The notes below the pieces were generated by a model. It searched no databases, was not told where the DNA came from, and was given only the letters and a program-made list of their open reading frames with translations. Below are positions 1 to 33,834 of a stretch of DNA of 33,834 bases, piece after piece. A program made the position numbers and the translations under genes. Each line of letters begins with the position of its first letter. Within the stretch, counting starts at the first letter, position 1. The stretch is taken from the NCBI GenBank assembly GCA_013214205.1, contig JABSPQ010000162.1, positions 1 through 33,834 on the forward strand, in the 5' to 3' direction. This DNA comes from Flavobacteriales bacterium (GTDB lineage: Bacteria; Bacteroidota; Bacteroidia; DT-38).

Positions 1-273
1 AACTTGGAATAAGAGCAATTTGACTTCGGTCGTTTCCTTTTATATACTTCATATCCTGAAGATACAAAACATCAAAATGGGGTAAGCAAATTCATTCGAA
101 AGTAATTAACAAAAAAGCTGGGTTTTTAGACAGTCTGACGCCGCGCTAAAGAATCATGACGGGTCTTGTCAGCCGACAGGCTGATTGGAACGGTGCTATT
201 CTGCAGTGAAACGTTTTGTTAAATGTAAGAAGAATGTAGCCATGTACTTTAGGTTTTGTAGGCGGTGGTTCTT
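1..273. other. Left edge without a recognisable gene
   Basis: No convincing gene is seen. A short plus-strand frame is open from base 2 to a TAA at 83-85 and could be the tail of a gene entering from the left, but 27 codons without a motif are not enough to call it. A 6-bp hairpin (TCAGCC, loop gaca, GGCTGA) lies at 169-184, beyond the end of the minus-strand gene that stops at 274, and could serve in termination. There is no T-tract, so this is weak. Confidence 0.3.
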
Positions 274-750
274 TTATTCGGTTTCAATGTCATCTTTACA
301 AGAATTGATAATAGGAATTATGATTGGTGTCATTTCTTCTTCATTCATTTTCGTGAATTCTTCGAGTGTATATTTTAGAGCAATTTTTTCAGTTGTGCAT
401 TCACAAATCGTGGTGGTTCCTTCAGGGTCATTCGCATAACTTTTTTTAGCATTTTCGATACAACCTTGAGTCATCTTCTTTTTATTTGATTCTGTCCATT
501 TAACAGTTGTTGTTTCTTGATTATCTGGAACTAAGTAGAGTTCAGATACATGGAATAATAATAGAAACATGAATATTCCTGTTCCAATATAAACTACAGG
601 TCTGAACCATTTTCCTTTCTTACTTAAGAAGGCATCAAGTTTTTCTTGATTTTCAGGATTGAGTTTTAATTTTCCACTTACCAATAAGGTTGAGTAAATA
701 AAAACTCCCAATACTATTAGGTCATTTATTATTCCTCCTATTTCTTGCAT
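274..750 (-). CDS. Small membrane protein, function unknown
   Basis: A 158-residue protein I do not recognise. Two hydrophobic segments are visible, about residues 8-25 and 51-70, separated by a charged loop containing FLSKKGKWFRP. The C-terminal half after residue 75 is soluble and holds three cysteines, two as CEC around residues 116-118 and one near the end (NSC). A tryptophan (KWTES) starts this part. Small Bacteroidota proteins with a W...C...CxC tail are common, but I cannot name the family. It lies downstream of the GH105 gene on the same strand, separated by about 117 bases that contain a hairpin repeat, so it is probably not part of the sugar operon. The ATG at 750 is preceded by AT-rich sequence. 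Confidence 0.7.
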   Translation of the reverse strand: MQEIGGIINDLIVLGVFIYSTLLVSGKLKLNPENQEKLDAFLSKKGKWFRPVVYIGTGIFMFLLLFHVSELYLVPDNQETTTVKWTESNKKKMTQGCIENAKKSYANDPEGTTTICECTTEKIALKYTLEEFTKMNEEEMTPIIIPIINSCKDDIETE

Positions 751-796
751 GTATTAATTTTAATTGCCGCCAACATTTGCATATATGTAATATCCT

Positions 797-850
797 GTAC
801 TTATCCTGCTTCCTGATCCGCCAGCTGGCGGACTGGTTGTCAGGATGACG
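797..850 (-). repeat. Interspersed hairpin repeat, family A copy 1
   Basis: Read on the minus strand, the flanks CGTCATCCTGACAA and GGAAGCAGGAT enclose a stem, here TCCGCCAGCTGGCGGA, a perfect palindrome. The same flanks occur at 14106-14158 and 17264-17315 with different stems. The outer ATCCTG and CAGGAT can also pair. It sits just after the GH105 stop codon and may end transcription of the operon. Confidence 0.85.
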
Positions 851-867
851 TTTCGTAGGAGGCGGGC

Positions 868-2013
868 TTATTTTCCGCCGAAAAGTTTGTAGATTTCAGA
901 GCCTGCGCTTAAGAAAGCACCTGTTCCGTACACTTCAGTTTTGTCTTTCCAAGCACTGCCAGGAGCTGCTCCGATTGGTTGTACATAGCCAATGTATCCT
1001 TCTTCAGATACATGTCCTGCCATTGCATTCCAACCTCTGGTTACAGGTTCTAAGTAAGTTTCTTTATCTAAAACTCCGTTGTTAATTCCCCAAGCTAAAC
1101 CAAATGTGAAGAAAGATGATCCACTTGTTTCTGGAGTAGGGTAAAACTCAGCTCCTAATAAACTCATTGCCCAATGTCCTTCGGGAGTTTGAATTTTGAT
1201 AAGCTTTGCTGCCATCTTTTTGTAGATGCCTAAAAAGTATTTGTATTCATCTGTTTTAGGATCTAATTCGGTTAGGATGTTAGCTAAGCCAGCAAAAACC
1301 CATCCGTTACCTCTTCCCCAGAAAATTTTGGTTCCGTTGTCTTTTTCGTTGAAGTAGTTTTCATCACGGAAGTAAAGACTTTCAGATTCGTCGAATAAGA
1401 AATCTGTTGTGGCTTTATATTCTTTCATTAAAAAATCGAGGTATTTTTTGTCTCCTGTTTCTTTATAAAGCTTGGCCCAAACTGGTGGCGACATAAATAA
1501 TGCATCGCACCAATTCCATCTGTCTTGGTGGTTAGGTGTTCTCCAGTTTAATTTAGATTGAGAAGGGTGGAGCATAATAAAATCGAATTGCTCTTTGGTC
1601 GGTTCAATCATTCTACTAGCTGCAGTATCACCGTCTGCTTTGTACTTTCTGTAAAGGTCAATATACATTTGGCCTACAGTATGGTCATCGGCATGATATA
1701 GTCTGTCATCTAATTCCCATCCCTCGTCTTCTCCAATGTTTTTCATCCAGTTGTAATACTTATCGTCTCCCGACATTTTGGCCCATTTAATCATGCCAAC
1801 GTACAAGGCACCATTTGTCCAATGTAAAGGCGGGTGCACTCTTTTCCAGTTGCTAAAGTGATCTTGGAAATGGAAAATTTGCCAATCGGCTACTTTTTGC
1901 ATTACAGCTCTTACTTCTTCCGGGTCTACTTTGTCTGCTTTTGGTGGTGTAGCAAACGAAATGGTAGTAAATGCGATTAATACAATTGTTAAAAATGATT
2001 TAATTGTCTTCAT
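868..2013 (-). CDS. GH105 unsaturated uronyl / rhamnogalacturonyl hydrolase
   Basis: A 381-residue glycoside hydrolase of the GH88/GH105 type, an (alpha/alpha)6 barrel that removes the 4,5-unsaturated uronic acid from oligosaccharides made by polysaccharide lyases. A signal peptide (residues 1-21, ending SFA) indicates export, probably to the periplasm. Visible motifs are ADDHTVGQMY (108-117), with the acidic pair expected near the active site, and RWNWCDALFMSPPVW (165-179), whose Asp170 matches the catalytic aspartate of the family. WGRGNGW around residue 232 is also typical. Length is usual for a one-domain GH105. It is the last gene of the kduI operon, 9 bases after the BNR protein gene. 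The released unsaturated uronate would feed KduI and KduD. In marine Bacteroidota GH105 enzymes occur in ulvan and pectin loci; the sequence does not decide between these. Confidence 0.9.
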   Translation of the reverse strand: MKTIKSFLTIVLIAFTTISFATPPKADKVDPEEVRAVMQKVADWQIFHFQDHFSNWKRVHPPLHWTNGALYVGMIKWAKMSGDDKYYNWMKNIGEDEGWELDDRLYHADDHTVGQMYIDLYRKYKADGDTAASRMIEPTKEQFDFIMLHPSQSKLNWRTPNHQDRWNWCDALFMSPPVWAKLYKETGDKKYLDFLMKEYKATTDFLFDESESLYFRDENYFNEKDNGTKIFWGRGNGWVFAGLANILTELDPKTDEYKYFLGIYKKMAAKLIKIQTPEGHWAMSLLGAEFYPTPETSGSSFFTFGLAWGINNGVLDKETYLEPVTRGWNAMAGHVSEEGYIGYVQPIGAAPGSAWKDKTEVYGTGAFLSAGSEIYKLFGGK

Positions 2014-2022
2014 GCTTAGTGG

Positions 2023-3369
2023 TTATTTAATGATATCTAATTTAATTCTTGATTTGTAATCGGTGTAATGAATGTAATAATCGTTGTACATCCAAAGTAC
2101 TTGTACTTTGGCGTTTTTGTCAGCACCTCTTACAGCGTAAGGTCTAATATTATCTTTTTTTGAATTCGTTGTAATCGCAGTTTCTTTCCATGTTTTACCA
2201 AGGTCGCTAGTTTCTGCTTTAAAGATTTCGAATCTATCGTTAACAGGTTTTGAGTAATAAACTACGTTGGTGTTCTCGTGATCTAAATACACACCGCCCG
2301 AATAATGAGGCTCTCGATCTCTATCTCCCTTATCTCTATAAAAACGAGGGAAGGTAGAACCGCCTTTCGAAATTAACTGGACATTCCATTCTTTTCCATT
2401 CCATTTAGAATAGTAATAATAATGCTTTGTTTCTTCTGGTAGCAGCGTGTATACCAATGTTGGGTTTCCTTGTTCATCTACAGCCACATCCCAAATCCAT
2501 CCTCTTACTCCATTGTAGTATTGCCAGTCGCCAAATTTTTTCTGCCCTTCGCCATTGTACACCAAGTCGCACGACTCATGTTCTAAAGGAAGTTTTGAAG
2601 CCGACCCGACTACAGTACCATCTGCTTTGTAAAATTTACCACCTTTATATTTAAGGTAATAGATGCTATTTATGGCTTCGTTACGAGGGTGTCCGTCTGT
2701 AAAAGCAAAATGAATTTCATCCTTGCCATTACTAGAAATTTTCATGTAAGGCCTTTTCGACGGGTTTAGAGTAGACTTAATTAAGTTCTCTGGTTTCGAC
2801 CAAGTTTTACCAAGGTTGTCGCTGTAACAAAAGGTCGGTTTAAAATTGCCACCTCTCCAGAAAAGGTAAATTCTGTTTTTTTCTTCCGAAAGTAAAACCG
2901 GGTTGGTGTAGCAAAAAGAAGAAGCACCTTTAACGTTGTCTGTTATTTTTTGAATGGGATTCCATTCCGAAATATCTTCGGGGTTTTTAGAAATAGCATA
3001 AGATATAGCCGCGACATTATCCGTTGCACTTTTTCGAGAATGAGCTGCAAAAAATACCATGATTCTGTTATCGGGTAGAATCAAAAAAGAAGGGTTCGCA
3101 TGATCGTCTTTGTTATACTTATGCGAAATGTTTACTTTTTTAATTGCTCCTGTAGCCTCGTTGTAGCTGCCGACAACAATACTACCATCGGCAGAAACCC
3201 AACCAGAATACACTTTACCATTTAAGTGAACAGCACGCGGATCGGAGAACCAGCACCAAGCACCATCGTCCGAAAATGTTTTGTATTCGCTAGCTTTAAA
3301 TTGTTGAGCAATAGAAATATTGCTGTTAATTAAGAAGGCTGCTGCAACTAGTAAAATGAATTTATTCAT
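2023..3369 (-). CDS. BNR-4 repeat beta-propeller, possible ulvan-lyase-like protein
   Basis: A 448-residue exported protein (signal peptide to about residue 21, ISIAQ) of the BNR_4 type, predicted to be a seven-bladed propeller. The start carries GAWCWFSDPRAV (36-47), characteristic of this family. His90 (KDDHAN) and His110 (FFAAHS) are exactly 20 residues apart on neighbouring strands, and TDGHPR follows near residue 225. Ulvan lyases of families PL24 and PL25 are propellers with a catalytic histidine pair in this part of the protein; from memory the spacing is similar, but I cannot align them here. A non-catalytic or sialidase-like role is possible. The ATG overlaps the end of the DUF4861 gene by 8 bases (ATGAATAA), so translation is probably coupled. 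The partners GH105, KduI and KduD fit a lyase or a lyase-product enzyme. Confidence 0.75.
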   Translation of the reverse strand: MNKFILLVAAAFLINSNISIAQQFKASEYKTFSDDGAWCWFSDPRAVHLNGKVYSGWVSADGSIVVGSYNEATGAIKKVNISHKYNKDDHANPSFLILPDNRIMVFFAAHSRKSATDNVAAISYAISKNPEDISEWNPIQKITDNVKGASSFCYTNPVLLSEEKNRIYLFWRGGNFKPTFCYSDNLGKTWSKPENLIKSTLNPSKRPYMKISSNGKDEIHFAFTDGHPRNEAINSIYYLKYKGGKFYKADGTVVGSASKLPLEHESCDLVYNGEGQKKFGDWQYYNGVRGWIWDVAVDEQGNPTLVYTLLPEETKHYYYYSKWNGKEWNVQLISKGGSTFPRFYRDKGDRDREPHYSGGVYLDHENTNVVYYSKPVNDRFEIFKAETSDLGKTWKETAITTNSKKDNIRPYAVRGADKNAKVQVLWMYNDYYIHYTDYKSRIKLDIIK

Positions 3370-4573
3370 TGTTACTTTTAAGCGTAACTGTTAATTTAGA
3401 TTCTATTTTCTGAGAAAACTCTTTCAAATATTGTTCCCATTCTTTAGAGGTGGTAATCTCACCTGCTTTCTTCCAACCGAAACCTGCGTAGTAAGTTAGT
3501 TTGTCATCAGTGACTTTTAAATGAGCGTAAAAGTTGCTCTCATCTTTAACGGGTGTAGCATAATCTTCATGATCAATAAGAACAGCTGATTTTGCAACAA
3601 TCGCTGTGCCAAATTTAGAGTCTACTTGAGTATACCAGAGGCTGATGCTGTTGCCACTTATCGTATGCTTTACACTATCCTGCAAGTTGTTTAAGGTAAG
3701 CCCAACAGAAACCTCATCAACGCCTCCTAAGTTCAATTCAAATTTAGATAGCCGGCTGCCAAGATCTAATGCTATTACTTTAGATTCTGTTACTGTTTTA
3801 CCATTGGCGTCCCAATCTGCATATTCTAAATAAAAGCTAGTTCTGATCGGACCCGTTGTAATGGTTCTCCACTTTGTGTAATTTTTAGAAACGTAATAAG
3901 TACTATCTCCTTTAACAGCTATACCACCCACACCACGACTAACGCCAACGTGGAAGTTATCGCAACCTTCGCCAGTATCTTCATGGTAAGAACTTACTTT
4001 ATCAAAATGTTCTTTGTACCATTTGTTGATAATAGGATATTCAACTCTTTTAAGCCATGCATCTACACCACTAGAAAGTGTACCGCCTTTTTCGCCGCTT
4101 TCTTTTATTTTTTGTGCTGTTGGCCCATAAACTCTAAAAGCTACTTTGTCGTTTTCCCACGTGTAATCGTCGGTACGTTCGGGTACAAAACGCGAGAAAC
4201 AAAGGTTGTCTGTTTTGGGGCGATCTGTATCCAATATGATTTCTATAGAATATGATTTATCAGTATTAGCAACCATTTGAGGTTGAAATAACAATTGATC
4301 CCAGATTCCATCTCCATCCAAATCTACCAGTTGAGTCAATTGTAACTCTCTGTTTCCCATATCACGGATTCCAATGTAGCTCAAGTCTTCAACTTTAAGG
4401 AATTCTTTTGTTAACTCAATTGTCTCAGTTGTACGCTCCAAATTAAGGTCGTTGTTTACGACAATAATTTTAGAGTATTCTGTACAGGAAGAGAGAAGGA
4501 CAGCAAGAGCAAGAGAGAATGAGCCCTTCTTCGCTAAAGCTACGAAGGGTGAAAGAAGATTATGTGTATTCAT
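3362..4573 (-). CDS. DUF4861-family lipoprotein
   Basis: A 403-residue protein matching DUF4861 of Bacteroidota carbohydrate loci. Recognisable parts are the opening IIVVNNDLNLERTTETIEL after the signal, DGDGIWDQLLFQPQ around residues 70-83, and the GEGCDNFHVGVSRGVGGIAV stretch near residue 203. Biochemical function is not established to my knowledge; a role on uronic-acid-containing oligosaccharides is inferred from repeated co-occurrence with GH105 and lyases. The N-terminus is a lipoprotein signal: hydrophobic run, then LSSC with Cys30. The ATG is the only Met before the lipobox. Residues 9-17 (PFVALAKKG) are encoded by a palindromic repeat at 4524-4549 also found elsewhere in the window, and the two lysines it supplies form the positive n-region. 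It lies 17 bases after kduD and overlaps the next gene by 8 bases. Confidence 0.8.
   Translation of the reverse strand: MNTHNLLSPFVALAKKGSFSLALAVLLSSCTEYSKIIVVNNDLNLERTTETIELTKEFLKVEDLSYIGIRDMGNRELQLTQLVDLDGDGIWDQLLFQPQMVANTDKSYSIEIILDTDRPKTDNLCFSRFVPERTDDYTWENDKVAFRVYGPTAQKIKESGEKGGTLSSGVDAWLKRVEYPIINKWYKEHFDKVSSYHEDTGEGCDNFHVGVSRGVGGIAVKGDSTYYVSKNYTKWRTITTGPIRTSFYLEYADWDANGKTVTESKVIALDLGSRLSKFELNLGGVDEVSVGLTLNNLQDSVKHTISGNSISLWYTQVDSKFGTAIVAKSAVLIDHEDYATPVKDESNFYAHLKVTDDKLTYYAGFGWKKAGEITTSKEWEQYLKEFSQKIESKLTVTLKSNNE
4524..4549. repeat. Hairpin repeat (family E) inside a signal-peptide coding region
   Basis: CCCTTC and GAAGGG arms close a hairpin whose interior, on the minus strand, is CTTCGTAGC - TTTA - GCGAAGAAG. 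The copy at 33578-33603 reads CTTCGAAGC - TTTA - GCGTAGAAG, so the two differ only at a pair of opposed bases (T with A, swapped to A with T) and at the outer arm bases. Related copies lie at 30153-30177, 31563-31589 and 31621-31647. Here it encodes residues 9-17 of the DUF4861 protein. Confidence 0.75.
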
Positions 4574-4590
4574 ATTGGTAGGGTAGAGAT

Positions 4591-5385
4591 TTAGCTTTCG
4601 TTAGCAGGTTTGCCAATGGTTGCAAGAATACCGCCATCAACATAAATTATTTGTCCGTTTACAAATCTACTCGCATCGGACGCTAAGAAAATAGCAGCGC
4701 CTTGTAAATCATCTGGGTCGCCCCAACGGCCTGCTGGCGTACGGCCAACAATAAAATCGTTGAATGGGTGTCCGTCAACTCTAATTGGTTTGGTTTGCTC
4801 TGTAGCAAAATATCCGGGGCCAATTCCATTGGTTTGTATGTTGTGTTTAGCCCATTCTGTAGCCATGTTCTTTGTCAGCATTTTTAAGCCACCCTTAGCC
4901 GATGCATACGCACCAACCGTGTTGCGGCCTAGTTCGGTCATCATAGAACATATGTTGATTATTTTGCCTGCTTTACGAGCAATCATGCCTTTTACAACAT
5001 GTTTAGAAACGATGAAAGGACTAACTAAATCAACTTTTATTACTTGCTCAAATTCCGAAACTTCCATTTCTTCCAACGGAACTCTCTTAATAATACCAGC
5101 GTTGTTTACAAGGATGTCGATGTGGCCAACTTCGCTTTCAATTTTAGCAATGTTGTCCATTACTTGAGCTTCATCAGTTACGTCAAACAAATAACCATGC
5201 GCGTTTAATCCTGCCGATTTATATTGTGCAACGGCATTGTCAAGTTTTTCTTGAGAAGATGCTCCGTTAATTACCAATGTGGCACCTGCGTTTCCTAAAC
5301 CCATAGCCATAGCCATTCCTAAGCCATGTGTGGCACCAGTAATTAAGGCTGTTTTACCTGTTAGGTTAAATAAAGTTGTAGACAT
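4591..5385 (-). CDS. kduD: KduD-type SDR (2-deoxy-D-gluconate 3-dehydrogenase)
   Basis: A 264-residue classical short-chain dehydrogenase. The cofactor motif TGATHGLG is at 16-23, NNAG at 94-97, and the catalytic Ser147, Tyr160 and Lys164 (YASAK) are all present. Placed directly after kduI, it should reduce 2,5-diketo-3-deoxygluconate to 2-keto-3-deoxygluconate in the cytoplasm. The stretch DGHPFNDFIVGRTPAGRWG (204-222) resembles gluconate 5-dehydrogenases (IdnO/Ga5DH) more than the classical Enterobacteria KduD, so a gluconate 5-dehydrogenase name is an alternative; the neighbour kduI makes the KduD role the better call. It is separated from kduI by 190 bases that hold an inverted pair of repeats, and lies 17 bases before the DUF4861 gene. 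Confidence 0.85.
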   Translation of the reverse strand: MSTTLFNLTGKTALITGATHGLGMAMAMGLGNAGATLVINGASSQEKLDNAVAQYKSAGLNAHGYLFDVTDEAQVMDNIAKIESEVGHIDILVNNAGIIKRVPLEEMEVSEFEQVIKVDLVSPFIVSKHVVKGMIARKAGKIINICSMMTELGRNTVGAYASAKGGLKMLTKNMATEWAKHNIQTNGIGPGYFATEQTKPIRVDGHPFNDFIVGRTPAGRWGDPDDLQGAAIFLASDASRFVNGQIIYVDGGILATIGKPANES

Positions 5386-5420
5386 ACTTATTTAAATTTG
5401 AGTCTGATAAAGAAAACCAT

Positions 5421-5532
5421 TGTCAGTTCGAGTGATCCCGTGTTTACGGGATTGTATCGAGAACATATGGTATTCAAATCAAAAAGTGCTTCTCGATACT
5501 ATTCGCCAATGGCGAATCACTCGAAGTGACAC
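5421..5532. repeat. Inverted pair of hairpin repeats (family C) between kduI and kduD
   Basis: Two copies face each other. Left copy 5421-5464 reads TCAGTTCGAGTGAT at its start and GTATCGAGAAC at its end; right copy 5486-5532 has nearly the same ends when read on the minus strand. The inner stems differ entirely: ATCCCGT with ACGGGAT on the left, ATTCGCC with GGCGAAT on the right, both 7 bp and perfect. The pair could fold into one long structure in the operon transcript and uncouple kduI from the genes behind it. Confidence 0.85.
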
Positions 5533-5575
5533 TTTTTGCATTTCGTTTTACCACAAACTTATGTTGTTTTAATAA

Positions 5576-6418
5576 TTATTTTAAATCGGTTATTTTACAA
5601 TGATCCATGTCGCCGTAATCTAAATTCTCGCCGGCCATTCCCCAGATAAAAGTGTAGTTGCTCGTTCCAGATCCTGAGTGAATAGACCATGGTGGAGATA
5701 TTACAGCTTGGTTGTTTTGCATCCAAATGTGTCGAGTTTCTTGAGGCTGACCCATAAAATGAGAAACCGATTGACCTTCTGGAACTTCAAAATAGAAATA
5801 TACCTCCATTCTTCTGTCATGCGAATGAGCCGGCATGGTATTCCAAACACTACCAACTTTTAATTCCGTCATGCCCATTTGAACCTGACAAGTTTCAACA
5901 ACACTATTTACAATCAGTTTATTAATGGTTCTAGCATTAGCAGTTTCAGGAGCACCTAATTCTACAATTTCCGCTTCTGCCTTTGTAATTCTTTTAGTAG
6001 GAAAAGCTTTGTGGGCAGGAGTGGAGTTGAGGTAAAACTTTGCAGGAGAGTTTCCATCTACGCTGCTAAATACTACTTCTTTGTTGCCTCTGCCAACGTA
6101 AAGCGCTTCTTTATATCCTATTTCGTATTGCTCGCCATCAACAGTAACTGTACCTGCACCGCCAACATTGATGATACCAATTTCTCTTCGTTCTAAAAAG
6201 TAATCTGCCTTAAGCGGATCGATGGTTTCTAATTTTAAATCGGATGTTGTAGGAACTGCACCGCCAGTAATAAATCTGTCGTAATGAGAATACACGAAAT
6301 TTACTTCGCCCTCCGTCATAATGGTTTCAATTAAAAACTCTTCTCTTAATTCAGTTGTGTCTAACGTTTTTGCCTCTCTTGGAGATGCTGCGTAACGTAC
6401 TTCGTAATTTGTTACCAT
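5576..6418 (-). CDS. kduI: 5-keto-4-deoxyuronate isomerase KduI
   Basis: A 280-residue cupin-fold isomerase, the usual KduI length (about 278). It turns 4-deoxy-L-threo-5-hexosulose uronate, made spontaneously from unsaturated uronate, into 2,5-diketo-3-deoxygluconate. The zinc site is complete: His198 and His200 in [15 protein letters not shown], Glu205 in the same motif, and His247 in SPPWSIHSG, matching the His-His-Glu-His set of E. coli KduI. No signal peptide, so cytoplasmic. It is the first enzyme gene after the LacI regulator (28-base gap) on the minus strand. Its position with GH105 supports a lyase-based degradation route. Confidence 0.96.
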
Positions 6419-6446
6419 AGTAGTATGAATGTGTAATGTATTTAAT

Positions 6447-7469
6447 TTAAGCTGTAATTTTTTTAGTAGAATTCCTCACAATTAATTCTGCATCGAGGAT
6501 TTTTGTGTGAACAATGTCGCCACTTTTATTTTCGATCTGTCCGATAAGTAATGACGTTGCTTCTTTGCCCATAAGCGTAGCAGGCTGCTTAACCGTGCTA
6601 AGACCTGGTTCTATATATTCAGAAATAGGCTCGTCGCTAAAACCCATAAATGCAATGTCTTCAGGAATTTTAACACCTTGTTCTTTTAAGCGTTTCATGG
6701 CGCCAATTGCTGCATGGTCGTTTGCTGCAAAGACTGCATCAACATTAGGAAGTTCGAGAATTTGTTTTGCCATTTTCTCGCCATCTTCCTGCATTAAGCG
6801 AGATTCGATTACGTAATCTTCATTGAATTCAATTCCGTTTTTTTCTAATGCAGCTTTGTAGCCTGCCAGTCGAAGTTTGTAAAGGTCTACTTCTTGAGGA
6901 CCCGCAAAATGAACAATGTTTTTATATCCATTGTCTATTAAATGCTGCGTAGCATTTAGGCTCGTTTCCTGGTCGTTAATAATAACATTCGAGTTGTAGC
7001 CAATTTTATTGGGTCTATCCACAAATATTATCGGGCTGTTTTCATCCTTATAAGCATCAAAATGATCGTATGAAATAGTTTCCATAGTGGTAGAAATAAG
7101 TAATCCATCCACACGGTTATTTAGCATGTTTGCTAATAGTTTTTTCTCGCGCTCTAATGAGTCTAACGACTGTGCTATGATAACTTCATAATTAAGGTTG
7201 AATGCTGTTTCCTCTATTCCTGCAATTAGTTTGGCAAAGAAGTGTCTGTCTATCCTAGGAACTATAACACCAATAGTAAATGTTCTGTTCATCCGAAGGT
7301 TTCTGGCCATTATGTTTTTCCTATAGCCAAGTTCCTCTGCTTTCTTATTAATTAACTCCTTAGTTTTATCTTTTACTCTATCACTTCCGTTAAGTGCTCT
7401 CGAAACAGTAGAACTATCTATACCTAAAGATCTCGAGATATCGTGTATGGTTGCTTTGTTGTTTTTCAT
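6447..7469 (-). CDS. LacI-family transcription regulator (kdu operon)
   Basis: A 340-residue LacI/GalR regulator. The N-terminal helix-turn-helix and hinge are clear: [20 protein letters not shown] at 6-25, then a hinge ending near residue 60, followed by the periplasmic-binding-like ligand domain ([54 protein letters not shown]). It heads the kduI operon and lies opposite the first lyase gene. A perfect 16-bp palindrome (7522-7537) sits 53 bases upstream of its start codon and a second close match overlaps the start of the lyase gene, so it probably controls both directions and itself. The effector is unknown; a KDG-pathway intermediate is a sensible guess. Confidence 0.92.
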
Positions 7470-7503
7470 CTTGTTTTTAAGAGTAAATTCTGTATGGTAG
7501 CAT

Positions 7504-7511
7504 CAAATGTA
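7504..7511 (-). promoter_or_regulatory. Bacteroidota -7 promoter box for LacI-kdu operon
   Basis: Read on the minus strand this is TACATTTG, an exact match to the Bacteroidota consensus TAnnTTTG, 35 bases upstream of the regulator start codon. The expected -33 TTTG is not obvious. The palindrome at 7522-7537 lies just upstream, in the spacer, where a bound repressor would block the polymerase. Confidence 0.55.
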
Positions 7512-7521
7512 ATAATAATTC

Positions 7522-7537
7522 ATACAATCGATTGTAT
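7522..7537. promoter_or_regulatory. Probable LacI-family operator
   Basis: ATACAATCGATTGTAT is a perfect 16-bp palindrome with central CG, the form expected for a LacI/GalR site. It lies between the two divergent transcription units, next to the regulator gene and beside its likely -7 box. A 13-base match is found at 7868-7880. Confidence 0.7.
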
Positions 7538-7858
7538 TGCATGTTTATTTTGTTATTTTAAGTATGCTAATTCAGCCCAATAGGAAGAGGGAAATGAAAA
7601 TTGAAATTACATAAAAAATAGTTATGGAAAATTCCAATGTTATATTATCTATAGCCGAAAGAACGTATGCACTTCGAAAAGCGCCCTTGCATCCAAAACG
7701 TTAATTGGCGGTACAAATCTTGAGAATATAATTCTGAATAAGTAAAAATAGTTACGCTTAAATAGAATTGAATTCCAAGCTCGAAAAAATGCATATATCC
7801 TTCGCTTATTAATGATTTATTGAATTATCTTTACAGAATCAATATAATAAATGTGCAT

Positions 7859-10783
7859 ATGAATAAAATACAATCGATTGCTGTAACAATTATAGCATTA
7901 ATTACATTAAGTCAGAATGTTATAGCGCAACATGGTGAGTTTCCGAAGATTTGGGTAAAGGATACCGACAAGCAAAGAATTTTAGATAACATCGATAATT
8001 ATACATGGGCAGCCGATTTGTATCAAGGTTTATTAGATCATGTTGAAGCAGAAGCCGACACTCATTTAGTTAATCCTGAATTTTACACCAGTCGAATCCC
8101 GTTAACATGGGGTGGCGAAAATTACATTAAGTACGAAGGAGGAAGCCTTGCTGCTGGTGGGGTAAATTATTCTGGTACTTCTCCTTTTCATACCTTGCAT
8201 AGAGTAGTAGAAGGTTTACCGAAATCGCCATCTGGAGCCGATATGTGGTATCCGACACTAGAAGAAATTCCACCTTTTAATACCGATCCTCAGTTTGGAA
8301 TGGAAATGCGAACTAAGCCAAATGGCGATTTGGAGTTTGTACCTTATTTGGGAGATTATTTAAGACACATTCACGTAAAGTTTATGACGCTTGGTGTGGA
8401 TGCAGGTATTGCGTATTGGTTAACTGGCGATGAGAAATACGCGCAACTTGCGGCGGATATCTTGAGGGGATATGTTGGTGGACTTAGAACGATGTCGAGA
8501 GCTATTGGAAACCAAATTCAAGGTGGAATTCTAATTCCCGAAAACTATTTAAGAGAATCTCGTTACATATCAAGAATTCCTTTGATGTACGACTTTATTC
8601 AACCTTGGTTGGCAGACACAGCTAACAATAAGGTGTATGATCCGGAAACAGGAACTTATTCTGCTTTTAGAGAAGATTTTGCTCAACACTGGTTTGTAAA
8701 ACAAGCTGAAACTACGGCTGCGGTTGGTGCTACGGCACTGAGTAACTGGGATATTTTAATGGCAGAGTCGGCTTGGTTTCCTGTTATGTGTATAAGTGAT
8801 ACTGTATTGTCGGATTCGTTGTTCATTAATTTTCATGTAGGTCATCCTGATCTTCCTGGTGGGAAATATGCCAGACAAATGCCTGTAACAACTATGTTCG
8901 GAGCTATTGTAGATGGTGTTTGGCCGGAGAGTTCTGGTTATAGTGGTGGGGTAGTGTCGGATTTAGGAATTCAGTTGAACATTCTGGATATGTACAAACC
9001 AGAACTAAATTTTGTAAAAGACAACGTACACATATTAGATGCACAGAGAACTTTAAAAGAAACATCTTTCCCCAATGATGAAAGAATGCGGTATGGGGAT
9101 GGAAACAGAAGTGCAGTTAGTGTGACCCCTAATTTCGCTAGAGCCTATCACATGGCATTAAGAAATGATTTGGAAGATGAAATTGCTTACTTCGGAACGG
9201 CACTAAAGAACGAACTTAAAACATACAGTCGTGGTACTTGGGGATGGGATCATTGGGAGCTATTTTACCATAGACCTTTGGCATTGTTGTGGGGACACGA
9301 TGTAGATACCCTTGAAGCGGCTCCGTTCGAATTTAAAAGTACAGCAAGTTTTTACGACGTTGGAATAGCCTTTCAACGAAACTACTATGTTGAGGATACT
9401 TTAATGCATGGACTAATGGCTCATTCTGGAGGTGCTGGTGGAGTTCATATGTTTGCATCGGGTATAAGTATAGAACTGTATGGTGTTGGTGATGTTTTAG
9501 GACAGCATGGTGGGTTTAGAAGAGGAAAACCTATACATGAAGATTATGAAATGAGACATGCCGCTCACAATACGGTTACCATTAATGGTAGAACTAACAG
9601 AGGAGTTTCGGGAGCATGGTGGAATATGGATAGAACTATGACGCTTGCTATGGAGCCAAATGCTACAGAGGTGCCACTTTCTGAGAATTTTACTTTTACC
9701 TATCAGCATTTAGATGATAAAATTAATAGTGCAACTCAAGAGCGTACGTTAAGCATTATCAGAACAAGCGATACAACAGGATATTACTTAGATTTCTTTC
9801 GGTCTATCGATTTGAATACGAACGATTACCACGATTATATTTACCACAACATTTGTGATACATTGGAGATTACGAAAGCGAATAACGATACTATTGGCTT
9901 AACGCTTGATACGGAGCGATACTCGGAAAATAAATACGGAAGAAGCGGAATGGACTGGTTTTGGGATGCTAAAACTGGTACACATGATTCAACTGTTCAT
10001 GCGAGATTTCACATGTACGAAGGTGACAAGTACATGCACGTTAAAATTCCTGCTGGAAATGATTTAGAATTTACAAATGCCATGGCGCCTTCTTTGGATG
10101 GTGCTCCTTTTCATTATGGCGACGAACCAACCCAGGTGTTGGTAGTGCGTAAATTAGGCGAAGCTTGGGATGACCCTTTTGTAACAGTATTTGAACCTTC
10201 GTTGAACGAAACGGGAACTGTTAAATCAATTGAGAAACTAAAAGTTGATGGCAAAGTAGTTGGCGCTATTGTTAAGAGTGAAGTGAATGGTGTTGAAATA
10301 GAGGATATTGTAATATCTCAAGATGGAGACAAAGAGGTTAGTTTATTATTTGGTGACGCAATAGTTTTCGATGGTACTTTCGCAATTATTCGTAAGGTGG
10401 CTGATACAGATTCAACAGGAGAGATTACACTTTACATCGGCGAGGGAAACTCGTTAACCTACAACGGAACTACTTTAAATTCCGATGCAAACAACCAAGG
10501 CTTGCTAACTTTTAGTGGAAACACTTTGATAAGCGTGGATGATAATAAAGCTACTAAAGGTGGTTTTGATGTAAGTCCAAACCCTAGCTCTGATGGTGTA
10601 TTCACGATTTCTTCAACTACAAACGAAGAAGTGAGTTATCAGGTTGTAAGTCTTAATGGAGCATTAATTCAATCAGGAAGCTTTATTGGATCTACAACAG
10701 TTAATGTAGCTGAGAAGGGGATATATATTTTAAGAATGAATTCTTCAACCATTTCTCAAAGCATGAAGATACTGGTAGAGTGA
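7859..10783 (+). CDS. Secreted heparinase II/III-like polysaccharide lyase, T9SS substrate
   Basis: A 974-residue protein from the ATG at 7859; an upstream in-frame TTG at 7820 would add 13 residues before the signal peptide and is unlikely. Signal peptide MNKIQSIAVTIIALITLSQ...IAQ. The first half is an alpha-toroid lyase domain, with WPESSGYSGG (355-364; Tyr361 is a candidate catalytic base), then a beta-sandwich domain with GGVHMFASG (His530) and AAHNTVTING (His570, Asn571), the pattern of heparinase II/III-fold lyases. A C-terminal T9SS sorting domain begins near GGFDVSPNPSSDGVF and ends QSMKILVE, so it is released or surface-bound. Ulvan lyases with this fold exist (PL37 and PL40 by memory); substrate here is inferred. 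Next gene is a close paralogue. The second histidine of the HxH motif is Phe532 here. Confidence 0.85.
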   Translation: MNKIQSIAVTIIALITLSQNVIAQHGEFPKIWVKDTDKQRILDNIDNYTWAADLYQGLLDHVEAEADTHLVNPEFYTSRIPLTWGGENYIKYEGGSLAAGGVNYSGTSPFHTLHRVVEGLPKSPSGADMWYPTLEEIPPFNTDPQFGMEMRTKPNGDLEFVPYLGDYLRHIHVKFMTLGVDAGIAYWLTGDEKYAQLAADILRGYVGGLRTMSRAIGNQIQGGILIPENYLRESRYISRIPLMYDFIQPWLADTANNKVYDPETGTYSAFREDFAQHWFVKQAETTAAVGATALSNWDILMAESAWFPVMCISDTVLSDSLFINFHVGHPDLPGGKYARQMPVTTMFGAIVDGVWPESSGYSGGVVSDLGIQLNILDMYKPELNFVKDNVHILDAQRTLKETSFPNDERMRYGDGNRSAVSVTPNFARAYHMALRNDLEDEIAYFGTALKNELKTYSRGTWGWDHWELFYHRPLALLWGHDVDTLEAAPFEFKSTASFYDVGIAFQRNYYVEDTLMHGLMAHSGGAGGVHMFASGISIELYGVGDVLGQHGGFRRGKPIHEDYEMRHAAHNTVTINGRTNRGVSGAWWNMDRTMTLAMEPNATEVPLSENFTFTYQHLDDKINSATQERTLSIIRTSDTTGYYLDFFRSIDLNTNDYHDYIYHNICDTLEITKANNDTIGLTLDTERYSENKYGRSGMDWFWDAKTGTHDSTVHARFHMYEGDKYMHVKIPAGNDLEFTNAMAPSLDGAPFHYGDEPTQVLVVRKLGEAWDDPFVTVFEPSLNETGTVKSIEKLKVDGKVVGAIVKSEVNGVEIEDIVISQDGDKEVSLLFGDAIVFDGTFAIIRKVADTDSTGEITLYIGEGNSLTYNGTTLNSDANNQGLLTFSGNTLISVDDNKATKGGFDVSPNPSSDGVFTISSTTNEEVSYQVVSLNGALIQSGSFIGSTTVNVAEKGIYILRMNSSTISQSMKILVE
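7868..7880. promoter_or_regulatory. Second operator-like site inside the lyase start
   Basis: ATACAATCGATTG repeats the first 13 bases of the 7522-7537 palindrome, including the symmetric CAATCGATTG core. It begins 9 bases after the A of the lyase ATG and encodes part of KIQSIA in the signal peptide. If bound, it would act as a roadblock or form a loop with the upstream site 330 bases away. Chance is possible, since it is also coding sequence. Confidence 0.5.
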
Positions 10784-10846
10784 CTCACCTCTTTATTCGA
10801 CTACGGTCGAATAGTTCTCCTCTCTATAAGGTAGAGAGGAGAGGTT
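10784..10846 (+). repeat. Hairpin repeat (family B) after lyase 1, terminator-like
   Basis: It starts directly after the lyase stop codon. Stem 1 is ATTCGAC, loop tacg, GTCGAAT (10795-10812). Stem 2 is CTCCTCTC, 9-base loop, GAGAGGAG (10817-10841). The same framework with a different stem 1 follows the second lyase at 14006-14066. The double hairpin could stop transcription or protect the 3' end. Confidence 0.85.
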
Positions 10847-10864
10847 GTTTGGGCAATTAGGCCT

Positions 10865-10975
10865 ATTGTAGAATACAATGCGAACCCAAAACGAAAAGCC
10901 AGGCAGAGTAATGCTATGCATTAGTCCTTTCTTCAAGGGGATGCTGTCACGCGGCACGTGTGACTGAGGGGTAAA
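10865..10975. repeat. Three further hairpins between the lyase genes
   Basis: ATTGTA gaa TACAAT (10865-10879), TAATGC tat GCATTA (10909-10923), and GTCACGCG gca CGTGTGAC with one G-T pair (10946-10964). The last belongs to family D: its flanks AAGGGGATGC and TGAGGGGTA recur at 30177-30219 with another stem. From 10976 to 11092 the intergenic DNA is AT-rich and presumably holds the promoter of lyase 2, but no clear -7 box was seen. Confidence 0.75.
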
Positions 10976-11092
10976 ACACATAACACTACAGGATGGACAC
11001 CAGAAAGTAATTCGCTTTTTTTATATAGATTAGAAAAAGATTATCGCCATCAAATATAAATTGGCCTTATTAAGAAGTTATTACCTGCAATT

Positions 11093-14005
11093 ATGAAAAA
11101 TTCTAAATCTCTACTACTTGGTTTATTAGCCATTCTATTCCTAATTCAAGCAATACAAGCACAAACCAATAAACATCCGCACATCTTTGTTACCGATGAT
11201 GATAAGGCAGGTATATTGGCCAATATTGCTAATCACGATTGGGCAAACGATATGTATGTCTCTTTACTTTCCAAAGTAGATGCTGCTGTGGAAATTCATA
11301 AAGCAGATCCAGGGTACTACACTAGCAGAATCCCATTAACTTGGGGAGGAGAGAACTATACAAAGGCAAATGGAAGTAATGATAATGGCCCACCGAATTA
11401 TAGTGGCACCTCAATATTGCGTACTCTTCATAGAGCAACTTATTACAGCCCTAAGGCTCCTTCAGGTTTGAGTATCCGCCAACCTACGATAGATGAAATA
11501 CCACCTTTTAATATCGATCCGCTATTTGGAATGGAATGTAGGACTTCTCCAGGAACCGATTCAGAGTTTGTTCCATACTTAGGGAACTATTTAAGAGAGT
11601 TACACAGGCAGTTTTTAGACCTTTCTTTTAACTGTGCAGTTGCATACTGGCTAACGGGCGATGAGGACTATGCCCAACTTTCGGCAGATATTATGAGCTC
11701 ATACACCAATGGGTTTAGAGCAATGGCCAGAAATACATCCTCTCAACTTAATGGAGGGATTATGATGCCAACCAATCATTTGTATGAGGCAAGGTTGTTG
11801 TGCCACATTCCTGAGACTTACGATTTTATTCAGCCGTGGCTTGCAGATACTGCTAATAACAAGATCTACAATGCCGAAGATTCTACTTACAACAACTTTA
11901 GAGAAGATTTCGCTCAGCATTGGTTCGAAAAACAATACAATACTGTAAGGGTAGTTGGGCCTAATTCTCAATTAGACAACTGGCCAGTATTAGAAATGGA
12001 AGCTGGCTTAAGTGCATTGATGTGTATCTCCGATTCTGTGCTTCAAGATTCGTTGATTCAGCAGTACATATTCGACGGATCACCTGCTCAGCCTAGTATA
12101 ACTTGGGCTTTTAGCTTTTTAGAGGACAATGTTTGGCCTGAAAGTGCTAGTTATTCAGGAGGCGTTATCGACATGTTAAGTGTTTTCTTAAACATTGTTG
12201 ATCGTTGGAAACCAGAATTTAATTTAATAGATGATAACCTTCATGTATTGGAAGCCCTTACTACGGTTAAACAACAATCATATCCAAGCAATGAAAGAAT
12301 GTGTTATGGAGATGCCAACAGGGGAGCCGGAGCTAATATTAACATGACTGGCTATTACCTTACTGCATTCGAAATTGCCAAACGAAAGAATATGACGGAT
12401 GAAATGGCCTATTTTGGTGGCCTTCTTAAAGAAGATTTAAAAACAAATAGTAGAGGTGGATGGCCTAGTTTAGGTATTGGTGTTAACAGAGCTATAAATT
12501 TATTTTGGGGACATGATGTTGATTCCATGGAAACAGTTCCATTTGAATTTTATAGTACCAAAACGTATTCTCCAGTAGGTGTAGTAATGCAGCGAAATTA
12601 TTTTACAGAAGATACTTTGAACTATGGTTTAATGGCATACACAGGCGGAGCAGGAGGTGTTCATATGCACGCTTCGGGATTGGCGATGGAACTTTATGGT
12701 GTTGGCAAAGTATTGGGAGGTAATGGAGGACAAGATAATCCAAGAAATAGCGCTATTCACCAAGAGTACGCTGTGAAGTGGGCTTCCCACAATACTGTGG
12801 TTACAAATGGTTCATCGCACCCACAAGGAGGCTGGTCTGGTCGTTGGATTCCAACCGTTAAAACCCTACACATGGAACCCAATAGCATGGAAGCACCGCT
12901 TTCAGAGAATTTCACCTTTACCATGCAACAAATGGATGATGATATCAATGAGGTGGTTCAGCAAAGAACTTTGAGTATTATTAGGACTAGCTCAACGAGC
13001 GGTTATTACTTGGATCTGTTTAGATCAGAATCGTCACTTGCAGGCGTAGATACCAATTTCTACGATTATTTGTATCACAACTATGGCGACACATTAATAC
13101 TTACTGATACTGCTTATGAAGCACTTTCTTTAACGTTAGATGTGAATCGATATGAAGCATTGGGCAAATCGGGTATGCATAGAATTGACAGGGCCATGTC
13201 CGCATTTTCTGATGAAGCAGTAAATGGTCATTTCAAAATGAATTCGGGAAACAGGTACATGCATTTTAAAATACCAGCTGTTAATGGAACAGAGTATAGT
13301 GGAGCAATTGCACCTGGTTTGCAAGAGCCTTCAGGTTATGTAGACTTACCAATGCCTACTCTGGTTATTCGTAAGCAAGGTTCTGCTTGGGATAATCCTT
13401 ATGTAGTAGCTTATGAGCCAGCTTTAAATAACGAAACAACAGTTAAGTCTATCGAGAACGTGAAGGTAGACGGTGTGGTTGTGGGAGCTATTGTTAAAAG
13501 TGAAGTTGATGGCGTTAAATTCGAAGATATCGTAATCGCACAAGATGAAGCTAAAGAGATTAGCTTGTTGTTTGGCGGAGCAATTGTTTTCGATGGTACT
13601 TTTGCAATTATACGGAAAGAGGCAGTTACTGATTCAACAGGAGTGATAACAATCTATATTGGAGAAGGAACTTCTTTAACCTACAACGGAACTACATTAA
13701 GTACTGGTGCAAACAACCAAGGCTTGTTAACTTTTAATGGAAGCACGCTAATTAGTGTTGATGATAACGAGCCAAAGCAAGGTGGCTTTGGAGTGAGTCC
13801 AAATCCGTCTTCAAATGGAGTTTTCGAAATTTCTTCATCTTCTAATGAATTGGTAAACTATCAACTATTAAGTCTTAATGGAGCTTTAGTTCAATCTGCT
13901 AGCTTTACCGGCTCAACTACAATTAATGTAAGCGACAAGGGAATGTATATCCTTAGATTAAAATCGGTAAGCACATCTCAAAGCATGAAAATACTTGTAG
14001 AATGA
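11093..14005 (+). CDS. Second secreted heparinase II/III-like lyase, T9SS substrate
   Basis: A 970-residue paralogue of the preceding protein, similar over its whole length, including SRIPLTWGGENY, DFIQPWLADTANNK and a nearly identical last 180 residues. Signal peptide to about residue 24 (AIQAQ). Key positions are WPESASYSGG (348-357, Tyr354), GGVHMHASG with His524 and His526, and WASHNTVV with His566 and Asn567. The HxH motif is complete here, whereas the paralogue has HxF. A C-terminal T9SS sorting domain starts near GGFGVSPNPSSNGVF and ends QSMKILVE. The two genes are a tandem duplication that has diverged mainly in the lyase domain, which suggests different cleavage preferences on one polysaccharide. 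Family and substrate remain inferred. Confidence 0.85.
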   Translation: MKNSKSLLLGLLAILFLIQAIQAQTNKHPHIFVTDDDKAGILANIANHDWANDMYVSLLSKVDAAVEIHKADPGYYTSRIPLTWGGENYTKANGSNDNGPPNYSGTSILRTLHRATYYSPKAPSGLSIRQPTIDEIPPFNIDPLFGMECRTSPGTDSEFVPYLGNYLRELHRQFLDLSFNCAVAYWLTGDEDYAQLSADIMSSYTNGFRAMARNTSSQLNGGIMMPTNHLYEARLLCHIPETYDFIQPWLADTANNKIYNAEDSTYNNFREDFAQHWFEKQYNTVRVVGPNSQLDNWPVLEMEAGLSALMCISDSVLQDSLIQQYIFDGSPAQPSITWAFSFLEDNVWPESASYSGGVIDMLSVFLNIVDRWKPEFNLIDDNLHVLEALTTVKQQSYPSNERMCYGDANRGAGANINMTGYYLTAFEIAKRKNMTDEMAYFGGLLKEDLKTNSRGGWPSLGIGVNRAINLFWGHDVDSMETVPFEFYSTKTYSPVGVVMQRNYFTEDTLNYGLMAYTGGAGGVHMHASGLAMELYGVGKVLGGNGGQDNPRNSAIHQEYAVKWASHNTVVTNGSSHPQGGWSGRWIPTVKTLHMEPNSMEAPLSENFTFTMQQMDDDINEVVQQRTLSIIRTSSTSGYYLDLFRSESSLAGVDTNFYDYLYHNYGDTLILTDTAYEALSLTLDVNRYEALGKSGMHRIDRAMSAFSDEAVNGHFKMNSGNRYMHFKIPAVNGTEYSGAIAPGLQEPSGYVDLPMPTLVIRKQGSAWDNPYVVAYEPALNNETTVKSIENVKVDGVVVGAIVKSEVDGVKFEDIVIAQDEAKEISLLFGGAIVFDGTFAIIRKEAVTDSTGVITIYIGEGTSLTYNGTTLSTGANNQGLLTFNGSTLISVDDNEPKQGGFGVSPNPSSNGVFEISSSSNELVNYQLLSLNGALVQSASFTGSTTINVSDKGMYILRLKSVSTSQSMKILVE

Positions 14006-14066
14006 CTCTCCTCTTTCTTGAACGGAGTTCAAGAGTTCTCCTCTTTTAAGGTAGAGAGGAGAGGTT
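14006..14066 (+). repeat. Hairpin repeat (family B) after lyase 2, terminator-like
   Basis: It follows the stop codon directly, as after lyase 1. Stem 1 is CTTGAAC, loop gga, GTTCAAG (14017-14033); the downstream AGTTCTCCTCT and AAGGTAGAGAGGAGAGGTT are shared with the copy at 10784-10846. Only stem 1 has been exchanged, both arms together. Confidence 0.85.
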
Positions 14067-14105
14067 ATGCGGGATTATTGCTTAAATTCGAAATGCCGAC
14101 TGTCA

Positions 14106-14158
14106 CGTCATCCTGACAATGCGCCATCGAAGATGGTGTGGAAGCAGGATCACTACAG
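14106..14158 (+). repeat. Interspersed hairpin repeat, family A copy 2
   Basis: Flanks CGTCATCCTGACAA and GGAAGCAGGATCACTACAG as in copies 1 and 3. The stem is GCGCCATC, loop gaa, GATGGTGT with G-T pairs. Similarity to copy 3 extends outward on both sides (ATTCGAAATGC upstream, GGAGG downstream). It lies in the leader of the esterase gene. Confidence 0.85.
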
Positions 14159-14194
14159 CCGGAGGAAAGAGTACTAATTTAAAAGAATAGTATA

Positions 14195-15736
14195 ATGAGG
14201 ATATTGAGTACAATTTTTTTGGTATTGACCCTACAATCAATTACCCAAGCACAAACAGAAATAACATTTACATTACCAGGTTTTGGCACATCCTTTCATC
14301 CAGACTCCACAGTTAACGTTGCTCTAACAGCTACAGATGCTTTCGAAACAATAGACAGCGTAGAGCTCGTAATAAATCATGGTACTCCCGAACTATTATC
14401 TGGGCCAGACTACGGTTTTAGCTATGCAGATTTGAGTCCTGGTTATTATTTAATAGAAGCCACAGCATACGCAGGAGGCGCAAAAGCAGCAGAGGAACTA
14501 CCCATTGTAATAATGCCCGAAGAATATCCAGCGTTGCCAACGGCACCTGAATCAAATGGGAAATTGAAGATTTTTATAATGGTAGGACAATCTAACATGG
14601 TTGGCCACGGACAAATAAGAGAAACGGATGGTAGGCTTGGTACCTTGGATTATTATGTGGAAACTCAACCAGAAGACTATGCTCATTTTTTAGACAGTGC
14701 TGGCAATCGGGTGGTGCGAGATGACGTGTGGGATGCTTTTATATCCGACGATGTTAGGATTGGCTGGCACAAGGCGCGTTTTGGTGCAGACGGCACCCGT
14801 ATTGGCCCTGAATATGGGTTTGGCAATGTAATGGGCGATTATTACGAAGACCCTGTTATGATTCTTAAAATTGCTTGGGGAGGAAAAAGTTTGGGTATTG
14901 ATTTTCTGTCGCCTGGTTCATGGGATTACAACGAACCTCAAAACCCAGGTGATACAAGTTATTATTATGATCAGGTAATGAATCACATTAAAGAAGTGAT
15001 TGGCGATTTGTCTAATTGGTATTTGCCTACAAACAGTACTGGCCACGAAATAGTTGGTTTTGCTTGGCACCAAGGTTGGAACGATCGAATTGATGCTGAC
15101 TTTGTAGATGCTTACGAAGACAACATGGTGCAGTTTATTAAAGATCTTCGAACAGAATTAACTATCGACTCACTACCTTTTGTAATTGCCAATTCGGGCT
15201 TCTCTGGATGGGACTTGTCAGGAATGGCAGCCTCTACAGCCGATAGGGTTAATAAACATGTTAATGCTCAACTAGCAATTGCAGATCACGATAAATACCC
15301 CGAGTTTGAAAACAATACGGGTGCTGTAGATACCAGGGCATTTATGAGAGGACTTCCACTTTCTCCTTCAGAGCAGAGTTACCATTGGTACCGCAACTTC
15401 GAAACTTACTATTTAATAGGAGAGGCGCTGGCTCATGCCATGATTCCTATTGCGAAATACGGCGAAACATTTAGTTCTATTTCTGAGCCTACCAAAGATG
15501 CACCCGCTGCGTTGGTTGATTTTAAAGTAAATGGTAAATCGGTGGAGGTTTCGTTACAAAATGGAGGAAAAGGAACAGCCTTTGTCTACACTACCCAAGG
15601 ACAACAAGTCCACCGAGAAGAGTTTAACGATTCAGCCACCATCAATTTAAATCAAGGTATCTACTTGGTTAAAGTTATAGATAACAACTGCTGCGATACT
15701 CCTCGTAGCGCTACAAAGAAGGTAGCTATTCCATAA
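14195..15736 (+). CDS. Secreted SASA / CE6-like carbohydrate esterase
   Basis: A 513-residue exported protein with signal peptide MRILSTIFLVLTLQSITQAQ. Residues about 21-110 look like an Ig-like or FN3-like domain (DSTVNVALTATDAFETIDSV). An SGNH-hydrolase-type SASA domain follows: GQSNM at 131-135 with nucleophile Ser133, and WHQGWNDR with His292 and Asp297, near the HQGExD motif of CE6 acetylesterases but with Trp for Glu. It probably removes an acyl group from a polysaccharide. The C-terminus resembles a T9SS sorting domain (FVYTTQGQQVHREEF, GIYLVKVI) but then runs through an unusual NNCCDTPRSATKKVAIP tail overlapping a palindrome (GTAGCGCTAC, 15705-15714). It follows the two secreted lyases on the same strand, about 190 bases on, with repeats between. 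Confidence 0.75.
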   Translation: MRILSTIFLVLTLQSITQAQTEITFTLPGFGTSFHPDSTVNVALTATDAFETIDSVELVINHGTPELLSGPDYGFSYADLSPGYYLIEATAYAGGAKAAEELPIVIMPEEYPALPTAPESNGKLKIFIMVGQSNMVGHGQIRETDGRLGTLDYYVETQPEDYAHFLDSAGNRVVRDDVWDAFISDDVRIGWHKARFGADGTRIGPEYGFGNVMGDYYEDPVMILKIAWGGKSLGIDFLSPGSWDYNEPQNPGDTSYYYDQVMNHIKEVIGDLSNWYLPTNSTGHEIVGFAWHQGWNDRIDADFVDAYEDNMVQFIKDLRTELTIDSLPFVIANSGFSGWDLSGMAASTADRVNKHVNAQLAIADHDKYPEFENNTGAVDTRAFMRGLPLSPSEQSYHWYRNFETYYLIGEALAHAMIPIAKYGETFSSISEPTKDAPAALVDFKVNGKSVEVSLQNGGKGTAFVYTTQGQQVHREEFNDSATINLNQGIYLVKVIDNNCCDTPRSATKKVAIP

Positions 15737-15760
15737 TATTCTTGTTAATACAGAGAAGCA

Positions 15761-15802
15761 GCCCGTCTGAACTGGAACCTGGCCGAAATGGTACAGGCGG
15801 GC
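15761..15802 (+). terminator. Hairpin after the esterase gene
   Basis: GCCCGTCTG (15761-15769) pairs with CAGGCGGGC (15794-15802), 9 bp with one G-T pair, 24 bases downstream of the esterase stop. GC-rich and without a T-tract; it could be a terminator or another interspersed repeat, and it separates the secreted-enzyme unit from the accessory patch. Confidence 0.5.
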
Positions 15803-15830
15803 GGGCAGGTATCTTTCTCTAGCGTTCGCG

Positions 15831-16045
15831 TTTTTGTATGATGAAAACATTTAGTGCTTTATTTACATGTTTTCAGTATAATAAAATAAGTGTGTAGTTT
15901 TTTTCTGTTTTCAGTATAATGAAAATAACAAAAGAATATATTGCATATTTTCAGTATGATGAAAATAATAAAAGAATACATTGCATGTTTTTAGTATAAT
16001 GAAAACTTTTAGTAATTTAGAACAAATATTCAGTATGGAATCAAC
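15831..16045 (+). repeat. About 40-bp tandem repeat array entering the ATPase gene
   Basis: Five cores of the form TTTTCAGTATAATGAAAA lie at 15831-15847, 15870-15886, 15908-15925, 15948-15965 and 15988-16005. Their starts are 39, 38, 40 and 40 bases apart. A decayed sixth core (TTCAGTATGGAA) follows in phase near 16029. Each core is an imperfect dyad, TTTTCA opposite TGAAAA. Two complete spacers are nearly identical (AAAAGAATA, then TTGCAT). Most cores contain ATG followed by AAA, so several false or alternative starts are present. Confidence 0.85.
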
Positions 16046-17234
16046 GTTTGTTAGAAAAAGATACCTAAATAAAGTAAAACCCTATATAGGGAAAGGCATT
16101 ATTAAAGTGCTTACAGGGCAACGTAGAGTGGGGAAAACCACCCTGCTTAGGCAAATAATGGAATTGATTCTTAAAGAAAACAAAAAGACCAATACCATAT
16201 ATATCAATAAAGAGCACAATGAATTTAAGCACATAAAAGTTGCGGAAGATTTATTTAAATACGTTAAATCTAAACTGTCTAAGAGTAAACCGAATTGTGT
16301 ATTTATTGATGAAGTACAGGAAATAGAAGAGTTTGAAGTTGCATTAAGACAACTATTAGTCGAAGGAATTGATATCTACTGTACAGGCAGCAATGCCAAT
16401 ATGCTATCTGGCGATTTGGCCACACATCTATCAGGCCGGTACATCGAATTTCATATAAATAGCCTGTCTTTTAGCGAATTCTTACAAATACATAAATTAG
16501 AAAACGATTCAGATGCTCTCAATAAGTTTATTCGATATGGTGGTTTACCTTATCTAATTCATTTGCCATTCGACGATGAAATAGTTTATGGCTACCTCAA
16601 AAGCATTTACAATACCATTATTCTTAAAGACATCGTGTCCAGATATAACATAAGAGATATCGACTTTTTAGAGCGTTTGGTAGAATACATGTCTGATAAC
16701 CTTGGGAGCTACGTTTCATCAAAAAAGATCAGTGATTTTTTAAAAGCGCAAAGAGTAAGCTTGTCTGTAAACACAGTAATGAACTACTTGAAATATCTAA
16801 CCAATTCATTTTTTATCAATAAAGTGCAACGGCTAGATATTATTGGAAAGAAGCGATTTGAAATAAATGATAAATACTTCTTTTCAGATCTGGGATTAAA
16901 GCATTCTATCATTCCGTTTACTGGCGAGCAAATAGGGCAGGTGTTCGAAAACTTAGTGTACAACCATTTGATTTGCCAAGACTACGAAGTGTTTATAGGG
17001 AAGCATCAGGATAGAGAAATTGACTTTGTGGCTCAAAAGGGAAATGAAACGAAATACATCCAGGTTGCTTACTTACTCCCCAATAAAAAAGTAAGAGAAA
17101 GAGAGTTTGGGAACTTGCTGAAAATTGAAGACAACTATGAGAAAATAGTGGTTTCGGCAGATGAATTTTCAGAAGATTTTAAAGGAATTAAGCATATTCA
17201 TATCAGGGAGTTTCTTGCCAATGAAGATTTTTAA
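15999..17234 (+). CDS. AAA ATPase with DUF4143 domain
   Basis: About 411 residues if started at the ATG at 15999, 399 from the ATG at 16035; the conserved part begins at MESTFVRKRYL, so the later start is equally likely. Both Met codons lie within the tandem repeat. Walker A is GQRRVGKT (28-35 from the later start), Walker B is CVFIDEVQE, and sensor-like CTGSNANML follows. The C-terminal DUF4143 domain carries VFENLVYNHL, EIDFVAQKG and YIQVAY, a PD-(D/E)xK-like nuclease fold that often lacks the catalytic lysine. These ATPases are common, mobile and poorly understood in Bacteroidota. No partner is visible. It does not fit the sugar pathway and probably entered this spot together with its repeats. 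Confidence 0.9.
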   Translation: MKTFSNLEQIFSMESTFVRKRYLNKVKPYIGKGIIKVLTGQRRVGKTTLLRQIMELILKENKKTNTIYINKEHNEFKHIKVAEDLFKYVKSKLSKSKPNCVFIDEVQEIEEFEVALRQLLVEGIDIYCTGSNANMLSGDLATHLSGRYIEFHINSLSFSEFLQIHKLENDSDALNKFIRYGGLPYLIHLPFDDEIVYGYLKSIYNTIILKDIVSRYNIRDIDFLERLVEYMSDNLGSYVSSKKISDFLKAQRVSLSVNTVMNYLKYLTNSFFINKVQRLDIIGKKRFEINDKYFFSDLGLKHSIIPFTGEQIGQVFENLVYNHLICQDYEVFIGKHQDREIDFVAQKGNETKYIQVAYLLPNKKVREREFGNLLKIEDNYEKIVVSADEFSEDFKGIKHIHIREFLANEDF

Positions 17235-17263
17235 TTGGCATTAATTCGAAATGCACTTAGTCA

Positions 17264-17315
17264 CGTCATCCTGACAACCGTTCACGCAGTGAACGAGGAA
17301 GCAGGATCACTACAG
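17264..17315 (+). repeat. Interspersed hairpin repeat, family A copy 3
   Basis: CGTCATCCTGACAA, stem CGTTCAC gca GTGAACG (7 bp, perfect), then GGAAGCAGGATCACTACAG. It starts 30 bases after the ATPase stop codon. Confidence 0.85.
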
Positions 17316-17507
17316 CTGGAGGTTCCCCTTTTGAGAGGGCCATTTCCTAGAATGTGGCATAATGCTTTAAGCTCTTCAAAAAAGAACGATGCCCAATTCC
17401 ATTTTTGGCTGGCCTTTGAACAATTCAGCCATAAAACAAGCCTTGGGTTTTGTGCGGTTGCCCGCCTCTCGGCGAACCTAGTAAGCATTCCATAAATTGA
17501 GTTTTTC
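17316..17507. other. Repeat-derived non-coding block
   Basis: It continues from the family A repeat. The sequence is open in more than one frame, but no frame has a motif or a plausible start, and its composition (runs such as GTTGCCCGCCTCTCGGCGAA) differs from neighbouring genes. The end, GCATTCCATAA at 17485-17495, resembles the end of the esterase gene (GTAGCTATTCCATAA). I take it as part of a longer interspersed element, not a gene. Confidence 0.4.
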
Positions 17508-17975
17508 TTGAAAAGAAAAAGGAACGGCTTGGTATGCGTGAGAGAAATTCAAGGCGTAGTTTTATCTGAATTATTCAGATGCCTTGAATATTTTGATGCT
17601 GTTCCTTATTTGTTTTATTCTGATAAAAGCTATAACGAAGAATACCATCAAGAAATTAAGAGAGTAAATAAATCTTTGTTTGAGGAAATAAATTCTAATC
17701 ACATTTTCGATTTTCCAATACATGATTTAGTTTATACCAATTACATTCTTAGAAACCTTTGCCAAACATTATTGAAGGATTACCGAGTAATTATTGCTCC
17801 TTGTGGGCCTAAACCTTTTTCTCTTCTGGCTATGATTAATTCTTTAAGCTATGAAGAGTCGATAGAAGTTTGGAGAATAAGTCCCGGGTTGAAAATAAAA
17901 AAGGTGGATAGAAAACCTACTGGGTTGATAAGCGTAATTGAGGTGTTATTTGAGGAAGAACCAGAAACTGTATAA
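17508..17975 (+). pseudogene. Unrecognised ORF without ATG start, likely remnant
   Basis: A 155-codon frame that I do not recognise. The only upstream start candidate is TTG at 17508, just behind a stop at 17493-17495; no ATG occurs before the MINSLSYEE stretch late in the protein. The end looks like a real protein: YRVIIAPCGPKPFSLLAMIN, then VWRISPG and KKPTGLI-like residues, suggesting a Rossmann-like or ligand-binding C-terminal domain. It probably is the 3' part of a longer gene whose 5' part was lost to the repeat block in front. A genuine small gene with a TTG start cannot be excluded. It lies in the accessory patch with the ATPase. Confidence 0.45.
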
Positions 17976-18244
17976 TGTTTTGGATAAAAGTAGGTAATCA
18001 ATTAATTTAGAATATCTGCCATCCAATCAGTTACTTAACCACCCAGGCAACAATGTGAATGTCCTTATCCATACCAAATTCGAAATGTATCCATATCCTC
18101 CTTTTACAAAGTGATGACATTCTTAAATTGGCAATCTAGGATTTTGTGGCAAGTTGGGCTTAACGTAGAGATCCCCGTGTATTTTGTAAGGACAAAATCA
18201 CGAAGATGAAGATCATTGGGGTGCTGTGTACACACTTAAGGGTA
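17976..18244. other. Intergenic region between converging units
   Basis: It separates the plus-strand remnant from the minus-strand sulfatase, both ending here. A hairpin ATTTTGT aagg ACAAAAT lies at 18181-18198 and could terminate the sulfatase operon. A minus-strand 29-codon frame at 18031-18120 (ending HIVAWVVK) is open but too short to call. Confidence 0.45.
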
Positions 18245-20035
18245 TTATTCCCTCTCCAAAATATACTCCACAACCTCGCTAGCACCAAAGCCAATTCGAT
18301 GAGCTTGTGCCTTTAACATACTTCCAGGGGCAGGAGTAAATGGTTCTTGATAAACCAGCCATGTCTTAGATCTTTCTCCGCTTGGATTAATAATCTTATA
18401 ACCAATAGAAGCCCCTTCGGTAGAAGAACTGATTGTCACCTTACCATCAACCACATTAATCACAGGATTGACCGTAACAGGTTTTTCATCGGCACCATTC
18501 CAAAGTTGGGCGATCAATTCACTTTCGGGTAAGTTTGGCTGATCACCAATTTCTTTGATCCATCTATCTATCTCAGCACTCAATTCTGCTAGTTTCTCTT
18601 TGTAAGCAGGATCGTTTGCAAGGTTGTTTAATTCATGTGGATCGGCAAAGCAATCGTATAACTCCTCCATATCTTTGGTTTCTCTAAACCATAGGGCTTG
18701 AATGCTATCTAGTTTGCCTTCGTCTCTTAACCTCAATAATTCCTGTGTGGTCGGAATCTTTTCTCTGTAAACCAAAGGCTTGTAATAACCTTGCTCTGGT
18801 CTGTAATTCCTAACGTACTTAAACTGTCCGTCTCTTACAGCACGTATGGCGTCTGTAAACCCGTCAAAACGATCTGATGCACCATGAATGTACTTTCGTT
18901 CTTCTTTAGCTTGGTGAGCACCTAAAAAGGCTTGTCCTTGCAAATACTTGGGAGGAGAGATGCCAACCAAAGAAAGTAAGGTAGGAGCGAAATCTACAAA
19001 ACTGGTAAGTTGCTTATCAATTGCACCAGCTTGTTGCTTGTTTGGGTATCTAATTATCATAGGTGTGTTTAAGCCCGAATCATAAACAAAGCGTTTTTGT
19101 CGGGGTAAAGGCCCACCATGATCTCCGTAGAAAAATACAATTGTGTTTTCCAGCAAACCATCATCTTCCAATTGTTGCAGTACTGCACCTAGCTGCTTAT
19201 CCATTTCGGCAATGTTGTTGTACATTTTCCACATGTCTCTTCTCACCACTTCATTGTCGGGCAAGTAAGGAGGGATAGGGAAATCGGCATCTTTAGATAT
19301 GTGCACAGTCACTTCTTCCTCTGTTGTTCGTTTTCCCCAACCTATGTCATGATAGCTTCTATCTCCAGCAACGTAATGCCTCAATTCTTCTTTTCTGAAT
19401 CCATAAGGCTCAAACAATCCCGATTCGTGACATTGTGTAAAGTTGAAGATGGCAAAAAATGGTTGGTCTTTCGCTCTATTTCGCCAATGTGCGTATTTAC
19501 TGCTCTCATCCCAAGCCGTTACTGGGTGTTTAAACTGGTAATCGGTTTTTGAATTGTTGGTGCAGTAATATCCGTTCATTCTAAGGATTTCGCTTACCAT
19601 TTTTACCTCTGCAGGAGGTATTGCTTCGTACTTAGCATTTCCAGTTTCATCCATATAGCTGCCAGTTCGCATGTGTGTTGCGCCAATGCTTGTTGGATAC
19701 ATGCCTGTAGCAATGGCCGCTCTACTTGGAGCGCAAACTCCAGAAGGGGAATACATGTTTGGGTATCTAATGCCTTCAGCCGATAACCTGCTTAGATTGG
19801 GCGTTGCAACGGTTGAATCTCCAAAAGGAGGAATCCAAGGACCTAAATCTTCTGCTACCAACCATAAGATGTTGGGCCGGGTAGGGAGTTCTAGTTCTGT
19901 TGCCGTTTTGTTTTCGGCTATCTGTTCAGGCTGTTCTGCTGAGCACGAGATTATTGAAAGTGCAATTACTGTGGCAATAAATGTCTTTGTCAAAATGAAG
20001 TGGATTAGATTAAAAATCAAAATACTCTTTAGCAT
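18245..20035 (-). CDS. S1-family sulfatase, lipoprotein
   Basis: A 596-residue arylsulfatase-type enzyme. The formylglycine motif CAPSR is at 101-105 inside SGVCAPSRAAIATGMYP, so Cys101 would be converted to formylglycine. RPNILWLVAEDLG near residue 53 provides a metal ligand, and FFYGDHGGPLPRQK holds the second metal/active-site stretch. C-terminal residues about 525-596 form a chitobiase-like beta domain (VTISSSTEGASIGYKI). A lipobox ends at Cys31 (ALSIISC). The ATG at 20035 overlaps the uxaC end by 26 bases; an internal TTG at codon 15 would give a more normal signal length. It is the last gene of the dctPQM-uxaC unit and would remove sulfate from oligosaccharides before uptake. Subfamily cannot be set by eye. 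No maturase gene is in the window. Confidence 0.9.
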   Translation of the reverse strand: MLKSILIFNLIHFILTKTFIATVIALSIISCSAEQPEQIAENKTATELELPTRPNILWLVAEDLGPWIPPFGDSTVATPNLSRLSAEGIRYPNMYSPSGVCAPSRAAIATGMYPTSIGATHMRTGSYMDETGNAKYEAIPPAEVKMVSEILRMNGYYCTNNSKTDYQFKHPVTAWDESSKYAHWRNRAKDQPFFAIFNFTQCHESGLFEPYGFRKEELRHYVAGDRSYHDIGWGKRTTEEEVTVHISKDADFPIPPYLPDNEVVRRDMWKMYNNIAEMDKQLGAVLQQLEDDGLLENTIVFFYGDHGGPLPRQKRFVYDSGLNTPMIIRYPNKQQAGAIDKQLTSFVDFAPTLLSLVGISPPKYLQGQAFLGAHQAKEERKYIHGASDRFDGFTDAIRAVRDGQFKYVRNYRPEQGYYKPLVYREKIPTTQELLRLRDEGKLDSIQALWFRETKDMEELYDCFADPHELNNLANDPAYKEKLAELSAEIDRWIKEIGDQPNLPESELIAQLWNGADEKPVTVNPVINVVDGKVTISSSTEGASIGYKIINPSGERSKTWLVYQEPFTPAPGSMLKAQAHRIGFGASEVVEYILERE

Positions 20036-21407
20036 TGTTGTAGCAAATATCTTGCACCATTTTGCCTAATAACTCCATGTCATTTGGTAACTCACCATTC
20101 TCTACATCGTTGCCGATAAGGTTGCATAAAATTCTTCTAAAGTACTCGTGACGTGGAAAGGATAGGAAGCTTCTTGAATCCGTTAACATGCCAACAAATC
20201 GGCTCAATAAGCCCATGTTAGAGAGTGTATTGATTTGGTTTTCCATGCCATCTTTCTGATCCATGAACCACCAACCCGAACCAAATTGCATTTTGCCCGG
20301 TGTGCTTCCATCTTGAAAATTGCCAATCATGGTAGCCAACACAGCGTTGTCTTTGGGATTGTTGTTGTACAAAATCGTTTTAGCCAACTGATTGGTGCTG
20401 TCGAGTAAATCTAAAAACTTCGACATTGGGGCAGCCATCGAAACATCTCCGATAGAATCGAAACCAGTATCGGGGCCTAATTGCTTTAACAACCTTGTAT
20501 TGTTGTTCCGTATTGCACCAACGTGAAACTGCTGAACCCATCCTTTAGAATGATCCATCAACGCCATTACATATAGTAATCCAGATTTGAATTTGTTTGC
20601 TTCAATAGGCGTTACAGGGCTTTTACTCAATGCCTTTTGGAAAATACTTTCGGCTTCTTGTGGGGTGCAATTGTCTGCAAGGAAATTGTCTAAACCATGA
20701 TCGGATAGCTTACAACCCATGTTTGCAAAATAATCGTGGCGAACTTGAAGCGCCTCTAAAAGCGTGTTGAAGTTTTTTATTTCAACATTAGATACCTCAC
20801 CAAGCTTATTAATATAGGCCAAATAATCTGGGGTATCTATTGCTGTTGCTTTGTCTGCTCGCCAAGTTGGGAGCATCTTTAAACCTGTATTGTTATCTCT
20901 GTGTAGTTTGTGGTGCTCCAAAGAATCAATTGGATCGTCGGTAGTGCAAACAACCTCAACTTTCATCTTGCTCAACAATTGCTGAACGCTGTTTTCTTTT
21001 GTGTTGAGTAGGGCAGACGATTCATCGTAAATAGCTTTGCCTGTGGTTTTACTAAGAATGTCGTTGATGCCAAAGTATCGTCTTAGCTCTAAATGAGTCC
21101 AATGGAAAAGCGGATTTCTTAAAGTTTGAGTTGTTGTTTCAGCCCATTTTAAAAACTTCTCTTCGTCGGTTGCATCGCCTGTGATATAGCGCTCGTTAAT
21201 TCCGTTGGCTCGCATAGCGCGCCATTTGTAATGATCGCCCTTTAACCATGCTTGAGAGATGTTCTCAAAAACTCTGTCGTTGGCTATATCTGCTGGTGGC
21301 AAATGATTGTGATAATCGATGATTGGCATCGACGCAGCATAATCGTGGTAAAGCTTTTCAGCCGTTTTGGTTTGCAACAGAAAGTTGTCGTCTAAAAATG
21401 TTTTCAT
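20010..21407 (-). CDS. uxaC: Glucuronate isomerase UxaC
   Basis: A 465-residue uronate isomerase of the amidohydrolase superfamily, usual length about 470. It converts D-glucuronate to D-fructuronate (or galacturonate to tagaturonate). The metal motif DYHNHL at 31-36 supplies His33 and His35. Further family stretches are WKWRAMRANG-like (KWRAMRANGINERYITG, 61-77), FHWTHLELRRYFGI (101-114), TTDDP near 156, QFHVGAIRNNN near 300, and FVGMLTDSRSFLSFPRHEYF near the end. Cytoplasmic. It lies 12 bases after dctM and overlaps the sulfatase start, so uptake and first catabolic step are co-transcribed. The product would be used by the SDR and UxuA encoded on the other strand. Confidence 0.97.
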   Translation of the reverse strand: MKTFLDDNFLLQTKTAEKLYHDYAASMPIIDYHNHLPPADIANDRVFENISQAWLKGDHYKWRAMRANGINERYITGDATDEEKFLKWAETTTQTLRNPLFHWTHLELRRYFGINDILSKTTGKAIYDESSALLNTKENSVQQLLSKMKVEVVCTTDDPIDSLEHHKLHRDNNTGLKMLPTWRADKATAIDTPDYLAYINKLGEVSNVEIKNFNTLLEALQVRHDYFANMGCKLSDHGLDNFLADNCTPQEAESIFQKALSKSPVTPIEANKFKSGLLYVMALMDHSKGWVQQFHVGAIRNNNTRLLKQLGPDTGFDSIGDVSMAAPMSKFLDLLDSTNQLAKTILYNNNPKDNAVLATMIGNFQDGSTPGKMQFGSGWWFMDQKDGMENQINTLSNMGLLSRFVGMLTDSRSFLSFPRHEYFRRILCNLIGNDVENGELPNDMELLGKMVQDICYNNAKEYFDF

Positions 21408-21419
21408 TAAAAAGAATTG

Positions 21420-22715
21420 TTAAAATCCGAATGTTCGAGGTAACCAAAGGCTAATTGCAGGAATAAATGTAACGAGCAGTAAAGCCACTATCATCGCAAT
21501 AAACATTGGAAGGAGAGGTTTAATTACTTTTTCAATTTTCACGTTAGACACACTACAGGCCACAAAGAGCACTGATCCTACAGGCGGAGTAATTAGTCCA
21601 ACACAGAGATTCATAACCAAAACGATTCCAAAATGAACAGGATCCATTCCTAGCTCTGTTACAATGGGTAAGAAAATAGGGGTGAAGATGAGCACCGCAG
21701 GCGTAATGTCCATAAAAATTCCGATTGCCAACAGAATCAAATTAATGAGGAGTAGAATAATGATTGGGTTGTCGCTAACGTGAATGATAGACTCTGTTAC
21801 CGCTTGTGGTATGTTCTCGTAGCTCATAATCCACGACAGCCCTATAGAAGTACCAATTAGCAGCATTACAATAGAAGTTGTTCCAACGGTTCTAAGCAGA
21901 ATTTGCGGTAAATCCGACCATTTAACCTCTTTGTAAACCATTGCCAATACAAGACAATACACAACTGCTACGGCAGATGCCTCTGTAGCTGTAAAGATGC
22001 CTGCAATTAATCCTCCAATTACAATTACCAATAAAAGCAAGCTAGGTAGTGCTTTCCAAAGTGTTGCTAAACCTTCTTTAAAAGAAACCTTTTCGTCTAC
22101 CGGGTAATTTCTGGTGTAGGCATGATAAGCGCACACGCCCATTAATAATAGGCCCGTTAATATTCCGGGTAGGTAGCCAGCTATAAAAAGTGCAGAAATA
22201 GATACGCCGCCACTTACTAAAGAGTAAACGATGAGCACATTACTTGGCGGGATAATCAATCCGATAGTTGCCGAACTTGCATTTACCGCAGTGCTAAAAT
22301 GTTCGTCGTAGCCTTCTGCCGTCATTCTGTCGTGTGTTACAGTGCCAATTGCACTAGCCGATGCAGCTGCAGAGCCAGAGATAGCGCCAAAAAGCATGTT
22401 GGCCATAATGTTTACAAAAGCCAATCCTCCAGGAAGTCGGCCTACTAAAACCTTAGCAAGGTTTATAAGCCTAACCGCAATTCCGCCACTATTCATTAAT
22501 TGCCCTGCAAAAATAAAGAAGGGGATGGCGAGCAATGTGAAACTTTCAAGTCCTGTAGCCATTCTTTGGGCCATGGTAGTAAGTGCAGGCAATGCGTCCA
22601 TGCTTGTTATCATGGTTAATACTGCCGAAAGGCCAATGCTAAAGGCAATAGGAACTCCAATTCCTAACAAGAAAATAAATGATGAAACCAATACTATTAC
22701 GCCGATCCATTCCAT
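21420..22715 (-). CDS. dctM: TRAP transporter large permease DctM
   Basis: A 431-residue, highly hydrophobic protein of TRAP DctM type (usual length about 425), with about 12 membrane segments. Recognisable are FIFAGQLMNSGGIAVRLINLA, GAISGSAAASASAIGTV, GLIIPPSNVLIVY, and LITPPVGSVLFVACSV, the glycine and proline motifs that form the two transport hairpins. It imports an acid, most likely a uronate or unsaturated uronate, with a sodium gradient. It starts 2 bases after dctQ and is followed by uxaC 12 bases on. Confidence 0.95.
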   Translation of the reverse strand: MEWIGVIVLVSSFIFLLGIGVPIAFSIGLSAVLTMITSMDALPALTTMAQRMATGLESFTLLAIPFFIFAGQLMNSGGIAVRLINLAKVLVGRLPGGLAFVNIMANMLFGAISGSAAASASAIGTVTHDRMTAEGYDEHFSTAVNASSATIGLIIPPSNVLIVYSLVSGGVSISALFIAGYLPGILTGLLLMGVCAYHAYTRNYPVDEKVSFKEGLATLWKALPSLLLLVIVIGGLIAGIFTATEASAVAVVYCLVLAMVYKEVKWSDLPQILLRTVGTTSIVMLLIGTSIGLSWIMSYENIPQAVTESIIHVSDNPIIILLLINLILLAIGIFMDITPAVLIFTPIFLPIVTELGMDPVHFGIVLVMNLCVGLITPPVGSVLFVACSVSNVKIEKVIKPLLPMFIAMIVALLLVTFIPAISLWLPRTFGF

Positions 22716-22717
22716 AA

Positions 22718-23224
22718 TTACGCCTCCAATTTATTAGGTGAACTAAAAGCGTCGTTGAGTACATAAAACGTAATCAATGCACCGGATATTGGGACTACCA
22801 TGTATACAAATCCGATTGGGATTTGCATTGCTGCCGAAACTTGTCCTAAATAAAAACGGGTGTAAACCAAATTGATACCTCCTACAACCATTACAGGTAT
22901 TGAGAAAGCTGCCATGCACATGTTAATAATTTTAGCCAGTTTTTGGTTGCCTTCTTGCGATAGTTTGCTTTGAAGCAATTCAATTGCCATGTGGCTTCTG
23001 GTACCTGCCGCATAAGCTGCGCCTAACAGGGCTACCCAAACCAATAGAAAACCTGCAAGCTCATCGGTAAAAGCATAGTATTGTGTTGGAATTTGTGTGT
23101 CGAACTTGGCAGCCAAAAACGAGTTGAGAAAACGGCTAATAACCTGCCATAGCACATCAATAACCAATAGCGCCATAATGCCGACCATCAGTTTTTCTAA
23201 AACAAAATCTATCTTCTTTCTCAT
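22718..23224 (-). CDS. dctQ: TRAP transporter small permease DctQ
   Basis: A 168-residue protein with four predicted membrane segments, the standard DctQ size. The family stretch FLLVWVALLGAAYAAGTRSHMAIELL (about 55-80, shown by its core LLGAAYAAGTRSHMAIELL) is typical. It forms the membrane complex with DctM. The ATG shares one base with the dctP stop (TAATG), so translation is coupled. It lies in the middle of the lacI-dctP-dctQ-dctM-uxaC-sulfatase unit. Confidence 0.92.
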   Translation of the reverse strand: MRKKIDFVLEKLMVGIMALLVIDVLWQVISRFLNSFLAAKFDTQIPTQYYAFTDELAGFLLVWVALLGAAYAAGTRSHMAIELLQSKLSQEGNQKLAKIINMCMAAFSIPVMVVGGINLVYTRFYLGQVSAAMQIPIGFVYMVVPISGALITFYVLNDAFSSPNKLEA

Positions 23225-24222
23225 TACTTCTTTCCTTCGTTTCTAATTGCGGTTATAATTGGGTATAAAACAGCATTGTCTTTAAGTTCTTCGTACATCT
23301 CGTTGGTCTTTTTCGAGAAATTGATTTTGTCTGGATAAGTAACCGTAACACCAGCAGCCTTTACCGCAGTTAATGCTTCCTCTTCGGATATTGCCCAAAG
23401 CTTCCTTTCTGCTATAGCAGCTTCGTTGGCAGCTTCTTGGAGCCAGCCTTGTTCCTCCGTAGATAACTTATCCCAAACAGGCTTGCTCATCATCAATACA
23501 TCAGGTACTGAGGTATGCTCATCAATAGAATAGAATTTACATACTTCGTAATGATGCGATAAAAAGAAACTTGGTGGATTGTTTTCTGCACCGTCAACTA
23601 CACCGCTTTGTAAGGCTGTGTATAGTTCTCCCCAAGGAATAGGAGCGGGGGAGCCTCCTAATAACCTTACCATTTTCATGGCGGTTACACTCTTCATCAC
23701 CCTAATCTTCAATCCTTTTAAATCACTTGGTTTGTTAATCGATTTTTCTTTGGTGTAAAAGCTTCTAGAACCCGCATCGAAGAAACAAAGGCCTCTTAAC
23801 CATACTTTTTCGCTCGACACCAATATTTGCTTTCCAACATCTCCGTCTAGCACAGAGTAACCGTGTTCTTTACTCCTAAATAAATAGGGGAGACCTAATA
23901 CAGTGTATTCTTCTGCAAAATTGCCCATTGTAGCGGCAGATACTTTTGTCATGGCCAGGCTGCCAATTTGTAACAACTCTACACATTCCTTTTCGCCGCC
24001 TAGCTGACCATTTGCATAAATTTGGAGTGTTAATTTACCTCCAGATTTTTCCTTTAATATGTCGCCCATAATTACCATTGCCTTGTGCACAGCATGGTTT
24101 TTATCGAGCCCGTGAGCCAGTTTTAAAGTGTTTTTTCTTGAAGAATTACTGCATGATAATAAGCACAATGCCAGCAGTATATAAAAAACTGGTAAAGTAA
24201 AGGTTGAACTATGTTTTAGCAT
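23224..24222 (-). CDS. dctP: TRAP transporter solute-binding protein DctP
   Basis: A 332-residue DctP-type binding protein. It is predicted to be a lipoprotein, with Cys24 in ALCLLSC. The binding stretch LKGLKIRVMKS contains Arg174, the arginine that contacts the carboxylate in this family; WGELYTALQSGVVDGAENNP follows. This suits an organic acid such as glucuronate. The gene overlaps the end of the upstream LacI gene by 14 bases, so transporter level is tied to the regulator. Specificity for a uronate is inferred from uxaC two genes downstream. Confidence 0.94.
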   Translation of the reverse strand: MLKHSSTFTLPVFYILLALCLLSCSNSSRKNTLKLAHGLDKNHAVHKAMVIMGDILKEKSGGKLTLQIYANGQLGGEKECVELLQIGSLAMTKVSAATMGNFAEEYTVLGLPYLFRSKEHGYSVLDGDVGKQILVSSEKVWLRGLCFFDAGSRSFYTKEKSINKPSDLKGLKIRVMKSVTAMKMVRLLGGSPAPIPWGELYTALQSGVVDGAENNPPSFFLSHHYEVCKFYSIDEHTSVPDVLMMSKPVWDKLSTEEQGWLQEAANEAAIAERKLWAISEEEALTAVKAAGVTVTYPDKINFSKKTNEMYEELKDNAVLYPIITAIRNEGKK

Positions 24223-25264
24223 GTTGTTTAATCTCTTCTAGCGTATCTTCAATGTTTTCGCGCGATACAAATGTTGTTGGAAAATAATTAATACTGTTAG
24301 TTCTTTCTCTTCCAGTTAAAATCCTCGACAGTTTCATAATTCCTTTAAAAGATTGCTTTGCAGATTGCGTGTTAACAAGGTATTTTATTTTGCCCGATCG
24401 CAGGTGTTTGATGTTCTCAGGTAAAAGGTCATATCCAATCAGTAAAATGTCTTTTTTTAGCATCGGAGCAATTGCAAAACTTCGAGAATTAAGTACGAAA
24501 ATACCTTTGATGTTCTCTTCCTCTAAAATGTCATCAAGCTGTTTTTCTTCCGTGCCGTCAATAATTATTACGCCATGCACTACCGCGTGAGACTTCTTTA
24601 TATCACTAAAATACTTTGTGAAACCGGCTTGTCTTTGTTCAATGTTCGAAGTTCCTTCACCCTTTAAAAGGACCGCCAAGCACAATACCTGTTCCCTTTC
24701 TAAGTCCATTCCAAAATCGATTAATTCTGCTGCTGCTCTAGCGCTTCTACGAGGCGACATGCCGTTAAATGAAACATGCAACTCGCTTTCAGGCAGGCTA
24801 TCCATGTAGCAAAGCGGGATGTTTAATTTTTCGCACTGCGCGGCAAACCTTTTGGTTGCATCAGCAAAAATAGGGGCCGTAAGTATAGCGTCTACTTCAG
24901 CTTCTAACGCTTCGTCAGATTTTATTATAAAATCCTCAATAGAAGTTAACTGATACCTGTACTCTACTATTGTAATGCCAATATCCTCCAACTCCCTAGC
25001 TGCTGTTCTTATGCCTTCTCCTTGTTTGTGCCAATATCCGTTCTCCTCTAAGCTTATTGGTAATACCGTGGCAATGGTAAACCGCTTTGGATTTGCCAGC
25101 ATTCTGGCAGCAATATTGGGCACATAGTTCAGCTCTATAATAGCGTCTTCTACTGCTTTTAATGCCTTGGCAGACACGTTACCTCTTTTGTTCAAAACCC
25201 TATCCACAGTTCCTAGCGAAACTCCCGATAATTTTGCTACATCTTTAACACTCGATTTACCCAT
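24209..25264 (-). CDS. LacI-family regulator (TRAP/uxaC unit)
   Basis: A 351-residue LacI/GalR regulator. The N-terminal helix-turn-helix is SSVKDVAKLSGVSLGTVDRV (4-23), with hinge around NIAARMLANPKRF. The ligand domain resembles sugar-binding periplasmic proteins of the RbsB type (TIATVLPISLEENGYWHKQG, AILTAPIFAD). It is the first gene of a six-gene unit and lies opposite the DUF1080 gene. A perfect 16-bp palindrome at 25300-25315 lies between the two, so it likely controls both uptake and the plus-strand catabolic genes. It is not a close paralogue of the kdu regulator and its palindrome is different, so the two regulators probably answer to different signals. Confidence 0.92.
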   Translation of the reverse strand: MGKSSVKDVAKLSGVSLGTVDRVLNKRGNVSAKALKAVEDAIIELNYVPNIAARMLANPKRFTIATVLPISLEENGYWHKQGEGIRTAARELEDIGITIVEYRYQLTSIEDFIIKSDEALEAEVDAILTAPIFADATKRFAAQCEKLNIPLCYMDSLPESELHVSFNGMSPRRSARAAAELIDFGMDLEREQVLCLAVLLKGEGTSNIEQRQAGFTKYFSDIKKSHAVVHGVIIIDGTEEKQLDDILEEENIKGIFVLNSRSFAIAPMLKKDILLIGYDLLPENIKHLRSGKIKYLVNTQSAKQSFKGIMKLSRILTGRERTNSINYFPTTFVSRENIEDTLEEIKQHAKT

Positions 25265-25283
25265 ACTGTTGTTTAATCAGTGA

Positions 25284-25291
25284 TAAAGTTA
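25284..25291 (-). promoter_or_regulatory. Possible -7 box of LacI2-dctPQM unit
   Basis: On the minus strand it reads TAACTTTA, one mismatch from TAnnTTTG, 20 bases before the regulator ATG and 8 bases from the palindrome. Weak by itself; position relative to the palindrome supports it. Confidence 0.35.
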
Positions 25292-25299
25292 CATATAAA

Positions 25300-25315
25300 C
25301 TGTTTACGTAAACAG
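25300..25315. promoter_or_regulatory. Probable LacI-family operator, divergent promoter
   Basis: CTGTTTACGTAAACAG is a perfect 16-bp palindrome with a central CG in the 97-base gap between the minus-strand regulator and the plus-strand DUF1080 gene. It has the size and symmetry of a LacI/GalR operator and differs from the 7522-7537 site. Confidence 0.75.
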
Positions 25316-25361
25316 GATATTGATTACTTTTAAAATCTAATTTAACAAGAGGCTAAAATCA

Positions 25362-26738
25362 ATGAAATACGGTATTATATTTTGTGCAATGCTGCTTGCA
25401 GCATGCGGTGGAGCTCAAAAAGACGAAGCCCCGTGGGTTGATTTATTTGATGGGAAAACGTTAAATGGTTGGAGCACGAAAGGCGGAAAAGCTACTTATG
25501 AAGTTGTAGACGGTGCAATTGTTGGCACATCTACGCTAAACACACCTAATACTTTCTTGTGTTCTGATAAAATGTACACCGATTTCATCTTTGAAGTTGA
25601 ATATAAAGTAGACCCAAAATTAAACTCTGGAATTCAAATTAGAAGCATCATAGATCCCAATTATAGAAAAGGCATTGTTCATGGATATCAAATTGAAATT
25701 GATCCTTCGGAAAGATCGTGGAGTGCTGGTGTGTATGACGAGAAGCGAAGAGGTTGGTTGAATCGTTTGGATGAGAACCCTAAAGCACGCGAGGCTTTTA
25801 AGCAAAACGAATGGAATAAATACAGAGTTGAGGCCATTGGTGATACCATTAAAACATGGATCAACGGAGTGCCAGCGTCTTACTTGATAGACGACATGGA
25901 TTTTGTTGGTAACAAGACTAAGGGATTCTTTGGACTTCAGGTGCATAGAATTCGCCATGATTCTATAGAAGGAACACAAGTAATGTGGAAAAACATCAGA
26001 ATTATTACCGAGAATGTTGGCAAATACGCTACCGAAACACCTTTGGTACCTACATACACTGAGAATACACTAATTCATTACGAAAAAAGAGACGGTTGGA
26101 AATTGCTTTGGGATGGTAAAACAACCGAAGGATGGAGAGGTGGTAAACTAGATAAATTCCCAGAATCGGGATGGGAAATTAAAGATGGCGTACTTTCTGT
26201 ATTGGCGTCTGGTGGAGCGGAGTCTACTGCTGGTGGCGACATAGTTACTACCGAAAAGTATACCAATTTCGAATTGAAATTAGAATTTAAGATTACAACT
26301 GGTGCTAACAGTGGTATTAAGTATTATGTAGATACCGAATTAAACAAAGGCGAAGGTTCTTCTATTGGATTAGAATTTCAGATTTTAGATGACGATGTTC
26401 ACCCAGATGCGAAGCTAGGAGCCTACGAAGGCAGCAGAACTGTTGGTTCGTTGTACGATTTAATAAGAGCTGACACAAACAAGGTTGTTAAAGCAATTGG
26501 CGAATGGAATACGGCTTACATTTTATCCGATTCTACTCATGTAGAACATTGGTTAAACGGTAAAAAAGTATTGGAATACGAACGTGGTAGCGAGGATTAC
26601 AGAGCGTTGGTTAAAGGAAGTAAATACAAAGATTGGCCTAGTTTTGGTGAAGGCGAATCGGGAGAAATCTTATTACAAGATCATGGTGATTTGGTATCGT
26701 TCAAGAATATTAAAATACGACCAATTGTAAAGAAATAA
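25362..26738 (+). CDS. Double-DUF1080 lipoprotein (3-keto-disaccharide hydrolase family)
   Basis: A 458-residue lipoprotein (LLAAC, Cys15) made of two DUF1080 domains, a concanavalin-like beta-sandwich. The first starts WVDLFDGKTLNGW (25-37), the second WKLLWDGKTTEGWRGG near residue 244; each has the SGI...R or SGIKYYV stretch (NSGIQIRS, NSGIKYYVD). The family is now named for 3-keto-disaccharide hydrolysis or elimination: a Gfo/Idh enzyme oxidises C3 of a glycoside and DUF1080 breaks the link. Two Gfo/Idh genes follow at 3-base spacings, which matches that scheme. Whether the substrate is a uronide is inference. It is the first gene of the plus-strand unit, facing a LacI operator. Confidence 0.88.
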   Translation: MKYGIIFCAMLLAACGGAQKDEAPWVDLFDGKTLNGWSTKGGKATYEVVDGAIVGTSTLNTPNTFLCSDKMYTDFIFEVEYKVDPKLNSGIQIRSIIDPNYRKGIVHGYQIEIDPSERSWSAGVYDEKRRGWLNRLDENPKAREAFKQNEWNKYRVEAIGDTIKTWINGVPASYLIDDMDFVGNKTKGFFGLQVHRIRHDSIEGTQVMWKNIRIITENVGKYATETPLVPTYTENTLIHYEKRDGWKLLWDGKTTEGWRGGKLDKFPESGWEIKDGVLSVLASGGAESTAGGDIVTTEKYTNFELKLEFKITTGANSGIKYYVDTELNKGEGSSIGLEFQILDDDVHPDAKLGAYEGSRTVGSLYDLIRADTNKVVKAIGEWNTAYILSDSTHVEHWLNGKKVLEYERGSEDYRALVKGSKYKDWPSFGEGESGEILLQDHGDLVSFKNIKIRPIVKK

Positions 26739-26741
26739 TTT

Positions 26742-28085
26742 ATGAGCTCGAGTAGAAGAAATTTTATCAAAACAATGGCTGCAGGTGCAGCAGGACTTGC
26801 TGTTGCAGGTAACGTAAGCGGACAAACTGCTAAAAGTTATTCGAGAATTATTGGTTCTAACGATCGTATTAACATTGCCATTCAAGGTTTGGGCAGAAGA
26901 CTTAGCGCTTACATCGAACCAATTGCTGCGAAAAGTAGCAATGTTAATTTGATGTACTTGTGCGATGTGATGCCAAGTCAACGGGAAAAGGCAGCTGAAA
27001 AATTTGCTAAGGAACTAGACTACAAGCCAAAGTTAGAAAACGACATCCGCAAAATTTTTGACGACAAAGAAGTAGACGCCATATTTATGGCAACACCCGA
27101 TCATTGGCACACTCCAGGTGCATGTATGGGTATGGAAGCTGGCAAACACATCTATTTAGAAAAACCGTGTAGCCACAATTTAGCGGAAGGCAGATTGGTT
27201 GTTGCGTTTCAGGAGAAATACAACAAAGTGGTTCAAATGGGAAACCAACAAAGGTCTGCGCCACATACCATCGAAATCATTAAAGAGATTCACTATGGTT
27301 TAATAGGCGAAACATACAAGGCCATTGCTTTTTACACAAACAGCAGAGGCGAGGTGCCTGTTCCTGTTAAAGCGGCTCCACCAGAAGGTTTAGACTGGGA
27401 TTTGTTTCAAGGGCCTTCTCCTAGAAAAGGGTACATGCACGATACTTGGAATTACAACTGGCATTGGTATGGTTGGGATTTTGGTACTGCCGAAATGGGC
27501 AACAATGCAACACACGAAATTGACATTGCCAGATGGGCTTTGGATGTTAAATTGCCAAACAGTGTAGAGGTAATTTCGGGAAAGCATCAATTCAAAAATG
27601 ATGGTTGGGAGATGTACGACACCATGGAAGCGACTTATAAATTCGACGACAATCGGGTGATTCAATGGGATGGATCGAGCAGAAACGGCTACGAGAAATA
27701 TGGCTATGGTAGAGGAACGTTTATTTACGGCTCTAAAGGCAGCGTGTTTGTTAATAGAGGTAAATACATTGTTTACGACCTTGCCGGAAAGGTAGTTAAA
27801 GAAAATAAATATGATAGTGCCGAAGGAGGTATGGCCCTTGGTGGTGGCGGAGGGACCTCTACTATCCACGCAGTTAACTTTTTTGAAACAATAAGAGGTA
27901 AAGAAAAATTATCATCGCCAATTCAGCAAGGTGCAATTAGTCAGGATTTAACGCATTATGCCAACATCGCATCTCGATTACAAAAGTCGTTTGAAGTAGA
28001 TCCCGAATCTGGGCGTATTTTTGATAGAGAAGCCATGCAGCTTTGGTCGCGTGAGTATGAGCCTGGTTGGGAACCTAAATTGTAA
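26742..28085 (+). CDS. Tat-exported Gfo/Idh/MocA oxidoreductase 1
   Basis: A 447-residue oxidoreductase with a twin-arginine signal (SSRRNFIKTMAAGAAGLAVAG), implying folding with bound nucleotide in the cytoplasm and action outside it. The Rossmann motif NIAIQGLGRR starts near residue 44, and YLEKPCSHN near residue 143 is the EKP motif with the conserved lysine. The middle holds MGNQQRSAPHT and GTAEMGNNATHEIDIARWAL, with the usual His-containing active-site stretch. It probably oxidises a sugar or glycoside at C3, with the DUF1080 lipoprotein 3 bases upstream using the keto product. A myo-inositol-dehydrogenase name would be only generic. The next gene, 3 bases on, is a second member. Confidence 0.88.
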   Translation: MSSSRRNFIKTMAAGAAGLAVAGNVSGQTAKSYSRIIGSNDRINIAIQGLGRRLSAYIEPIAAKSSNVNLMYLCDVMPSQREKAAEKFAKELDYKPKLENDIRKIFDDKEVDAIFMATPDHWHTPGACMGMEAGKHIYLEKPCSHNLAEGRLVVAFQEKYNKVVQMGNQQRSAPHTIEIIKEIHYGLIGETYKAIAFYTNSRGEVPVPVKAAPPEGLDWDLFQGPSPRKGYMHDTWNYNWHWYGWDFGTAEMGNNATHEIDIARWALDVKLPNSVEVISGKHQFKNDGWEMYDTMEATYKFDDNRVIQWDGSSRNGYEKYGYGRGTFIYGSKGSVFVNRGKYIVYDLAGKVVKENKYDSAEGGMALGGGGGTSTIHAVNFFETIRGKEKLSSPIQQGAISQDLTHYANIASRLQKSFEVDPESGRIFDREAMQLWSREYEPGWEPKL

Positions 28086-28088
28086 GCA

Positions 28089-29294
28089 TTGAAAAGACGG
28101 AATTTTTTAAAAGCAAGTGGATTGGCAGCAGCAGGTATTGCGGCTGGTTCAACAGCTTTTGGCATTGTAAACAAGGCAAGCGCCAATAACACAGTTCGTG
28201 TTGGCGTAATTGGAACTGGTAGCAGGGGTACGGGCCTTACCGAAGTGGTAAACACGCTTGATAATATTGAAGTGGTTGGTTGTTGCGATATCCTACCATT
28301 TAGATTAGAAAAAGGCTTGGCAACTGCCGGTGCAAACGCTAAATCGTTTACCGATTATCGCAAAATGCTTGATGATAAATCCATCGATGCCATAATTGTT
28401 GCCACCCATCCTAAAAGCCATTCGGCAATTGCCATCGACGCTATTGATGCTGGTAAGCATGTGTATTGCGAGAAAACAATGGCATTGGGTTACGATCAAA
28501 TTGGTACGTTGGTTAAAAAGGTATCTGCCTCCAATCAAGTTTTTCAAACAGGACATCAATACCACAGTTCAACACTATATTCTCATGTTGTTAAAATAAT
28601 TAACGAAGGGGTAATTGGCGAAGTAACTGCTTTTGAATGTCAGTATAACCGCAATGGAGATTGGCGCAGACCAGTGCCAGATCCGTCTTTAGAAAGGGCA
28701 ATTAATTGGAGAATGTACCGAGAATGTTCTGGTGGACTTACTGCCGAACTTTCTTCGCATCAAATAGACTTTGTGAACTGGGTAACTGGTGCAACGCCGA
28801 AACGAATTATGGGTGTAGGTGGCATAGACTATTGGAAAGATGGTAGAGAAACCTTCGACAACACCCATTTAATAATGGATTACCCAAATGGTGTTAAAGC
28901 AACCTTTACCAGTTTAACCATTAATGCATACGAAAGCTACCAGATAAAAGTACTAGGTAAAAAAGGAACCATCGTAATTGGGTTTGCAGGTGCATGGCTT
29001 TATCCAGAGAAAAATGCAGCAGAAGAGATAAAGACAGAATTAGGATTAGTAGATGGTGTATCTGGTGCAACAATTCCGAACAAGCACAGACCAAAAGGGT
29101 ATAAGTTGGATGTTGAATTCGATAAGCCTACAAATGATGCAATAAAAGAATTTAGAGATTCTGTTCAGGATGGTACAAAGCCGCTGTCTGATGTGTATAC
29201 TGGAGCCAATGTTTCATATGCAGTTCAAATGTCGTTAGATGCCATGATTAATGAAGAGATAGTTTATTGGAAAGACAGTTATAATTTTAAATAG
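28089..29294 (+). CDS. Tat-exported Gfo/Idh/MocA oxidoreductase 2
   Basis: A 401-residue oxidoreductase of the same superfamily but a different subgroup. It starts with TTG, chosen because it gives a complete Tat signal (KRRNFLKASGLAAAGIAAGS) and lies 3 bases after the previous stop. The Rossmann motif VRVGVIGTGSRGTG follows. The usual EKP is EKT here (VYCEKTMALGY), keeping the lysine but not the proline. GLTAELSSHQIDFVNWVTG holds the active-site histidine. Two unlike Tat Gfo/Idh enzymes side by side with DUF1080 suggest oxidation and reduction steps on either side of a 3-keto intermediate, or two substrates. It is 4 bases before the SDR gene. Confidence 0.87.
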   Translation: MKRRNFLKASGLAAAGIAAGSTAFGIVNKASANNTVRVGVIGTGSRGTGLTEVVNTLDNIEVVGCCDILPFRLEKGLATAGANAKSFTDYRKMLDDKSIDAIIVATHPKSHSAIAIDAIDAGKHVYCEKTMALGYDQIGTLVKKVSASNQVFQTGHQYHSSTLYSHVVKIINEGVIGEVTAFECQYNRNGDWRRPVPDPSLERAINWRMYRECSGGLTAELSSHQIDFVNWVTGATPKRIMGVGGIDYWKDGRETFDNTHLIMDYPNGVKATFTSLTINAYESYQIKVLGKKGTIVIGFAGAWLYPEKNAAEEIKTELGLVDGVSGATIPNKHRPKGYKLDVEFDKPTNDAIKEFRDSVQDGTKPLSDVYTGANVSYAVQMSLDAMINEEIVYWKDSYNFK

Positions 29295-29298
29295 AGAT

Positions 29299-30123
29299 AT
29301 GAGTTTTGTAGAAACATTATTTAGCCTTGACGATAAGGTGGCCGTTGTTACAGGCGGTGGAGGTGTATTAGGAGGTGCAATGGCAAAAGCTTTAGCAGAA
29401 GCAGGTGCCAATGTTGCTTTACTAGGACGGAAATTACCCCCGCTCGAAAAAGTTGCTAAAGTGATTAATGATAACGGAGGAACTGCCTTGGCAATTGTTG
29501 CGGATGTATTAGAAGAAGACGACTTAATTAACGCTAGAACTCAAATTGAAGAAGCATGGGGTGGTGTTGATATTCTGTTGAACTCTGCAGGAGGTAACCA
29601 GCCGGGAGCAACAATTTCTCCTGAAAATTCGATCTTCGATTTAAATTTGAACGACATGAGAAAAGTGGTTGACCTCAACCTTTTTGGAACCGTATTGCCA
29701 ATTCAAATTTTTGCTAAATCTATGGCCGATAAAGGAAAAGGCGTAATTATTACAATTTCTTCAATGGCTGCGCTATCTACTATTACTAGAGTAGCAGGCT
29801 ATTCGGCATCCAAAGCAGCCGTAGACAATTACACCAAATGGCTTTCTGTAGAGATGAACCACAAATATGGTGAAGGTATTAGAGTGAACGCAATAGCACC
29901 TGGCTTTTTTATTGGAGAACAAAACAGAGCACTTTTACTTAACGAAGACGGAAGTTTAACAGACAGAGGCGAAACAATTGTAGCCAACACACCAATGGGT
30001 AGGTTTGGCGACAAAGACGAATTACAAGGTACATTACTTTGGTTGTGCAGCGATGCCTCCAAATTTGTAACAGGAGTTAGCATCCCCGTAGACGGTGGAT
30101 TCAGTGCATTTAGTGGGGTTTAA
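29299..30123 (+). CDS. SDR, probable D-mannonate oxidoreductase (fructuronate reductase)
   Basis: A 274-residue classical short-chain dehydrogenase, cytoplasmic. The cofactor motif is TGGGGVLGG (about 18-26), NSAGG near 96 in place of NNAG, and YSASK is the catalytic Tyr-Lys with a preceding ISSMA serine. The stretch NQPGATI and the C-terminal MGRFGDKDELQGTLLWLCSD, VDGGFSAFSGV fit the SDR group annotated as D-mannonate oxidoreductase in Bacteroidota and Thermotoga, which replaces the unrelated UxuB. With UxaC and UxuA in the same window, the role of reducing fructuronate to mannonate is well supported by context. It is co-transcribed with the Gfo/Idh genes and followed by 266 bases of repeats before uxuA. 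Confidence 0.85.
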   Translation: MSFVETLFSLDDKVAVVTGGGGVLGGAMAKALAEAGANVALLGRKLPPLEKVAKVINDNGGTALAIVADVLEEDDLINARTQIEEAWGGVDILLNSAGGNQPGATISPENSIFDLNLNDMRKVVDLNLFGTVLPIQIFAKSMADKGKGVIITISSMAALSTITRVAGYSASKAAVDNYTKWLSVEMNHKYGEGIRVNAIAPGFFIGEQNRALLLNEDGSLTDRGETIVANTPMGRFGDKDELQGTLLWLCSDASKFVTGVSIPVDGGFSAFSGV

Positions 30124-30136
30124 ATTAACGTATTAA

Positions 30137-30219
30137 GCAGCTCCCCTTATCAGCCTTCGTAGCATGGCGAAGTAGGCAAGGGGATGCAGTCTAGCCACAG
30201 GCTGGACTGAGGGGTATAA
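30137..30219 (+). repeat. Composite hairpin repeat (families D and E)
   Basis: CTCCCCTT (30141-30148) can pair with AAGGGGA (30178-30184), enclosing CCTTCGTAGC at GGCGAAGTAGG, a family E hairpin. A family D hairpin follows: GTCTAGCC aca GGCTGGAC with one G-T pair (30189-30207), flanked by AAGGGGATGC and TGAGGGGTA as at 10936-10973. It lies 14 bases after the SDR stop and probably acts as a terminator or attenuator between SDR and uxuA. Confidence 0.8.
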
Positions 30220-30311
30220 AGAGAATATCGGATAATTATGAAACCCAGTATGGAAGGGAAGAATTTCCGAAGATGACTAAAAAGTTGAGTGAAACGAAAT
30301 ATTAATAAAAG

Positions 30312-30373
30312 ACCTCCCTCTTTGCAAGTCCTGACGCTCCGTCAGGGTGAAGGAGAGAGGGCTAGGGTGAGTC
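30312..30373. repeat. Hairpin repeat upstream of uxuA
   Basis: CCTGAC gctcc GTCAGG at 30330-30346 inside pyrimidine-rich and purine-rich flanks (CCTCCCTCTTT, AGGAGAGAGGG) that pair imperfectly. On the minus strand it begins GACTCACC, like the family B copies. It ends 17 bases before the uxuA ATG and so lies in the leader. Confidence 0.65.
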
Positions 30374-30389
30374 AAATTAGAGTTAAACG

Positions 30390-31595
30390 ATGAGCTTAAA
30401 ACAAACATGGAGGTGGTACGGTCCCAAAGACCCCGTAAGCTTAATAGACGTTAAGCAAGCTGGCGCAACAGGTATTGTAAGCGCCTTACACCACGTACCA
30501 ATTGGTGCCGTTTGGACAGTTGAAGAAATCTCTGAAAGAAGAAACATCATAGAACTAAACGGACTTAAATGGTCGGTTGTAGAAAGTGTACCCGTTCACG
30601 AAGACATTAAAACAAACACAGGCCGCTGTGCAGAATACATAGATAACTACATTACCACAATCCAAAACCTAGGTGCCTGCGGAATCAAAAACGTGTGCTA
30701 CAACTTTATGCCCGTGTTAGATTGGTCGAGAACCGATTTAAAATATGAGGTGGAAGATGGTTCGGCCGCATTGCGATTTGAAGTTAAAGCGTTTGCCGCA
30801 TTCGATCTATTTATACTAAAACGCCCAGGTTCCGAAAACGAATACAGTAAACAAGAACAAGCAGATGCAAAGGCATACCTCCAATCAAGATCGGAAGAGC
30901 AGATAGAAGACCTACTAAAATGTGTGTTAATGGGACTTCCTGGAGGAAATGAAGCATTTACATTAGAAGGGTTGTTAGCTGCAATTGCCAAATACGACAA
31001 CGTAGACGATAAAGCATTAAGAAAAAATCTGAACACATTCTTAAACAGAATAGTACCCGAAGCGATAACTGCTGGTGTATTACTTGGTATTCACCCAGAC
31101 GACCCACCTAGACCATTGCTTGGTTTACCTCGAATTGTGAGCAACCTACAAGACGCACAAGAAATAATTGCTGCATACGATTCGCCCAACAATGGTATTA
31201 CTTTTTGTACTGGTTCGTTCGGTGCAAGCCTTCAAAATAATCTACCTGCCATGGTTAGAGCAATAGGACATCGCATCAACTTTATTCATCTTAGAAGTAC
31301 GGAAAGTGATGTTGAAGGAAACTTTCATGAAGCCAATCATTTAGAAGGAGACGGCGATATCGTAAACGTTATTTACGAATTGGTAAAATTAGAAGACAAA
31401 AGAAAAGAAGAAGGAAGAGCCGATTTTAGCATTCCAATGCGTCCAGATCATGGGCACTTGATGCGAGGTGATGCCAATAAGAAATCGAATCCGGGATATT
31501 CGGGAATAGGTAGATTAAGAGGCCTAGCGGAAATCCGAGGAGTAGAAGCGGGAATTAGACGCGTCCTCCGAAGCCTTGGCGAAGGAGGAAATTAG
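30390..31595 (+). CDS. uxuA: Mannonate dehydratase UxuA
   Basis: A 401-residue enzyme, a little over the usual 394. It dehydrates D-mannonate to 2-keto-3-deoxygluconate, using a divalent metal. Clear family stretches are WRWYGPKDPVSL (7-18), HHVPIGAVW, VCYNFMPVLDWSRTDL (about 102-117), LGIHPDDPPRPLLGLPRIV, CTGSFGA, FIHLRS, MRPDHGHLM, and the end GRLRGLAEIRGVEAGIRR. The last eight or so residues (RSLGEGGN) are encoded by a hairpin repeat and look like an addition to the normal end. The next 58 bases repeat this coding end imperfectly. It lies upstream of kdgK in the plus-strand catabolic unit, joining the glucuronate branch to KDG. Confidence 0.96.
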   Translation: MSLKQTWRWYGPKDPVSLIDVKQAGATGIVSALHHVPIGAVWTVEEISERRNIIELNGLKWSVVESVPVHEDIKTNTGRCAEYIDNYITTIQNLGACGIKNVCYNFMPVLDWSRTDLKYEVEDGSAALRFEVKAFAAFDLFILKRPGSENEYSKQEQADAKAYLQSRSEEQIEDLLKCVLMGLPGGNEAFTLEGLLAAIAKYDNVDDKALRKNLNTFLNRIVPEAITAGVLLGIHPDDPPRPLLGLPRIVSNLQDAQEIIAAYDSPNNGITFCTGSFGASLQNNLPAMVRAIGHRINFIHLRSTESDVEGNFHEANHLEGDGDIVNVIYELVKLEDKRKEEGRADFSIPMRPDHGHLMRGDANKKSNPGYSGIGRLRGLAEIRGVEAGIRRVLRSLGEGGN

Positions 31596-31648
31596 AGGAG
31601 TAGAAATGGGGATAAGACGTGTCCTCCGAAGCTAGAGCGAAGGAGGAA
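31537..31648 (+). repeat. 58-bp tandem duplication over the uxuA stop codon
   Basis: Unit 1 is 31537-31594 (last part of uxuA) and unit 2 starts at 31595 with the same GAGGAGTAGAA; GTCCTCCGAAG is at 31563 and 31621, GCGAAGGAGGA at 31579 and 31637. Period is 58 throughout. Each unit ends in a family E hairpin (TCCTCCGAAGC ... GCGAAGGAGGA), with different loops, CTTG and TAGA. Confidence 0.88.
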
Positions 31649-31690
31649 AATGCAGTCACTTAAGTAATTTTAAATTAAAAATAAGACAAA

Positions 31691-32731
31691 ATGAAAAAAG
31701 TAGTTACGTTCGGAGAAATTATGTTAAGGTTGGCTCCACAAGGATATTTGAGGTTTTCGCAAGCGAATAATTTTGATGTAGTGTATGGTGGTGGAGAATC
31801 TAATGTAGCAGTTTCGTTGGCCAATTATGGTGTGCCTGTAGATTTTGTAACACGTTTGCCTAAAAACGACATAGGCGAATGCGCTATGATGGAAATGAGG
31901 AAAAGAGGCGTTGGCGTTGATAACATCGTTTATGGTGGCGACAGATTAGGCATCTACTTCTTAGAAACAGGAGCTGTATCTAGAGGCAGTAAAGTTGTTT
32001 ACGATAGAGCACATTCTTCCATGTCGGAAATTGAGCCGGGTATGATAGATTGGAAAGCGGTGTTTAAAGATGTTGCTTGGTTTCATTGGACTGGTATTAC
32101 TCCAGCTATTTCTCAAAGCTCTGCTGATGCATGTATTGAAGCTTGTAAAGTAGCTAGTGAAATGGGAATTACAATTTCTACAGATCTTAACTACCGAGCT
32201 AAATTGTGGAATTTTGGTGGAGATAGAGAAGCTATAATGACAGAATTAACTTCTTATTGCGATATCATATTAGGTAACGAAGAAGATGCTGAAAAGCATT
32301 TCGGAATTAAGCCAGAAGGTTTGGACATCACCACGCAAGGGCATGATGTGAAAGCAGAAGCATTCCTATCTGTTTGTGAGCAAATGATGAAGAAATTCCC
32401 GAGAGCTAAAAAAGTAATTACCACATTAAGAGGTTCAATTTCTGCTTCACATAATACGTGGGCAGGCGTTATGTATGACGGTGTTACAATGTTTCAATCT
32501 CCTCAATACCAAATTACCGACATTGTAGATAGAGTAGGAGGTGGCGATTCTTTTATGGGTGGATTAATCTATGGTTTACTTAAATACCCAGAAAATGATC
32601 AGAACGCATTGAACTTTGCTGTAGCAGCATCGTGTTTAAAACACACCATTAAAGGAGATGCCAACTTGGTAACTGTTTCGGAAGTAGAAAAGCTAATGAG
32701 TGGCGATTCATCAGGCCGGGTTGCACGTTAA
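31691..32731 (+). CDS. kdgK: 2-keto-3-deoxygluconate kinase
   Basis: A 346-residue PfkB-family sugar kinase. It phosphorylates KDG to KDPG, the point where both uronate branches join. The N-terminus VTFGEIMLRLAPQGYLRF is the KDG-kinase form, and YGGGESNVAVSLANYG is the first PfkB signature (about 32-47). The second signature is DRVGGGDSFMGG, with catalytic Asp286. STDLNYRAKLW around residue 158 is also typical. Cytoplasmic. It lies between uxuA (95 bases, holding the tandem duplication) and eda (151 bases, holding strong hairpins). Its TAA lies inside the first hairpin stem downstream. Confidence 0.95.
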   Translation: MKKVVTFGEIMLRLAPQGYLRFSQANNFDVVYGGGESNVAVSLANYGVPVDFVTRLPKNDIGECAMMEMRKRGVGVDNIVYGGDRLGIYFLETGAVSRGSKVVYDRAHSSMSEIEPGMIDWKAVFKDVAWFHWTGITPAISQSSADACIEACKVASEMGITISTDLNYRAKLWNFGGDREAIMTELTSYCDIILGNEEDAEKHFGIKPEGLDITTQGHDVKAEAFLSVCEQMMKKFPRAKKVITTLRGSISASHNTWAGVMYDGVTMFQSPQYQITDIVDRVGGGDSFMGGLIYGLLKYPENDQNALNFAVAASCLKHTIKGDANLVTVSEVEKLMSGDSSGRVAR

Positions 32732-32819
32732 CCCTCGTTCAATAGCAATGCTATTGTATAAGGAGGGTTAATCCTGACGAAAATATTGAAATTCAATATT
32801 TTCGTCAGCCCGCAAGGGC
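32728..32819 (+). repeat. Three strong hairpins between kdgK and eda
   Basis: First, outer stem TTAACCCTC (32728-32736) with GAGGGTTAA (32763-32771) and inner CAATAGC aat GCTATTG (32740-32756). Second, a perfect 17-bp inverted repeat, arms 32774-32790 and 32792-32808 (CTGACGAAAATATTGAA and its complement), with one base between. Third, GCCC gcaa GGGC (32808-32819). The set could stop most transcripts before eda or stabilise the kdgK message. Confidence 0.88.
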
Positions 32820-32882
32820 AGTTATGTATTTTTAATGCATAATTGGGATAGTACATTACATAACAACATTTAATAGAATAAG

Positions 32883-33542
32883 ATGAACAAGAAGGAAGTA
32901 GCCGAGAAAATGAATCAAGCATTGATGATTCCAGTGTTTTACAATGCTGATTTAGAGAGTTGCAAAGGAACTATTAAAGCTTGTTACGATGCAGGTTTAA
33001 GGGTTTTCGAATACGTAAATAGAGGAGCAGCAGCAGTAGAAAACTTTCCACAACTACTTGAATTTGTTGAAGCAGAGTGCTCTGGAATGTTATTGGGAAT
33101 AGGCTCTATTGTTAATGCAGAGCAAGCGCAAGACTTTATTAATGTTGGTGCTCCATTTATAGTTGCTCCTGTCTTGGATGAGCCTACAGGTGCAGTTTGT
33201 AAGCAAAACGAGATCTACTGGGTACCTGGATGCGGCACTTTATCTGAAATGAAAAAAGCTACTACGCTTGGCGCCGACATCGTTAAATTATTCCCTGCCG
33301 ATGTATACGGTCCAGCATTCATTAAAGCAGTTTTAGGCCCATGTCCAGAATTGAAAATTATGCCTACAGGTGGTGTTGCACCCAATAAAGAAAACCTTTC
33401 TGGTTGGTACGGTGCAGGCGCAATCTGCGTTGGTATGGGTTCTCAATTATTCGATAAAACTCTTATCGCAGAGGGGAAGTTTGATGAGTTGAGAGATAAT
33501 ATTTCGGCTGCATTAGCTATTGTAGCTGAGATTAAGTCATAA
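32883..33542 (+). CDS. eda: KDPG aldolase (Eda)
   Basis: A 219-residue class I aldolase, standard size. It splits KDPG into pyruvate and glyceraldehyde-3-phosphate, completing the uronate pathway. The Schiff-base lysine is Lys135 in DIVKLFPAD and the conserved acid is Glu43 in VFEYVNRG; VPGCGTLSE (114-122) and MPTGGV near 158 complete the site. It may also cleave 4-hydroxy-2-oxoglutarate, as family members do. The ATG follows 151 bases after kdgK, most of it hairpins; AT-rich sequence from 32820 to 32882 leaves room for its own promoter, though no convincing -7 box was found. Confidence 0.96.
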   Translation: MNKKEVAEKMNQALMIPVFYNADLESCKGTIKACYDAGLRVFEYVNRGAAAVENFPQLLEFVEAECSGMLLGIGSIVNAEQAQDFINVGAPFIVAPVLDEPTGAVCKQNEIYWVPGCGTLSEMKKATTLGADIVKLFPADVYGPAFIKAVLGPCPELKIMPTGGVAPNKENLSGWYGAGAICVGMGSQLFDKTLIAEGKFDELRDNISAALAIVAEIKS

Positions 33543-33562
33543 CATTCACCACCGTAGTTTTC

Positions 33563-33607
33563 CCCCTCTTGCTTTGTTCTTCGAAGCTTTAGCGTAGAAG
33601 AAAGAGG
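33563..33607 (+). repeat. Hairpin repeat (family E) downstream of eda, terminator-like
   Basis: CCCTCTT and AAGAGG form an outer stem, and TTCTTCGAAGC tttA GCGTAGAAGAA an inner one. Its core matches the copy inside the DUF4861 gene apart from the exchanged pair. Twenty bases after the eda stop, it is a good candidate terminator. Confidence 0.75.
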
Positions 33608-33686
33608 CATTCGCGTCAGGTTAAGAAGAACTAAATATCACGTTAAGCCTTACTAATAAAGGCACCACAGGAAAATTAAACGATAT

Positions 33687-33834
33687 TGGAATTTCAACAA
33701 AATAATGGAGTTTAAGTTAAGCTATGCCGCCTGATTAAATTGATGATTATTGAGATTAAATTGTTCTATTGATTTATTGCCCAAGTGTGAGTGCCTTCTT
33801 TTTCTGTTATACCACGTTTCCAGCCAGTCGAAAA
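33687..33834 (-). mobile_element. End of an IS3-family insertion sequence (partial)
   Basis: The element continues beyond the window. Its inner end cannot be proven without the other terminal repeat; TGGAATTTCAACAAAATAAT at 33687 is a plausible terminus because it begins with TG and lies about 35 bases outside the transposase stop, as in many IS3 elements. It sits about 145 bases after eda, so the uronate cluster may end here. Confidence 0.6.
33722..33834 (-). CDS. IS3-family transposase, C-terminal fragment
   Basis: Only the last 36 codons and stop lie in the window; the start is beyond the right edge. The translation contains FDWLETWYNRKRRHSHLGNK and ends NQAA. The pattern of an acidic residue followed by YNRxRxHxxLG is the end of the IS3-family DDE integrase domain (rve), with the catalytic glutamate expected a little upstream, outside the window. 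It is convergent to eda and unrelated to the sugar pathway. Confidence 0.85.
   Translation of the reverse strand, partial: FDWLETWYNRKRRHSHLGNKSIEQFNLNNHQFNQAA

Follow-up and report, generated by a model that had tools for sequence, protein, structure and literature searches.

A tandem dyad array running into the start of a DUF4143 ATPase gene of the PDC-S01 type is probably the operator of that gene

Controller (C) proteins of restriction-modification systems are self-encoded DNA-binding proteins with sites at their own promoters. Orc1/Cdc6 and DnaA are AAA+ initiators that act at repeated boxes near their own genes and offer a further comparison for autoregulation. In toxin-antitoxin autoregulation, a self-encoded DNA-binding protein likewise acts at its own promoter (PMC12255303). 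The defence repressor RptR silences its own promoter by binding direct repeats, arranged in series, whose cores are palindromic; full repression needs two of them (PMC12255303). PDC-S01, a phage defence candidate, reportedly ranks fourth in frequency among the defences of prokaryotes, and most candidates of this kind still await experimental validation (PMC12988326). The accessible text of the literature searched, with subscription papers and preprints outside its scope, held no account of cognate arrays at DUF4143/PDC-S01 genes, and no autoregulated AAA ATPases were found in that literature.

Here, we analyzed a stretch of 33,834 nucleotides from a Flavobacteriales bacterium (contig JABSPQ010000162.1 of assembly GCA_013214205.1; hereafter, the window), in which a DUF4143 ATPase gene adjoins an array of dyads. 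The gene and the parts of its product that are predicted to read DNA are as follows.

16035 to 17234, + strand: AAA_14 plus DUF4143 ATPase gene, 399 aa, PADLOC PDC-S01 (open reading frame, Pfam, PADLOC)
16656 to 16889, + strand: predicted winged-helix domain, residues 208 to 285 (AlphaFold2 model)
16767 to 16805, + strand: predicted recognition helix, residues 245 to 257 (AlphaFold2 model, covariation)

Two Pfam domains, AAA_14 (PF13173; E value of 1.6e-31) and DUF4143 (PF13635; E value of 2.7e-17), were found in the window protein, which matched PDC-S01 (PDLC04787) over its whole length (E value of 1.5e-142). An AlphaFold2 model generated from the window protein aligned with 44 orthologs (pLDDT, 88.3; pTM, 0.89) has winged-helix helices at residues 209 to 221, 229 to 238, and 245 to 257, with wing strands between 261 and 283. 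As read from the modelled secondary structure, the order of the domains appears to be AAA+, a three-helix winged helix, and a PD-(D/E)XK-like C terminus. Fold matches of the model were of a general AAA+ character (i.e., NLR resistosomes, Orc1/Cdc6 on origin DNA, and MuB), and 2qby_A and DnaA were weak structure or profile matches to the ATPase. In the segment YIQVAY, QVA takes the place of the ExK of the PD-(D/E)XK motif. The corresponding Q343 is invariant in 45 orthologs, and ExK is present in 63 of 111 other DUF4143 members. Because of this replacement, nuclease activity of the window subfamily is doubtful. Retention of the PD-(D/E)XK fold without ExK is a trait of the subfamily, and membership in PDC-S01, which is assigned by domain, is unaffected.

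Dyads related to TTTTCAGTATAATGAAAA begin at six positions that lead into the gene, with start-to-start intervals of 40, 38, 40, 40, and 39 bp. The outermost unit is degenerate, and the innermost is a half-site.

15830 to 15847, + strand: unit 6, degenerate dyad GTTTTTGTATGATGAAAA (sequence; repeat family D1; a weak third unit is alike in several orthologs)
15870 to 15887, + strand: unit 5, dyad TTTTCAGTATAATAAAAT (pattern match, two mismatches)
15908 to 15925, + strand: unit 4, dyad TTTTCAGTATAATGAAAA, the reference (Tandem Repeats Finder, pattern search)
15948 to 15965, + strand: unit 3, dyad TTTTCAGTATGATGAAAA (Tandem Repeats Finder, pattern search)
15988 to 16005, + strand: unit 2, dyad TTTTTAGTATAATGAAAA, counterpart of the full -48 core of orthologs (pattern search, orthologs)
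16027 to 16044, + strand: unit 1, half-site TATTCAGTATGGAATCAA, including the start codon at 16035 to 16037 (sequence; half-core 92% identical among ten close orthologs)

The initial annotation had described five or six dyad units that run into the gene at a spacing of 38 to 40 bases, and both its coordinates and its spacing were right. It had also proposed nearly four helical turns per unit with all dyads on one face. At 10.5 bp per turn, 40 bp corresponds to 3.8 turns (32 bp to 3.05 turns and 21 to 23 bp to 2.0 to 2.2 turns), so neighbouring dyads are offset by about 70 degrees and do not lie exactly on one face.

We searched the window with TTTTCAGTATAATGAAAA, allowing up to three mismatches, and compared the result with 100 shuffles. 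Matches on the + strand were located at 15870, 15908, 15948, and 15988, and three of these sites also matched on the - strand because they are dyads. The seven matches over four units compare with 0.18 expected by chance, and none of the 100 shuffles gave seven. Tandem Repeats Finder reported a period of 40 at 15908 to 16005 (89% matches; score, 161). Because the units at 15908 and 15948 have their spacers in common, they look like a recent tandem duplication. At up to two mismatches, the core matched nowhere in the complete 5.1-Mb genome except at the array, and a search of 395 Bacteroidota genomes for the exact double-core pattern yielded the window locus alone. A single regulon spread over the genome was rejected, since the core is restricted to the array locus within the genome. 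A 15-nt inverted pair (14 of 15; 15807 to 15821 and 16052 to 16066) brackets the array, possibly by chance, as one arm is coding. Elsewhere in the window, a separate tandem repeat at 31529 to 31649 (58 bp, 2.1 copies, 84% matches) overlaps the end of the open reading frame at 30390 to 31595.

The array reaches into the start of the gene, and both candidate start codons fall inside units, as had been annotated. These two ATGs, in frame and 36 nt apart, are at 15999 to 16001, within the unit at 15988, and at 16035 to 16037, within the last half-unit. The start at 16035 is the conserved one, because the half-core TTTCA(T/C)T, directly followed by the ATG start codon, is kept in the ten closest orthologs. 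Four other orthologs (L076, L077, L087, and L090) start in the ATGAAAA half, at a position equivalent to 15999. The ATGs inside units 4 and 3 (15908 and 15948) lead to frames that are closed by a stop codon inside the array or immediately beyond it.

The Bacteroidota -7 consensus is TAnnTTTG. Of 52 orthologs, 27 carry it no more than 60 nt from the start, compared with 28 of 169 controls. The layout shared by the ten closest orthologs consists of the full core (-48 to -31), a -7 box resembling TAnnTTTG (at -23), and the half-core ending in the start codon; in orthologs, the sites lie on either side of the box. The window's own box is imperfect.

16013 to 16020, + strand: putative -7 box TAATTTAG, one mismatch to TAnnTTTG (TATATTTG and similar sequences at the equivalent place in orthologs)

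Across 84,980 species genomes, 62 loci encoding relatives were found. The ortholog records belong to Bacteroidota, Spirochaetia, Clostridia, Melainabacteria, and one Patescibacteria genome, although single record titles need care because most are metagenome bins. Among the ten closest orthologs (76 to 86% identity), pairwise identity was 0.84 for the full core, 0.92 for the start half-core, and 0.68 for the following coding sequence, and that of the upstream spacer (0.33) was at the level of far upstream DNA. The difference in identity between the cores and the rest was matched by 0 of 10,000 column permutations. A period of 39 or 40 was chosen by 41 of 52 orthologs from a free range of 30 to 47, and an independent test with plain 16-mers (free range, 28 to 50) also favoured 39 to 41. 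In distant orthologs, the dyad sequence differs between genes yet repeats within each gene, as in the following cases.

L080: repeated dyads TTTTACATATAAGTAAAA with TTTTACTTATGAG
L107: repeated dyads TTTCGACTATACTCGAAA with ATTCGACTGTAGTCGAAA
L094 and L095: repeated dyads CGTTCATTATAATGAACA with TGTTCATTGTAATCAACA
L081: repeated dyads AAGCATACTTAA with AAGTATACTTAA

Orthologs have two or three units, and many genes only two sites, versus five or six units in the window; the start remains in the last unit. The absence of the core at homologous ATPase genes had been named in the initial annotation as grounds for refutation. The exact core was found in close orthologs and another dyad with equal spacing in distant ones, so the proposal withstood this check, in a richer form than had been foreseen. 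As a separate observation, the Patescibacteria ortholog (UBA6164; L090, 2983 to 4194) is open only when TGA is read as glycine (code 25; 20 TGA codons), and the dyads of its start region, TTTTCAATATAATAAAAA and TATTCACTATGATGAAAA, are nearly as in the window and 39 bp apart.

Arrays are also common in the wider family. We scored the upstream regions of 110 Bacteroidota DUF4143 genes for tandem repeats with periods of 20 to 48; single palindromes were outside this systematic count. Arrays exceeded shuffles (P of 0.01 or less) in 48 of the 110 regions, and about half of the sampled genes lacked a significant tandem array. The same threshold was passed by 1 of 111 coding regions and by 7 of 109 regions farther upstream, two of the latter being extensions of long arrays. 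A score of at least 12 was reached by 48 of 110 DUF4143 genes, 15 of 165 other genes, and 37 of 52 orthologs of the window gene. The periods of the DUF4143 arrays were 21 to 25 (14 genes), 32 or 33 (31 genes), and 36, 43, or 44 (3 genes), with none at 26 to 31, whereas those of controls were scattered. When mapped on a FastTree phylogeny of 159 proteins, the spacing classes of about 22, 32, and 40 bp required 4 changes (the least possible being 2), compared with a mean of 34.2 for shuffled classes, of which 0 of 200 were as low as 4. The 40-bp class, which was assigned from DNA alone, forms one side of a branch with a support of 99, on a tree whose method readily joins long branches and whose orthologs were collected as relatives of one gene. 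Spacing held by clade while the sequence is free is what would be expected from subunit geometry.

The genome of the window carries two more DUF4143 genes with arrays, and its three arrays all differ in sequence. The second gene (L002; contig C111, 19655 to 20629, - strand) has about seven upstream units of 32 bp (TGTTTTTxxAGCATTCAATTCCTTAAATATTA), close matches to which (zero or one mismatch) are confined to its own array. The third (L171; contig C43) has a 33-bp array, AGTCCATTGTATT...ATGTAC, of about six units. Long arrays of 7 to 11 units were found at L002 and L031. By eye, arrays were also seen at plasmid-borne relatives from Treponema, Ruminococcus, Sulfitobacter, and Peptoclostridium, and one long palindrome beside the start codon was seen instead of an array at DUF4143 genes on plasmids from Moraxella, Runella, Granulicella, and Thermus (L197, L189, L195, and L196). 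Tandem arrays were weak or absent in most relatives on viral contigs. DUF4143-type ATPase genes tend to cluster (flanks of L069, L082, L086, and L116), and a 33-bp repeat of its own accompanies the one near L104:4870.

The variable dyads allowed a comparison with the protein. For 34 orthologs, we related operator half-site similarity to identity in each 13-residue window of the protein after removal of overall identity. The best of 387 such windows was 244 to 256, i.e., the modelled recognition helix, with N246 and K253 as the best columns; its value was reached by 0 of 2,000 permutations, a procedure that ignores relatedness. Among 13 representatives with less than 65% identity, 244 to 256 was still best, with modest support (196 of 5,000 permutations reached it); with the near clade left out, 282 to 294 ranked slightly above it. 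The operators in these comparisons were chosen by eye, and an automatic choice gave I232, K335, N246, K253, and S244 as the first five columns. This covariation is good but not final support for the view that the ATPase itself may read the dyad.

We consider it probable that the array is a multi-site operator, i.e., that the array is occupied by the product of the gene it precedes, which would thereby repress its own promoter. The dyads, their spacing and conservation, the concerted change of their sequences, the dependence of spacing on clade, and the covariation with the recognition helix are observed; that the ATPase itself binds, that it represses, and that ATP or a trigger releases it are what we infer. 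Each 18-bp dyad would be read by the ATPase as a dimer or a higher oligomer, through the winged helix located between the AAA+ and C-terminal PD-(D/E)XK-like domains, and side-by-side packing of subunits on DNA would set the 40-bp spacing. The last full site would lie over the -33 region, and the half-site would lie over the transcription and translation start. Occupied sites would shut the promoter, because these two sites enclose the putative -7 box. Such negative autoregulation may hold down the level of an ATPase that could be costly, until release of the complex, which may depend on its nucleotide state or a signal. The long arrays of some relatives, however, exceed the needs of simple repression. 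The initial annotation had suggested an autoregulatory array bound by the ATPase or its partner. Spacing, concerted evolution, and helix covariation argue for the ATPase, whereas a partner is unlikely as the binder, given the lack of a conserved neighbour.

Alternatively, the array could be the working platform, similar to iterons or DnaA boxes, of an ATP-dependent AAA+ oligomer whose real job is to sense invading DNA, mark self DNA, or serve mobility, with autoregulation as a by-product. This would suit the arrays of 7 to 11 units at L002 and L031, the regular spacing held by protein clade, the fold matches to Orc1/Cdc6 on origin DNA and to NLR resistosomes, and the presence of family members on plasmids and viral contigs. 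We nevertheless regard it as unlikely, because ortholog sites are fixed over the putative promoter and start codon and two sites suffice in many genes. In an equally unlikely reading, DUF4143/PDC-S01 ATPases would be switches of an NLR- or Orc-like type that form a spaced nucleoprotein, dependent on ATP, along their own array, and this array would act as the sensor of a defence or addiction system made up of one gene. If the complex were displaced, either because a phage takes over the DNA or because the array is lost, the promoter would open and the protein would be armed, and the subunit geometry of each clade would set the spacing of about two, three, or four turns.

If a different regulator, either a partner or a host factor, bound the array, the ATPase gene would be a mere target. 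Over 55 loci, no conserved neighbour gene was found, and the only notable recurrent neighbours were other ATPases of the DUF4143 type, seen at four loci. Covariation of the dyad with the recognition helix of the ATPase itself, a different array at each DUF4143 gene of one genome, and spacing that tracks the ATPase tree also make such a regulator improbable. Least credible of all is an element acting at the RNA level through leader hairpins, or a slippage-prone switch in which unit number alters the starts, as had been proposed at the outset. Being a dyad, each core could form a hairpin, the predicted fold of the array as a whole is slightly better than that of shuffled sequences (z score of -2.0), and two units were apparently duplicated recently. 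However, most of the array would be untranscribed, because the putative promoter sits between the last two units. The array had no Rfam match, and with folding barely above that of shuffles, an RNA element was rejected. The switch found no support: the last unit retains the start codon, the surplus units precede the putative promoter, and the ATGs of the units at 15908 and 15948 give frames ending within or just after the array.

Under self-repression by the ATPase, a candidate cognate site at many PDC-S01 genes would provide a cheap, concrete handle, i.e., a target, a control, and reading residues. The link between spacing and clade, together with matched operator-helix pairs, would constitute a natural set for the study of coevolution between winged helices and their sites. 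If these proteins are mainly self-controlling DNA-binding ATPases, the label "defence nuclease" needs review in subfamilies without ExK.

The window protein resembles PDC-S01 in matching it over its full length, the difference being that in its subfamily QxA stands in the position of the ExK seen in many relatives. Among the described defence repressors on direct repeats that we found, RptR is the nearest, and the window array is likened to it, from its sequence, in putative self-repression through repeated palindromic sites. As a separate protein of small size, RptR acts on 9-bp repeats and a single conserved site, whereas the DUF4143 arrays have 18-bp dyads at a spacing of 21 to 45 bp and a gene-specific site, and the presumed effector is itself the putative binder. 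In contrast to toxin-antitoxin systems and C proteins, the DUF4143 regulator and presumed effector would be one polypeptide, with no conserved second gene. Orc1/Cdc6 and DnaA share with it an AAA+ domain plus a DNA-binding domain and repeated dyads adjoining their own genes. Unlike in these initiators, the DUF4143 site is private to each gene, and the protein carries an extra C-terminal PD-(D/E)XK-like domain.
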